Shown here: one piece after another, positions 1 to 64,000 of the stretch
How positions within the stretch are numbered: position 1 is the first letter of the stretch
How the letters are laid out: the number at the start of each line of letters is the position of its first letter
Position numbers and translations under genes: made by a program
Notes under the pieces: generated by a model
The model's input: the letters and a program-made list of their open reading frames with translations, nothing else
What the model was told of the DNA's origin: nothing
Databases searched by the model: none
DNA from: Afipia sp. 1NLS2
GTDB lineage: Bacteria > Pseudomonadota > Alphaproteobacteria > Rhizobiales > Xanthobacteraceae
DNA length: 64,000 nucleotides
Direction: 5' to 3'
Assembly (NCBI RefSeq): GCF_000178995.1
Contig: NZ_ADVZ01000006.1
Coordinates: forward strand, 62,001 to 126,000

Positions 1-580
1 CCGCCTCCTCCATGCTTATCGCCAATCCCGTCTTGCGGATGGATTCCATCTTCTGCAATAGCGCGGCGGTGGATGTAATGGTCGCTCGGGTGACGGACCT
101 CAAACGAGGTTTATTCAATAGGCCCGCAGTCTGTTCTGAAGGCAGATATGCTAGCAAAACCCGTCCAGCAGCCCCCGCGTAAAGCGGCTTTGTCCCTCCC
201 TTCTCAGGCGCAGCCTTGAGTTCGTGCGTCCCTAGAGCCACCTCAATCGTGAGACGGTGTTCTCCACTCGGGACTACAAGCGTGACAGTCTCGCGCGTCT
301 TGTCGCGGAGCGTTTCCATCACAGGCCGTGCATTGCGAACCAATTCTTCATAGGCCCCAACTCCCCGAGTCAGCCGCAACAAACCGTCACCGATGAAATA
401 CCGGGTGGATTGTTCATCCTGCCGAGCAAACTGCGAGTCCACCAGAGTCTGTAAAATCCGGTAGGTCGTTGCTTTGCTGAGTCCGACCCTGCGCGAGGCT
501 TCGCTGAGGGAGAGCCCCTCGGGCTCACCGCCGATATGGATCAGAATTTCGGCCGCGCGTCTTACTGAACGTGTCTCCAA
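1..580 (-). CDS. IclR-family transcriptional regulator (C-terminus cut by window edge)
   Basis: The reverse strand reads 193 codons with no stop. An N-terminal winged helix-turn-helix (SLSEASRRVGLSKATTYRIL, about residues 24-43) is followed by the start of an IclR ligand-binding domain (TKPLYAGAAGRVLLAYLP). The start is TTG at 580: a stop lies in frame just upstream and GGAGG sits 7-8 bases before the TTG. The gene diverges from the binding protein at 752 and probably controls it and the BKACE gene, as IclR regulators of catabolic genes commonly do. The effector is unknown. The C-terminal part lies outside the window. Confidence 0.9.
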   Translation of the reverse strand, partial: METRSVRRAAEILIHIGGEPEGLSLSEASRRVGLSKATTYRILQTLVDSQFARQDEQSTRYFIGDGLLRLTRGVGAYEELVRNARPVMETLRDKTRETVTLVVPSGEHRLTIEVALGTHELKAAPEKGGTKPLYAGAAGRVLLAYLPSEQTAGLLNKPRLRSVTRATITSTAALLQKMESIRKTGLAISMEEA

Positions 581-595
581 TTATCCCCTCCATTA

Positions 596-612
596 GGTTC
601 ACCTGATGAACC
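596..612. promoter_or_regulatory. Candidate IclR operator, inverted repeat
   Basis: GGTTC-N7-GAACC is a perfect 5-bp inverted repeat just upstream of the IclR start. TGATGAACC, its right half, recurs as TAATGAACC before the divergent gene. TTAGGTTC at 593-600 is the reverse complement of GAACCTAA at 702-709. Its position in the divergent intergenic region fits an autoregulatory operator. Binding is inferred. Confidence 0.45.
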
Positions 613-701
613 AGATCAAAATTCACTAACGAACGCCAGCCCGATTGTCACAGAGGAGGCTATTGACAGATTTTAAGTGATCTTCCACTGTTTCGACAGA
701 A

Positions 702-727
702 GAACCTAACGTTTCGTCTAATGAACC
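702..727. promoter_or_regulatory. Second candidate IclR half-site pair upstream of the binding-protein gene
   Basis: GAACCTAA (702-709) and TAATGAACC (719-727) repeat the half-sites seen at 593-612 and lie 25 bases before the ATG at 752. A TTGACA hexamer at 663-668 could be a -35 element, but no good -10 follows at normal spacing. The repeat of the same words at both ends of the divergent region supports a shared regulator. Confidence 0.4.
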
Positions 728-751
728 GCCTTACTCTGAGAGGATCTGAGT

Positions 752-1810
752 ATGAGAAATAGGAAGCAAGCGTCAAAAGTTCGATTTGTCTTCGGAAGGT
801 TCATCGCGGTCTGTTTGATCGGAGGGGCCGCTGGTGTTCTTGGTTCTGTTGCGGCCGCCGCAGAGAAGAGCGAGCTGGTCATCGCCCAACAAAGCGGCGT
901 TGGCTACATCCCGATGATGATCGCGGAGAGGCGCCACCTCATTCAAAAGCATGCCCAGAATGAAGGTCTCGGGGAGATTTCAGTCAAGTTCGTAAGCCTC
1001 GGCGGCGGCTCGGCGATGAACACATCGCTCCTGTCTCAGTCGCTCGACATTGCTGCAGGCGGCCTCTCACCCGCTTTGCTTCTCTGGGATAAGACAAACG
1101 GCGCGGCAAAGTTAGCTGCCGCCGTGAGCACGATGCCCGAGAAACTGACAATCCGAAATGAGAAGGTGCGCACGATCGCTGATCTGGGATCGGGCGACAA
1201 GATCGCGCTGCCCGCGGTCAAGGTTTCGGATCAAGCGAGATTCCTGCAAATGGCTGCGGCCAAGATGTACGGAATTACTGAATACGCCAGGCTCGACAGG
1301 TTCACGGTCAGTCTGTCTCATCCGGACGGCTTCGCTGCTATTTCCTCAAATCAGGGAATCAATGGGCACTTCACGGTATCTCCATATCAGGAGATGGAGC
1401 AGAAACTGCCGGGCGCACACACGATCCTGTCTTCATATGAAGTCATGGGCGGCCCTATCACAGCGACTGTATATTGGACGACCTCGCAATTCCGCGATGC
1501 CAATCCCAAGCTCTATCGAGCCTTTTTGGCTGGCCTCAATGAAGGGATCGAAATCGCGAATAGAGATAAGCTGGCGGCTGCCGAATTATATGTCGAGTAT
1601 GCCAAGTCAAAGCTCTCGGCTGCCGAGATTCACCGCATCATCTCGGATCCTGATTTTTATTACTCTCTGAAGCCTCACAACGTCGAGCGGTTTGCCGAAT
1701 TCTTGAACAGCATCGGCGTCCTTAAGAGGCAAGCCACCACCGAAGATATGTTTTTCCCCGAAGTGTTCAGGATGCTTGCGGAAAAGCCCCCTGCTCGCTC
1801 TGAGCGCTAA
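752..1810 (+). CDS. ABC transporter periplasmic substrate-binding protein (NitT/TauT/SsuA type)
   Basis: The 352-aa protein has a Sec signal peptide with a hydrophobic stretch at about residues 16-36, likely cleaved near VAAAA-EKSE. The mature part begins LVIAQQSGVGYIPMMIAE, typical of the SsuA/TauA/THI5-like binding-protein fold, and keeps the family's GGGSAMNTSLLSQSLDIAAGG ligand-loop pattern. ATG at 752 follows GAGAGG. It should bind a small organic or aminated acid in the periplasm. No permease or ATPase gene lies beside it in the window, so its partners must be elsewhere. It precedes the BKACE enzyme by 36 bases and is probably co-transcribed with it. Confidence 0.85.
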   Translation: MRNRKQASKVRFVFGRFIAVCLIGGAAGVLGSVAAAAEKSELVIAQQSGVGYIPMMIAERRHLIQKHAQNEGLGEISVKFVSLGGGSAMNTSLLSQSLDIAAGGLSPALLLWDKTNGAAKLAAAVSTMPEKLTIRNEKVRTIADLGSGDKIALPAVKVSDQARFLQMAAAKMYGITEYARLDRFTVSLSHPDGFAAISSNQGINGHFTVSPYQEMEQKLPGAHTILSSYEVMGGPITATVYWTTSQFRDANPKLYRAFLAGLNEGIEIANRDKLAAAELYVEYAKSKLSAAEIHRIISDPDFYYSLKPHNVERFAEFLNSIGVLKRQATTEDMFFPEVFRMLAEKPPARSER

Positions 1811-1846
1811 ACAATTCCCTCCAACCAATAACCATCGGAGCATGGC

Positions 1847-2875
1847 ATGACGAAGTCTCCTCTAACCGGAATGGAACTCGTTTCGGAGTTCACACCGGAG
1901 CGCGTGGCGCAGCACTTCCCTGTAGACAGCGAAGAAAGAATTATGACGATGGCCAAGCCGGTCATCATCGAGAGCGCATGTCCTGGTTGGCAAATTGGTG
2001 GGGACCGGTTTCCAGCCGTTCCGATCAGCATAGACGATCAGATTCGCGAGACAGTCGACTCAATCCGTGAAGGCGCTGCGATTGTTCACATGCATCCCCG
2101 CGATCCTAAAACGGGAAATGCGCAGGCCAATCCAAAATTGTTGGCCCAAATTCTGGGAGCAGTGTTTGACGAGGTCGGCGATTTCGTCACGCTGTCTCAT
2201 ACATGGGCAGCGCACCAGCAGGTTGACTACGTCTGTGAGACGCAGGAGCTTCTCGAACTGGGGAACGGCAACAAATACTGTCAAGGCAGTGTCGTGCTGC
2301 GAGCCGGGCATCTCAGCGCTACGGGTACCTTCCATCCTGCGCAAAATGTAATCGATGGCGTAAAATGGCTCGAAGAGCACGACATCAAGCCGATTTTCCA
2401 GCTCTACGACACGTATGTGATGTGGGACTTCAAGCACAAAATATTGGACAAAGGCATTGCGAAAAAGCGGCCTTTTATTTTCAACCTGCATCTCGGCAAA
2501 CATCACTCTCACACGATCCACAAAGACCCGTGGTCATATCTTCAGTTGATCACCAACTACAACATGGTGGCGGCGACCGAACCTGATTCGATCATCGGAG
2601 TTTATCCGGGAGGAAGAAACTGGCTGCCGATCGTGGTGATGGGCCTCTTGATGGGCACACAACTGATCCGAGTCGGCATTGAAGACTGCTACTGGGTTTA
2701 CCCTCACAAGGATGAAATCATCCGGAAGAACTCGGAGATGGTAAGACTGGTTCGGGAAATCGCGGAACGTCTCGGGCGCCGCGTCGTGACGGACCCGAAC
2801 GAGGCTCGGCAGATCTTGGGGCTGAAACTTACCTCGCCCATGGGATCGCGTAAGGTGGCTGAGGTATCGGTCTAA
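1847..2875 (+). CDS. BKACE-family (DUF849) beta-keto acid cleavage enzyme
   Basis: At 342 aa the protein matches the BKACE (3-keto-5-aminohexanoate cleavage) family, which condenses a beta-keto acid with acetyl-CoA to give acetoacetate and a CoA ester on a TIM barrel with a bound divalent metal. Visible signatures are KPVIIESACPGWQIGGDRFP at about 37-56 and the metal-binding His-x-His in AAIVHMHPRDPKTG (H81, H83). The actual substrate cannot be read from sequence. The N-terminus is about 30 residues longer than usual. An internal ATG at 1943 or 1949 is a possible start, but the ATG at 1847 has GGAG at good spacing. Pairing with a binding protein suggests uptake and degradation of the same compound. 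Confidence 0.85.
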   Translation: MTKSPLTGMELVSEFTPERVAQHFPVDSEERIMTMAKPVIIESACPGWQIGGDRFPAVPISIDDQIRETVDSIREGAAIVHMHPRDPKTGNAQANPKLLAQILGAVFDEVGDFVTLSHTWAAHQQVDYVCETQELLELGNGNKYCQGSVVLRAGHLSATGTFHPAQNVIDGVKWLEEHDIKPIFQLYDTYVMWDFKHKILDKGIAKKRPFIFNLHLGKHHSHTIHKDPWSYLQLITNYNMVAATEPDSIIGVYPGGRNWLPIVVMGLLMGTQLIRVGIEDCYWVYPHKDEIIRKNSEMVRLVREIAERLGRRVVTDPNEARQILGLKLTSPMGSRKVAEVSV

Positions 2876-3020
2876 GGACAGGATGCTACAATCACGCTCC
2901 ATTCCACCTCTGCCCTCATTAGAGCTTGCAAAACAGAACTAGTTTAACGAGGAAAAGAAGGTTTCTGGTTCATCATCGCTATTTAACCAGCGGAGGTGAG
3001 CCAGAAATTCTCCTGCTGTT

Positions 3021-3040
3021 AAGCGAAGTTGAGTTCGCTT
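3021..3040. repeat. Inverted repeat, 7-bp arms
   Basis: AAGCGAA-GTTGAG-TTCGCTT is a perfect hairpin directly next to a second, longer one. It lies 3' of both the BKACE gene and the convergent recombinase gene. It may be a terminator or part of a recombination site. Confidence 0.55.
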
Positions 3041-3068
3041 TAAAACATAAACGCTGGTTTATGTTTTA
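3041..3068. repeat. Inverted repeat, 11-bp perfect arms, at recombinase 3' end
   Basis: TAAAACATAAA-CGCTGG-TTTATGTTTTA is a perfect AT-rich palindrome. Its right end contains the stop codon of the minus-strand serine recombinase. The low GC of the stem is unusual for a rho-independent terminator. It could be a recombinase crossover or element-end sequence. Confidence 0.6.
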
Positions 3069-3638
3069 TGATTCTGTCGATTCCCGTGGATGCGGAATGT
3101 ATTTATAGAGCGTTCCGTCCGACACGCCGAGCTGATCCGCTATTTCCTTAATGGTCATCGACCCGTCTCGGATCATGGCCCCTGCCGCAATGATCATATT
3201 CTCTGACATCACGCGCGGTCGTCCTCCTCGCCGCCCCCTAGCTTTCGCGGCAGCTAACCCCGCGATCGTTCGTTCGCGAATGATACTTCGTTCGAATTCT
3301 GTCAGCGCGCCAAAGATATGAAACACGAGTTTTCCTGTCGGGGTGGTTGTATCGATTGCCTCGGTCAGGGAGCGAAATCCGCAACCTAACCGCTCAAGCC
3401 TATCAATCGTGATGATCAGCTGTCGGATTGATCTGGCGAGGCGGTCGAGCTTCCAAACAGTCAAAGTGTCACCGGGGCGAAGATAATCGAGTGCCGCCGC
3501 CAATTGAGGTCTGTCAGTCTTCGCGCCAGATGCGGTTTCGATGAAAACCCGATGGGCACCTGCTGATTTGAGAGCATCAATTTGTAGATCGGGCGTTTGG
3601 TCTGCTGTGGAGACGCGCGCGTAACCGATGATGCTCAT
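3066..3638 (-). CDS. Serine recombinase (resolvase/invertase family)
   Basis: The 190-aa protein begins IIGYARVSTADQ with the catalytic serine at residue 10, as in Tn3-type resolvases and Hin/Pin invertases. It continues with the active-site block TLTVWKLDRLARSIRQL, the dimer-helix region GALTEFERSIIRERT and a C-terminal helix-turn-helix (TIKEIADQLGVSDGTLYKYI). It is full length for the family. Resolvase and invertase roles cannot be separated from sequence, and no transposase or invertible segment is evident nearby. It supports the view that the left 11 kb is mobile DNA. Confidence 0.93.
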   Translation of the reverse strand: MSIIGYARVSTADQTPDLQIDALKSAGAHRVFIETASGAKTDRPQLAAALDYLRPGDTLTVWKLDRLARSIRQLIITIDRLERLGCGFRSLTEAIDTTTPTGKLVFHIFGALTEFERSIIRERTIAGLAAAKARGRRGGRPRVMSENMIIAAGAMIRDGSMTIKEIADQLGVSDGTLYKYIPHPRESTES

Positions 3639-3835
3639 CAGGGCTCCGAAAAACGTGCCCAGTATATGTTATTTTAGGAATAATTTCCAGATATAGTTTT
3701 TAGAGCTAGTTTCGCCGATGAAATTGGAGGTCGCAGCCAATCCAGGACGGCTCTAAGAAACGAACGTTTTATTGAAGACCGCATTGCACCGATATCGTCA
3801 TCGATCGACTTGTGCATACAAGTATTACAATTCAA

Positions 3836-4609
3836 TCAGGTCCCACTGATCTGACGACGAGCTTCATCAGCGATGGGATGCAAACTCTCCTCGGTTTTTG
3901 CTCCGACAAGACTGTATCCGATGCCTTGATTAGCCCAGGCGTACCCTTGGGCACCCTTTCCTGATACTGCGGCCATCGGCGTATCGCGTGCATCCGCCAT
4001 TGTCCGCGCCAGCATTGCCAAGCGTGATCCTCTGCCGTCATCATAAAGAAGGAGAACTGCCGGTCCTTCCGATGTCGCTACCACACGCCCTCCAAGATAA
4101 TCGTATCCTGATTTAGACAGATCAGGAATTGTCAGCGTGCGGCCAAGGAAGCGTGAGACCCAGTTGATCAATTGCGCGCTTTCACCGGCTCGCATTTCGA
4201 CCGGCCGAATGTGATCCGTCGCGAAGACCGAATAACTCTCCGATGCTTCTCGTCCGAGCGCAAAGATGCCTTTGGGGATAGAAGATTCGGCCCCTCGGAA
4301 CACCCACCCACCGATGCCTCCGACTGCCATGAATGCCAGCGCGGCGGCAACCGCTGCGACATGCGAAATCCGGAAGGGCTGACGCTGTCGACGGATCAAG
4401 CGCAAAACATTCAATTGCGAGGGTATCGGCTCTTCCGCAATCGGCGCCAGTGCCGCTCGAAGCCAATCCCGCTGGTCTGCATAACGAGTGATCCGCGCAA
4501 GAACTTCGGGGTGCGCGTCGAGATAGGCATGAACCTCGGCGTGCCGCTTTGCATCAAGCGCGTGGTCGACAAAGCCATGAAGGTCGTCTTCTGTGATGGG
4601 CCGATTCAT
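3836..4609 (-). CDS. Membrane-anchored anti-sigma factor of the adjacent ECF sigma
   Basis: The 257-aa protein has a short cytoplasmic N-terminal domain (EDDLHGFVDHALDAKRHAEV), one predicted transmembrane helix at about 82-104, and a periplasmic domain of about 150 residues. This matches the layout of RskA/RseA-like anti-sigma factors. It contains no cysteine, so it is not a zinc-binding ZAS (HxxxCxxC) type. Its start overlaps the sigma stop codon by 4 bases (ATGA), the usual translational coupling of sigma and anti-sigma. The sensed signal is unknown, but the upstream operon genes suggest an envelope or metal cue. Confidence 0.85.
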   Translation of the reverse strand: MNRPITEDDLHGFVDHALDAKRHAEVHAYLDAHPEVLARITRYADQRDWLRAALAPIAEEPIPSQLNVLRLIRRQRQPFRISHVAAVAAALAFMAVGGIGGWVFRGAESSIPKGIFALGREASESYSVFATDHIRPVEMRAGESAQLINWVSRFLGRTLTIPDLSKSGYDYLGGRVVATSEGPAVLLLYDDGRGSRLAMLARTMADARDTPMAAVSGKGAQGYAWANQGIGYSLVGAKTEESLHPIADEARRQISGT

Positions 4610-5130
4610 TTTACTCTCCGGAGGTGGCCGCTCGCCAGGCGCGACACGCCATCAGACTCCATTTCATTCGCTAGGCGTTCGCGAGCTCTCGAAAGACGGG
4701 ACATGACAGTCCCAATCGGAATGTCGAGAACGCGGGCCGTATCGGCGTAGGACAGGTCTTCCACGCCGACAAGGAGAAGAACCGCACGTTGGTCTTCCGG
4801 TAAGCGCACGAGCACTTTCAGAAGCTCTCGGTAGCGCATTCCGTTTTCCTGCGATGGCGCAGACGCAAATGCGTCTTCCGCAACCTCGTCAATTGATAGA
4901 TGAGAAGGGGCATTTATCCGCTTCAGACTCGTCATCGCCAGATTATGAAGAATGGCAAATACCCATGCTCGGGTATCGCGATCTGTTCGGCGCTGATCCC
5001 AATGACTCACCACCCGCTCAAGGGCATCCTGAACGAGATCGTCGGCCCGCACCTGGTCACGCAGCAGCGCGCGCGCATAGCGGCGCAAGGCGGGCAGCAG
5101 TGGTTCGATCAGTTGAAGAATATCGCTCAT
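4606..5130 (-). CDS. ECF-type RNA polymerase sigma factor
   Basis: The 174-aa protein has sigma region 2 (RYARALLRDQVRADDLVQDA, about 17-36) and region 4 with a helix-turn-helix (LSYADTARVLDIPIGTVMSR), separated by a short linker. This is the two-domain plan and length of group IV sigma factors. It follows the propeller gene by 59 bases and precedes its anti-sigma with a 4-base overlap. It probably directs transcription of this operon. A candidate ECF promoter is present upstream of the DUF305 gene. Confidence 0.93.
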   Translation of the reverse strand: MSDILQLIEPLLPALRRYARALLRDQVRADDLVQDALERVVSHWDQRRTDRDTRAWVFAILHNLAMTSLKRINAPSHLSIDEVAEDAFASAPSQENGMRYRELLKVLVRLPEDQRAVLLLVGVEDLSYADTARVLDIPIGTVMSRLSRARERLANEMESDGVSRLASGHLRRVK

Positions 5131-5189
5131 GACAGGATTTCTGTTCCAATCGAAATTGCGGGGCTACTGGTGGCAACCCCGCAATTTTG

Positions 5190-6644
5190 TCAGCGCACCT
5201 GAGACTGCACAACATTGCCGGGTTGTGTGACTGAGCCTTCGGTGATCACGAGATAACGCCGTCCGCTTTTGTTCTTACTTTGCACGATCTGACGAATCGG
5301 ACCTATGGCATTAACGATTGCGGAACCGGCGGGATTGGTCATGAAAGACGCCAATGGCTGCAGCATTCCCTTGCCATCTGCCTTCTCCGCGAGCGCAAGA
5401 ACATAAGGCTTCTTTGGTTCTAACCCCGTGACGGAAGCCTGCAGTACCTGAACCAGTCCCTGATCGAACAATGACACATTGGTGGCGGTCTTTTCTCCAT
5501 CCTTGCCACCCTTGGCCAATGACAAATGTGCGATTTGTCCGGCGAGGCCGAGAGGTTGAAGATTGGCCGTTCCATCGCCTTCTGGGACCGCACCGGGCAC
5601 GTAAGTAATGGCTTGCGGCGCCTGGCCGATCGGAACGTTGGCAATCACCTTGTTGGTAAGCGTGTCGATCGCTGCCAGCGCATCGGCGTTCTCCAGTCCC
5701 ACATAGATGCGACTACCATCGCCGGAAGGCCAGAGACCGTGCGGAAGGTTTCCGACAGGAATCGCGGCGACCTGCTTGAAATCGTCCGTGCGGAACACCT
5801 TCACTTCATTCAAGCCGCCGATCGTCACATAAGCAAATGTGCCGTTCGCATTATGTGCAAAATTGACGTGGTTGGTGGTCGGGCCGGTATCCAGTGTCGC
5901 AAGCACATTGAATGGCGGCTTCGCGTTGAAAACTTGAGTTTTGCCGATGTCTTTTAATGTGAACCAGACCTGCGACCCATCCGGCGTAGCCGCGATGTCC
6001 GGACAGAACGGGCTGGCCTGCTTTACTCGGGCAATGATCTGATGGTCGGCAACACTTATCACTTCCGTTTCAGGATTGAACGATGAGCATACATAGCCGT
6101 ATTTCCCATCAGGAGAGAAAATCTGCATGCCCGGCCCGTTTGGCGTTTTAATCCGAGTCTTTTCCTCGAACGTTTTGCCATCGAGAACCTGAACATAATC
6201 TTCACCACGCACAGTGACCCACACCTCACCGCCGTCAGGCGTGAAAAAAGCTTCGTGCGGTGAGCGCCCGAGATAAGTCGTGTGCTTTACGGTGTTGGTC
6301 GCGGTATCGATAAACGTCACCGAGTTCGAACCGATCGAGACTACGGCGAGGGTCTTGCGGTCCGGCGAGAAACCCATGCCATGTACCAGCACTTGCCCCC
6401 TGTACAGCGGACTGAGATTGCTCGGTTGAGGAGCGCCAAGACGAATGACACCGACAAGCTTGTTGGTCGCCGGGTCTGTCACCGACACTGTGTTGGAGAA
6501 TTGCTCGGCCGCATAGACACGATCGTGGCTGCTTACTGGAATATCCTTATCCGATGCCGCAAAGGGAGCCTGTCCCGCCCATGCGACGGGTGCGACCGCA
6601 AGGAATGTTGTTGCGAGAAGAGCCGAGAGATAATTGATTCGCAT
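5190..6644 (-). CDS. Periplasmic YVTN-family beta-propeller protein with extra C-terminal domain
   Basis: The 484-aa protein has a Sec signal peptide (residues 1-23, ending AWA). Its repeated blades carry the family pattern, for example SNTVSVTDPATNKLVGVIRL, SNSVTFIDTATNTVKHTTYL and ADALAAIDTLTNKVIANVPI. The propeller spans about residues 35-350. The final 120 or so residues (from about 365) have no blade repeats and look like a separate small domain. It lies 10 bases from the DUF305 gene stop, so the two exported proteins are surely co-expressed with the sigma/anti-sigma pair. Function is unknown; such propellers are often sensors or metal/redox-associated proteins. Confidence 0.85.
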   Translation of the reverse strand: MRINYLSALLATTFLAVAPVAWAGQAPFAASDKDIPVSSHDRVYAAEQFSNTVSVTDPATNKLVGVIRLGAPQPSNLSPLYRGQVLVHGMGFSPDRKTLAVVSIGSNSVTFIDTATNTVKHTTYLGRSPHEAFFTPDGGEVWVTVRGEDYVQVLDGKTFEEKTRIKTPNGPGMQIFSPDGKYGYVCSSFNPETEVISVADHQIIARVKQASPFCPDIAATPDGSQVWFTLKDIGKTQVFNAKPPFNVLATLDTGPTTNHVNFAHNANGTFAYVTIGGLNEVKVFRTDDFKQVAAIPVGNLPHGLWPSGDGSRIYVGLENADALAAIDTLTNKVIANVPIGQAPQAITYVPGAVPEGDGTANLQPLGLAGQIAHLSLAKGGKDGEKTATNVSLFDQGLVQVLQASVTGLEPKKPYVLALAEKADGKGMLQPLASFMTNPAGSAIVNAIGPIRQIVQSKNKSGRRYLVITEGSVTQPGNVVQSQVR

Positions 6645-6654
6645 CTTTCTGATC

Positions 6655-7173
6655 CTACTTCGGGTTTTTCATGTGGTTCATGGGCGACATCGACATGTTG
6701 TTATGGGGATTCGGCGGACTGCCTTTGGAGGCAGTGCCCGACGTGATTGGCGGCTCATCTATTGAGACTTGCGTCGGCACCGCACTTGACGGCGGCAATG
6801 GCTTGCCTATCGCCAAGTTCATCGCTGCGATTTCTTGCTGCTGCTCGACGATGATTTCTTGAGCAATACGGCGAAGCTGCTCATTCTTGCCGTAACGCAA
6901 TTCGGCGATTGCCATGTCGATTGCGCCCTGATGATGCGGAATCATCATTGCGGCAAAATCTGCATCAACGTCACCCGTGGGTTCCACGCTCATGCCGGCC
7001 ATCATCTTGTCCATGGCCGTATTATTCTCGGTGAGGAATGGAACCTCCTCGGGATATTTGGTAGAAGATGGCGCAGGGTTCGTCGATGGTTGTTCAGCGC
7101 GGGCGAATATTGGAACGCTGATTAAACAGGTAGTTGCGACAAGCGCTCCTGCCGTTGTATTGAATAAATTCAC
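6655..7173 (-). CDS. DUF305 protein with Met/His-rich C-terminal tail, exported
   Basis: The 172-aa protein starts at GTG 7173, with GGAGG 10 bases upstream. After a signal peptide (to about residue 27, ARA) comes the DUF305 ferritin-like helical core with FAAMMIPHHQGAIDMAIAEL and QEIIVEQQQEIAAM. The tail NPHNNMSMSPMNHMKNPK is rich in Met and His. Some DUF305 proteins are linked to copper handling in the periplasm, and the tail is compatible with Cu(I) binding, but this is inference. It is the first gene of a four-gene minus-strand operon. Confidence 0.85.
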   Translation of the reverse strand: MNLFNTTAGALVATTCLISVPIFARAEQPSTNPAPSSTKYPEEVPFLTENNTAMDKMMAGMSVEPTGDVDADFAAMMIPHHQGAIDMAIAELRYGKNEQLRRIAQEIIVEQQQEIAAMNLAIGKPLPPSSAVPTQVSIDEPPITSGTASKGSPPNPHNNMSMSPMNHMKNPK

Positions 7174-7210
7174 GGAAACTAGACCTCCATGCTGGTGGAC
7201 GCATGGGAGG

Positions 7211-7237
7211 TAGACTCGTCGGGTGTAGGATTATTCC
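7211..7237 (-). promoter_or_regulatory. Candidate ECF-type promoter for the DUF305 operon
   Basis: On the minus strand GGAAT is followed after 17 bases by GTCTA, close to the general ECF pattern of a GGAA-containing -35 and a GTC-containing -10. It lies about 40 bases before the GTG start at 7173. It would make the operon autoregulated by its own sigma factor. The match is by eye only. Confidence 0.35.
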
Positions 7238-7396
7238 GGGCATTGTGATTTTTTAATCTTTGCTGGCGCCCGCACCATTCGACACGGCAAACCAGCAAAG
7301 TCCGCTCGGGATCAATAGCAGACAAAAGACCGGTATGTGATCGCGGAAACAGGCTTTATTATTGATCTTCCTCAATCAGACCTGATGGAGGATCAA

Positions 7397-7813
7397 ATGA
7401 CTTCACTGAAATCTCTGAACTTTGCTGCACTGCCAAAGACGGACACCAATCCCGCGATCGAACGGCGCAATCGCACCATTACACGGCTTGAAGAACAAAA
7501 GCTCTTGCTCACCAATCCAAACTACGTCCGCAAGGTGCGGTCCTTTGCGAAGGTAGATGGCGTACGCAAGTCAGTCGAAAACGAGCAACGGGTCACGCCT
7601 TGGTGGCGCCGGCACATCGATGGCTCGTATCTTTTCTCAATTCGATCTGGCTCCAAATCAGTCGAATTTGAAAAAGGCAAAGCCGCAATTGCAGTGCCGT
7701 CGCTCGATAAGCTGCCTGCGGTAATCGATACATTGATTGCGGCGACGCGAACTGGCGAACTTGACGCTCAGTTGGCACAGGCTACGCGTCAACCACCAGT
7801 CAAGAAGCGCTGA
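7397..7813 (+). CDS. DUF6641-family protein, function unknown
   Basis: Start chosen at ATG 7397 because GGAGG lies 5 bases before it; the reading frame is open upstream to 7337, without a ribosome site. The 138-aa product has the DUF6641 pattern: RRNRTITRLEEQKLL near the N-terminus, then DGVRKSV, RVTPWWRR, IRSGSKSVEFEKGKAAI and TGELDAQLAQAT at the end. The family is small, soluble and uncharacterised. It stands alone, divergent from the DUF305 operon. Confidence 0.75.
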   Translation: MTSLKSLNFAALPKTDTNPAIERRNRTITRLEEQKLLLTNPNYVRKVRSFAKVDGVRKSVENEQRVTPWWRRHIDGSYLFSIRSGSKSVEFEKGKAAIAVPSLDKLPAVIDTLIAATRTGELDAQLAQATRQPPVKKR

Positions 7814-7891
7814 TTCTTAGGGAACAAGGGCGAACACATTATCGCGCCCTTGTTCCTGCTCACCGAATTTCGTCAGTACTTAGCTGTCACG

Positions 7892-9154
7892 TTAAGCTGT
7901 GTGTGATGCGATCCGAGCTTTCCTGCGCCTGAGCGCGTCCAGTCTCTTTCGATTTATAAAAATGATGTCCAAGAGCTTTTTCTCATCCAAGGGAGCGGAC
8001 AGGTAATCTAGGATTGTCTCTCGTTTGCGAAACTTAAAGCGGTTCCAAAGGAAGAATCGAATCATCGTACCAAGGTAAAGGCTGCCGTACTGAGCACACA
8101 ACAAAGCGTGGTCTCCTGCTTCGCCTCGATGTACGATCCGGTTTCGGAATTCCTGGATGAAGTTTAATCGCATCGCTGCGTGTCGATGATCGTCAAATAT
8201 CGAACTAGCACGTTCGACAATGCGCTCGCTCGGCTCCTTCTCTTCCCGCGAGCATAGGAGCTCGATACCCGTCCAGAATTTCAGGAGTGCAGTTTCAATA
8301 TGGCTGGTCTCCAGCCCCTCCTGAAATTGCAGCACGGATTGGATGAGGCGTTCTTTAAAATCGATGCGCGAAAGATCGTATGTGATATGTTTTGCGCAGA
8401 TCGCGATCTCGTCAGTTGGCTGAGATTGCCAGACTGAAAAATTTCTCTTCCATTGCGACGGATAGTGATTTTCAGATTGCCAGTTTCCCAGCTTGGCCGC
8501 TACCGTATCGATGATGAAAATCGGGGATGCCGAAAGAAACTTTCCAATTGGTGCATTCGGAAATCCGAAACGTTTACTAACGCCGTATCCATCGGCAGCA
8601 AGATTGATGACGCCAAGAGCGTACTTCATGTTGCGATACGCGGCATCAACCGCCGAACGCTCGCTAGTACTCGTTACTTTAATCGTCATATAATTAAAGT
8701 CAGTGTGTAAGTTCAGGCGGCTGCGCTCGTAGCCGTCCAATTTGCTAATTACTTTAACACACAAGGGTGGCAGGCTCGCCCGTATATCAATGGTCCCATC
8801 GATTGATGCGATCCTCTTTGGCAATTTCGCCCCCAACTGAGCATTGATCTGTGCCACCGCAATGAAGGACCTTGGCTCTTTGCTCAGCAACCCCTTTAGG
8901 TACGCTCGAATCTTTTGGATGAAGAACTTGGCTGAAAAATCTTTGCCGCGAGCGCACTCATTCAAAGCATGCCAAATTGCACCGTCCTTGATGTGACCCT
9001 CGACGGAAGGTGTAAATGTCAGATTATAGATGAGTTCAAAGGTGCCCCGCTCAAGAGCGCCACTCTCCCAACTTATCCGTCCTTCATGTTCTTTGGGAAT
9101 TCCGGACAGGGCCTGTAAGGCTTCCGCTAGATGCTTCTTTCCTTGAATATGCAT
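7892..9154 (-). CDS. HEPN-domain protein (ApeA-like HEPN), function unknown
   Basis: The 420-aa protein has an unassigned N-terminal region and a C-terminal helical HEPN-like domain at about 280-390. This contains LLKFWTGIELLCS and the R-x4-H motif RNRIVH at about 337-342. In HEPN ribonucleases this motif is the catalytic RNA-cutting site, and ApeA-like HEPN proteins occur in phage-defence genes. No antitoxin, methylase or helicase partner is adjacent. Base composition is lower in GC than the core genes. A role as defence nuclease is plausible but unproven. Confidence 0.6.
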   Translation of the reverse strand: MHIQGKKHLAEALQALSGIPKEHEGRISWESGALERGTFELIYNLTFTPSVEGHIKDGAIWHALNECARGKDFSAKFFIQKIRAYLKGLLSKEPRSFIAVAQINAQLGAKLPKRIASIDGTIDIRASLPPLCVKVISKLDGYERSRLNLHTDFNYMTIKVTSTSERSAVDAAYRNMKYALGVINLAADGYGVSKRFGFPNAPIGKFLSASPIFIIDTVAAKLGNWQSENHYPSQWKRNFSVWQSQPTDEIAICAKHITYDLSRIDFKERLIQSVLQFQEGLETSHIETALLKFWTGIELLCSREEKEPSERIVERASSIFDDHRHAAMRLNFIQEFRNRIVHRGEAGDHALLCAQYGSLYLGTMIRFFLWNRFKFRKRETILDYLSAPLDEKKLLDIIFINRKRLDALRRRKARIASHTA

Positions 9155-9335
9155 TCAGGTCGGCCACTTCCTGTTCGTTGGCATACACCATCCTTGCTCC
9201 CGACAAGACCGGCGACGACACGCAGTGTTGGGAAAGAATGACGGAAATAGAGCGGCAGCTAGCTTACATGGTGTGACTGCCGAGGACAGCCTAAAGCCAG
9301 TTACTTCGAGGCCAGTTTTCCACCGATCCATTTCT

Positions 9336-9875
9336 TCATGAGACTAGTAGTCCTTCGATCCTCTCGATCTCTTTGTCTATCGGCAGCCAATCGGCCGTTC
9401 GTGGCAGTCCCATTATTCGCTCAATACGTCGGCGTTTGGACAATTGGCTTCGGAGGTCTGTGATTGACGCGCGATAGTTATCGATCGCCTTTGTCCGCCC
9501 GATGCGTTGAACTTCATCTTCAAACAGGCGTCGCAGATCATCCGGCGATGGCCGGACTAAAAGCCCTAAACCTTCGACCGGGATCGGCTTCGAAAAAGGT
9601 GGCCAACCTACCCTTGGCCCGAATTCATTGCCTTCAATGTCGCGATATTTAGGGCCAAGCTTGCACCAATCAGGCAGTTGCGCGTATGCGATTTTCCATC
9701 GCTCGTCTAGTTGCCGTTGCTGCTCCAGCAGTTCATCGCGACGACGCAACAGGACTGCGACTTCTTCATTCGGCGGTTGAGATGGGAGTTCGCTGTCAGC
9801 CCTGACGGCTGTCTGGGTCAACGGAAGAAGTAATGATCCGGCGATAAATCCACGTCGCGTCGGGCGCAAAGGCAT
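9336..9875 (-). CDS. Small Tat-exported protein, function unknown
   Basis: The 179-aa protein starts with a twin-arginine signal (TRRGFIAGSLLLPLTQTAVRA), predicted to be cut near residue 27. The mature part is charged and helical, with a likely coiled coil early on (EEVAVLLRRRDELLEQQRQL) and another near the C-terminus (SQLSKRRRIERIM). No cofactor site is visible. I do not recognise the family. It is flanked by 180-base and 550-base non-coding stretches. Confidence 0.55.
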   Translation of the reverse strand: MPLRPTRRGFIAGSLLLPLTQTAVRADSELPSQPPNEEVAVLLRRRDELLEQQRQLDERWKIAYAQLPDWCKLGPKYRDIEGNEFGPRVGWPPFSKPIPVEGLGLLVRPSPDDLRRLFEDEVQRIGRTKAIDNYRASITDLRSQLSKRRRIERIMGLPRTADWLPIDKEIERIEGLLVS

Positions 9876-10422
9876 CGGTGACCTCTCGTCAGTGAGGCCA
9901 TCTCGTATCCGTAGATTTTCAGGGTGATGTCAACGGCGACGTTCCCGAGAATTCTGATCGCCAAATCTTATCTTTGTCGATCAGCCGAAAGGCCTTACGT
10001 TTTGCCTTCGCAAAAAATTTGTCTTATCGGGCGAGTTTCTCATCGGCCTTTATAAATATCATTGGAGCAGCGCAGACCAAGTGCACTGTTCTCGCCATAG
10101 CCTCTCCCATTAGCGTTTGGTCGGCCGCTGCAGCGATACTGATGTTCGCCAGTTGTCTTGATGGGATGCGGAAAGACATCGTTGATCGCAAGATCGCGCT
10201 GCTAGTCCTTCTATGAGCTGAATGTGAATGTATGTGAATGTGTTTGGTTTGGGTCTGGTGTCAGTATGCTCGAATTCAAATGAACATCAGGATCGTGAAT
10301 GAAGCCAGCTACTAGACGATGAACGATTGCACCAACGAGGATAACCAACCAACACAACTGATCCTGATGATTACCCCGATGAAACTTCATCCAAGAACAA
10401 CAATAAGAGGAACAACCTCACA
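9876..10422. other. Non-coding stretch upstream of the HUH-like gene
   Basis: This 547-base stretch has no convincing gene. A frame of 80 codons at 9974-10216 lacks a ribosome site and family resemblance. A short direct repeat of TGAATG/TGTGAATG units lies at about 10219-10242 (three GAATG copies within 24 bases). An AAC/CAA-rich, low-GC leader precedes the ATG at 10423. If the next gene is a replication initiator, this could hold its origin. Confidence 0.35.
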
Positions 10423-11256
10423 ATGCAGTATCTTCATAAACAGCAAATCGACGGCATCGTTGATCACATCACTGATATCTATCGAAACCATCCATCAACG
10501 AAGCACGATATCGAACAAGCGTTGATCGATAATGTCTTCATGGTCACGATGAAATCCAATGATTTTGATTTACGAGGCTTGGTCAATCAAAGTCACAACA
10601 GGCCATTCCAGGTTAAACTAACAACGAATGCTGGCTGGAATCGATCATTACAGCAAATAGGACAACGGCAGGCCAATCCACCACTTCATCTGTATCTGGA
10701 CGCATACGATCGCTTCAATCGATACCTGTTGACGCAATCGTTTGGACCTAATTTCGTTCGAAAGAGACGTTTCCAGCCACTGAGTTATGCGTTCATCGAT
10801 TTTCCAGGATCACGAGGACGACGTGATAGAGGCGAGCGAATATCCAGAGCAACATTGCTTGGATCAGGTCGTCTTCATATACATGCTGTTGTTGCTGTAC
10901 GACCAGGTGAAGGCCAGCGATGTATTCAGCCACTCCGACACATGCTCAACGGTTTCGATGATGACCTGAAAAAGTTTGGCGACATCCGAATCAATCATTT
11001 CGATCCGAATGAGGGTCTTTTCAATTTAATCGATTACTGTTCGAAGGGTGCCCAAGCAGTCGATGATCGCCATGCGTGGGGTGATATGTATCAAGTGTTC
11101 CCGCCAGAACGGGGTGCCAGATCATCGTCGAAAGCATCCTCGGTAGCCCGACGAAACCCCTCCGGCCATTGTGCGCCGAAAGCTGTCAACGTACGTGGCA
11201 AGCAAAGATTTTTGTTAGGGCAGAAGTTAGGGCACTATACCAAGATGATCAGATAA
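10423..11256 (+). CDS. Putative HUH-type replication initiator-like protein
   Basis: The 277-aa product has GRLHIHAVVAVRPG at about residues 148-161. Its His-x-His between hydrophobic residues matches HUH motif 2 of rolling-circle initiators and relaxases. About 60 residues later comes IDYCSKGAQ, a Tyr followed by Lys as in the nucleophile block, though with shorter spacing (YxxK) than the common YxxxK. The first 110 residues (YLDAYDRFNRYLLTQSFG) resemble N-termini of phage and plasmid replication proteins. The last 40 residues are low in conservation cues and end 33 bases from the tRNA-Ser, so the 3' end may be altered by integration. Family assignment is tentative. Confidence 0.5.
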   Translation: MQYLHKQQIDGIVDHITDIYRNHPSTKHDIEQALIDNVFMVTMKSNDFDLRGLVNQSHNRPFQVKLTTNAGWNRSLQQIGQRQANPPLHLYLDAYDRFNRYLLTQSFGPNFVRKRRFQPLSYAFIDFPGSRGRRDRGERISRATLLGSGRLHIHAVVAVRPGEGQRCIQPLRHMLNGFDDDLKKFGDIRINHFDPNEGLFNLIDYCSKGAQAVDDRHAWGDMYQVFPPERGARSSSKASSVARRNPSGHCAPKAVNVRGKQRFLLGQKLGHYTKMIR

Positions 11257-11288
11257 GTTATGTAAATTCAAATACTTATGTGATAATC

Positions 11289-11378
11289 TGGCGGAGAGGG
11301 AGGGATTCGAACCCCCGATAGGCTTGCACCTATGCCGCATTTCGAGTGCGGTGCATTCGACCACTCTGCCACCTCTCC
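11289..11378 (-). tRNA. tRNA-Ser, anticodon CGA
   Basis: The 90-base minus-strand gene has matching acceptor arms GGAGAGG/CCTCTCC, encoded CCA, T-loop GGTTCGAATC, a long variable arm typical of serine tRNAs and anticodon CGA in CACTCGAAATG. The gene is intact. The island-like DNA lies on its 3' side, the usual integration end for tyrosine-recombinase elements. Confidence 0.97.
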
Positions 11379-11499
11379 GGCATTGTCCGGCGCGGGGCCG
11401 TCGGTCGGGCCGACTTTTAGGCGAGGTTCGTCTGAGACTCAAGCTGTTAGGCTGCCTCGTTTTTGAGGTTTTCCGTGAGATTTGAGGTCCGATTCGTGA

Positions 11500-11535
11500 T
11501 AAAAGCCGCCCATGGAGGTCCATGGGCGGCTTTTA
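11500..11535. terminator. Bidirectional rho-independent terminator
   Basis: A near-perfect 15-bp stem (arms 11500-11514 and 11521-11535) encloses GAGGTC, with A/T runs on both sides. It can end the minus-strand HhH gene transcript at 11585. Confidence 0.85.
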
Positions 11536-11584
11536 CGGATTTTCTGACAACCGGCCAGATTTGTTCCTGCGAAGGGCCGGTCCG

Positions 11585-11950
11585 TTATTTCTGCTTGGCG
11601 ATGATCTGCCCCTTGATCGCGGCATAGGTCTTTTCCGGAATGACCTTCTTGTGCACGAGGTCGTCCTTGCCCTTGTAGGGACGGTTCTTGATGATCGCGG
11701 CCGAATAGGCGTCGCCGATGCCCTTCAGCGACTTGAGTTCGTCGGCGCTCGCCGAGTTGATGTCGATGAGCTCTTTCTGGGCGGCGGCCTTCGGCGCCAT
11801 CTTGTCCGACTTCGGCGTGGAGACGGGTGCGGTTTTCGGCGCCATCGTCGTGCCGGGTGCAGGCTGCATGGACTGGGCGAAAGAAGGCGTGGCGAAGAGG
11901 CCGAGCGCGAGCAGGGCGGCGGTCAGGGAAACAGGCTTGAAGTATCGCAT
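11585..11950 (-). CDS. Helix-hairpin-helix (ComEA-like) DNA-binding protein, exported
   Basis: The 121-aa protein has a Sec signal peptide (residues 1-25, SFAQS), a Pro/Lys-rich linker, and a single C-terminal HhH domain with DINSASADELKSLKGIGDAY and a second hairpin half. This is the ComEA/YbaV plan: a periplasmic protein that could bind DNA nonspecifically. Only this part of a competence system is present here. An isolated copy like this is common in alphaproteobacteria, and its role there is not established. Confidence 0.85.
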   Translation of the reverse strand: MRYFKPVSLTAALLALGLFATPSFAQSMQPAPGTTMAPKTAPVSTPKSDKMAPKAAAQKELIDINSASADELKSLKGIGDAYSAAIIKNRPYKGKDDLVHKKVIPEKTYAAIKGQIIAKQK

Positions 11951-12099
11951 CGAAAGCGTCCTCCGGGACGGGGTTGGTAACGCCTTCGAGTGAGCGGACG
12001 ATTCATGGCCGCGCTGTGGCCTTGAAATGAACGGCAGATAAATCGCGAAAATAATTTTCGGGGGAGAGTGCGGATATCCGCGGCGCTCGCGCGGAGACT

Positions 12100-12690
12100 C
12101 TACGAGCCGGAGTTGAGTGCCTTCTCGATCTCGGGCTTGAGCACTGTTTCGAGATTGTTCGGGGTGATCGGGCCGATCAGCTTGAAAGCAATCGTGCCCT
12201 TGCGGTCAATCACGAAAGTTTCCGGCACGCCGTAGACGCCCCAATCGATCGCCGCGCGCCCGTTGCCGTCGCTGCCGACCGCCATGAACGGATTTCCGTA
12301 GCGGCCGAGAAAGCGGCGGGCGTTGTCGGGTGCGTCCTTGTAGTTGATGCCGACGAGCTGGATGCGCTTGTCCTGCGCGAGCCTCATCAACAGCGGCGCT
12401 TCGTCGTGGCACGGCACGCACCACGAGGCCCACACGTTCACCACCGTCACCCGCTGCTTGAACGCGGCCGGATCGAGTCCGGGAATGGACACTCCGTCGC
12501 GAGCCAATTCCGCCACCGGCGGCAAAGGCGTCAGAGGTGCAGGATGGCCGATTAAAGCTGACGGAATTCGCGAGGGGTCGCCTTCGCGGAGACCGAACCA
12601 GAACATCACCGCCAGCCCGCAGAACACCAGAAGCGGCAGAGCGAGCAGCCAGGAGCGTCGTGAACGAGGCTGGTTCAGTTCGGATGTCAT
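12100..12690 (-). CDS. ccmG: Thiol:disulfide interchange protein CcmG/DsbE
   Basis: The 196-aa protein has an N-terminal membrane anchor (residues 14-32) and a thioredoxin fold with the active site WASWCVPC at about 91-98, the acidic CcmG-type Glu (HDEAPLL), and the cis-Pro region GVPETFVIDRKG. It reduces apocytochrome c heme-binding cysteines in the periplasm. Its start overlaps the ccmD stop by 4 bases, so it is translated with the ccm operon. Confidence 0.95.
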   Translation of the reverse strand: MTSELNQPRSRRSWLLALPLLVFCGLAVMFWFGLREGDPSRIPSALIGHPAPLTPLPPVAELARDGVSIPGLDPAAFKQRVTVVNVWASWCVPCHDEAPLLMRLAQDKRIQLVGINYKDAPDNARRFLGRYGNPFMAVGSDGNGRAAIDWGVYGVPETFVIDRKGTIAFKLIGPITPNNLETVLKPEIEKALNSGS

Positions 12691-12866
12691 GTCTGTTCGG
12701 AGGCCTTGCCGGATCGCCGCGTCACGCCGCTGGCTTCAAGGCGGCGCAGTTCGGTTTGCTGGCGTCGATAATCCGCGGCAATGGCCGCAATCAGGCCGCC
12801 GACGACCAGCACGACCAGCGCGTAGGAGGTCCCGATAAAAACCGCATAGGGTCCGAGTGCGCTCAT
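12687..12866 (-). CDS. ccmD: Heme exporter protein CcmD
   Basis: The 59-aa protein has one transmembrane helix (GTSYALVVLVVGGLIAAIAA) followed by a basic cytoplasmic tail (RRQQTELRRLE), the normal CcmD form. It overlaps ccmC by 4 bases and ccmG by 4 bases. CcmD helps release holo-CcmE from the CcmABC complex. It is easily missed because of its size and because a longer frame covers it in the same phase. Confidence 0.93.
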   Translation of the reverse strand: MSALGPYAVFIGTSYALVVLVVGGLIAAIAADYRRQQTELRRLEASGVTRRSGKASEQT

Positions 12867-13594
12867 GAGGCGCGTCCGTCGGCCTGCATCATCTGCAGGG
12901 TTCGTACCCGTCGCCGCAGGATCTCGTTGCGCATGGCGGCGAGATGCAGCGTGATGAACAGCAGCGTGAAGGCAATCGCCATCGTGAATAGTGGAATGAG
13001 GAAGGCGCGGTCGAGCGTTGGTCCGCCCATGCGGAATACAGATTCGCCCTGATGCAGCGTATTCCACCACTCCACGGAAAACTTGATGATCGGGATGTTG
13101 ATCGCGCCGACCAGCGTCAGCACGGCGGCGGCGCGTGCCGCGCGGGTGGGATCTTCCACCGCGCGCCACAGCGCGATCAGGCTGAGATACATCAGAAACA
13201 GGATCAGCACGGAGGTGAGCCGCGCGTCCCACTGCCAGTAGGTGCCCCACATCGGCCGGCCCCAGAGCGAGCCGGTGGCGAGCGCGAGAAAGGTGAAGGA
13301 TGCGCCGATCGGCGCTGCGGCCTTGGCGGCGACATCGGCCAGCGGATGCTTCCACACCAGCGTGCCGAGCGCCGAGACGCTCATCACCATCCAGACGAAC
13401 ATCGACAACCACGCATTGGGAACGTGGATGAACATGATCTTCACGGTCGCGCCCTGCTGGTAGTCATCGGGCGCGGTCCATGACTGGTACAACCCAAGCG
13501 CCAGCAACAGCGCGGTCGCAATCGCGAGCCATGGCAGGACGCGGGCGGTGAAGGCCATAAAACGCGAGGGATTGGCGAGCCGGGCGAGGAACAT
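12863..13594 (-). CDS. ccmC: Heme exporter protein CcmC
   Basis: The 243-aa integral membrane protein has six predicted helices and the tryptophan-rich heme-handling motif WGTYWQWDARLTS at about 126-138, flanked by conserved His residues (HVPNAW and the H in HQGESVF). It loads heme onto CcmE at the periplasmic face. It lies downstream of ccmB after an 83-base gap. Confidence 0.95.
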   Translation of the reverse strand: MFLARLANPSRFMAFTARVLPWLAIATALLLALGLYQSWTAPDDYQQGATVKIMFIHVPNAWLSMFVWMVMSVSALGTLVWKHPLADVAAKAAAPIGASFTFLALATGSLWGRPMWGTYWQWDARLTSVLILFLMYLSLIALWRAVEDPTRAARAAAVLTLVGAINIPIIKFSVEWWNTLHQGESVFRMGGPTLDRAFLIPLFTMAIAFTLLFITLHLAAMRNEILRRRVRTLQMMQADGRAS

Positions 13595-13677
13595 GGCGGC
13601 GTTTTAGCGATGCGGCGGTAGCGGCGCAATGAGGTCCATGAATAACATTTTGATCTGGATCATATTTAATCCAGCAC

Positions 13678-14346
13678 TTAGTCCAGCCCTTGCCGCAGGC
13701 TGGCCGCGGCCGCGAGCGGGCCGATAATGAAGCCCGCGAGCGTCAGCGCACAGAGGATAGAGAAAGGTGCGCCGAACCGGCCTTGTTCCGCGATGGCGGC
13801 GTTGGAGGCGGCGACGCCGAAGATCAACACCGGGATCGATAGCGGCAGGACCAGCACCGCCAGCAACAGGCCGCCGCGACGCATGGTCACGGCGAGTGCC
13901 GCGCCGATCATGCCGGTGAATGTGAGGGCGGGGGTGCCGGCGAGTAGCGTCAGCGCCACGAACAGGGATGTTTCGGGTTCGAGATTGAGCAGCACGCCGA
14001 GCAGCGGAGTTGCGGCGATCAGCGGCAGGCCGGTGGCGAGCCAGTGCGCGAGGCCCTTGGCGAGGCAGCTCATCTCGAGCGGCATCTCGCTCATCAGCAA
14101 AAGGTCGAGCGAGCCGTCGTCCTGGTCGGCGGTGAAAAGACGGTCGAGCGTGAGCAGGCTCGCGAGCATGGCGCCAAGCCACAGCACGGCGGGGCCGATC
14201 CGCTTCAAGAGCGGCACGTCGGGGCCGAGTGCGAACGGCATCAGCACGACGACGCTGAGGAAGAACAGCACGCCTAGCAGGCCGCCACCGCCGAGCCGCC
14301 ATGAAATCCGCAGATCGCGCTGGATCAGAGCGAGGAAGGCGCTCAT
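13678..14346 (-). CDS. ccmB: Heme exporter protein CcmB
   Basis: The 222-aa ABC membrane subunit has six predicted helices and the N-terminal ALIQRDLRISWRLGG plus DQDDGSLDLLLMSEMP, both typical for CcmB. It pairs with CcmA. Its start overlaps the ccmA stop by 4 bases (ATGA). Confidence 0.95.
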   Translation of the reverse strand: MSAFLALIQRDLRISWRLGGGGLLGVLFFLSVVVLMPFALGPDVPLLKRIGPAVLWLGAMLASLLTLDRLFTADQDDGSLDLLLMSEMPLEMSCLAKGLAHWLATGLPLIAATPLLGVLLNLEPETSLFVALTLLAGTPALTFTGMIGAALAVTMRRGGLLLAVLVLPLSIPVLIFGVAASNAAIAEQGRFGAPFSILCALTLAGFIIGPLAAAASLRQGLD

Positions 14347-14945
14347 GCGCGTGCTCCCAGCCGTAATTCGCGTGTGGCGATCCCGAGCGGGACGTGGGTT
14401 GCGGCTGCAATCAGGCCGCCGCTGTCGAGATGTGACTGCATGATGGTGATAAAAGCCGATTGGCCTGCAGCATCGAGCGCCGTCGCGGGCTCGTCGAGCA
14501 GCCAGATCGGCCGCTTCACGGCGATGAGACGCGCAATCGACAGCCGCCGCTTCTGTCCTGCCGACAGGAAGCCTGCCGGCAAATGGCCGATGGCTCCAAG
14601 CCCAACCGACATCAAGGCTTGCTCGATATCCATAGCGGGGCTGCCGAGATAGTGCTGCCAGAATGTGAGATTTTCACGCGCGCTCAACGCGGGCTTGAAG
14701 GGATCGCGGTGGCCGAGATAGTGCGCCTGCTCGGCGAGAGTTACTTCGGGAGCGCTTTCCTGATAATGAATGCATCCGCCGGCGAGCGGCAGCAGCCCCG
14801 CGAGGATACGCAGCAGCGACGATTTGCCCGCACCGTTCGCGCCGGTAATGGCGAGTGCCTCGCCGGCTGCAATATCAAAACTGACGCCGGTAAAAACCGA
14901 GCGACTGCCTCTGGTACACGATATGTCTCGGCCGGAAAGCCCCAT
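14343..14945 (-). CDS. ccmA: Heme exporter ATP-binding protein CcmA
   Basis: The roughly 200-aa ATPase has Walker A GANGAGKSS, signature LSAGQKRRLSIARL and Walker B IWLLDEPATALD. ATG 14945 is preferred because homologues begin near LSGRDIxC; an in-frame TTG at 14966 would add seven residues. Neither has a clear ribosome site. It is the first gene of the minus-strand ccmABCDG run and diverges from acnA. Confidence 0.93.
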   Translation of the reverse strand: MGLSGRDISCTRGSRSVFTGVSFDIAAGEALAITGANGAGKSSLLRILAGLLPLAGGCIHYQESAPEVTLAEQAHYLGHRDPFKPALSARENLTFWQHYLGSPAMDIEQALMSVGLGAIGHLPAGFLSAGQKRRLSIARLIAVKRPIWLLDEPATALDAAGQSAFITIMQSHLDSGGLIAAATHVPLGIATRELRLGARA

Positions 14946-15163
14946 CAAAAACAATCCATTCCACAATATGGGAGATTTGGCGCGCCGCCATTACAGAACT
15001 GCATAAGGCAAAGACCAATGTCGTGTGGCGCGCAATCTGGAAAGATTCTATAAACCCGCGTCTGGTGCAGCCCGCAATGCCATACCGTGGAAAGCGGATG
15101 CCTCTTCCGAGGCGGCGGAGCGTGTTTGCGTGATGTCATCCTTTTAGATCGGGACCCCGCCTA

Positions 15164-17884
<2,721 letters not shown>

Positions 17885-18008
17885 TGCCTTTACGGCACAC
17901 AACGAACTGTGAAGTGGCTCACCGCGACGTGAGTGGCGATTCGGCTGCAAGAAAGCCTAAGACGAGGCGGATTTGCAGCGGTATTGCCGCTTCGGTTGAG
18001 GATTGCAG

Positions 18009-18782
18009 GTGACGCCTTTCGAGCCCATCGCCACATTGGCCTTCCGGCGCGCATCATTGTGCGCCGGGTCCGCGGTGGTTCTCGGCATGCTGATGATGGC
18101 AACCCCTGCGGACGCCGGCGATCCTCGGGGCGTGGTGGAATTGTTCACCTCGCAGGGGTGCTCGTCCTGTCCGCCCGCTGACAAGCTCCTCGGCGAATTC
18201 GCGAAGGACCCTTCGCTGATCGCACTCAGCCTGCCGATCGATTACTGGGACTATCTCGGCTGGAAGGACACGCTGGCGGACTCGCGTTTCTCCGCGCGGC
18301 AGAAAGCCTATTCCGCGGTGCGCGGCGACCGCGACGTCTATACGCCGCAAGTGGTGGTCAATGGCGTGAGGCATGTGCTCGGCAGCGACCGCAAGGGCAT
18401 CGAGGCGGCGCTCGAAAGGAGCCACGGCGAGCATGGCATCATGAGCGTGCCGGTGAAGCTCTCCAAGGCAGGTCACTACCTGAACGTCTCGGTGGCGGCA
18501 TCCGCCGGTCATCATGCCGAAGTGTGGATTTGCGCGGTGTCGAAAGCGGTTCCGATCACGATCGGCCGTGGCGAAAACAGCGGCCACCAGATCGTCTATC
18601 ACAACGTCGTCCGCAACGTGCTCAAGGTCGGCGACTGGGACGGCACGGCCAACACCTGGTCGGTGCCGCTGGAAAACATCTCGCGTGAAGGCGTCGATGC
18701 CGCGGCAGCCTATGTGCAGGATGGCACGCGCGACAGGCCGGGCCCGATGCTCGGCGCGGCCTATACCTCGCTCACCAATTGA
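18009..18782 (+). CDS. DUF1223-family exported protein, thioredoxin-like
   Basis: The protein of about 257 aa has a signal peptide ending near PADA-GD, then VELFTSQGCSSCPPADKLLG with a C-x-x-C, as in thioredoxin-like DUF1223 proteins. VYTPQVVVNGVRHVLGSD supplies the cis-Pro-like region. GTG 18009 is chosen; a TTG six bases earlier is also possible. Function is unknown, but a periplasmic redox role is plausible. It is followed by a strong terminator. Confidence 0.85.
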   Translation: MTPFEPIATLAFRRASLCAGSAVVLGMLMMATPADAGDPRGVVELFTSQGCSSCPPADKLLGEFAKDPSLIALSLPIDYWDYLGWKDTLADSRFSARQKAYSAVRGDRDVYTPQVVVNGVRHVLGSDRKGIEAALERSHGEHGIMSVPVKLSKAGHYLNVSVAASAGHHAEVWICAVSKAVPITIGRGENSGHQIVYHNVVRNVLKVGDWDGTANTWSVPLENISREGVDAAAAYVQDGTRDRPGPMLGAAYTSLTN

Positions 18783-19113
18783 TCTCCCATAACTGTGAGA
18801 CCATCGCCGCGCGGGCGTGAAGCCAGGCGGGCGAGAGGCTATGCGATTCGTTCAGGCAAAATAAAAGGGCCGGGGAGAGCGGCCCTTTAGTCGTTTCCCG
18901 GATCGGAGACCAATCACAGGTGAGGAAGAAACCAAGAAAAATAGACCCGATCCTGACGACCCCGGGGGGCTGGGGGCTGAGGAATCCGGTGCCGAAAGGA
19001 CCGGGTCAACCAATGCGCAGAGCCTCTCAAGCCCTGGCGGCGGCCGGGGGGCGGAAATCGGGCGGCATTATGATTTTTTCTAACGTTGCCGTGAGAGCCA
19101 GGTGAGATGACAA
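18783..19113. other. Non-coding stretch between DUF1223 and DUF2794 genes
   Basis: About 330 bases with one terminator hairpin at 18864-18888 and a purine-rich GAGGAAGAAACC stretch near 18919. No gene or RNA family is recognised in the rest. It should hold the promoter for the DUF2794 gene. Confidence 0.5.
18864..18888 (+). terminator. Rho-independent terminator after the DUF1223 gene
   Basis: AAAGGGCCG and CGGCCCTTT form a 9-bp stem with a 7-base loop, 80 bases after the stop codon, followed by TAGTCGTTT. Confidence 0.75.
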
Positions 19114-19551
19114 GTGAGGCGAATTGGGGCTTGCGAAGCAGCCCGGCGCGGCCGATCATGTAACGCCGATGACACGGAGATGGGAATGGGGCTCGGCTCT
19201 GGCGATTTGGACGGCGAAGATAATCGGCCACTTGAGCGCGGCTGGAACGCGCCGCCCGCAACGGTTACTTTCAACCGCATTGAGCTCAACCGCATCCTCA
19301 ATCTTTATGGACGCATGGTCGCGGACGGTGAGTGGCGGGACTATGCCATCGATTTCCTGAAGGATCGGGCGGTGTTCTCGATCTTCCGCCGTTCCTCGGA
19401 AGTTCCAATCTACCGGATCGAAAAGGACCCTCGCCTCGCGCGCAAGCAGGGCGCCTATAGCGTGATCTCGGCGAGTGGCCAGATCCTGCGGCGCGGTCAC
19501 GAACTTGAGCGCGTGCTCTTGGTGATCGACCGCAAGCTCGCGCTGGTCTGA
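19114..19551 (+). CDS. DUF2794-family protein, function unknown
   Basis: The product is up to 145 aa. The conserved part is VTFNRIELNRILNLYGRMVA, then GEWRDYAIDFLKDRAVFSIF and RRSSEVPIYRIEKDPRLARK, a set found across alphaproteobacteria as DUF2794. GTG 19114 has AGGTGAG upstream. The ATG codons at 19180 and 19186 are alternatives, since the first 22 residues are not conserved in character. It is soluble, and no catalytic motif is known. Confidence 0.8.
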   Translation: MRRIGACEAARRGRSCNADDTEMGMGLGSGDLDGEDNRPLERGWNAPPATVTFNRIELNRILNLYGRMVADGEWRDYAIDFLKDRAVFSIFRRSSEVPIYRIEKDPRLARKQGAYSVISASGQILRRGHELERVLLVIDRKLALV

Positions 19552-19568
19552 CGGTTTCTGGTCTTTCG

Positions 19569-20099
19569 CTATTCTTGCGGCGTCGTGCTGCCGCCTTCGC
19601 CGAGCGCAAGCTGCATCTGCACCGAATCGAGCCAGCGCCCGAACTTGAATCCGACATTCGGGTGAATGCCGATCATGGCGAAGCCCGCGCTTCGGTGCAG
19701 GCCGATCGAGGCCGCGTTGGCTGAATCTCCGATCACCGCGATCATCTGGCGGTAGCCGCGCGCGGTGCATTGCGCGATCAGCTCCTTAAGCAGCGCGCTG
19801 CCAATGCCGCGACGGTAATAGGCCGGATCGAGATAGACCGAATTCTCTAACGTGTAGCGATAGGCGGGGCGCGGCCGGTACGGCCCGGCATAGGCGTAGC
19901 CCGCGATGCGCCCGCCCGCCTCGGCAACGAGATAGGGAAAGCCGCCGCCGGTGATGGCCGTAAAACGGCGCATCATCTCGGCCTCGTCTGGCGGCGTCAT
20001 CTCGAAGCTCGCGGTCTTCTCCCGCACCTCGAAGCCGTAGATCGCTGTAATGGCGGGGATGTCGGCGGCGGTCGCCGCCCGGATGGTGAAATCGCGCAT
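19569..20099 (-). CDS. GNAT N-acetyltransferase, phosphinothricin acetyltransferase-like
   Basis: The 176-aa protein starts FTIRAATAADIPAITAIYGF and has the PAT/Bar-type GNAT pattern: ENSVYLDPAYYRRGIGSALL (acetyl-CoA pyrophosphate loop RRGIGSALL) and GFAMIGIHPNVGFKFGRWLD near the end. Such enzymes acetylate amino groups of small molecules such as methionine sulfone or phosphinothricin. The true substrate is unknown. Confidence 0.88.
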   Translation of the reverse strand: MRDFTIRAATAADIPAITAIYGFEVREKTASFEMTPPDEAEMMRRFTAITGGGFPYLVAEAGGRIAGYAYAGPYRPRPAYRYTLENSVYLDPAYYRRGIGSALLKELIAQCTARGYRQMIAVIGDSANAASIGLHRSAGFAMIGIHPNVGFKFGRWLDSVQMQLALGEGGSTTPQE

Positions 20100-20167
20100 G
20101 GCGCGACCATAAATTCGCGCAAGTCAAAATTGAAGTGGCAAAACTAAAGCTTCAAAAAGCGCCAAAA

Positions 20168-20195
20168 CAAAAGCCCCGGCACGAGGCCGGGGCTT
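20168..20195 (-). terminator. Rho-independent terminator after the BI-1 gene
   Basis: On the minus strand a 10-bp GC-rich stem (20171-20180 with 20186-20195) is followed by TTTTGTTTTGG. It lies 25 bases past the BI-1 stop. Confidence 0.85.
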
Positions 20196-20220
20196 GATCG
20201 CTGGAAGGCTGTCGCCTTGC

Positions 20221-21012
20221 TTACTCGCGCTGTCCAAGAAGCTGCAACAGCAGCGTGAACAGGTTGATGAAGTTCAGGTAGAGCGACAGCGCACCGGTGA
20301 TGGCCGCGCGCTCGGCGATATCGCCGCCCATCGCGCCATAGCCATAGATGTAGTCGTTCTTCAGCCGCTGGGTATCCCAGGCGGTGAGGCCCGCGAACAC
20401 CAGCACGCCGACGATCGAGACCACGAACTGCAGCATCGAGCTCGCCACGAAGATGTTGACGATGCTCGCGATGATGACGCCGAACAGGCCCATGATCAGG
20501 AACGAGCCCATGCCGGTCATGTCGCGCTTGGTGGTGTAGCCGTAGAGGCTCAACGCACCGAATGAGGCCGCCGTGATAAAGAACACGCGCACGATCGAGG
20601 TGTGCGTGTAGACGAGGAAGATCGACGACAGCGAGACGCCCATCAGCGCCGAGAAGGCCCAGAACAGCATCTGCGCGGTCTGAGGCCGCAGGCGGTTGAT
20701 GCCGAAGGAGATGGCGAACACCATCACCAGCGGCGCGAAGATGAAGACCCACTTGAGCGGGCTCACGAACATCGCGACGCCGAACGAGGTCAGCATCGTG
20801 TTGCCGACCCGGCCAACGGCAGCGGCGCTGTCGGTGGTTACGGCACCCATATACACGCCGAGCGCGGCGAAGCCGGTGATGGCGAGGCCGATCGTCATGT
20901 AGTTGTAAATCTTGAGCATGTACGCGCGCAGGCCGGCGTCTACGGCAGCCGCGTCAACCCGCCCGGCAACATGGCCGAACGGCGAGGCGTAGTTACGATC
21001 CGAGTCCGACAT
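20221..21012 (-). CDS. Bax inhibitor-1/YccA-family membrane protein
   Basis: The 263-aa protein has seven predicted transmembrane helices after a soluble N-terminus (MSDSDRNYASPFGH). The family block SLYLNFINLFTLLLQLLG lies at the C-terminus, with conserved Asp/Glu in TAWDTQRLKNDY. ATG 21012 is chosen because AAGAGG precedes it by 10 bases; the frame is open to 21141. BI-1 proteins form a pH-sensitive calcium leak or interact with FtsH. Its role here is unproven. Confidence 0.9.
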   Translation of the reverse strand: MSDSDRNYASPFGHVAGRVDAAAVDAGLRAYMLKIYNYMTIGLAITGFAALGVYMGAVTTDSAAAVGRVGNTMLTSFGVAMFVSPLKWVFIFAPLVMVFAISFGINRLRPQTAQMLFWAFSALMGVSLSSIFLVYTHTSIVRVFFITAASFGALSLYGYTTKRDMTGMGSFLIMGLFGVIIASIVNIFVASSMLQFVVSIVGVLVFAGLTAWDTQRLKNDYIYGYGAMGGDIAERAAITGALSLYLNFINLFTLLLQLLGQRE

Positions 21013-21217
21013 TGTCGAAACCTCTTGGTTGACCGTCGCCCCCGAAAGGGTGACGGCGGGAAAATCTGTCTCCGGCCGTTGAAGCATCGTTCGACGCTTT
21101 ATCGCGAATCCGGACCTGCTCCGTATGTGGGAGAATAACACATAGCACGCAAGTCGTTCCGCGCGGCTGAATGTCGCAAAATATCTGTCATTGCAGCTTT
21201 TTAATGCATTGCAGATG

Positions 21218-23755
21218 CTAGAGATTGCGCAGAACGGCGGCGGGTTTCAACCGCAGGGCCATGAACGTCCCGATAAGGCCCAGGCCGATGGTTAACGCCA
21301 GGGCAGCAGCGGCCACCAGGGCGGCGGTGGTAGCCTCCCAAGTGAAGCTGAGATGCATCAGCCGGGTCACGATCTGCCAGGCCGCAACCGACCCCGCCGC
21401 GACCCCGAACACCGCGGTGGCGAGCCCAATTAGGGCATATTCTGCGGCATAAGCCCCAATCAGCTGGCGCCGGACCGCGCCCAGCGTTTTCAGGATCACG
21501 GCGTCATAGACCCGGTGACGGTGGCCTGCCGCCAGCGCCCCGCCCAGGACCAGCAGGGCGGCGATGAGGGTCACCAGGCTTGCGCCCCGGATCGCGAGGG
21601 TGAGGTTGGTCACGATGTCGCCGATGCTCTTGAGCGCGTCGCGCACCCGGACGCTGGTGACGGAGGGGAAGGCGTGGGCAACTTCCCGGATAACATTTGC
21701 GTCATCAGCCGGGGTGGAGAGGTTCGCGGTCAGGGTGGCGAGGTCGGTATGGGGCGCGCCGGCGAAGGTGTTGGGCGAGAACACCAGGACGAAATTGATC
21801 CCGAGGTTCTGCCAGTCGACGCTCCGCAGATTGCCGACGGTCGCGGTGATGTTGCGCCCGAGCACATTGACGGTGATCTCGTCGCCGATGCCGATACCCA
21901 GCCCGTCGGCGATCTTCTGTTCCAGCGACACCAGCGGCTTGCCGTCGTAATCCGGGGCCCACCAATTGCCCGCGACGATCTTCGAGCCCTCTGGCACTTT
22001 GTCGGCGTAGCTAATGCCGCGGTCGCTCTGCAAAACCCATTCGGCATCCGATGACGGCTTGAGCTGTTCGGCCGGGATGCCCTTCACCGCCGTGATGCGT
22101 CCGCGCAGCATCGGAACCACTTCCACCTTGGAGTCGGGCGCGAGCGTGCCGACGAACTGGCTGAAGTTGGCCGATTGCGCCGAGGGAATGTCGAGGAAGT
22201 AGAACGACGGCGCACGCTCGGGCAGCGCCGCGCTGAACTGGCGGCGCAGATTGGCGTCGATCTGGGTCACCGTGACGAGTGCTGCGAGTCCAAGGCCAAG
22301 CGACAGCACCACGGATGGCGTGAGCGCGCCGGGACGGTAGATGTTGGTGAGCGCAAGCCGCAGCATGGTGTTATTTGGGCGCGGCACACGCCGCGCGATC
22401 GCCATCGTGAGCCACGCGACGACGCGCAGCAGCAGGAATACGACAAGGCTTACGCCGACGAAGATCGCCGCGATTTTCCTGTCATAGGCAAGCAGGACGG
22501 CGGCCGCCGCAAGCAGCGCGATGGCAGCCGCAGGTGTGACGAGCTGGCGCGGGCTCATGCGCGGCATCTCGTCGGAGACTTCGGCGCGGAACAGCACGGC
22601 AGCGGGGATGTCACGCACGCGCCCAAGCGGCCACAGCGCGAAAGCGAGCGCGGCGAGAATGCCGTAGCCGAGCGCCAGCGCGAGCGTGGCGGGATAAATG
22701 CTGGCTTCGAGCGGTAGCGGCAGCAAATGGCCGAACAGCACCAGCACCGCATAAGGCAGCGCGGCACCCAGCGCGGCGCCGATCAATGAGCCGAGCAGCG
22801 CCAGCAGCAGCACCTGGATCAGATAGATCGCGAACACCATTCTCGCGCTTGCGCCGAGCGCCTTGTAGGTCGCGATCACGTCGCGCTTGCGCTCCAGATG
22901 GCTTCGCACCGCGTTGACGACGCCGATGCCGCCGATCAGCAATGCGGCAAGCCCGACCAGTGTCAGAAACTGGGTGAAGCGCGAGACGTTGCGCTCAAGT
23001 TGCGGCGATGCGTTGAGCGAGTTGCGGATTTCCCATCCGGCCTGCGGGAATTGCTGCCGCGCGCGTTCGGTCAATTGCGTCACCGCCGTCTCGTGCGGGT
23101 TGGCGAGTTTGACGCGATAGGTCCAGCGCACCAGCGCGCCGGGCTGCAATAGCCCTGTGGTGTTCAGGGCGTCGATGCTGATGAGAACGCGCGGCCCGAT
23201 CGTGATGCCGCCAAGCAGCTTGTCGGGCTCGGTGGTCAGGCTGCTGCGGATCTGGAACGTGGTTTGGCCGACGCTGACCGTGTCGCCGACCTTGAGGTTC
23301 AACCGCGCCAGCAACACCGGGTCGACCGCCGCGCCATAGTGGCCGTCACGCTGCGCGAAAATATCCGGCAACGGCATTTGCGGTTCGAGTGTCAGTTCGC
23401 CGAGCAGCGGGTGACGGCCGTCCACCGCCTTGATGTCGATCAGCGTGAAGTCGTCATGGGCCGTGCGGGCCATGCCGCGCAGCGTCGCGACGCGCGACAC
23501 TTCGCCCTGTTTGTGGAGGAAGGACAGTTCCTGAGTGGTCGCCTCGCGCTGGAACAAAGCGAAGGTAACGTCGCCGCCGAGCAGTACGCGCGCCTGACGG
23601 CTCAAGCCGTCACTCAGGCTTGCGGAGATCGAACCGATACCTGCGAGGGCGAACACGCCGAGCGCAATGCAGGCGATGAAGACATGGAAGCCGCGCAGGC
23701 CGCCGCGCCATTCGCGCAACGCAAAGCGCAACGCGAGAGAAAAACCGTTACCCAT
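21218..23755 (-). CDS. ABC transporter permease, YbbP/FtsX-like
   Basis: The 845-aa membrane protein has two FtsX-type domains: the first with helices around 20-45 and 260-390, the second around 715-835 (LVTLIAALLVLGGALAAGHR). Large periplasmic domains lie between. It overlaps the ATPase gene by 8 bases. With the neighbouring tesA this is the conserved ybbA-ybbP-tesA module, thought to export or extract lipophilic or toxic molecules. The substrate is unknown. Confidence 0.9.
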   Translation of the reverse strand: MGNGFSLALRFALREWRGGLRGFHVFIACIALGVFALAGIGSISASLSDGLSRQARVLLGGDVTFALFQREATTQELSFLHKQGEVSRVATLRGMARTAHDDFTLIDIKAVDGRHPLLGELTLEPQMPLPDIFAQRDGHYGAAVDPVLLARLNLKVGDTVSVGQTTFQIRSSLTTEPDKLLGGITIGPRVLISIDALNTTGLLQPGALVRWTYRVKLANPHETAVTQLTERARQQFPQAGWEIRNSLNASPQLERNVSRFTQFLTLVGLAALLIGGIGVVNAVRSHLERKRDVIATYKALGASARMVFAIYLIQVLLLALLGSLIGAALGAALPYAVLVLFGHLLPLPLEASIYPATLALALGYGILAALAFALWPLGRVRDIPAAVLFRAEVSDEMPRMSPRQLVTPAAAIALLAAAAVLLAYDRKIAAIFVGVSLVVFLLLRVVAWLTMAIARRVPRPNNTMLRLALTNIYRPGALTPSVVLSLGLGLAALVTVTQIDANLRRQFSAALPERAPSFYFLDIPSAQSANFSQFVGTLAPDSKVEVVPMLRGRITAVKGIPAEQLKPSSDAEWVLQSDRGISYADKVPEGSKIVAGNWWAPDYDGKPLVSLEQKIADGLGIGIGDEITVNVLGRNITATVGNLRSVDWQNLGINFVLVFSPNTFAGAPHTDLATLTANLSTPADDANVIREVAHAFPSVTSVRVRDALKSIGDIVTNLTLAIRGASLVTLIAALLVLGGALAAGHRHRVYDAVILKTLGAVRRQLIGAYAAEYALIGLATAVFGVAAGSVAAWQIVTRLMHLSFTWEATTAALVAAAALALTIGLGLIGTFMALRLKPAAVLRNL

Positions 23756-24455
23756 CGATGCGGCCCGAGCGCAGCTTCACGGTGCGCCCACAGCGCTGCG
23801 CCAGTGAGGCGTCATGTGTCACCAGCACCAGCGTGGTGTCGTGGGCCTGGTGCATCGCGAACAACAGGTCGACGATCTGCTGGCCGGTGGCTTCATCCAG
23901 ATTTCCGGTCGGCTCGTCCGCGAGCAGGATCGCGGGATCGGGCGCGAGCGCGCGGGCCAATGCAACGCGCTGCTGCTCGCCACCGGACAATTGCGCCGGA
24001 TAGTGATGCAATCTTTCGCCGAGGCCGACGGCCTGCAATTCGCGCGTGGCGCGCTCGGTCGCATCCATCTTGCCCGCGAGTTCGAGCGGCACCGCGACGT
24101 TCTCCAGCGCGGTCATGGTCGGGATCAGGTGGAACGACTGAAACACGATGCCGATCTCGCGGCCGCGAAACCGTGCAAGACCGTCTTCATCGAGGCCGTT
24201 GAAAGAGGTGCCCTGAACCACCACCTCTCCCGTATCAGGCCGCTCCAAGCCGGCCATGATCATGAGCAGCGTCGATTTGCCAGAACCGGAGGGGCCGATC
24301 AGCCCGACGGTCTCGCCGGCCCCGACGCTGAGATCGATCCCCTTGAGGATGTGCACTTTCGCAGCACCTCGCCCGAGGGAGAGGTCGATGCCGGAGAGTG
24401 AAATGACGGGTTGGTCCGCGAGGACCGTTTGTGAGGGTGTGGTGCGAGTATCCAT
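23748..24455 (-). CDS. ABC transporter ATP-binding protein, YbbA/LolD-like
   Basis: The 235-aa ATPase has Walker A GPSGSGKST, signature LSGGEQQRVALARAL, Walker B ILLADEPTGNLDE and the switch His in VTHDASLA. ATG 24455 is chosen. The frame is open another 56 codons upstream, but that part overlaps the start of the divergent esterase gene and lacks family sequence. It energises the adjacent FtsX-like permease. Confidence 0.93.
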   Translation of the reverse strand: MDTRTTPSQTVLADQPVISLSGIDLSLGRGAAKVHILKGIDLSVGAGETVGLIGPSGSGKSTLLMIMAGLERPDTGEVVVQGTSFNGLDEDGLARFRGREIGIVFQSFHLIPTMTALENVAVPLELAGKMDATERATRELQAVGLGERLHHYPAQLSGGEQQRVALARALAPDPAILLADEPTGNLDEATGQQIVDLLFAMHQAHDTTLVLVTHDASLAQRCGRTVKLRSGRIDG

Positions 24456-24504
24456 GCGTTTGCCATATGGGGGTTCCATCGCCGGGGTCGAGAGGCTCAC
24501 GCGG

Positions 24505-25161
24505 ATGTTTTTGCTCTTGATGGGACTTACGGGACTTGCCCTTACGGGCCCGAGTGGCGCCGCGATGGCGGAAGCTTCGAATGCTGCGCCCTTGAAGCTC
24601 GCCGTACTCGGGGATTCCCTCACCGCGGGTTACGGCCTGCCGGCTTCGGCGGCGTTTCCCGTGCGTCTGCAACAGGCGCTGAAGGAGAAGGGCATCGCGG
24701 CCGAGATCGTCAATGCAGGCGTGTCGGGCGACACCGCGTCGGGCGGCCGCGACCGGATCGACTGGTCGATCCCGCAGGGTACGCAGGCGGTGATTGTCGA
24801 ACTCGGCGCCAACGACATGCTGCGCGGCATCGAGCCCAAGGTTACGCGTGCCGCGCTCGACCAGATCATTCAGCGGCTGAAGGCGCGCGGGATCGACGTG
24901 TTGTTGTGCGGGATGTATGCCGCGCCGAATCTCGGTGAGCCCTATGGGAAGGCCTTCAACAGCATCTATCCAGACCTCGCGACAAAATACGGCGTGGCGC
25001 TCTATCCGTTCTTTCTTGACGGCGTGGCGGACAATGCGGCGTTGAAGCAGGCTGATGGCCTGCATCCCACGGCGGCAGGAGTCGATGCGATCGTGCAACG
25101 CATTCTGCCGGCGGTGGAGACATTCGTGAAGAAAGTGCCTCCCGCGCGAGCAGCGTTGTGA
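24505..25161 (+). CDS. tesA: Arylesterase / lysophospholipase TesA (SGNH hydrolase)
   Basis: SGNH-hydrolase blocks are all present: block I LAVLGDSLTAGYGL (catalytic Ser), block II NAGVSGDTASGG (Gly), block III ELGANDMLRG (Asn) and block V DGLHPTAAG (Asp/His). The signal peptide MFLLLMGLTGLALTG...MAEA directs it to the periplasm. ATG 24505 has GAGAGG 9 bases upstream; ATG 24454 is an alternative that adds 17 residues. It is divergent from the ybbA-like gene with almost no spacer. Confidence 0.9.
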   Translation: MFLLLMGLTGLALTGPSGAAMAEASNAAPLKLAVLGDSLTAGYGLPASAAFPVRLQQALKEKGIAAEIVNAGVSGDTASGGRDRIDWSIPQGTQAVIVELGANDMLRGIEPKVTRAALDQIIQRLKARGIDVLLCGMYAAPNLGEPYGKAFNSIYPDLATKYGVALYPFFLDGVADNAALKQADGLHPTAAGVDAIVQRILPAVETFVKKVPPARAAL

Positions 25162-25314
25162 GGAGAGTGCCATAGACTGTCCACCGGTTCGCTTCGCATC
25201 GTCATGGAGCTGCGTTACAAATGCGACAGTTGATTCGGGTGAGTGATTCGCGCCCGGCGGCTTTCACCAGCAGCGGCGAAAGACCGGCACGGGGCACAGC
25301 GTCGAGGGAGTGCG

Positions 25315-25893
25315 ATGCCTCGCTTATTCACTGGACTTGAGATCCCGCCCGACATTTCCCAATCGCTGTCGATGCTGCGTGGTGGCCTGCCCGGCGGTCG
25401 CTGGATCGATCCCGAAAATTATCACGTCACTCTGCGCTTCATCGGCGACATCGACGATTACGTCGCGCGCGAGATCGCGAACACGCTGGAGCGTGTCGAT
25501 CGCAAGCCTTTCGAGGTCACGGTGCAGGGGCTCTCCAGCTTCGGCGGGAAGAAGCCGCGCGCGGTGGTTGCCTGTATCCAGCCGAGCCGCCCACTGATGG
25601 AACTGCAGGCGGAGCTCGAACGGCTGATGCGGCGCTTCGGGCTTGATCCTGAGGGCCGGAAATTTATTCCACATGTCACGCTGGCGCGGCTGCGCGATGC
25701 ATCGAGCCGCGATGTGGCCGATTATCTCTCGGTGCGGGGCTACTTCCCGGCGAAGACATTCATCGCCTCCCGCTTTGTGCTGTTTTCCTCGCGCGCCTCC
25801 GTCGGCGGCGGACCTTATGTGATCGAGGATTCCTACGCGTTTTCGTCTCATGAAACGGATCGCGGCCTCCAGAGACGATATTCCGTTTCATAA
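25315..25893 (+). CDS. thpR: RNA 2',3'-cyclic phosphodiesterase (ThpR/LigT)
   Basis: The 192-aa protein has the two H-x-T/S motifs of the 2H phosphoesterase superfamily, HVTLRF and HVTLAR, about 80 residues apart. It opens with RLFTGLEIPP, as in ThpR. It hydrolyses 2',3'-cyclic phosphate RNA ends in vitro. The start is ATG 25315, after GAGGGAG; the 24 codons in front are not family-like. Confidence 0.92.
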   Translation: MPRLFTGLEIPPDISQSLSMLRGGLPGGRWIDPENYHVTLRFIGDIDDYVAREIANTLERVDRKPFEVTVQGLSSFGGKKPRAVVACIQPSRPLMELQAELERLMRRFGLDPEGRKFIPHVTLARLRDASSRDVADYLSVRGYFPAKTFIASRFVLFSSRASVGGGPYVIEDSYAFSSHETDRGLQRRYSVS

Positions 25894-25931
25894 CGCGCCG
25901 TTCGACCTCTGTAGCGGTTGCATTTTTCGCC

Positions 25932-27131
25932 GTGCTGGGGCCGGTAGCAGGCATGGATGTTTCCTCGCCGCCGCCGCTGCGCGTCCGTTACGAGCAGCTC
26001 ATCGCTTCGCGCGCCATCGAACCGGATGCCGCGCAGACCGAGGCCGTTTCAAAACTTGAAACGCTGGAAGCGCATCTCGATCACTACAAGCCGCGCAAGC
26101 CGGGTCTGTTCGGACGGTTGTTCGCCGAGGGCACGCCGCCGCCGCGCGGGCTGTATATCCATGGCGAGGTGGGCCGCGGCAAGACCATGCTGATGGATCT
26201 GTTCTTCCAGAGCAGCACCGTGATCTACAAGCGACGCTCGCACTTCCACGAATTCATGAGCGACGTGCACGACCGCATCTTCAATTTCCGCCAGCGGATC
26301 GCCAAACGCGAGATCGCCGATGCCGATCCGATCCATCTCACCGCGAACTCGATTTTCGAGGAAGCGTGGCTGTTGTGCTTCGACGAGTTTCACGTCACCG
26401 ACATCGCCGACGCGATGATCTTGGGGCGGCTGTTCGCACGGCTGTTCGAGCTCGGCACCGTGATCGTCGCGACCTCGAACGTGGCGCCGGAAGATCTCTA
26501 CAAAGGCGGCCTCAACCGCGCGCTGTTCCTGCCTTTCATCGCCGAGATCGAGGAGCGCATGGAGGTGCTGCGGCTCGATGCGCGCACCGACTACCGGATG
26601 GAAAAATTGTCCGGGATCAAAATGTGGCTGGTGCCGGATGATACGACGGCCGCGGCGAAACTCGACACCGCCTGGCTCAAGCTCACCGGCAGCGTGGACG
26701 CGCCGTCGCGCGATATCGCGCTGAAAGGCCGCGTGCTGCACATCGATCATTCCGCGCATGGCGTCGCGCGATTTACCTTCGAGGATCTGTGCGAGCGCCC
26801 GCTCGGCCCGCCGGATTTTCTGCGCATCGCGCGCGACTACCACACGGTCCTGATCGACCATGTGCCGGTGATGGAGTTCGAGGAACGCAACCCGGCCAAG
26901 CGCTTCATTTCGTTGATCGATGCGCTTTACGACAACAAGGTGAAACTGATGGCCTCGGCGGCGGCCGAGCCGTCCTCGATCTATCGTTCCGAGGAAGGCG
27001 TCGAGGCGCGCGAGTTCGCTCGTACCGTGTCGCGCATCATCGAGATGGGATCGGATTCATACCTCGCGCTGCCGCACGGCCGCAGCGATTCCGCCGCCAG
27101 CGGCGCCAGCACGGGCCTGGTCGAAACCTGA
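25932..27131 (+). CDS. zapE: Cell division protein ZapE (AFG1-like ATPase)
   Basis: The roughly 395-aa P-loop ATPase has Walker A GEVGRGKTMLMDLFF, Walker B LLCFDEFHVTDIADAMIL and AFG1-typical FLPFIAEIEERMEVLRLD. ZapE binds FtsZ and affects Z-ring stability. The frame starts with GTG 25932. ATG 25953 is an alternative start (MDVSSPPPLRVRYEQL) that matches homologues better. It lies 38 bases after thpR. Confidence 0.93.
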   Translation: MLGPVAGMDVSSPPPLRVRYEQLIASRAIEPDAAQTEAVSKLETLEAHLDHYKPRKPGLFGRLFAEGTPPPRGLYIHGEVGRGKTMLMDLFFQSSTVIYKRRSHFHEFMSDVHDRIFNFRQRIAKREIADADPIHLTANSIFEEAWLLCFDEFHVTDIADAMILGRLFARLFELGTVIVATSNVAPEDLYKGGLNRALFLPFIAEIEERMEVLRLDARTDYRMEKLSGIKMWLVPDDTTAAAKLDTAWLKLTGSVDAPSRDIALKGRVLHIDHSAHGVARFTFEDLCERPLGPPDFLRIARDYHTVLIDHVPVMEFEERNPAKRFISLIDALYDNKVKLMASAAAEPSSIYRSEEGVEAREFARTVSRIIEMGSDSYLALPHGRSDSAASGASTGLVET

Positions 27132-27185
27132 TCCCGTTTCAAAAGCTGGAAAACGGCGGAACGTCTGACCCCAAGGTCGACTTGA

Positions 27186-28220
<1,035 letters not shown>

Positions 28221-28270
28221 GTCGCAGACCGCAGATGTGCGGCGACACGCCGCGCATTTTCAGAATGTCG

Positions 28271-28297
28271 AACGGCCGGGCATTGCCCGGCCGTTTT
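28271..28297 (+). terminator. Rho-independent terminator after mdh
   Basis: An 11-bp stem (28271-28281 with 28285-28295) and ATT loop, followed by a T run, 50 bases after the mdh stop. It separates mdh from the sucAB-lpd transcript. Confidence 0.88.
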
Positions 28298-28496
28298 GTT
28301 ATGAAAATTTGCCCTCTGGTATTTGAAACACCAGAACATAGATACCGCATAATGCGAATTTCGAATTCACACCTTGTGTCGTTTCTTCGCGAACTTTCGC
28401 CTCAAATAGAGTACAGAATGCATTGATCACATCGATGCTGCAGAACTGAACGCAAGGTTCAGTTTTCTTGACGCATCCAGCCCATCAGGACGCGAT

Positions 28497-31439
28497 ATGT
28501 CCCGCCAGGACGCGAACGCCAATTTCGCCCTTACTTCCTTCCTCGACGGCGCCAACGCCACCTACATCGACGAGATGTACGCCCGCTACGAGACGGACCC
28601 TTCCTCGCTCGATCCCGAATGGCAGTCGTTCTTCAAAAGCCTCAATGACGCTCCCGCCGACGTCGAGAAGAACGCGCGCGGCCCTTCGTGGGAAAAGCCG
28701 AACTGGCCGCTGTCGCCCAGCGACGATCTGACCTCCGCGCTCGACGGCAATTGGGCGCAGGTCGAAAAGGTGATGGGCGACAAGATCGCCAAGCGCGCAG
28801 CCGGCGTGCCATCGGCCAACACGCAGGACATTTTGCAGGCGACGCGCGATTCGGTTCGCGCCCTGATGCTGATCCGCGCGTATCGTATGCGCGGTCACTT
28901 CCACGCCAATCTCGATCCGCTCGGAATTCAGGAGCAGATCGGTCACGAGGAGCTCGATCCGCGCTCCTACGGCTTCACGGACGACGATTACGATCGCAAG
29001 ATTTTCCTCGATCATGTGCTCGGTCTTGAATACGGCACGTTGCGCGAGATCGTCACGATCTGCGAACGCACCTATTGCCAGACGCTCGGCGTCGAATTCA
29101 TGCACATCTCCAACCCGGAGCAGAAGGCGTGGATTCAGGAACGCATCGAAGGGCCGGACAAGGAAATCAGCTTTACCCGCGAAGGTCGTCGCGCGATCCT
29201 GATGAAGCTCGTCGAGGCTGAAGGCTTCGAGAAGTTCTGCGACCTCAAGTTCACCGGCACCAAGCGGTTCGGCCTCGATGGTGGCGAAGCTCTGATTCCT
29301 GCACTCGAACAGATCATCAAGCGAGGCGGCAATCTCGGCGTGCGCGACATCGTGCTCGGCATGCCGCACCGCGGACGCCTCAACATTCTCACGCAGGTGA
29401 TGGGCAAGCCGCACCGCGCGCTGTTCCATGAATTCAAGGGCGGCTCCGCCAATCCTGACGAGGTCGAAGGCTCGGGCGACGTCAAGTATCACCTTGGCGC
29501 CTCATCCGACCGCGAGTTTGACAATAACAAGGTTCATCTGTCGCTGACGGCGAACCCGTCGCATCTCGAAATCGTCGATCCGGTGGTGCTCGGCAAGACG
29601 CGCGCCAAGCAGGATCAGAATGACGATCCGGAGCGCCTGTCGGTGCTGCCGCTGCTGATGCACGGCGACGCGGCGTTCGCGGGCCAGGGCGTGGTGGCGG
29701 AATGCTTCGCGCTGTCGGATCTGAAGGGCTATCGCACCGGCGGCTCATTGCACTTCATCGTCAACAACCAGATCGGTTTCACAACTTATCCGCGCTATTC
29801 ACGCTCCTCGCCATATCCGTCGGATGTGGCGAAGATGATCGACGCGCCGATCTTCCATGTGAACGGCGACGATCCCGAGGCAGTGGTGTTCGCCGCCAAG
29901 GTCGCGGTCGAGTTCCGGCAGAAATTCCACAAGCCGGTCGTGATCGACATGTTCTGCTACCGCCGGCACGGCCACAACGAGGGCGACGAGCCCGCGTTCA
30001 CCCAGCCGGTGATGTATCAGAAGATCGCGGCGCATCCGTCGACGCTCGATATCTATTCCAAGCGGCTGATCGCCGATGGCGTGGTGACAGAAGGCGAGGT
30101 CGACAAGGCCAAGGCCGACTGGCGCGCGCGCCTCGATGCCGAGCTTGAGGCCGGCGGAGGCTACAAGCCGAACAAGGCCGACTGGCTCGACGGCAAGTGG
30201 ACCGGCTTCAAATCGTCCGAGGCGGGCGTCGAGCCCGGCCGCGTGATGACCGGCGTACCGCTCGAACAGCTCAGGGACATCGGCAAGAAGATCACCGTTG
30301 CGCCCGATGGCTTCCACCTGCATCGCACGGTGCAGCGTTTCCTCGAAAACCGCGCCAAGGCGATCGAGAGCGGCGAAGGTATCGACTGGGCGACCGGCGA
30401 GGCGCTGGCGTTTTCCTCGCTGATGCGGGAAGGACACAATGTCCGCCTGTCGGGACAGGATTCGGAGCGCGGCACGTTCTCGCAGCGTCACTCGGTGCTG
30501 TTCGATCAGCAGGACGAAAGCCGCTACACGCCGCTCAACCATCTTGGCGGCAAGGTCGGCAATTACGAGGTCATCAACTCGGCTCTGTCCGAGGAAGCGG
30601 TGCTCGCGTTCGAGTATGGCTACTCGCTGGCCGAGCCGAACACGCTGACGGCGTGGGAAGCGCAGTTCGGCGATTTCGCCAACGGCGCGCAGGTGGTGTT
30701 CGATCAGTTCATCTCCTCGGCCGAGCGTAAGTGGTTGCGCATGTCCGGCCTCGTCTGCCTGCTGCCGCACGGCTATGAAGGACAGGGGCCTGAGCATTCA
30801 TCGGCACGTCTGGAGCGCTTCCTGCAGATGTGCGCGGAAGACAACATCCAGGTCGCCAACCTCACGACGCCTGCGAACTATTTCCATGTGCTGCGTCGTC
30901 AGCTCAAGCGCGAATTCCGCAAGCCGCTGATCCTGATGACGCCGAAGTCGCTGCTGCGGCACAAGCGGGCCGTATCGAAGCTCGAGGACTTCGGGCCAGA
31001 GACCTCGTTTCATCGCGTCCTGCGCGACGACGCGGAGATGGGCGGCGAGATCAAGCTGGTGGAGGACGCCAAGATCCGTCGCGTTATCATGTGTTCGGGC
31101 AAGGTCTATTACGATCTTCTCGAGGAGCGTGAGAAGCGCGGCATCGACGACGTCTACCTGCTGCGCATCGAACAGCTTTACCCGGTGCCGCTGAAGACGC
31201 TGGTGCAGGTGTTGGAGCGCTTCAAGGGCGCAGAGTTCGTCTGGTGTCAGGAAGAGCCGCGCAACATGGGCGCGTGGCACTTCATCGAGCCGTATCTGGA
31301 GTGGGTGCTCAATCAGATCGGCGCCACCGGCAAGCGTCCGCGTTACGCCGGCCGTGCCGCCGCCGCCGCGACCGCGACGGGCCTGATGTCGAAGCATGTC
31401 GCGCAGTTGAAGGCGTTCCTCGACGAGGCGCTCGGCTGA
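28497..31439 (+). CDS. sucA: 2-oxoglutarate dehydrogenase E1 component
   Basis: The 980-aa thiamine-diphosphate enzyme has the N-terminal FLDGANATYIDEMYARYE segment, the E1 core GMPHRGRLNIL, the ThDP-binding GDAAFAGQGVVAE...NNQIGFTT region and C-terminal QEEPRNMGAWHFIEPYLE. It decarboxylates 2-oxoglutarate in the TCA cycle and passes succinyl groups to SucB. The length is full. ATG 28497 follows CAGGA. It begins the sucA-sucB-lpd run. Confidence 0.98.
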   Translation: MSRQDANANFALTSFLDGANATYIDEMYARYETDPSSLDPEWQSFFKSLNDAPADVEKNARGPSWEKPNWPLSPSDDLTSALDGNWAQVEKVMGDKIAKRAAGVPSANTQDILQATRDSVRALMLIRAYRMRGHFHANLDPLGIQEQIGHEELDPRSYGFTDDDYDRKIFLDHVLGLEYGTLREIVTICERTYCQTLGVEFMHISNPEQKAWIQERIEGPDKEISFTREGRRAILMKLVEAEGFEKFCDLKFTGTKRFGLDGGEALIPALEQIIKRGGNLGVRDIVLGMPHRGRLNILTQVMGKPHRALFHEFKGGSANPDEVEGSGDVKYHLGASSDREFDNNKVHLSLTANPSHLEIVDPVVLGKTRAKQDQNDDPERLSVLPLLMHGDAAFAGQGVVAECFALSDLKGYRTGGSLHFIVNNQIGFTTYPRYSRSSPYPSDVAKMIDAPIFHVNGDDPEAVVFAAKVAVEFRQKFHKPVVIDMFCYRRHGHNEGDEPAFTQPVMYQKIAAHPSTLDIYSKRLIADGVVTEGEVDKAKADWRARLDAELEAGGGYKPNKADWLDGKWTGFKSSEAGVEPGRVMTGVPLEQLRDIGKKITVAPDGFHLHRTVQRFLENRAKAIESGEGIDWATGEALAFSSLMREGHNVRLSGQDSERGTFSQRHSVLFDQQDESRYTPLNHLGGKVGNYEVINSALSEEAVLAFEYGYSLAEPNTLTAWEAQFGDFANGAQVVFDQFISSAERKWLRMSGLVCLLPHGYEGQGPEHSSARLERFLQMCAEDNIQVANLTTPANYFHVLRRQLKREFRKPLILMTPKSLLRHKRAVSKLEDFGPETSFHRVLRDDAEMGGEIKLVEDAKIRRVIMCSGKVYYDLLEEREKRGIDDVYLLRIEQLYPVPLKTLVQVLERFKGAEFVWCQEEPRNMGAWHFIEPYLEWVLNQIGATGKRPRYAGRAAAAATATGLMSKHVAQLKAFLDEALG

Positions 31440-31450
31440 GATAATTTTTG

Positions 31451-31487
31451 AAGGCGGCGTGCAAGGCGCCGCCTTGTCGTTTTTTTG
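31451..31487 (+). terminator. Hairpin with T tract between sucA and sucB
   Basis: AAGGCGGCG pairs with CGCCGCCTT (9 bp, 7-base loop), then a run of seven T. This may attenuate read-through between sucA and sucB, since both products are needed in one complex. Confidence 0.7.
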
Positions 31488-31533
31488 ATCGCGTTGGCGG
31501 CACCCGCCGCCGAAAACGCAAAAAGGGCAAGAC

Positions 31534-32769
31534 ATGGCTGAAATCCGCGTTCCGACACTCGGCGAATCCGTCACCGAGGCCACCATTGGCCGCTGGTTCA
31601 AGAAGACCGGCGATGCCGTCGCCGTCGACGAACCGCTCGTTGAACTGGAAACGGACAAGGTGACCATCGAGGTGCCGGCACCGTCCGCGGGCACGCTCGG
31701 CGAGATCGTCGCTAAGGATGGCGAGACGGTCGCGGTCGGCGCGCTGCTTGGCCAGATCACAGAAGGCGCGGGCAAGCCTGCTGCGGCAAAGCCCGCGGAA
31801 GCTGTCCCGGCGAAGCCGGTTGCCGCGGCCGCAGCACCCGCTCCCGCACAGAAATCTCCGCCTGCCGATGCACCGCAGGCGCCGTCGGTTCGCAAGCTCT
31901 CGGCGGAAAGCGGCATCGATGCCGGCACGGTTCCCGGCAGCGGCAAGGATGGCCGCGTCACCAAGGGCGACATGATGGCCGCGATCGAAAAGGCCGCCGC
32001 GTCGCCCACTCCGATCAACCAGCCCGCGGCCTCGCTGCAGGTCCGCGCGCCGTCGCCGGCTGACGATGCTGCGCGCGAGGAGCGGGTGAAGATGACGCGG
32101 CTGCGCCAGACCATCGCGCGCCGCCTCAAGGACGTGCAGAACACCGCTGCGATGCTGACGACCTTCAACGAGGTCGACATGACCAACGTCATGGCGCTGC
32201 GCGCGCACTACAAGGATTTGTTCGAGAAGAAGCACCACGCCAAGCTCGGCTTCATGGGCTTCTTCGTGAAGGCCTGCGTGCAGGCGCTGAAGGAAGTCCC
32301 CGCCGTCAACGCCGAGATCGACGGCACCGACCTCGTCTACAAGAACTACTATCACGTCGGCGTCGCGGTCGGCACCGACAAGGGCCTTGTGGTGCCGGTG
32401 GTGCGTGAGTGCGACCACAAGTCGATCGCCGAGATAGAGACGACGATTGCCGATTTCGGCAGGCGCGCGCGCGACGGCCAGCTCAAGATCGACGAGATGC
32501 AGGGCGGCACCTTCACCATCACCAATGGCGGCATCTACGGTTCGCTGATGTCGACGCCGATCCTCAACGCGCCGCAGGCCGGCATTCTCGGCATGCACAA
32601 GATCCAGGAGCGGCCGGTCGTGGTCGGCGGCAAGATCGAGGTGCGGCCGATGATGTATCTGGCGCTGTCCTACGATCACCGCGTCATCGATGGCAAGGAA
32701 GCGGTGACCTTCCTCGTGCGCGTCAAGGAAAACCTCGAGGATCCCGCGCGGCTCGTGCTCGACCTGTAA
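31534..32769 (+). CDS. sucB: Dihydrolipoyllysine succinyltransferase (2-oxoglutarate dehydrogenase E2)
   Basis: The 411-aa protein has an N-terminal lipoyl domain with lipoylation site ETDKVTIEV (Lys about 43), an Ala/Pro linker, a peripheral-subunit-binding domain ([20 protein letters not shown]) and a C-terminal acyltransferase core ending in the catalytic [11 protein letters not shown]. It forms the core of the 2-oxoglutarate dehydrogenase complex. Confidence 0.98.
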
Positions 32770-32876
32770 TTGCTTTTTCCATCGCGTCCGGCCTCGCGCC
32801 GGGCGTTCATGTCTCGATGCGGATGGTTGGGGCGAACCGGCCCCGACGATGAAAAGCTCGTTCGGAGTTATCTCTT

Positions 32877-34277
32877 ATGTCTTTCGATCTCGTCGTTATC
32901 GGTACCGGCCCCGGCGGTTACGTCTGCGCGATCCGCGCGGCACAGCTTGGCATGAAGGTCGCGGTGGTTGAGAAGAACCCGACCTTCGGCGGCACCTGTC
33001 TCAACATCGGCTGCATTCCGTCCAAGGCGCTGCTGCATGCCTCCGAGCGTTTCGAGGAAGCGGCCCACATGCTGCCGAAGATGGGCGTCGGCGTCGGCGC
33101 GCCGAAGCTCGATATGGCCGCATTGATGAAGTTCAAGGACGACGGCGTTGACGGCAACGTCAAGGGCGTCGGCTTCCTGTTCAAGAAGAACAAGATCGAG
33201 ACCTTTATCGGCACCGGCCGCATCGCCGGGCCCGGCAAGGTCGAGGTCAAGGGCGCGGACGGCAAGACGCAAGTGCTGGAGACGAAGAACATCGTCGTTG
33301 CGACAGGTTCGGACGTCGCCAAGCTGAAGGGTGTCGAGATCGATGAGAAGCGCATTGTGTCGTCCACCGGCGCGCTGAAACTCGAGAAGGTACCTGAAAG
33401 GATGCTGGTGATCGGCGCCGGCGTGATCGGGCTCGAACTCGGCTCGGTGTGGCGGCGGCTCGGCGCCAAGGTAACGGTGGTCGAGTTCCTCGACCGCATC
33501 ATTCCTGGCATGGATGGCGAGATCGCCAAATCCTTCCAGCGCATCCTCGAGAAGCAGGGTTTCGAGTTCAAGCTCGGCAGCAAGGTCACCGGCGTCGATT
33601 CCTCCGGCAAGACGTTGAAGGTGAGCATCGAACCTGCGGCGGGCGGCAAGAGCGAAACGATCGAGGCCGACGTGGTGCTGGTGGCGATCGGCCGCGTGCC
33701 TTACACCGATGGCCTCGGCCTGAAAGAAGCGGGCGTCGAACTCGATCAGCGCGGCCGCATCAAGACCGATGCGCATCTCGCGACCAATGTGAAAGGCATC
33801 TACGCCATCGGCGACTGCATCGCCGGGCCGATGCTTGCGCACAAGGCCGAGGACGAAGGCGTGGCGGTGGCGGAAATTCTCGCAGGCCAGGCCGGTCATA
33901 CCAATTACGATGTGATCCCGAGCGTGATCTACACTTTCCCGGAAGTGGCGTCCGTCGGCAAGACCGAGGAAGAACTCAAGCAGGCAGGCGTCGCCTACAA
34001 CGTCGGCAAGTTTCCGTTCACCGCCAACGGCCGCACCAAGGTCAACCAGACCACCGATGGCTTCGTGAAGATCATCGCTGATGCCAAGACCGACCGCGTG
34101 CTAGGCGCGCACATCATCGGCGCGGAAGCCGGCGAAATGATCCACGAATGCGCGGTGCTGATGGAGTTCGGCGGCGCGGCGGAAGACCTTGCGCGCACCT
34201 GTCACGCACACCCGACCCGTTCCGAAGCCGTGAAGGAAGCGGCGATGGCGGTGGCCAAGCGCGCCATTCATATGTAG
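32877..34277 (+). CDS. lpdA: Dihydrolipoyl dehydrogenase (E3)
   Basis: The 466-aa flavoprotein has FAD loop [10 protein letters not shown], redox-active disulfide [19 protein letters not shown]-binding [13 protein letters not shown], a second FAD site [19 protein letters not shown] and C-terminal catalytic His-Glu in [15 protein letters not shown]. It reoxidises the lipoyl arm of SucB. The gene follows sucB by 107 bases. Confidence 0.98.
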
Positions 34278-34304
34278 GCGCGCGAACAGCGCCTGAAATC
34301 GAAA

Positions 34305-34345
34305 CGGGCCGCGACGGGGGTTCCCGACGCGGCCCGCTTGTTTTT
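34305..34345 (+). terminator. Rho-independent terminator after lpdA
   Basis: CGGGCCGCG pairs with CGCGGCCCG across a G-rich loop, followed by CTTGTTTTT. It lies between the convergent lpdA and DUF4337 genes. Confidence 0.85.
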
Positions 34346-34936
34346 CTACATCAAATGCACGGCATGCGGCGCGAGCAGGCCGATCCCGGTGAAGGCGATG
34401 CCGATCAGCGCCAGAAGACACGATCCCCAGGCCAGCGCGACGATTCCGGTGATGATGGTGGCCGACGCCAGCACGATGCCAATCTGGAACGCCGCCGAGG
34501 CCAGTTCGAAATGATGATAGCGGGCGGACGCGAGATCGCGGTCATGCTCGGCATGCTTGGCGCGGGCGGCCAGTTGTTCGGAGCCTTCGCCGGTCTCGGG
34601 CTCGGAGCGGTAGCGCGCCGCGGTCTTCTGCCAGATCTCGATCTGCTTGGCGGCAGCGGTCTTGAGCGCCTCGTCGGCGGATGTGTCGGTCGTGACCTTC
34701 ATCTGCTCGATCGCGGTCTGCACCTGAGTGCGGCGGATACTCTTGGCCTGAAAGAAGGCCCAGAGGTTCGCGGCCTCGACGTTCTTGCTGATCGCCTCGG
34801 TCTGCGCGCTCTTGCCGAGTGTCTCGGACAGGGCAAGGCACAAGGCGATGATCGCAATCAGAAGGGCGATCTTCTTGTTCGAGCCGGACGCATGCTCGGC
34901 ATGCTCGGCGTGCTCCATGCTCTCGTGGGCGCTCAT
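34346..34936 (-). CDS. DUF4337-family membrane protein
   Basis: The 196-aa protein has a His-rich N-terminus (MEHAEHAEHASG) and a transmembrane helix (IALLIAIIALCLALSETLG). A helical, probably coiled-coil cytoplasmic or periplasmic middle (about 45-130) follows, with two more helices at the C-terminus (IGIVLASATIITGIVALAW and LIGIAFTGIGLLA). This matches DUF4337, whose function is unknown. Confidence 0.85.
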   Translation of the reverse strand: MSAHESMEHAEHAEHASGSNKKIALLIAIIALCLALSETLGKSAQTEAISKNVEAANLWAFFQAKSIRRTQVQTAIEQMKVTTDTSADEALKTAAAKQIEIWQKTAARYRSEPETGEGSEQLAARAKHAEHDRDLASARYHHFELASAAFQIGIVLASATIITGIVALAWGSCLLALIGIAFTGIGLLAPHAVHLM

Positions 34937-35070
34937 CGGTGATTCTCCGCTGTCGATGTGCCACGATTGAACGAAGGCTGTGACCGGCGCAAGACTGCCG
35001 CGCGATGGACACCGGTTTTTTGAAAGGCCCGCACGATACGTTATTCAGCGTGGGTTCAGTAAAAGGGCTG

Positions 35071-36036
35071 TCAGGCCCGCGGGTGGGCGCTCTGGTAGAC
35101 ATCCATTAGCCGCTCGGCGTCGATCCCGGTATAGATCTGGGTGGTCGAAAGCGAGGCGTGGCCGAGCAGTTCCTGGATGGCGCGCAAATCGCCGCCGCGC
35201 GACAGAAGGTGGGTTGCGAAAGAGTGGCGCAGCGCGTGCGGCGTGGCACTGTCGGGCAGGCCGAGGGCGCCGCGCAGCCGTTCCATGGTCAGTTGAATGA
35301 TGCGGGGCGACAGCGGCCCGCCGCGCGCGCCGACGAACACGGGCTTCTCGGGCGCAAGCGGGTAGGGGCACTGGGCGATATAATCCTGCACGGCCTCCAG
35401 CACGCCTTGCAGCACCGGCACCATCCGCGTCTTGTTGCCTTTGCCGGTGACGGTGATGACGTCGCCGCGCCCCGGCTCAGGAATGTCGCGCCGGTTGAGG
35501 CCAAGCGCCTCGGAAATGCGCAGGCCGGAGCCGTAGAGCAGCGCCATCACGGCGGCGTCGCGCGCCCAGATCCATGGCGGACGATCCTCGCCAGCGCGGA
35601 TATCGGCCTCCGTCAGATTGCGGGCGGCGGAGACGGCCAGCGGCTTCGGCAGGGTCTTTGAAATCTTCGGCGCGCGGATCGCGGACAGCGCGCCGACCTT
35701 GCCTTTGCCTTCGCGTTCCAGAAAGCGGCCGAACGAGCGCAAGCCCGCCAGCGCCCGCATCAGCGAACGCCCGCCGATATCGTCGGCACGCCGCGCCGCC
35801 ATGAAGGCGCGTACGTCCGTCGCCTCAATCGCGGCGAAGGCCTTAAGCGAGGCCGGTTTGCCCCAATGCTCTGCCAGAAACATGAGGCACTGGCGCAGGT
35901 CGCGCTCATAGGCCTCCAGCGTTTTGGGTGACAGCCGCCGCTCGCTTTTCAGATGCGCGAGCCAGCGCGCCGCCTCGGCCTGAATGTCGGCGTTGGCGGG
36001 CAGGATCGTGGCTGAGTTGCGCTTTGGCTTAGGCAT
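35071..36036 (-). CDS. xerC: Tyrosine recombinase of the XerC/XerD family
   Basis: The protein of about 321 aa has a SAM-like N-terminal core-binding domain (FLAEHWGKP...LRSFGRFLEREG) and the catalytic residues R (GSGLRISEALGL), K (TGKGNKTRMVP), H-x-x-R (PHALRHSFATHLL), H (LLGHASLSTTQIYT) and Tyr in IYTGIDAERLMDVY. The role is resolution of chromosome dimers at dif. XerC is likelier than XerD from its place next to priA, but this is not certain. Start chosen at ATG 36036; ATG 36048 is also possible. Confidence 0.88.
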   Translation of the reverse strand: MPKPKRNSATILPANADIQAEAARWLAHLKSERRLSPKTLEAYERDLRQCLMFLAEHWGKPASLKAFAAIEATDVRAFMAARRADDIGGRSLMRALAGLRSFGRFLEREGKGKVGALSAIRAPKISKTLPKPLAVSAARNLTEADIRAGEDRPPWIWARDAAVMALLYGSGLRISEALGLNRRDIPEPGRGDVITVTGKGNKTRMVPVLQGVLEAVQDYIAQCPYPLAPEKPVFVGARGGPLSPRIIQLTMERLRGALGLPDSATPHALRHSFATHLLSRGGDLRAIQELLGHASLSTTQIYTGIDAERLMDVYQSAHPRA

Positions 36037-36187
36037 GTTGCCTGACATATACATGTGCAAGTAAAGGCGAGACTCGCGCGCCGGGACCGCGGCAAGGCTG
36101 ATCCCCAAGGGTGGCAGTTGCCGCGCGGTTGCGATACTCACACTGGGCCGTTTATCCTTTCTTAAATCGCTACGCCGGAAATCCCTC

Positions 36188-38362
36188 ATGCCCAGACGAG
36201 TTGTCGATGTCCTCGTCCCGGTGGCGCTCAATCAGGCCTATTCTTACGGCGTGCCCGATGGCGAGGAACTGGCACCGGGCGATGTGGTCAGCGTTCCGCT
36301 AGGTGCGCGCGAAGTGATCGGCGTGGTTTGGGCGGAAAACCAGAATCCGGCCCCCCGCCTGCACAACCGGCTGAAAGATGTCAGCGAAAAACTCGACGTG
36401 CCGCCGCTGCGCGAGGAACTGCGCCGCTTCGTCGACTGGGTGTCGAACTACACGCTAGCCTCGCGCGGCATGGTGATGCGGATGACGCTGCGGATGGGCG
36501 AGCATCTCGGCCCCGAGCGCGTGCGCCTTGGCGTGCGGCTGGTGGGTGAGCCGCCGCAGCGCATGACGGCGGCTCGCGCCCGTGTGCTCGATCTTCTTTC
36601 GGATGGATTGTTGCGCGCAAAATCCGAGGCCGCGCAGGAGGCGGGCGTCAGCGGTTCGGTGATCGACGGGCTTGTCGATGAAGGCACGCTGGCAGTCGAA
36701 ACAATGCCGCGCGAAAAACCGATGCAGCCGCCGGACGCTGCATTTGCCGAACCGGATTTCTCCCCCGAGCAAAGCGAAGCCGCTGCGAAGATGCGCGAGC
36801 TCGCCGCGCAGGATGGCTTCGCCGTCGCGCTAATCGACGGCGTGACGGGTTCAGGCAAGACCGAAGTGTATTTCGAAGCGGTCGCCGAAATCATTCGCAA
36901 GGGACGGCAGGCGCTGATCCTGATGCCGGAAATCGCACTTACGGGACAATTCCTCGAACGCTTCGCGCAACGCTTCGGCGTGCGGCCGATCGAGTGGCAT
37001 TCGGAACTGACGCCGCGTACCCGCGCGCGCAACTGGCTCGCGGTCGCGAATGGTGAAGCGCAGGTCGTGGTCGGCGCGCGTTCGGCTTTGTTCTTGCCCT
37101 ACGCGGATCTTGGGTTGATCGTGGTCGATGAGGAGCACGACCAGGCCTACAAGCAGAGCGACGGCGCGCATTATCATGCGCGCGACATGGCGGTGGTGCG
37201 CGGGCACATCGCGAAGGTTCCAGTGGTGCTGTCGTCGGCGACGCCGTCGGTCGAGACGGAGGTAAATGCGCGCACCGGCCGCTATCGGCGCATCGCGCTG
37301 CCATCGCGGTTCGGCGGCCAGCACATGCCGCATATCGAGGCGATCGATTTGCGCCGCGAAGGCCCGCAGCGCGGGCGTTTCATCTCGCCGCCGCTCGCGG
37401 AGGCCGTGAAGTTCGCGGTGGAGCGCAGGGAACAGGCGCTGTTGTTCCTCAACCGCCGCGGCTATGCGCCGCTGACATTATGCCGGGCCTGCGGCCACAG
37501 GTTTTCGTGCAACATCTGCGATGCGTGGCTGGTGGATCATCGTTTCCGCCAGCGCCTCGTTTGTCACCATTGCGGGTTCTCGATGCCGCGCCCGCATGTC
37601 TGCCCGCAATGCGCGGCGGAGGAATCGCTCGCCGCCATCGGCCCCGGCGTGGAACGGTTGCAGGAGGAGGCCGCGACTCTCTTTCCCGAGGCGCGTACCA
37701 TGGTTCTCTCCAGCGATCTCATCACCGACATCGAGACCATGCGGTCGGAACTCAACGAGATCGCGGAAGGCCGTGTCGACATCATCATCGGTACGCAGCT
37801 TGTGGCGAAGGGACATAATTTCCCACGTCTCAATCTCGTCGGCGTGGTCGATGCCGATCTCGGGCTCGGCAATGGCGATCCGCGCGCCGCCGAGCGCACC
37901 TTCCAGTTGCTCAATCAGGTGATCGGGCGTGCCGGTCGCGAGCAGGGGCGCGGTGTGGGTTATCTGCAAACGCACCAGCCGGAACATCCGGTGATGAAGG
38001 CGCTGGTCGCCTCCAACCGTGAGGCGTTCTACGACAGCGAGATCGAGGCGCGTGAGCGCGCCGCCTATCCGCCGTTCGGGCGGCTCGCGGCGCTGATCGT
38101 CTCGGCAGCGAACCGGCCGGATGCGGAAGGCTTTGCCCGCAGGCTCGCCAACCTCGCGCCGCGCGATGAGCATGTGGTGGTGCTGGGACCGGCGGAGGCG
38201 CCGCTCGCTGTCATCAAGGGGCGCTACCGGTTTCGCCTCTTGGTGAAATCGTCGCGGGCGTTCGATCTGTCGGGCTATCTGCGTGCGTGGCTCGCGGCGG
38301 CGCCGAAGACCAAGGGTAGCCTCACCCTCGAAGTCGATGTCGATCCGCAGAGTTTTTTGTAA
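36188..38362 (+). CDS. priA: Primosomal protein N' (replication restart helicase PriA)
   Basis: The 724-aa helicase has an N-terminal 3'-DNA-binding domain (VDVLVPVALNQAYSYGVPDG), Walker A GVTGSGKTEVYFE, DEAH-type box VVDEEHDQAYKQSDGA, zinc cysteines in LCRACGHRFSCNICDAW and CHHCGFSMPRPHVCPQCA, and helicase motif VI VIGRAGREQGRG. It is full length. It diverges from xerC. Confidence 0.98.
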   Translation: MPRRVVDVLVPVALNQAYSYGVPDGEELAPGDVVSVPLGAREVIGVVWAENQNPAPRLHNRLKDVSEKLDVPPLREELRRFVDWVSNYTLASRGMVMRMTLRMGEHLGPERVRLGVRLVGEPPQRMTAARARVLDLLSDGLLRAKSEAAQEAGVSGSVIDGLVDEGTLAVETMPREKPMQPPDAAFAEPDFSPEQSEAAAKMRELAAQDGFAVALIDGVTGSGKTEVYFEAVAEIIRKGRQALILMPEIALTGQFLERFAQRFGVRPIEWHSELTPRTRARNWLAVANGEAQVVVGARSALFLPYADLGLIVVDEEHDQAYKQSDGAHYHARDMAVVRGHIAKVPVVLSSATPSVETEVNARTGRYRRIALPSRFGGQHMPHIEAIDLRREGPQRGRFISPPLAEAVKFAVERREQALLFLNRRGYAPLTLCRACGHRFSCNICDAWLVDHRFRQRLVCHHCGFSMPRPHVCPQCAAEESLAAIGPGVERLQEEAATLFPEARTMVLSSDLITDIETMRSELNEIAEGRVDIIIGTQLVAKGHNFPRLNLVGVVDADLGLGNGDPRAAERTFQLLNQVIGRAGREQGRGVGYLQTHQPEHPVMKALVASNREAFYDSEIEARERAAYPPFGRLAALIVSAANRPDAEGFARRLANLAPRDEHVVVLGPAEAPLAVIKGRYRFRLLVKSSRAFDLSGYLRAWLAAAPKTKGSLTLEVDVDPQSFL

Positions 38363-38387
38363 GCCGCAAAATGAACCGCAAAATGAA

Positions 38388-38411
38388 AGAGCCGGCATTT
38401 GCGCCGGCTCT
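38388..38411 (+). terminator. Hairpin after priA
   Basis: AGAGCCGGC pairs with GCCGGCTCT, with a 6-base loop, 26 bases after the priA stop. There is no clear T run, so it is only terminator-like. Confidence 0.55.
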
Positions 38412-38465
38412 ACTCATACTCAACTGACTTTACGCAACAACGCTACGCTACGAACTCGTTTGATT

Positions 38466-38514
38466 GAGCATGATGTGATCCGAAAACCGCTTCGCACTTT
38501 TCGGCATCATGCTC
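38466..38514. repeat. Palindromic intergenic repeat of the GAGCATGAT...ATCATGCTC type
   Basis: GAGCATGATG pairs with CATCATGCTC, and inside it CCGAAAA pairs with TTTTCGG. Repeats of this general form are dispersed between genes in this bacterial group. It lies in the convergent space between priA and rlpA, where it could also act as a terminator. Confidence 0.65.
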
Positions 38515-38518
38515 GTGC

Positions 38519-38983
38519 TTACTGAACTTCTGCGACCACCCGGCCGACGCCGCGGCCGGTCAGGCCGATGGCATGCGCGGCACCCTTGGAGAGGTCGAGC
38601 ACGCGGCCACGGATGAACGGGCCGCGATCGTTGACGGTGACGACGACGCTGCGGCTGCCATGGGTGACCTTGAGGCGGGTGCCGAAGGGCAGGGTGCGGT
38701 GCGCGGCGGTCATCGCGTTCTGGTTGAAACGCTGGCCGGACGCGGTACGGCTGCCCGACTCATTGCCGTAATAGGAAGCCATGCCGGAAAATGTGCGGCC
38801 GGAATGATGCGTGGACGAAGGGACGTCGAGGGACGCGTTGGCTTCGCGCCAGGACTTCTTGGGGCTACGGGCTTCGCTTGCCTGCGTGCTGAGACCGAGA
38901 ACACAAACCACCGAGAAAGCGGCCAGCGAGGTATTCCGAATCGCAGAGGCTGCGCGCGGCGCCTTCCTCGAAAATCTCAACAT
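38519..38983 (-). CDS. RlpA-like septal ring lytic transglycosylase (short form)
   Basis: The 154-aa protein has a signal peptide (residues 1-38) and a double-psi beta-barrel with GMASYYGNESGSRTASGQRF, NAMTAAHRTLPFGTRLKVTH and VTVNDRGPFIRGRVLDLSKGAA. The Asp in NDRGP and the His in AAHRTLPFGT are those needed for RlpA glycan cleavage. It lacks the SPOR domain of the E. coli type, so it is probably a small periplasmic form. ATG 38983 has AAGGA 7 bases upstream. Confidence 0.9.
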   Translation of the reverse strand: MLRFSRKAPRAASAIRNTSLAAFSVVCVLGLSTQASEARSPKKSWREANASLDVPSSTHHSGRTFSGMASYYGNESGSRTASGQRFNQNAMTAAHRTLPFGTRLKVTHGSRSVVVTVNDRGPFIRGRVLDLSKGAAHAIGLTGRGVGRVVAEVQ

Positions 38984-39604
38984 CAAGTCGTCCTTATGCC
39001 TGTTTATCCATCAGACGACCAGGCTATAGATGGCCATTGCTCGTCTGACGGCTGGTTCTTCGATCAATAAGGCATAAACGGGGCGCTTGATTAAGTTCCG
39101 TACTCTTTCACATATTGGGAGAAAGCAAGGCGAATAGCCTAAGTTCTATACGAATACTTTATCTATACAATAGATATACGATCATTCGACAATATATACT
39201 CAATAGCGAAGTTAAAATCCGGCCTCGCGCAGTAAACGGCAAAGCGGGATTTAGGGCCTCAGTTATAGCAATCTTGCATATCGACATGAGCTGAGCGGGA
39301 CGCTCTGCATGGCAGGGGGCGCTGCGCTTGCGATTTCGGCCACCCCGCCGGATCAGCTTTAGGGACGCCGCATCTGCGACTTTCGATTTTCGACTGGTAG
39401 TTATGGTCATATTGCGCCTGCCAGCGCCCTATGTTAGCAAGCGCGCGTTTTCACGATGCTGAACATATCGGTTCGGCCGGAAATCGAAGTCCAGCTTGAA
39501 TCTCAAGGACTTACATCGCTCGGCGCGAATTCATGGCGCCTGTCCAATGGCGATGGATTTTTCTTGGAATTTTTCTTGGGCCTTCAACAGCAGAAGAGCA
39601 TTTC
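38984..39604. other. Non-coding stretch upstream of rlpA and the atp operon
   Basis: About 620 bases with an AT-rich part at 39140-39200. Short frames, such as 83 codons on the minus strand at 39159-39410, have no ribosome site or family resemblance. It must hold the divergent promoters of rlpA and atpH. No clear -35/-10 could be assigned by eye. Confidence 0.45.
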
Positions 39605-41697
<2,093 letters not shown>

Positions 41698-41794
41698 ATC
41701 CCATTATGGCCGGGCTCGCCCCGGCCATTCTTTGAAGTGGCAGGACGTCTAAACGATCGGATCCACGGTCTGATTGTCGGAGTGAAATAGAAGA

Positions 41795-42676
41795 ATGGCT
41801 TCGCTCAAGGACATGCGTGTCCGCATCGCCTCGACCAAGGCGACGCAGAAGATCACCAAGGCCATGCAAATGGTCGCGGCCTCGAAGCTGCGCCGTGCGC
41901 AGACCGCGGCCGAAGCAGCGCGGCCTTATGCCGAGCGCATGGATGCGGTGATCTCCAACATCGCGAGCGCGGCGGCAGGTTCCGACAGCGCGCCTCTGCT
42001 GCTGACCGGCACTGGCCGCGATCAGGTTCAGCTTCTGCTGGTCTGCACCGGCGAGCGTGGCCTGTCGGGCGCGTTCAACTCCTCCATCGTGCGTCTCGCC
42101 CGCGAGCGCGCGCTGGCCCTGATGAACCAGGGTAAGGAGGTCAAGTTCTTCTGCGTCGGCCGCAAGGGCTACGAGCAGCTCCGCCGCCAGTTCGAAAAGC
42201 AGATCGTCGGCCACATGGAGCTGCGCTCCGTGAAGGTGCTCGGCTACAAGAACGCCGAGGAGATCGCGAAGAAGATCGTCACGATGTTTGAGGCGGGCGA
42301 GTTCGATGTCGCCACGCTGTTCTATGCTCAGTTCAAGTCGGTGATCGCGCAGGTGCCGACCGCGCAGCAGGTGATCCCGTTGGTGGTCGAGGCCAAGCAG
42401 GAAACGACTGCGTCGGCTTCCGCGGTTTACGATTACGAGCCGGAAGAGAACGAGATTCTCGCAGACCTCCTGCCGCGCAATCTCGCGATCCAGATCTTCC
42501 GCGCGCTTCTCGAAAACAACGCTTCGTTCTACGGCGCGCAGATGAGCGCGATGGACAACGCCACCCGCAACGCGGGTGACATGATCCGCAAGCAGACCCT
42601 GATCTACAACCGCACCCGACAGGCGATGATTACGAAGGAACTGATCGAAATCATCTCCGGCGCCGAGGCAATCTGA
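41795..42676 (+). CDS. atpG: F1 ATP synthase gamma subunit
   Basis: The 293-aa protein has N-terminal [20 protein letters not shown] and the C-terminal coiled-coil [20 protein letters not shown] followed by [12 protein letters not shown], diagnostic of the rotor shaft. It follows atpA by 97 bases. Unusually, it is followed after 11 bases by the ohr gene and not by atpD. Confidence 0.98.
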
Positions 42677-42687
42677 GGAGAGAAGCA

Positions 42688-43092
42688 ATGTCTTATTCGA
42701 CAAAGGCTACGACTTCCGGTGGACGCAACGGCCGCGCTGTTCTGGATAATGGCGGCCTCGCTTTGGCGATGGCCCTGCCGAAGGAAATCGGCGGCAATGG
42801 CGAGGGGCACAATCCCGAGCAGTTGTTCGCACTTGGCTGGTCGGCCTGTTTCGGCCAGGCCATTCTGGTTCTGGCCAAGAAGCATGGCCTCGACGGTCAG
42901 GCCGCGAAAGTCACCTGCGACGTGACTCTTAACATCAACGACGGCGCGTTCTCGCTCGCCGCTGAACTGAAAGTCGCCCTGCCGGGCGCCGACAAGGCCA
43001 AGCTTCAGGCCCTGATCGAAGATGCTCACACGATTTGTCCGTATTCGAAGGCGACCAAGGGCAACGTGCCCGTCAAGCTGACCGCCGTCTAA
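42688..43092 (+). CDS. ohr: Ohr-type (OsmC family) organic hydroperoxide reductase, inside the atp operon
   Basis: The 134-aa protein has both Ohr cysteines: C54 in LGWSACFGQAI and C117 in AHTICPYSKATKGNVPV, with the NPEQLFALGW helix. The HxxCPYS motif marks Ohr, the thiol peroxidase that uses lipoamide, more than OsmC. It starts at ATG 42688 after GGAGAGAAG, 11 bases past atpG, and ends 21 bases before atpD, so it must be co-transcribed with them. Its lipoyl partner (SucB/Lpd) is encoded 8 kb away in the same window. This placement between gamma and beta is unusual. Confidence 0.92.
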   Translation: MSYSTKATTSGGRNGRAVLDNGGLALAMALPKEIGGNGEGHNPEQLFALGWSACFGQAILVLAKKHGLDGQAAKVTCDVTLNINDGAFSLAAELKVALPGADKAKLQALIEDAHTICPYSKATKGNVPVKLTAV

Positions 43093-44544
<1,452 letters not shown>

Positions 44545-44549
44545 TCGCG

Positions 44550-44963
44550 ATGGCCAACACCTTCCACTTCGATCTCGTCTCGCCGGAGAAGATCGCCTTC
44601 TCCGGCGAAGTCGAGCAGGTCGACGTTCCGGGCGTCGAGGGCGACTTCGGCGTGCTGGCGGGTCATTCGCCGCTGGTGGCGAGCATTCGTCCTGGCATCC
44701 TCACGGTGACCGTCGGCGGCAAGAACGAGAAGATCATCGTGCTCGGCGGCCTTGCGGAAGTGTCCGACAAGGGCCTGACGGTGCTGGCCGACACAGCGAC
44801 GTCGCTTGCTGAACTGGATCGCGTGGCGTTCGCCAAGCAGATCGAGGAGATGGAAGAAAACCTGAAGGACAAGGAGCCGGGCAGCGCGCTCGATCGCGCG
44901 ATTGCGCGGCTCGACCACTTCAAGGTCATCCAGCAGCGCATCACCTCGACCGGAATGCACTGA
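44550..44963 (+). CDS. atpC: F1 ATP synthase epsilon subunit
   Basis: The 137-aa protein has the beta-sandwich domain ([40 protein letters not shown]) and a C-terminal helical part. ATG 44550 lies 5 bases after the atpD stop; the longer upstream frame overlaps atpD and is not used. It ends the atpHAG-ohr-DC operon, followed by a strong terminator. Confidence 0.97.
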
Positions 44964-44982
44964 GGCTTGCGTTTTGAGAATC

Positions 44983-45012
44983 AAAAAGCCCCGCTTTGGC
45001 GGGGCTTTTTTG
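44983..45012 (+). terminator. Rho-independent terminator of the atp operon
   Basis: A perfect 12-bp stem (44983-44994 with 44999-45010), TTTG loop and T run, 20 bases after atpC. It is bidirectional in form and may also end the convergent rppH transcript. Confidence 0.93.
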
Positions 45013-45034
45013 TATCCCTGTCATGGCCGGGATC

Positions 45035-45535
45035 TTACTTGCCGGCGAACCGCGAAAATTCCTGCACCACGCGCTCATAGACCGGGCGCTTGAAAGGGAC
45101 GACGAGGCCGGGAAGGTTCTCCATCGGCTCCCAGCGCCAGTCGATGAATTCGGGCTTGTGTCCGGCAGGCGAGACGACGTTGATCTCGCTATCCTCGCCA
45201 GTGAAGCGGATCGCGAACCACTTCTGCCGCTGCCCGCGAAAGCGGCCCTTCCAGGCACGCCCTGCGATGGTGCGTGGAATGTCGTAGGTCAGCCAGTCGG
45301 AGGCCTCGGCGAGTTTTTCCACCGAGCGCGCGTTGGTCTCCTCAAAAAGCTCGCGACGTGCGGCTTCCCAATGATCCTCGCCGGGATCGATGCCGCCCTG
45401 CGGCATTTGCCAGCCATGCGCCTGATCGACATGCTCGGGACCGCCGACGCGCCGCCCGATAAAGACCAGTCCCTTCGCATTCAGAAGCATGATGCCGACG
45501 CAACTCCGGTAGGGCAGATCATCGTAACGCGACAT
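45035..45535 (-). CDS. rppH: RNA pyrophosphohydrolase (Nudix)
   Basis: The 166-aa protein has the Nudix box [20 protein letters not shown] continuing into T, preceded by [21 protein letters not shown] and ending in the RppH/IalA-type [17 protein letters not shown]. It removes pyrophosphate from 5' ends of mRNA. ATG 45535 is chosen; 18 upstream codons are not family-like. Confidence 0.95.
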
Positions 45536-45598
45536 CGTACAGGCCTTCAGTTGGTTCCGTGGCCGGTTTGCCGCGCAAGCCTGCGACAAATCGGGAGA

Positions 45599-46777
45599 TT
45601 AGCTGGATTTTGATTTCATCAGGGTCGTTGTCAACGGCACCAAAAGGATGCCCCGGCTCTCAAGGCGTTGTGCCCATGCCCCGATCCGCTCGATTGAAAT
45701 CGGCAATGCGGAGGCCATGCCGACCGCGCTGCCGCGCTCGCGTGCCAGCGTCTCAAGCTTCATGAGACTCTTGTCGATCTCGGCGGCGGTTGGAACCTGA
45801 TCGAGCACGGCATCCGCCGTCGCGGTAGGTACGCCCTGCGCGCCCGCGAGCTGGCCAGCCAGACTGCGCGGCACGCTGCCGTCGTCAAGCCAGGCGAGGC
45901 CGCGCTTGGCCGCCTGCTGGATGATCGGCTGCATCGCGGAATCGGTAACGAGGAAGCGCGAGCCCATGAAATTCGTGAGCCCGACATAACCCTGGAAGCG
46001 GCTCATCAGCCACATCAGCCGGTCTACGTTCTGCTCGGGGCCCGCGGTGGCGAGGAGGGTCTGCGGGCCGGGATCGTTGTCCGGATAGTCGTAAGGCTCC
46101 ATGGGGAGTTGCAGCAGCACTTCGTGCTTCCGGGCGCGGGCGCGCTCGACGAGCTTGCCGGGATCGGAGCCATAAGGCGTGAAGGCCAGCGTCACCGCGG
46201 CGGGCAGCTTCACGATCGCATCGTTGGTCTTGGCGGCGCCAACGCCGAGCCCGCCGATCACGATGGAGATCGTCGGCGTGGTGGCGGCGCGGGCACGCTG
46301 CAGGTCGGTTCCGGAGGCATAGACCCGCCACGGCTTCAGCCCATCGGCTGCGATCGGCACCATGCCGTAGCGGGAATTCTCCAGAAGCCGCTGGTTGATG
46401 CCGCTCATCATCGCCGGCGTGTCGGCATCGAGCCCTGCGGGCGTGCCGTCGTCTCCGACCTTCATTTCGCGCCGTTCGCCGCTCGAGCCGTCGATGATGG
46501 TGACGGTCTTCTGGCCGCTCGGTGCGGCGGCAGGGGCAACTGGGGCGGCGGAGGGGATCGCGGAGTGGTCTGCGCCCGGCAGTTTGGCCGGGTCGTATTT
46601 GGCGACGACAACCGGTTCGCCGCCCATCGGGTCGCGGCCGAAAATGGCGAAGCCCAGGAACGCCAGTAAAAACAGGCCGCAGACCGTGGCGATCGCCTGC
46701 GGCGCGGTGAAGGGCAGGCGGAAGCGGCGCTTGCGCGGCGTGGTCTGCCCCAGCGGCGCGCTCAGGTCATCGGTCAC
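45599..46777 (-). CDS. Divergent polysaccharide deacetylase family protein
   Basis: The 392-aa protein starts at GTG 46777 and has one N-terminal transmembrane helix (AIATVCGLFLLAFLGFAIFG). The C-terminal domain, with TISIVIGGLGVGAAKTNDAI and LLQLPMEPYDYPDNDPGPQT, is typical of the YibQ/'divergent polysaccharide deacetylase' NodB-like fold. The His residues of active deacetylases are not all evident. It lies upstream of rppH on the same strand. The exact substrate is unknown. Confidence 0.88.
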   Translation of the reverse strand: MTDDLSAPLGQTTPRKRRFRLPFTAPQAIATVCGLFLLAFLGFAIFGRDPMGGEPVVVAKYDPAKLPGADHSAIPSAAPVAPAAAPSGQKTVTIIDGSSGERREMKVGDDGTPAGLDADTPAMMSGINQRLLENSRYGMVPIAADGLKPWRVYASGTDLQRARAATTPTISIVIGGLGVGAAKTNDAIVKLPAAVTLAFTPYGSDPGKLVERARARKHEVLLQLPMEPYDYPDNDPGPQTLLATAGPEQNVDRLMWLMSRFQGYVGLTNFMGSRFLVTDSAMQPIIQQAAKRGLAWLDDGSVPRSLAGQLAGAQGVPTATADAVLDQVPTAAEIDKSLMKLETLARERGSAVGMASALPISIERIGAWAQRLESRGILLVPLTTTLMKSKSS

Positions 46778-46850
46778 GACAAGGGATCCCGCGAATCATC
46801 CGCGGAATCCTACCATGACAGGATGGGATAGCCTCGCCCGGCCGCAGCCT

Positions 46851-47405
46851 TCAGGCCTTCCGGGGTGTCGTCCGTGCGGGATTGCCGACGACTGTGGCGC
46901 CCGGGGCAACGTCGCGGGTCACTACGCTGCCCGCGCCGATGATGGCGTTATCGCCAACGGTGACGCCGGGCAGGATGATCGCGCCGCCGCCGATCCAGAC
47001 ATCGGAACCGATCGCCACCTGCCGCGCGAACTCGAACCCATCGCGGCGCTGGACCGGGTCGCGCGGATGGTCGGCGGCGTAGATCTGCACCGCGGGGCCA
47101 ATCTGGGTGCGGTCGCCGATGGTGACGTGGGTCACATCGAGGATGACGCAGTTGAAGTTCATGAACACGCCGGCCCCGAGGCGGATGTTGAAGCCGTAAT
47201 CGCAGTGGAATGGCGGCCGCAGGTCGCAGGAATCGCCTGCTGCGATCCGCTCGCGCAGCACCGCGAGCCGCTCGGCGGCGGATTGGCTGAGCATGGCGTT
47301 GTAGCGCGCGAGCCATTGCTGGTTGGCGGAGATGTCGACCTGAATCTCGGGATCACCGGGCAGGTACAATTCGCCCGCGATCATCTTCTGCTTTTCGCTG
47401 GTCAT
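46851..47405 (-). CDS. Sugar O-acetyltransferase (Maa/NodL-type hexapeptide repeat)
   Basis: The 184-aa protein has the maltose-acetyltransferase N-terminal segment (SEKQKMIAGELYLPGDPEI) and a left-handed beta-helix made of hexapeptide repeats (IGDRTQIGPAVQIY, IGSDVWIGGGAIILPGVTVG, NAIIGAGSVVTRDV). The catalytic His is in YAADHPRDP. It transfers acetyl from acetyl-CoA to a sugar; the substrate is not known. Confidence 0.92.
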   Translation of the reverse strand: MTSEKQKMIAGELYLPGDPEIQVDISANQQWLARYNAMLSQSAAERLAVLRERIAAGDSCDLRPPFHCDYGFNIRLGAGVFMNFNCVILDVTHVTIGDRTQIGPAVQIYAADHPRDPVQRRDGFEFARQVAIGSDVWIGGGAIILPGVTVGDNAIIGAGSVVTRDVAPGATVVGNPARTTPRKA

Positions 47406-47433
47406 GACGTCTCCGATGGATCGCCGGAAATAA

Positions 47434-47460
47434 AAAAGGCGGCCGCAGGGGCCGCCTTTT
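47434..47460 (-). terminator. Rho-independent terminator after ctpA
   Basis: An 11-bp stem (47434-47444 with 47450-47460) and 5-base loop. On the minus strand it is followed by TTTTTTA, 37 bases past the ctpA stop. Confidence 0.9.
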
Positions 47461-47496
47461 GTGATCGTGAGGTAAAGACTTTAGTTCGCTGCCTTC

Positions 47497-48843
47497 TTAG
47501 TTCGCAGCCTTGGCCTTGTCGGCCGGCGGCGGGGTCGTCGTGTTGGCGGCGTTGTGCTTGATGCCATGCAGAAGATCGATGGCGGTGTGCAGCGCCTTGT
47601 CATTCTTTTCATCCGGCGGCACGTAGGACTGCGAACCGGTTTCTTCCTGGCCGTCGGCCTTGAGGTGGCCGCGCAGCGAGGCTTCGCCCTTGGTGTCGGT
47701 CTTGGCCTTCAGATCGTCAGGGACGTCTTGCATCACTTCGATGTCGGGGGTGATGCCCTTGGCCTGGATCGACTTGCCCGACGGGGTAAAGTAGCGCGCG
47801 GTGGTGAGCCGCAACGCGCCGTTGCCCGAGCCGAGCGGGATGATGGTCTGCACCGAGCCCTTGCCGAACGAGCGGGTGCCGATGGTGGTCGAACGCTTCT
47901 GGTCCTGCAGTGCGCCCGCGACGATTTCGGAAGCGGAAGCGGAGCCGCCGTTGATCAGCACGATCACCGGCTTGCCCTTGGCGAGGTCGCCGGGCTTGGC
48001 GGTGCGGCGCTGGGTTTCCTCGGCGTTGCGGCCGCGCGTCGAGACGATCTCGCCGCGATCGAGGAAGGCGTCGGATACGGAGACAGCTTCTTCAAGCAAG
48101 CCGCCAGGATTGTTGCGCAGGTCGAGGATGTAGCCCTTCACCTTGTCGGTACCGATCTGCTGCTGGAGATTGGCCATCTCCTTCTTCAGGCCTTCGGTGG
48201 TCTGCTCGTTGAAGGAGGTAATGCGGATGTAGGCGATATCGCCATCCTCCACTTTCGCGCGGACTGCACGGACGCGGATGTTGTCGCGTGTCAGCGTGAC
48301 CTCGATCGGCTTGTCCTGACCCTTGCGGATGATCTTCAGCTTGATCTTGGTGTTGACTGGGCCACGCATCTTGTCGACGGCCTGATTGAGGGTGAGGCCC
48401 TGCACGGCTTCATCGTCGAGATTGGTGATGATGTCGTTGGCGAGGATACCCGCCTTCGAGGCCGGCGTGTCGTCGATCGGCGACACCACCTTGATGAGGC
48501 CGTCTTCCATCGTGACTTCGATGCCAAGTCCGCCGAATTCGCCGCGGGTCTGCACCTGCATGTCCTTGAAGCTCTTCGCGTCCATGTAGCTGGAGTGCGG
48601 GTCGAGACCGGTCAGCATGCCGCTGATGGCGCTCTCGATCAGCTTCTTGTCGTCCGGCTTCTCGACATAGTCGCTGCGGACGCGGTCGAACACGTCGCCG
48701 AACAAATTGAGCTGGCGGTAGGTGTCGGCGGCCGCGGCGCGCGCCGAGGTGCCCATCAGCGAAGCTCGGGGCTGGGTCACCAGAAGGGTCGCGGCAGCGC
48801 CGGCTGCGGCGCTGAGAAGAATGAGAGAAGTCTTGCGCATCAT
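47497..48843 (-). CDS. ctpA: Carboxyl-terminal processing protease (S41 family)
   Basis: The 448-aa protein has a signal anchor (LILLSAAAGAAATLLV), a PDZ domain (FGGLGIEVTMEDGLIKVVSP), and S41 catalytic Ser in LINGGSASASEIVAGAL with Lys in GKGSVQTIIPL. It trims periplasmic proteins or cell-wall hydrolases. ATG 48843 overlaps the stop of the upstream EnvC-like gene (ATGATGA), suggesting coupled translation with a peptidoglycan hydrolase activator, a likely functional partner. Confidence 0.95.
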   Translation of the reverse strand: MMRKTSLILLSAAAGAAATLLVTQPRASLMGTSARAAAADTYRQLNLFGDVFDRVRSDYVEKPDDKKLIESAISGMLTGLDPHSSYMDAKSFKDMQVQTRGEFGGLGIEVTMEDGLIKVVSPIDDTPASKAGILANDIITNLDDEAVQGLTLNQAVDKMRGPVNTKIKLKIIRKGQDKPIEVTLTRDNIRVRAVRAKVEDGDIAYIRITSFNEQTTEGLKKEMANLQQQIGTDKVKGYILDLRNNPGGLLEEAVSVSDAFLDRGEIVSTRGRNAEETQRRTAKPGDLAKGKPVIVLINGGSASASEIVAGALQDQKRSTTIGTRSFGKGSVQTIIPLGSGNGALRLTTARYFTPSGKSIQAKGITPDIEVMQDVPDDLKAKTDTKGEASLRGHLKADGQEETGSQSYVPPDEKNDKALHTAIDLLHGIKHNAANTTTPPPADKAKAAN

Positions 48844-50171
48844 CCGCGAACCTTTTCGCCTTCCTTTGCGGCCCACCATGGGCCTGGATCGATCGGAGCT
48901 CCGTCTTTCCGGAACTCGATATAGAGTACGGGTTGGCTCGATGGCGCTGCCAGAATGGAGGCGACCTGAGACTGTGATCCCATCGTCGCCACCGGCTCCC
49001 CCGTCAGTACAAACTGGCCAATATTGACCGAAATACGGTCCATTCCAGCGATCAGGACATGATACCCGCCGCCCGCATTGAGGATCAAGAGTTGTCCATA
49101 GCTCCTGAACGGTCCCGCATAAACCACCCAGCCATCACACGGAGTTGTGACCTGTGCGCCGGGGCGCGTCGCGATTGAAATGCCCTTTTCCTGCCCGCCA
49201 TTGCCATCCGGCCCGCCGTAATTGCGAATCTTCGTGCCGTTGACCGGAAGAGGCAACAACCCCTTTGCCGCAGCAAAGGCAATCGCCGGACTGAGGCGCG
49301 CTGGGTCCTGCATGCCGCGCAAATTAGGCTTTCCGTTGACGGAGGGGGGGGTTCCTTTCAATTCCGCCGCCGCCGCCGCCCGGGCAGCACTCTTGATGTC
49401 CTGTTCCATTTTGGCAATCAGGTCCTGCAGGCTGCCGGCTTGCCTGGCCAATTCAGTGGCACGGCTCTTTTCTGCTGCCATGTCACGTTCGGCATCCGAC
49501 TGCTTCTTCTGCCGCTCATCGACGAGGGCTGCGAGTCGGGTGCTGTCGGTCGTGAGCTTGTCGCGTTCGGCCGCGAGGCGGTCGCGTTCTGCCGAGATAT
49601 TCTTGCGCACCTGAATGAGCTCGCCGAGGTCGTTTGCGAGCTTGAGTGCGCGGGCGCGCATTTCCGGCACGGCCGCGCCGAGCAGCATCGCGGTGTGCAG
49701 CGATTGCAGCGAATCCTCTGGCGTCACCAGCAAAGCTGGCGGCGCGCGGCGTCCCGCGCGCTGCAGGGCCGCGAGCACTTCGCCGATCCGGTCGCGCCGG
49801 GTTTCGAGCGACAGCCTGATCTCCGCTTCGCGCGCGTCGAGCGGGCGGATACGGCCCTCGCTGTCGCTGATATTGGCCTCGATGGCGCGGATGCGCGCGG
49901 CGGTGTCGATCAGTTGCTGGTTGAGCTTGGTGCGGTCCTGCCCGATCGCGGCGATCTCGTCCTTGAGGCGTTGCTGCGCGTCCGCCGCTTCCTTCTGCTT
50001 GGCGCGCAGCGCCTCGAGTTCCTGATTGCGCTGGTCGAGCGTGGCCTGGCCGGATGCGGGCGGTGATGGGGCCGGTGTTTGCGCGAGCACGCCTGTCGTC
50101 CCGAGGCACGCGGCCAGCGCAAGGCCGCAGAGCCGAGAAAGGCCGGACGATTTGCGCGCACTGAGGATCAA
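48840..50171 (-). CDS. EnvC-like murein hydrolase activator (M23 domain)
   Basis: The 443-aa protein has a signal sequence (LCGLALAACLGTTGVLAQ), long coiled coils at about 50-260 and a C-terminal LytM/M23 domain (GISIATRPGAQVTTPCDGWV, GYHVLIAGMDRISVNIGQ, GSQSQVASIL, LYIEFRKDGAPIDPGPWW). The HxH/HxxxD zinc residues of active M23 enzymes are partly replaced (EFR for HFE-type), as in EnvC activators. The start is TTG 50171, with GGAG upstream, just past the rlmH stop. Confidence 0.88.
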   Translation of the reverse strand: MILSARKSSGLSRLCGLALAACLGTTGVLAQTPAPSPPASGQATLDQRNQELEALRAKQKEAADAQQRLKDEIAAIGQDRTKLNQQLIDTAARIRAIEANISDSEGRIRPLDAREAEIRLSLETRRDRIGEVLAALQRAGRRAPPALLVTPEDSLQSLHTAMLLGAAVPEMRARALKLANDLGELIQVRKNISAERDRLAAERDKLTTDSTRLAALVDERQKKQSDAERDMAAEKSRATELARQAGSLQDLIAKMEQDIKSAARAAAAAELKGTPPSVNGKPNLRGMQDPARLSPAIAFAAAKGLLPLPVNGTKIRNYGGPDGNGGQEKGISIATRPGAQVTTPCDGWVVYAGPFRSYGQLLILNAGGGYHVLIAGMDRISVNIGQFVLTGEPVATMGSQSQVASILAAPSSQPVLYIEFRKDGAPIDPGPWWAAKEGEKVRG

Positions 50172-50182
50172 ACTGGTCTCCG

Positions 50183-50665
50183 TCAGGCCCGGTGATAAGG
50201 GTGACCGGACAGGATCGTCCCTGCCCGGTAGATCTGCTCCAGGAGCAGGATACGCACGATCTGGTGCGGCCACGTCGCCTTGCCGAAGGCGAGACGGACC
50301 TTGGCGCGACGGCTCAATTCCGTGGACAGCCCGTCGGCGCCACCGATCAGCAACACCGCGCAGGGCACCGAATCATCACGCCAGCGCTCAAGATGGCGGG
50401 CGATGGTGGTGCTGTCGAGATTGTCGCCGCGCTCGTCGAGCGCCAGCACCATCGCGCCGTCGGGAATGTGCGCGGTCATCGCCTGGGCTTCCTCGGCGAT
50501 CCGGCCAGCGGCGTCGGCATGGCGGCTTTCGGGGATTTCGTGGATATCGAGGCCGCGGAAACCAAGCTTGCGCGAAAGGCTCTCAAAGCGTTCGCGGTAA
50601 CGCTCGGCAAGCTCGCGTTCCGGGCCTTGCTTGAGGCGGCCAATGGCGATGACGAGAAGACGCAT
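50183..50665 (-). CDS. rlmH: 23S rRNA (pseudouridine1915-N3)-methyltransferase RlmH
   Basis: The 160-aa SPOUT methyltransferase has the trefoil-knot cofactor site LLIGGADGLS and C-terminal LEQIYRAGTILSGHPYHRA, both diagnostic. Length is standard. Confidence 0.97.
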   Translation of the reverse strand: MRLLVIAIGRLKQGPERELAERYRERFESLSRKLGFRGLDIHEIPESRHADAAGRIAEEAQAMTAHIPDGAMVLALDERGDNLDSTTIARHLERWRDDSVPCAVLLIGGADGLSTELSRRAKVRLAFGKATWPHQIVRILLLEQIYRAGTILSGHPYHRA

Positions 50666-50787
50666 GGCATGGTCTTATCACGTCAGTCCGCCATCTTAAA
50701 TCAAGGGGCGCTTAAATCAGCGCGCGACTCCCAATCCCGCATAACAGGCAAGATCACTCCAGACGCGCCGGCGACACCTCGCCGGCT

Positions 50788-51183
50788 TTAACGCGCCTTC
50801 TTGGCCGGTTTCTCCGAGGTCCACATCTTTTCGAGATTGTAGAACTCGCGAACCTCCGGCCGGAAAACGTGGACGATCACGTCGCCGGAATCGATCAGCA
50901 CCCAATCGCAATTGGCGAGCCCTTCGATGTGCGGCGCTTCGATCCCGCTTTCCTTCAAGCCCTTGGCGACATTCTCCGCGATCGCACCGACGTGACGGTT
51001 CACCCGTCCGGTGGTGACGACCATGTAGTCGGTGATGGAGGACTTGCCGCGAAGGTCGATGGTGATCGTATCTTCCGCCTTCATGTCGTCGAGGCGGGAG
51101 AGGATCAGGGTGAGTGTCTCGTCGGCGTCAGGACGCGCCTTCAGGACAGCGATGGACGGAGACTTTGCTGCCGTCCGGGACAA
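50788..51183 (-). CDS. rsfS: Ribosome silencing factor RsfS
   Basis: The 131-aa RsfS/iojap protein has DLRGKSSITDYMVVTTGRVN and LANCDWVLIDSGDVIVHVFR, the family core. It binds L14 and blocks subunit joining in starvation. It precedes rlmH by 122 bases, the normal order. Confidence 0.96.
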   Translation of the reverse strand: MSRTAAKSPSIAVLKARPDADETLTLILSRLDDMKAEDTITIDLRGKSSITDYMVVTTGRVNRHVGAIAENVAKGLKESGIEAPHIEGLANCDWVLIDSGDVIVHVFRPEVREFYNLEKMWTSEKPAKKAR

Positions 51184-51323
51184 TGCAGATGCGGTCAGGG
51201 ACCACTCCTTTCACTGTGTCGCGGGCACCGAATCTTCCGATGCCCACGTGCCTATTTTAGGCATGTGGGGTTAATGCTTTCAATCGTCCAGACTTGTGAG
51301 GCCGTCAGACTGTGGTGTTTGCG

Positions 51324-51947
51324 TCACGTCTTCCAGCTTCCGTCCGGGTTCCGCAATCTGGTCGATGACAACGGCGATTTCATGCCGGTGAGGAAGATCC
51401 AGGCTGGCGGTGTCATGGTGGCGAGTTGGCCTGCGTCGCGCTCGGGGATGCGGTGCTGCATCAGGGCTTGTGCTGCGGGCGAGGATAATGCGCCGAAACT
51501 GTCGGGCGGCCGGTCGATCACGGCCATGGGAACCAGATCGGCAATGGTGCGCCAGCCTTTCCAGCGATGGAATTGGGCGAGATTGTCGGCTCCCATGATC
51601 CAGACAAAGCGGACGGCCGCACAACGCCTGCGCAGGAACTCAATGGTGTCGAGAGTGTATCTCGTGCCGATGACGGATTCGAGACAGCTCACGTCGATGC
51701 GCGGATGATGCGCGAGACACCGCGCGGCCTCCATGCGTTCCTCGAGCCGGTGCGGCGCCTTGTCCTTCAGCGGATTGCCGGGCGTCACCAGCCACCAGAC
51801 CCGGTCGAGGTTAAGCCGCTTCATCGCGAACAGCGTGATGTCGCGATGCGCGGTGTGCGGCGGATTGAACGAGCCGCCGAGCAGGCCGATGCGCATGCCG
51901 TCGGTATAAGGCGGGATCGCTTCGCGCAGCGCCGGTGTGTGGTTCAC
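51324..51947 (-). CDS. nadD: Nicotinate-nucleotide adenylyltransferase
   Basis: The 207-aa protein has the nucleotidyltransferase motif [27 protein letters not shown] and the C-terminal SSTRLR. It makes deamido-NAD. GTG 51947 overlaps the proA stop by 4 bases; an internal ATG at 51896, just before the motif, is an alternative. Confidence 0.95.
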
Positions 51948-53236
51948 GGGCGCGTCTGCCCCGTGCCATGGACACGATATTTAAACGAGGTTAGTTGCTC
52001 GACGCCGACAGGACCACGGGCATGAAACTTGCCAGTGGCGATGCCGATTTCCGCGCCAAAGCCGAACTCGCCGCCGTCGGCGAATTGCGTCGAGGCGTTA
52101 TGCAGCACGATGGCGGAATCGACCTCGTTGAGGAAGCGTGTAGCGGTCTGCGTGTCCTCGGTCACGATGGCGTCGGTGTGATGCGAGGAGTACTTCTCGA
52201 TATGGTCGATTGCTTCATCGAGCCCGCCGACGACTCTGGCGGCGATGATCGGGGCTTCGAATTCGGTCGCCCAGTCTTCTTCCACGGCAGGCTTCACGCG
52301 CGCGTCGGCATGCTGTACCTCGGCGTCGCCGCGCACTTCGCAACCCGCATCGATCAGCATGGCGATCAGCGGCTTGAGTTGTGCAGGTGCAGCGGCCTTG
52401 TCGATCAGAAGCGTCTCGGCCGCGCCGCAAACGCCGGGACGGCGCATCTTCGCATTCAGGACAATGGTCTTGGCCATGTCGAGCGAGGCGGCCTTGTCGA
52501 TGAAGACATGATTGTTGCCGTCGAGATGCGCGAACACCGGCACGCGCGCTTCGGCTTCAACGCGCGCAACGAGGCTCTTGCCGCCGCGCGGCACGATCAC
52601 GTCGATGCGGCCGTCGAGACCCGACAGCAGGAGGCCGACAGCGGCACGATCGCGCGTCGGCACCAGCGTGATCGCGGCTTCCGGCAGGCCGGCCTTGCGG
52701 AGCCCTTCGACGAGGCAGGCATGGATCGCCATGCAGGAGCGGAAACTGTCGGAGCCGCCGCGCAGGATCACGGCATTGCCGGATTTCAGGCACAGCGCAC
52801 CGGCATCCGCCAGCACGTTCGGGCGGCTTTCGAAAATGACTCCGGCGACGCCGAGCGGCACGCTGACGCGCTCGATGGTCATGCCATTGGGGCGGGTCCA
52901 TTTCTCGGTGACCTTGCCGACCGGGTCCTCAAGACCGCGCACCACGTCGAGCCCTTCCGCCATGGTTTCGATCCGCGCGGGCGTCAGCGCGAGCCGGTCG
53001 ATGAAGGAGTCGCTCGCCCCCGACGCGCGCGCTTCCGCGACATCCTCGGCATTGGCGGCGAGAAGTTTTGCGGAGGAGGCACGCAAGGCGGCTGCCATCG
53101 CGGCCAGCGCGTCGTTCTTCTGCTGTGCAGGTGCGAGCGCCAGCACCCGCGCAGCCGCGCGCGCCTCTCCCGCCAGATTGGACATCAGCGCAGGCAGGTC
53201 GGTTGTGTCGTCAACGGCTTTCAGCGGGGCATTCAT
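51944..53236 (-). CDS. proA: Glutamate-5-semialdehyde dehydrogenase
   Basis: The 430-aa protein has the catalytic Cys in [31 protein letters not shown] and [15 protein letters not shown] for NADPH binding. It is the second step of proline synthesis and acts on the product of ProB, encoded just upstream. Confidence 0.98.
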
Positions 53237-53331
53237 GGGGATCGGTCCGGGTCGTCAGGTCCATGCAGTAGCATAAAATAGGAAAGCGGGGAGCTTGCCG
53301 CTACTCGGCCAATGGCCGAGCAGGCCCAGTT

Positions 53332-54501
53332 TCATGGGTTCGCCGCCTCGTCTGCCTCGCGGTCATGCCGGTGCGAGACGACGAGGTCGTCGCGGTGGAT
53401 CATTTCAGGGCGACCGGTAAGGCCTAGAATTTTGGAGGCTTCCGCCGAGGATTTGCCCTTAATGCGCTCGGCATTGTCCGCGCCGTAGGCGACCAGTCCA
53501 CGGCCGATCTCGTGGCCCTCGGGACCGCGCACCACCACGGCATCGCCGCGCGCGAATGCGCCCTCGATGCGGGTGACGCCTGCGGCGAGGAGGCTGCGCC
53601 CGGCGTGCAGCGCCTTCACCGCGCCTGCGTCGATCACCAGCACGCCCTTCGGCTCCAACGATCCCGCGATCCAGCGCTTGCGTGCGGTGACCGGATTGGC
53701 GGGCGTGAGAAACCACGTGCATTTGCCGCCGTCGGCGACGGCCTGCAGCGGATGTTCGATCTTGCCGGAGGCGATCAGCATATGGGTGCCTGCTGAAGTA
53801 GCGATCTTTGCCGCCTCGATCTTGGTGCGCATGCCACCGCGCGAGAGTTCGGATTCGGCCGCACCCGCCATCGCCTCGATGTCGGCGGTAACGGAGTCGA
53901 CAACCGGAATGAGTTTCGCGTTCGGGTTGGCGCCGGGCGGAGCTGTGTAAAGCCCGTCGATGTCGGAGAGCAGGATCAAGAGATCGGCGCTGGTCATGGT
54001 GGCGACGCGCGCGGCGAGGCGGTCGTTGTCGCCGTAGCGGATTTCGCTGGTCGCGACAGTGTCGTTCTCGTTGATGACCGGCACCGCGCGCCATTCGAGA
54101 AGTTTGGAGATGGTGGAGCGGGCGTTCAGGTAGCGGCGGCGTTCCTCGGTGTCCTGCAGCGTGACGAGAATTTGCCCCGCGCCGATGCCGTGATGATCGA
54201 GCACCTTGGCCCAGATGCGTGCCAGTGCGATCTGGCCGACGGCGGCGGCAGCCTGGCTTTCCTCCAGTTTCAGCGAGCCGGACGGCAGCTTCAGGCGCGA
54301 GCGGCCGAGCGCGATCGAGCCGGACGAAACAACGAGCACATCCTTGCCCGCGCGATGAAGTTTCGCGATATCGTCGGCCAAGGCTGCGAGCCACGCACTT
54401 TTCACTTCGCCAGCAGCAGAATCGATCAGCAGCGATGAGCCGACCTTGATGACGATGCGGCGAAAATCATTCAGCCGGGGATGCATCTGTGAACGCGACA
54501 T
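53332..54501 (-). CDS. proB: Glutamate 5-kinase
   Basis: The 389-aa protein has an amino-acid-kinase domain ([59 protein letters not shown]) and a C-terminal PUA domain ([14 protein letters not shown]...[15 protein letters not shown]). It catalyses the first step of proline synthesis and is usually inhibited by proline. Confidence 0.98.
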
Positions 54502-54537
54502 GAAAGAACATTTTTAAAAAGTGGAGGAAAACAGGGT

Positions 54538-55611
<1,074 letters not shown>

Positions 55612-55672
55612 CTACCCGTAACGCGAACAGGCACGCCCGACAACCGCCGGACATGCCCGTTACAAGGTCTCG

Positions 55673-56260
55673 TTAATATCGCCGTGCCGTGCCCCAGTTC
55701 CGGAGCGACGACCACACCGTGCGTTCCAGCCGGAAACGGTCCACCGGGGTGGAGGAGCCGAGCGCCAGGAAGCGATGTAATTCGACGCCGGTCCATTGGA
55801 AGCCGCACTTCTCCAGCACATGGCGCGAGGCCGGATTCACCACGCGAGCCCCGGAGCGGACCTCGTCGATGGCGAACTCCTCGAACGCGAAATCGATCAG
55901 CGCGCGGGCGGCCTCGGTGCCGAAACCCTTGCCCCAATGCTCCACGGCGAAACAATAGCCGAGCTCGGGGGCGTCCTGCCGTTCCCATGTCAGGCTCGCA
56001 AGGCCTATGGCCGCGCCCTTGTGCTCGATCAGAAATGTCATGCCATCGGCTGCAACGACGGACGAAACGAACCGCGCGGCATCATCCAGTGTATAGGGGT
56101 GCGGCACGCGACGAAGATTCATGGCCACGCGCTTGTCGGCGACGATGCGCGCAATGGCTTTTACGTCCGCGAGGGTCGGCTGGCGCAGAACCAGACGTGC
56201 CGTCTCGAGGACGACGGTTCTCAGCTCCCGCAAAGGCTTGATGGGATGTTCCTGTAACAT
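55673..56260 (-). CDS. GNAT N-acetyltransferase (RimJ/RimL type)
   Basis: The 195-aa protein has LETARLVLRQPTLADVKAIA, the RimJ/RimL opening, then GYCFAVEHWGKGFGTEAARA (acetyl-CoA loop) and VRSGARVVNPASRHVLEKCGF. It might acetylate a ribosomal protein or other amine, but the substrate is not known. It lies between rpmA and obgE on the same strand. Confidence 0.9.
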   Translation of the reverse strand: MLQEHPIKPLRELRTVVLETARLVLRQPTLADVKAIARIVADKRVAMNLRRVPHPYTLDDAARFVSSVVAADGMTFLIEHKGAAIGLASLTWERQDAPELGYCFAVEHWGKGFGTEAARALIDFAFEEFAIDEVRSGARVVNPASRHVLEKCGFQWTGVELHRFLALGSSTPVDRFRLERTVWSSLRNWGTARRY

Positions 56261-56305
56261 GGCTCGCTCCTTTTGCAGGCCGTTCCCCAGCGGCCGGAAA
56301 AGTGA

Positions 56306-56334
56306 AAGGGGAGGCCGGTTTCCCGTCTCCCCTT
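56306..56334 (-). terminator. Hairpin after rpmA
   Basis: AAGGGGAG pairs with CTCCCCTT across a 13-base loop; on the minus strand it is followed by TCACTTTTCC. It could end the rplU-rpmA transcript. Confidence 0.55.
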
Positions 56335-56394
56335 GAGAGCCTTTACGCGCTCCGCCGGTTCAACGAGGACCGGCAGAACGTGATTTTCTGCCGT

Positions 56395-56664
56395 CTATTC
56401 AGCCGCTTCCGCCACCGGGACTACGGAGACGAAGGTACGGCCGTTGGCTTTGGCGCGGAATTCCACGCGGCCTTCGGCCTTGGCGAAGAGGGTGTGGTCG
56501 GTGCCCATGCCGACATTCGCACCCGGATGCCAGGTCGTGCCGCGCTGGCGCGCAATAATGTTGCCCGGAATCACGATCTCGCCGCCGAACGCCTTGATGC
56601 CAAGGCGCTTGCCAGCCGAGTCACGTCCGTTGCGCGATGAACCGCCTGCTTTTTTGTGAGCCAT
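56395..56664 (-). CDS. rpmA: 50S ribosomal protein L27
   Basis: The 89-aa protein has the diagnostic start [16 protein letters not shown], with [14 protein letters not shown], and [19 protein letters not shown]. It sits by the peptidyl-transferase centre. Confidence 0.99.
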
Positions 56665-56719
56665 GGCTCGTCTCCAGAATTCGTCTCAGTGTCTAACCCG
56701 ATTCCGTAACGGAATCATC

Positions 56720-57241
56720 TCACTTTTTGTCGCTTTTCGCCTTCGGGGCCGCCTTTTTGGCAGGGGCCTTCTTAGGCGCGGCCTTCGGAGCCGCCTTCTT
56801 CGCCGCCGGCTTGGCTGCGGCCTTCTTGGCCGGCGCCTTCTTGGCGGTCTTGGCCGGAGCGTCGCCCTCGGTGACGGCTGCCTCGACCTTCTTTTCCTTC
56901 TTCGGGCGCGGTCCGATCGAAGGCGCCTTGCCGTCGGTCAGGATCTCGGTGACGCGGATCACGGTGATCTCGTCACGGTAGCCGCGCTTGCGCTTCGAAT
57001 TCTTGCGGCGGCGCTTCTTGAAGGCGATGACCTTCGGGCCGCGCTTGTGGTCGAGCACCTCCGCCGCGACCGACGCACCCGCCACAAGCGGGCTGCCGAG
57101 CACCGGCGTGTCGCCGCCGACCACCAGAACTTCACCAAGCTGCACGATCGAGCCGACTTCGCCGGCGATCTTGCCAATCTCAAGCACATCATTCGGAACG
57201 ACCCGGAACTGCCGGCCGCCCGTTTTGATGACTGCGAACAT
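56720..57241 (-). CDS. rplU: 50S ribosomal protein L21 with long Lys/Ala/Pro-rich C-terminal tail
   Basis: The L21 core (MFAVIKTGGRQFRV to about TEILTDG, residues 1-104) includes KRRRKNSKRKRGYRDEI. After it come about 70 residues of histone-H1-like low-complexity sequence with repeats of AKKAAPK/APAKKA. The tail should be disordered and highly positive and could contact rRNA. ATG 57241 is chosen; the frame is open farther upstream. Confidence 0.96.
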   Translation of the reverse strand: MFAVIKTGGRQFRVVPNDVLEIGKIAGEVGSIVQLGEVLVVGGDTPVLGSPLVAGASVAAEVLDHKRGPKVIAFKKRRRKNSKRKRGYRDEITVIRVTEILTDGKAPSIGPRPKKEKKVEAAVTEGDAPAKTAKKAPAKKAAAKPAAKKAAPKAAPKKAPAKKAAPKAKSDKK

Positions 57242-57558
57242 CGTTTTATTCCTTCGTGTTCGATCCCGGCGCTCGGACAGGTCCGGGCCGGCTTCTTGTT
57301 CAGTCGTTATGGGTTCACTTGTCGATGCAGGCGCAGACAGGCCGCGCACGAGCAAAAACAAACGGCGCGAAATCCTCCGCGCCGGGTGGGTGACTTATAG
57401 CCGCGAAAGCCCCCGAGTCAAGGCAATCGGCCCGCCAAATCGGCCAAAATCGAAGGAAAATCAGCCGATTCCGGGCATTTTGGGGGCTTCCGGCGATGCA
57501 ACTATTGGGTTTCCCCGCCATTGACCCCGGCACATCCGGAGCAGGGGCACCTCATCAT
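57242..57558. other. Divergent promoter region between rplU and the ROK-like gene
   Basis: A 317-base region without a gene. It should hold the rplU-rpmA promoter and the ROK-like gene promoter. No site could be assigned by eye. Frames of 60-70 codons in it lack ribosome sites. Confidence 0.5.
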
Positions 57559-58701
57559 ATGTCGGAAGAGAACCGCACGGTCGGCATCGGCAACCATGGC
57601 GCCTCCCGGCTGCCGTCCGTCGAGGTCGACAGCTACAATATTGAATTGAAGGACGAGGACGGCTTTCTGGGTGACCGCGCCAGCAAGGGAGCTTTTCAGG
57701 ACATTCTGGAGGCGTGGCGGAAGCCATTAAAGAAGAGCGGCGACGACCCATTGGGCGGCAAGTCCTCCGAAGACCTCGGCAAGAAGAAGCTCGACGAGAT
57801 TCTGGTCGGCGACGATATCGAGGCTGCGGCGGTGCTACACAGCGCGATCGAGGAATTCGCGCAGGAGCTTGCTTTCGTCACCCGCCGCTTTCTCAAAAGC
57901 AAGGCGTGGGAGAAGACCGAGGCCATCGTGGTCGGCGGCGGCTTCCGGCAAAGCCGGATCGGCGAACTCGCCATCGCGCGCACCGACATCATTCTCAAGG
58001 CCGAAGGATTGAAGGTGCAGATGGTGCCGATCCGGTTCGATCCGGACGAGGCGGGGCTGATCGGCTGCGCGCATCTGGCACCGTCATGGATTTTTGAAGG
58101 CTACGACAGCCTTCTCGCCGTCGATATCGGCGGCAGCAACATCCGCTGCGGCGTGGTCGAGACGTTGCAGAAGAAAGCGCCCGATCTGGCCAAGGCGCGG
58201 GTGTGGGCGTTCGAGTTGTGGCGTCATGCCGACGATGAGCCGACGCGCGAAAGCGCAGTGAAGAAGCTCGTGAAGATGCTCAAGGATCTTATCGCGAAGG
58301 CGGGAGCCGAAGGCTTGAAGCTTGCGCCGTTCATCGGCGTGTCGTGTCCTGGCGTGATCGACGCCGACGGCGCGATCGAGAAGGGCGCCCAGAATCTGCC
58401 AGGCAACTGGGAAAGCAGCCGCTTCAATCTGCCTGCGATTCTGGTGGAGGAAATTCCAACGATCGGCGATCACGACACCGTGGTGCTGATGCACAATGAT
58501 GGCGTTGCGCAGGGCCTGAGCGAAATCCCGTTCATGCAGGATTACAAGCGCTGGGGCATCCTCACCATCGGCACCGGGCTCGGCAATGCGCGTTTCACCA
58601 TGCGCAACGATAAAAAGAGCGCCGAGAAGAAGAACGGCGACAAAAAGAATGGCGACAAGAACGGAGGCAAAGAGAAGGACAAAGACAAAAAGAAATCCTG
58701 A
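57559..58701 (+). CDS. ROK-family-like sugar kinase/regulator with circularly permuted domain order
   Basis: The 380-aa protein starts at ATG 57559. Normally ROK proteins run from DIGGT (phosphate-1) through CPG..D, a catalytic ND, GTGxG and a zinc site to a C-terminal GGG...AGLIGAA block. Here the order is reversed: TEAIVVGGGFRQSRIGEL and DPDEAGLIGCAHL come first (about 121-173). LLAVDIGGSNIRCGVVE (about 186-202), SCPGVIDADG (262), MHNDGVAQG (311) and LTIGTGLGN (335) follow, and the chain ends 10 residues later, apart from a Lys/Asn/Gly/Asp-rich tail (about 349-380). No GHxxxCxCGxxGC zinc site is present. Substrate is unknown. Confidence 0.75.
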   Translation: MSEENRTVGIGNHGASRLPSVEVDSYNIELKDEDGFLGDRASKGAFQDILEAWRKPLKKSGDDPLGGKSSEDLGKKKLDEILVGDDIEAAAVLHSAIEEFAQELAFVTRRFLKSKAWEKTEAIVVGGGFRQSRIGELAIARTDIILKAEGLKVQMVPIRFDPDEAGLIGCAHLAPSWIFEGYDSLLAVDIGGSNIRCGVVETLQKKAPDLAKARVWAFELWRHADDEPTRESAVKKLVKMLKDLIAKAGAEGLKLAPFIGVSCPGVIDADGAIEKGAQNLPGNWESSRFNLPAILVEEIPTIGDHDTVVLMHNDGVAQGLSEIPFMQDYKRWGILTIGTGLGNARFTMRNDKKSAEKKNGDKKNGDKNGGKEKDKDKKKS

Positions 58702-59022
58702 TGGGAAATGGTGCGAGCGCGTTTCTCGCTCGACACCTGCAATTCACCATTCCGCTTTATGAGAATTTTTCGAACTCGTTTCGAATACTGAAAATTCCTC
58801 TCACCGATTTCAACGAAGTGATGGAGAAATCGCGGCCTTTGCGCGCTGCGCGATTGACTTGCTGCCGCGCCGATCTAGCGTGTTGCCCGCGAGGCGTTTC
58901 TTGATTTTAAAATATCGCATCGAACGCCGTCGCGCTCTGCACTGGTTAGAACAACGCTTCTTCGCATGGCGTGATTTCGACCGACGCGCCATGAACAACA
59001 AGGTCGTCGAGAGGAATCGTCC
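58702..59022. other. Non-coding stretch before the amidase gene
   Basis: About 320 bases with an AT-rich part at 58755-58800. No gene or known RNA is seen. It must contain the amidase promoter. Confidence 0.45.
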
Positions 59023-60588
59023 ATGACTAGGGTTGATGTTGAATCTTGCGGCAAGAACGAAGGCGAGAATGACAAGTCGGGATTGACGCGGCGCGACTTT
59101 GCGATTGCGGGGGCCTCGACGCTCGCGGCGGCGGTGATGCCGGGCCATGCTTTCGCAGCGAAAGCGAGCTCCGCGATGCCGATGTCGATCAGCGAAGCCG
59201 GCAAGCGGATGCGGGATGGTTCGCTGTCCTGCGTCGATCTGACGAAAGCCTATTTCCATTACATCGAAATGTATCAGCCGAAGCTGAACATGTTCATTTC
59301 GCAATTGAAGGATATGGCGCTGAAGACGGCGGCGGAGCGCGACGCCGAACTCAAGCAGGGCAAGGATCGCGGGCCGCTGCACGGCATTCCGATCCTGGTG
59401 AAGGATCTTTACGACATGGCGGGCACCAAGACGACAGTGGGCTCGAAGGCCTTCGTCGATCGCCAGTCGACGGAAGATGCGACCTCGGTTCATCATCTGC
59501 TCGAAGCCGGTGTCGTGGTGCTCGGCAAGACCAACATGAATGAATTCGCGGCAGGCGTGTCGGGCACGAACGCCTATTTCGGCGATTGCCATAACCCATG
59601 GGCGCTGGATCGCTCGCCCGGCGGCTCATCGAGCGGCAACGGCGCGGCGCTGGCCGCAGGCATCGGCTTCGGGGGTACGTCGAGCGACACCGGTGGATCG
59701 ATCCGCGTTCCGGCGAGTTGGTGCGGCATCGCGGGCATCCGCCCGACCTACGGTCTCGTCAGCCTGCACGGGCTTTTCCCGCGCGCCTACAGTCTCGATT
59801 GCGCGGGCCCGCTCGCGCGCAATGTCTTCGATCTCGGCTTGCTGCTCGACGCAATGGCAGGGTTCGATCCGCTGGATAAGCATTCGGCGCTGGCGCAGCG
59901 CACCTCGTCCTACACCAAGGGCATCAAGGACGGTGTGAAGGGCATGACCTTCGCGACGGTGAAGAACTACACCTATAAGGACGTCGATAAGCCGGTGGCT
60001 GACGCGGTGGCGAAGGCGGCGGAGAAGCTCAAGAGTCTTGGCGCCAAGATCGTCGAAGTCGAAATCAAGCCGCTGGAGGGGCAGCTCGACTACAACAAGC
60101 TGTTCACCAATATTCTGCTCTACGAGTTCAACCAGATTCTCGGCGACAAATACCGCAACACGCCGAACGCCGCCGATCTGTACGGCCCGATCGTGACGAA
60201 CAATATCGCGGCCGGCTCGAAAGTGTCGAAGGAAGATTACGAGAAGACCATGAACGAACGCCCTGCGATCATCGCGGAGGTGAAGAAGGTGTTCAATCAT
60301 GTCGATGCGCTGCTTACGCCCGCGCTTCCGACCACTGCACCGTTGTTGAAAGCGTCGGCGCAGGATTACGGGCGCGGACGGCAGTTCACGATTCCATTCA
60401 GCTATACGGCGCTGCCTTCAGCGGTGGTGCCGTGCGGATTCGATCCGCAAGGGTTGCCGATCGGACTCCAGATCGTCGGCGATCATTTCAGCGAGGCGGC
60501 GCTGTTGCGGATGGCTTACGCCTACGAGCAGGCGACCGACTTCCACAAGAAGCATCCGCCGATCTTCGCGGGAACCCTTCCGTCCTAG
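59023..60588 (+). CDS. Tat-exported amidase (amidase signature family)
   Basis: The 521-aa protein has a twin-arginine signal (LTRRDFAIAGASTLAAA...GHAFA, residues about 21-46). The amidase-signature Ser-cisSer-Lys residues are present: Lys in PILVKDLYDMAGT, cis-Ser in RSPGGSSSGNGAALAAG and nucleophile Ser in TSSDTGGSIRVPASWCG. It should hydrolyse an amide outside the cytoplasm; the substrate is unknown. It is not GatA: no gatB/C is near, and the signal peptide argues against it. Confidence 0.9.
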   Translation: MTRVDVESCGKNEGENDKSGLTRRDFAIAGASTLAAAVMPGHAFAAKASSAMPMSISEAGKRMRDGSLSCVDLTKAYFHYIEMYQPKLNMFISQLKDMALKTAAERDAELKQGKDRGPLHGIPILVKDLYDMAGTKTTVGSKAFVDRQSTEDATSVHHLLEAGVVVLGKTNMNEFAAGVSGTNAYFGDCHNPWALDRSPGGSSSGNGAALAAGIGFGGTSSDTGGSIRVPASWCGIAGIRPTYGLVSLHGLFPRAYSLDCAGPLARNVFDLGLLLDAMAGFDPLDKHSALAQRTSSYTKGIKDGVKGMTFATVKNYTYKDVDKPVADAVAKAAEKLKSLGAKIVEVEIKPLEGQLDYNKLFTNILLYEFNQILGDKYRNTPNAADLYGPIVTNNIAAGSKVSKEDYEKTMNERPAIIAEVKKVFNHVDALLTPALPTTAPLLKASAQDYGRGRQFTIPFSYTALPSAVVPCGFDPQGLPIGLQIVGDHFSEAALLRMAYAYEQATDFHKKHPPIFAGTLPS

Positions 60589-60638
60589 TGAGGGGAACTC
60601 TCGGCCGCTTGCTTTGTTATTCCTGACAGGTTGCTAAA

Positions 60639-60670
60639 AATCGGAAGGCTTTGGCCTTCCGATTGCTTTT
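60639..60670 (+). terminator. Rho-independent terminator after the amidase gene
   Basis: An 11-bp stem (AATCGGAAGGC with GCCTTCCGATT) around TTTG, then GCTTTT. It lies 50 bases after the stop. Confidence 0.88.
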
Positions 60671-60697
60671 CCGGCTTCCTTCAAATTCTCCAATCCA

Positions 60698-62170
60698 TTG
60701 GCGATGTCAGGCTCTGATATTTCTCTTCAAATATGGGAGGCCGTCAGCGGCGCTCCCGTCGTGGCGACGAATATTCCTGCGCGGCTCGATGCGCTGTTAT
60801 GGAGTCCGTTTCATACCCGCGTCATCGCAGCTCTCGGTATCACCTGGATTCTCGATGGCCTCGAGGTGACGCTGGCGGGCTCTTTGGCCGGTGCGTTGAA
60901 GCAATCGCAGACGCTGCAGTTCAGCAATCTCGATATCGGTCTGGCATCCAGCGCCTATCTTGCGGGCGCGGTGCTTGGCGCACTCGGCTTCGGCTGGCTC
61001 ACCGACCGCATCGGACGGCGGAGGCTGTTCTTCATCACGCTGGCGCTTTATCTGCTCGCCACGGCGGCCACGGCTCTGTCGTGGAATATCGCAAGCTATG
61101 CCACGTTCCGTTTTCTCACCGGCGCGGGTATCGGCGGTGAATACACCGCGATCAATTCGACCATTCAGGAATTGGTGCCCGCGCGCTATCGCGGCTGGAC
61201 GGATCTCGTCGTCAACGGCAGCTTCTGGCTCGGCGCGGCGCTCGGCGCGGTGGGCGCGATCGTGCTGCTCGATCCGGCCGTAATTGATCCCGACATCGGC
61301 TGGCGGTTCGCGTTTCTGATCGGCGCGATCCTGGGCCTCGTGGTGTTCGTGATGCGGTTCTGGATTCCCGAAAGCCCGCGCTGGCTGATGGTGCACGGTC
61401 GCCCGCAGGAAGCGGAGCGGATCGTGCAGGAGATCGAACGCCATGCGCGGCCTGCGCGGGAGCATGACGGGGAATTGCCCGCGATCAGGCTGCGGATGCG
61501 CGATCACACGCCGCTGCGCGAAGTCGCGCACACGCTGTTCGTCACTTATCGCCCCCGCGCGCTGGTCGGTCTCGTGCTGATGGCGGCGCAAGCGTTCTTC
61601 TACAACGCGATCTTCTTCACCTTCGCGCTGGTGCTGACGGATTTCTTCCATATTCCGGCGGATCATGTCGGCTGGTACATTCTGCCGTTCGCCGCTGGAA
61701 ATTTTCTCGGCCCGCTGTTGCTGGGGCGGCTGTTCGATACGCTCGGCCGCCGCAGGATGATCGCCTTCACCTATGCGATCTCGGGCATTCTCCTGATCGT
61801 TACCGGCTATCTGTTTTCAATCGGCGCGCTGACTGCCACGCAACAGACATTGTGCTGGATGGTGGTGTTCTTCTTCGCCTCGCCGGCGGCGAGTGCCGCG
61901 TATCTGACGGTGAGCGAAACCTTTCCGCTGGAGGTGCGTGCGTTGGCGATCGCGCTGTTCTATGCGATTGGCACCGCGATCGGCGGCGTCGCCGGGCCGT
62001 CTCTGCTCGGCGCGCTGGTCGATACCGGCTCGCGCGCCAGCGTATTTGCAGGCTATCTTTTCGGCTCATTATTGATGATCGTTGCCGCTGTTGTCGCATG
62101 GCGGTTCGGCATCGACGCCGAGCGCAAACCGCTCGAAACTGTTGCGCGGCCACTGGCTATCGCAGAATAG
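60698..62170 (+). CDS. MFS transporter, sugar-porter type
   Basis: The 490-aa protein has 12 predicted transmembrane helices, motif A GWLTDRIGRRRLFF, RFLTGAGIGGEYTAI, and the sugar-porter IPESPRWLMVHGR after helix 6. It probably imports a sugar or organic acid. It stands between the amidase and otsB, with 20 bases to otsB, so it may be co-transcribed with the trehalose genes. Confidence 0.92.
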   Translation: MAMSGSDISLQIWEAVSGAPVVATNIPARLDALLWSPFHTRVIAALGITWILDGLEVTLAGSLAGALKQSQTLQFSNLDIGLASSAYLAGAVLGALGFGWLTDRIGRRRLFFITLALYLLATAATALSWNIASYATFRFLTGAGIGGEYTAINSTIQELVPARYRGWTDLVVNGSFWLGAALGAVGAIVLLDPAVIDPDIGWRFAFLIGAILGLVVFVMRFWIPESPRWLMVHGRPQEAERIVQEIERHARPAREHDGELPAIRLRMRDHTPLREVAHTLFVTYRPRALVGLVLMAAQAFFYNAIFFTFALVLTDFFHIPADHVGWYILPFAAGNFLGPLLLGRLFDTLGRRRMIAFTYAISGILLIVTGYLFSIGALTATQQTLCWMVVFFFASPAASAAYLTVSETFPLEVRALAIALFYAIGTAIGGVAGPSLLGALVDTGSRASVFAGYLFGSLLMIVAAVVAWRFGIDAERKPLETVARPLAIAE

Positions 62171-62190
62171 ATTGAGTCGTTGCGGAGTGA

Positions 62191-62991
62191 ATGATGACGA
62201 AGATTGAAACTCGCGCTTTATTGCCCTCCTATCCGGATTCGGATCATCCGGTGTTCTCGCCTTTGCTCGAGGACTGCGCTTTTCTGCTCGACATCGACGG
62301 CACGTTGCTCGATCTTGCGCCGACGCCGGGCGCGGTCGTGGTTCCACCGGGCCTCGCGGAAGCATTGAGCGGACTGCATATGCGGACCGACGGTGCGCTC
62401 GCTCTGGTGAGCGGCCGCTCGCTTGCCGATATTGACCGTATTTTCAACCCGATGCTGTTGCCTGCCGTAGGCGGTCACGGTGCGGAGATGCGGATGTCGG
62501 TCGACAGCGAAGCCGATGCTGTGCACGCGCCGCCGATGGACAAGGATCTGAAGAAGCGCTTTGCCGCGATCGGCCACCTCGATCCGCGCATCATCGTCGA
62601 GGACAAGGGCTATTCAATCGCGCTGCATTATCGCCAGGCGCCGAATTGGGAACGCGCGATTTATGATGCGGTTGCGGCCATTCGCGCGGACCTGCCGGAA
62701 GCGCCGATCGACGTGCTGCCGGGGAAATCAGTGTGCGAGATCAAGAATTCCGGCATCAGCAAGGCGACCGGTGTGAAGGAACTGCTCAAGCACGAACCGT
62801 TCGCGGGCAGGCGTCCGATTTTCATCGGCGACGATATCACCGATGAAAGCGTTTTTGCGATCATGCCGGATTTAAAAGGCGTTTCATTCTCCGTCAGTCG
62901 TCATGCGCATGGCGTCGATGGTTTTTTTGCAATGCCTGCGGATGTCAGGCACTGGCTCGCGAGCCTGCTTGACGATTCAGTGGCAGATTAA
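62191..62991 (+). CDS. otsB: Trehalose-6-phosphate phosphatase
   Basis: The 266-aa HAD phosphatase has the DxD motif FLLDIDGTLLDLAPTPG, GGHGAEMR, Lys in NSGISKATGVKELL and IFIGDDITDESVF. It removes phosphate from the OtsA product to give trehalose, an osmo- and stress-protectant. ATG 62191 is followed by a second ATG. Confidence 0.97.
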   Translation: MMTKIETRALLPSYPDSDHPVFSPLLEDCAFLLDIDGTLLDLAPTPGAVVVPPGLAEALSGLHMRTDGALALVSGRSLADIDRIFNPMLLPAVGGHGAEMRMSVDSEADAVHAPPMDKDLKKRFAAIGHLDPRIIVEDKGYSIALHYRQAPNWERAIYDAVAAIRADLPEAPIDVLPGKSVCEIKNSGISKATGVKELLKHEPFAGRRPIFIGDDITDESVFAIMPDLKGVSFSVSRHAHGVDGFFAMPADVRHWLASLLDDSVAD

Positions 62992-63188
62992 AATTTCTTT
63001 AGAAATTTCCGGCCGGAATTTTTTCGGCAAGTCAAGATTGAAACAGATGCGAAATCCTCCCACTCTCAAGGCTCTTTCGAGAGTTCCATCGGCGCTTGCC
63101 ACAGTCTTGCCGTCAAATCCACAAAGCAGCACTTAGGAACCATATTGATGAACAGACGTTTATCTGTGCGTCAAACGGAGTGTTCCCT

Positions 63189-64000
63189 GTGACATTGGTG
63201 GTCATATCCAACCGCGTGGCTCGGGCGAAGCCGAACGAGCCGATGACGGGAGGCCTCGCGGCAGCATTGTTGCCGGTGGTGGAAAAATCCGGTGCGATCT
63301 GGGTAGGGTCCAGCGGTCGTGTCCGCGACGGACAACAGCGGGAACCTTTCGCGCAAATTGAATCGTTGGGCCGCGGCGCGCTGGCCCTGCTCGATCTGCC
63401 GGCCGCGCATTACGGCGGCTATTACGAAGGCTTCGCCAATTCGGCGTTGTGGCCTGCGCTGCATTCGCGTTCCGATCTGATCCGCGTTTCCCAGGACGAT
63501 TATGACTCCTATCGCGAGGTCAATGCGTTCATGGCCCGCGCGCTGCTGCGCTTCCAGAAACCCGACGTGACTTTCTGGGTGCAGGATTATCATTTCCTCG
63601 CGCTGGGCGCGGAATTGCGCAAACTCGATGTGAAAAATCCGATCGGATTTTTCCTCCACACGCCCTGGGCGCCGCACAATGTCATGTCGGGCGTGCCGCA
63701 TCATCGCGAGCTGATCGAGACGATGCTCGCCTATGACCTGATCGGTTTCCAGACCGATGAGGATTGCGAGAATTTCGCGGGCTACCTCACTCTGGAACTG
63801 GGCTACACGGTCAAGAACGGCATGGTGCGCTCGCATTTCGGGCTGACGCGGCTCGCCGCGTTCCCGATCGGCATCGATGTCGAGGGCTTCACCGCGCAGG
63901 CGATGCGCGCCATCTCGCATCCCGACGTGTCACGGTTGCGCAAGAGCCTGCATGGTGAGCGTCTTGCGATCGGCGTCGACCGGCTGGATTACTCCAAGGG
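63189..64000 (+). CDS. otsA: Trehalose-6-phosphate synthase (3' end outside the window)
   Basis: 270 codons are visible. Start GTG 63189, with GGAG 8 bases upstream. VISNRVARAK...GGLAAALLPVV, FWVQDYHFLALGAELRK, IGFFLHTPWAP, FQTDEDCENFAGYL and GVDRLDYSKG are GT20 motifs binding UDP-glucose and glucose-6-phosphate. It lies 200 bases after otsB, a common pairing. The C-terminal half lies outside. Confidence 0.97.
   Translation, partial: MTLVVISNRVARAKPNEPMTGGLAAALLPVVEKSGAIWVGSSGRVRDGQQREPFAQIESLGRGALALLDLPAAHYGGYYEGFANSALWPALHSRSDLIRVSQDDYDSYREVNAFMARALLRFQKPDVTFWVQDYHFLALGAELRKLDVKNPIGFFLHTPWAPHNVMSGVPHHRELIETMLAYDLIGFQTDEDCENFAGYLTLELGYTVKNGMVRSHFGLTRLAAFPIGIDVEGFTAQAMRAISHPDVSRLRKSLHGERLAIGVDRLDYSK

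Follow-up and report, generated by a model that had tools for sequence, protein, structure and literature searches.

The gene that starts at position 57,559 of the window (the whole analyzed stretch of 64,000 nt of Afipia sp. 1NLS2) raises the question of whether it encodes a ROK protein in which the two halves have changed places, as an earlier note had claimed. The translation confirmed that the blocks that close canonical ROK proteins come first, i.e., IVVGGGF at residues 123-129 and DPDEAGLIGCAHL at residues 161-173, and that the blocks that open them are situated downstream in the chain, i.e., AVDIGGSNIRCGVV (187-200), SCPGVIDADG (262-271), MHNDG (311-315), and GTGLGN (338-343). Another 37 residues follow the last block, most of them belonging to a Lys-rich tail. 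Homologues start at about the same position, which supports the start at 57559; an in-frame ATG at 57496 is not conserved. The features are listed in Table 1. The best explanation as a whole is that the gene product is a naturally circularly permuted relative of the ROK sugar kinases, with an estimated probability of about 75%.

Table 1. Features of the putative permuted kinase gene and of the neighboring trehalose cluster (window positions).
Feature	Position	Strand	Remark
Permuted ROK-like putative kinase gene	57559..58701	+	380 aa plus stop; start backed by homologous starts
Residues 10-179, counterpart of canonical ROK C-terminal half (ROK profile 152-301)	57586..58095	+	
His13	57595..57597	+	invariant 65/65; family alignment and profile comparison
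GGG 126-128, adenosine-binding loop, near end of canonical ROK proteins	57934..57942	+	invariant 65/65
AGLIG 165-169, start of helix closing canonical ROK proteins	58051..58065	+	L167, G169 invariant 65/65
Residues 185-348, counterpart of canonical ROK N-terminal half (ROK profile 2-141)	58111..58602	+	
DIGG 189-192, phosphate-1/Mg motif	58123..58134	+	D189, G191, G192, N194, R196, G198 invariant in 65
CPG 263-265, then conserved GAQNLPGNW loop (276-284)	58345..58353	+	family alignment
Asn313-Asp314, sugar contact and predicted catalytic base	58495..58500	+	invariant in 65; aligned to ND of 2yhy, 6q26
GTGLGN 338-343, phosphate-2 loop	58570..58587	+	invariant; shortest members end 6 residues later
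Lys-rich low-confidence tail (350-380)	58606..58698	+	low pLDDT; length varies within family
MFS sugar transporter (otsC-like)	60698..62170	+	PF00083; trehalose cluster
Trehalose-6-phosphate phosphatase otsB	62191..62991	+	PF02358; 3.5 kb downstream of permuted gene
Trehalose-6-phosphate synthase otsA	63096..64000	+	PF00982; runs off window

The family was represented by 157 entries from 166 loci, some of which are the same gene obtained via two collections; 84 remain at 90% identity. Left out were loci without a detectable start (L143, L147), partial loci (L150, L024/L025), and loci without a qualifying frame (L023, L159, L160, L163). Two family profiles were used, A2 (67 of the 157 entries, picked by hand) and A3 (65 diverse members). 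A3 was compared by hhalign with profile A4, for which 21 of 30 canonical ROK loci qualified by having both a clear start and a CxCGxxGC motif; the zinc motif of A4 is thus due to selection, because the loci were chosen for it. In native order two non-collinear matches were obtained, residues 10-179 on ROK 152-301 (E 1.4e-5) and residues 185-348 on ROK 2-141 (E 7e-5). After rotation at residue 184 a single alignment over ROK 1-302 resulted, and, thus, homology extended over both halves of the PF00480 domain (E 5.7e-9, score 68.5, the best of 19 cuts). Cuts at 140-180 gave scores of 63-67, the remaining cuts 41-46, and the maximum of 40 column-shuffled controls was 24.0, as opposed to 68.5 for the rotated profile. 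Furthermore, the unrotated family profile was collinear with a tandem-doubled canonical ROK profile across the junction (154-445 of 608, E 1.8e-9), and a one-piece alignment of this kind is a prediction of a duplication-and-trim origin. Caution is advised by the canonical profile split in two, with which the rotated alignment was full-length, yet the score did not increase.

The order of the halves was also seen in individual proteins. Single-sequence HMMs matched the N-half of 100, the C-half of 33, and both halves of 26 of the 157 entries, at a loose threshold (i-E up to 1 for 1000 sequences). All 26 entries with two matched halves had the permuted order, and none the canonical order. The search for homologues that the earlier note had proposed revealed the order GGG, DIGG, HND, GTGLGN in 157/157 entries, which had been selected with the permuted profile, and the GGG was invariant in 65/65 aligned members. 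The linear ROK order (DxGxT, ND, GTGxG, zinc loop, GGG, AGxxG) does not occur in these entries. A PDB profile search matched 4htl (E 0.0085) with query residues 185-202, 307-350, and 123-172 on chain residues 5-22, 98-143, and 240-286, each segment having less than 10 bits and lying in a permuted place; 2aa4 (E 0.14) was likewise matched by segments in permuted places. With profile A2 the GNE kinase was matched at 2.7e-4, and a single-sequence search of solved structures with the window protein yielded nothing below E 0.2. The only Pfam match of the window protein up to E 1 was ROK. It was confined to the second half (PF00480 positions 2-135) and reached 18.1 bits versus a cut-off of 22.9; the swapped order helps to explain why the protein stays below the threshold. 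Residues 105-174 matched weakly to about the last 68 positions of the NanK NCBIfam model (219-286 of 288; 11.5 bits, E 0.16). A PF00480 search of the Afipia sp. 1NLS2 genome gave nothing at E 0.001, the permuted gene included, and among the relatives 64/65 matched at E <= 0.01, the best at 1.2e-12.

The AlphaFold prediction that had been suggested earlier was in agreement with these results. The AF2 model of the window protein had a pLDDT of 90.4 and a pTM of 0.87, and the chain is predicted to fold as one two-lobed ASKHA-type kinase. The structural comparison was done half by half. Rows 1-29 of the 50 VIA rows listed were ROK-type kinases or repressors, some of them presumably so, and model residues from 175-184 to 348-350 were aligned on the first half of their ROK domain. 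These rows had higher Z values (9.6-13.4), lower rmsd values (1.9-3.5), and higher identities (14-27%) than the rows with normal order. A second half-by-half comparison gave weak support for the permutation, and Foldseek found no match below 0.001 for the N-half alone. Alignment and model support a position of the new termini where canonical ROK proteins have the ExGH/zinc region, which would have been lost or rebuilt. Taken together, the profile comparison with rotation versus shuffles, the single-sequence HMM matches, and the structure support the claimed circular permutation of the ROK fold, in which homologous blocks are exchanged with a conserved cut site.

The permuted form was present in 19 of the 141 sampled genera of the order and is not a one-off. 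Of 41 relatives, 24 had matches, most of which span nearly the whole protein; this count includes the genome that the window comes from and two genomes in which there were fragments only. The order sample contained matches in 61/397 genomes (four of them fragments only), the class sample in 16/385, and the phylum sample in 24/398, with five strong and two very weak matches outside the class; the samples are not disjoint, and fragments are counted in them. Afipia, Bradyrhizobium, Rhodopseudomonas, Tardiphaga, and Nitrobacter are represented among the best 80 loci. In addition, 207 plasmid records were matched, chiefly from Rhizobium and Sinorhizobium, and 30 of the 50 plasmid matches listed have an annotated gene, 26 'ROK family protein' and four 'hypothetical protein'. 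The permutation has become fixed in a conserved family that spans many genera, and those members that carry an annotation are mostly called 'ROK family protein'. Two genomes of the window's own bacterial family contain two full permuted copies each (L111 and L161; L112 and L162), Bradyrhizobium sp. 195 has one copy on a conjugative plasmid, and two genomes of the window's genus contain gene fragments only (L024/L025; L023). A defence gene was ruled out, as PADLOC gave no match.

The Lys-rich tail, which had been regarded as part of the permutation, is no part of it. Tails of more than 25 residues were found in 67/120 entries from close relatives versus 2/37 others, and 54/157 entries stop at most 15 residues after GTGLGN, the minimum being six. 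Canonical ROK proteins (n = 15) and the genome's own Glk have 155-199 residues after the GTGxG loop; of the 22 proteins examined for this count, five did not have the pattern and a sixth was matched at the wrong place.

Several other explanations of the locus were weighed. An artefact of assembly or annotation, a frameshift, or a decaying pseudogene could account for the fragments in two genomes of the genus and in four of the 61 of the order sample, but the gene is a single open frame that begins and ends at conserved positions across many genera, and the spread among relatives together with dN/dS values of 0.05-0.13 rules this explanation out, leaving it a negligible probability. These values were obtained by a crude count for eight pairs with relatives and indicate purifying selection. 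The permuted form is kept in many relatives, in some of them beside trehalose-making genes, and therefore looks real. Each ASKHA lobe is an RNase H-like unit, and residues 10-179 might resemble the ROK C-half only via this general repeat, in which case the gene would be an unusual N-terminal fusion. This is very improbable, because the N-half matches ROK specifically at 152-301, with GGG and A-G-L-I-G in register, rotation yields one alignment over ROK 1-302, and the ROK-type VIA rows surpass the normal-order rows in Z, rmsd, and identity. A wholly unrelated N-terminal fold was ruled out by the sequence profile comparison and the shuffles.

A further question is whether the permuted protein is still a kinase. 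ROK proteins include repressors, and a sugar- or sugar-phosphate-sensing regulator, or a binder of ATP and sugar without turnover, would be in line with the lack of a conserved counterpart of the canonical zinc/ExGH sugar contacts (ExGH or CxC..C in 0/157 entries) and with the fact that a glucokinase activity would duplicate the genome's Glk. This explanation is unlikely, since none of the 65 aligned members deviates in the catalytic Asp or in either phosphate loop and no DNA-binding domain was found by Pfam in the window protein up to E 1. In the family alignment the phosphate-1, catalytic ND, phosphate-2, and adenosine motifs are invariant in 65/65 members, D189, N313-D314, and T339 included. 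Because these motifs are kept, the permuted protein is probably still a kinase, and the transfer of an ATP phosphate onto a sugar 6-hydroxyl would probably be retained. A dead enzyme, one of the options considered earlier, is unlikely because of the invariant catalytic motifs and the purifying selection. The presumed loss of the zinc loop was borne out: ExGH was found in 0/157 entries, as were zinc cysteines with the looser pattern CxCx2-6(C/H), and the motif GHx9-11CxCGx2G(C/H)xE, as given in the available text of PMC2742894, is absent from these entries. Two residues near the lost site, His13 and Asp39, do not vary among the 65 members and may substitute for part of it, His13 being a possible stand-in for the canonical zinc/sugar His at a place where the alignment is inexact. 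NagK loses its activity when the base D105 or the metal ligand D6 is mutated, and its sugar-binding residues are E154 and H157 (available text of PMC10031466); the sugar-contact residues of the zinc/ExGH region of GNE are E566, H569, and E588 (available text of PMC2742894). As the C-lobe half of the sugar pocket is altered, the substrate may be other than glucose or N-acetyl-hexosamines. In the simplest reading, the protein is a working kinase whose sugar pocket has been rebuilt.

The neighborhood gave indications of a putative role. On the same strand as the permuted gene, the region 59023-64000 contains an amidase gene, followed by the MFS transporter, otsB, and otsA. An otsB gene is at most 5 kb away from the permuted gene in 10/58 genomes versus 0.139 expected, in 4/20 bacterial families and in 2/10 within the window's family; members of one family do not count as independent observations, and the genome sizes and gaps used here were entered by hand. 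It is the divergent neighbor on R. johnstonii pRL10, R. ruizarguesonis pTA1_2, and the Roseateles-labelled XES5 record. In that record (NZ_CP084753, Roseateles sp. XES5, UNVERIFIED_ORG) Ku/LigD repair genes and otsB are found in the vicinity of the permuted gene, and the label is doubted because the locus is close to alphaproteobacterial loci. In some records stress-type genes are among the other neighbors, namely ferritin-like and Hsp20 genes in Bradyrhizobium sp. 195 and an osmoprotectant (NAGGN) peptidase gene in S. meliloti. At five loci of two other families (L207, L232, L203, L208, L210) a GH15-like gene of about 600 aa, by eye of the glucoamylase/trehalase type, occurs with otsA/otsB in the neighborhood of the permuted gene, which suggests a trehalose turnover cluster.

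The EcfG promoter of R. etli is GGAAC-N16-CGTT (PMC3892343), and similar motifs were sought within 150 bp upstream, with four patterns tried. The strict pattern GGAAC-N16-17-CGTT was present at 10/34 loci outside the close relatives, at 2/50 within, and in 24/2520 controls; the looser pattern GGAAC-N16-18-GTT at 13/34, 3/50, and 31/2520, respectively. The close relatives were 50 of the 84 loci taken by locus number, mostly Bradyrhizobium, Afipia, and Rhodopseudomonas, and one of the other 34 (L153) belongs to the window's own family by database grouping. An earlier scan over 300 bp with a slightly different pattern gave 16/84 versus 29/1680 controls. In relatives, both the gene linkage and the promoter motifs are indicative of a tie to trehalose synthesis and to the alphaproteobacterial general stress response. 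Neither motif was found within 150 bp upstream of the window's own gene, and, therefore, a stress/trehalose role is suggested at the family level only. Tentatively, at somewhat less than even odds, the enzyme would phosphorylate glucose, or a related sugar or osmolyte, and thereby supply or recycle trehalose-6-phosphate when the cells are exposed to osmotic stress or desiccation. It is a candidate for a step in the stress-linked trehalose metabolism of soil and nodule bacteria.

With regard to the origin, an ancestral ROK gene would most likely have undergone a tandem duplication and a subsequent cut, with the result that translation would now start just past the phosphate-2 loop (GTGxG) of copy one and the chain would end just past that of copy two. 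The existence of the permuted family suggests that new termini within the substrate-binding region are tolerated by the ROK fold. A more doubtful, wider scenario is a single circular permutation of an ASKHA sugar kinase, with loss of the zinc-dependent sugar site and retention as a stress-response enzyme for a new substrate from the trehalose/osmolyte pathway. If true, the pocket would have become accessible to this substrate through the cut at the old zinc loop.

To our knowledge, no other ASKHA permutation is known, and this rearrangement of a well-known enzyme family is apparently undescribed so far. A search of the open-licence PMC literature, partly restricted to the top-ranked matches, yielded no paper describing a permutation in a ROK kinase or in any other ASKHA kinase. 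The available texts of PMC1976428, PMC7824862, PMC10326533, PMC1079889, and PMC11046441 have other subjects, and the main text of a 2025 review of the glucose kinase superfamily contains no word starting with 'permut' (PMC12696579). It is an accepted idea that circular permutation can relate kinase families inside one fold group (available text of PMC1079889).

With the ROK sugar kinases of PF00480 (human GNE/NanK kinase domain 2yhy, bacterial NanK, NagK, BglK) the family has the phosphate-1 and phosphate-2 motifs, the catalytic ND, the adenosine GGG, the closing AGLIG, and the two-lobed fold in common. In contrast, its halves are exchanged, the zinc motif and ExGH are absent, and the new termini lie in the zinc-loop region. 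Because of the order, the absent zinc motif, and the score below the Pfam cut-off, the protein is called a permuted relative of ROK and not a ROK member. The polyphosphate/ATP glucomannokinase (1WOQ; NF045942) scored highest of the NCBIfam models against the window protein (27 bits on 186-345), and 57/65 family members match this model at E up to 0.01; however, the window protein is far below the cut-off of 250, and the glucomannokinase itself has the canonical order. The GH70 glucansucrases are, in comparison with GH13, likewise a natural permutation of a sugar-active enzyme with retained catalytic motifs, but fold and chemistry are unrelated to the permuted ROK (available text of PMC11046441). 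In Bradyrhizobium diazoefficiens the MFS gene otsC is located upstream of otsB, and EcfG controls the trehalose-6-phosphate genes of the otsCB-otsA locus (available text of PMC8092242, the main text of which does not contain the word ROK); the window likewise has an MFS transporter, otsB, and otsA, 2-6 kb downstream of the permuted gene.
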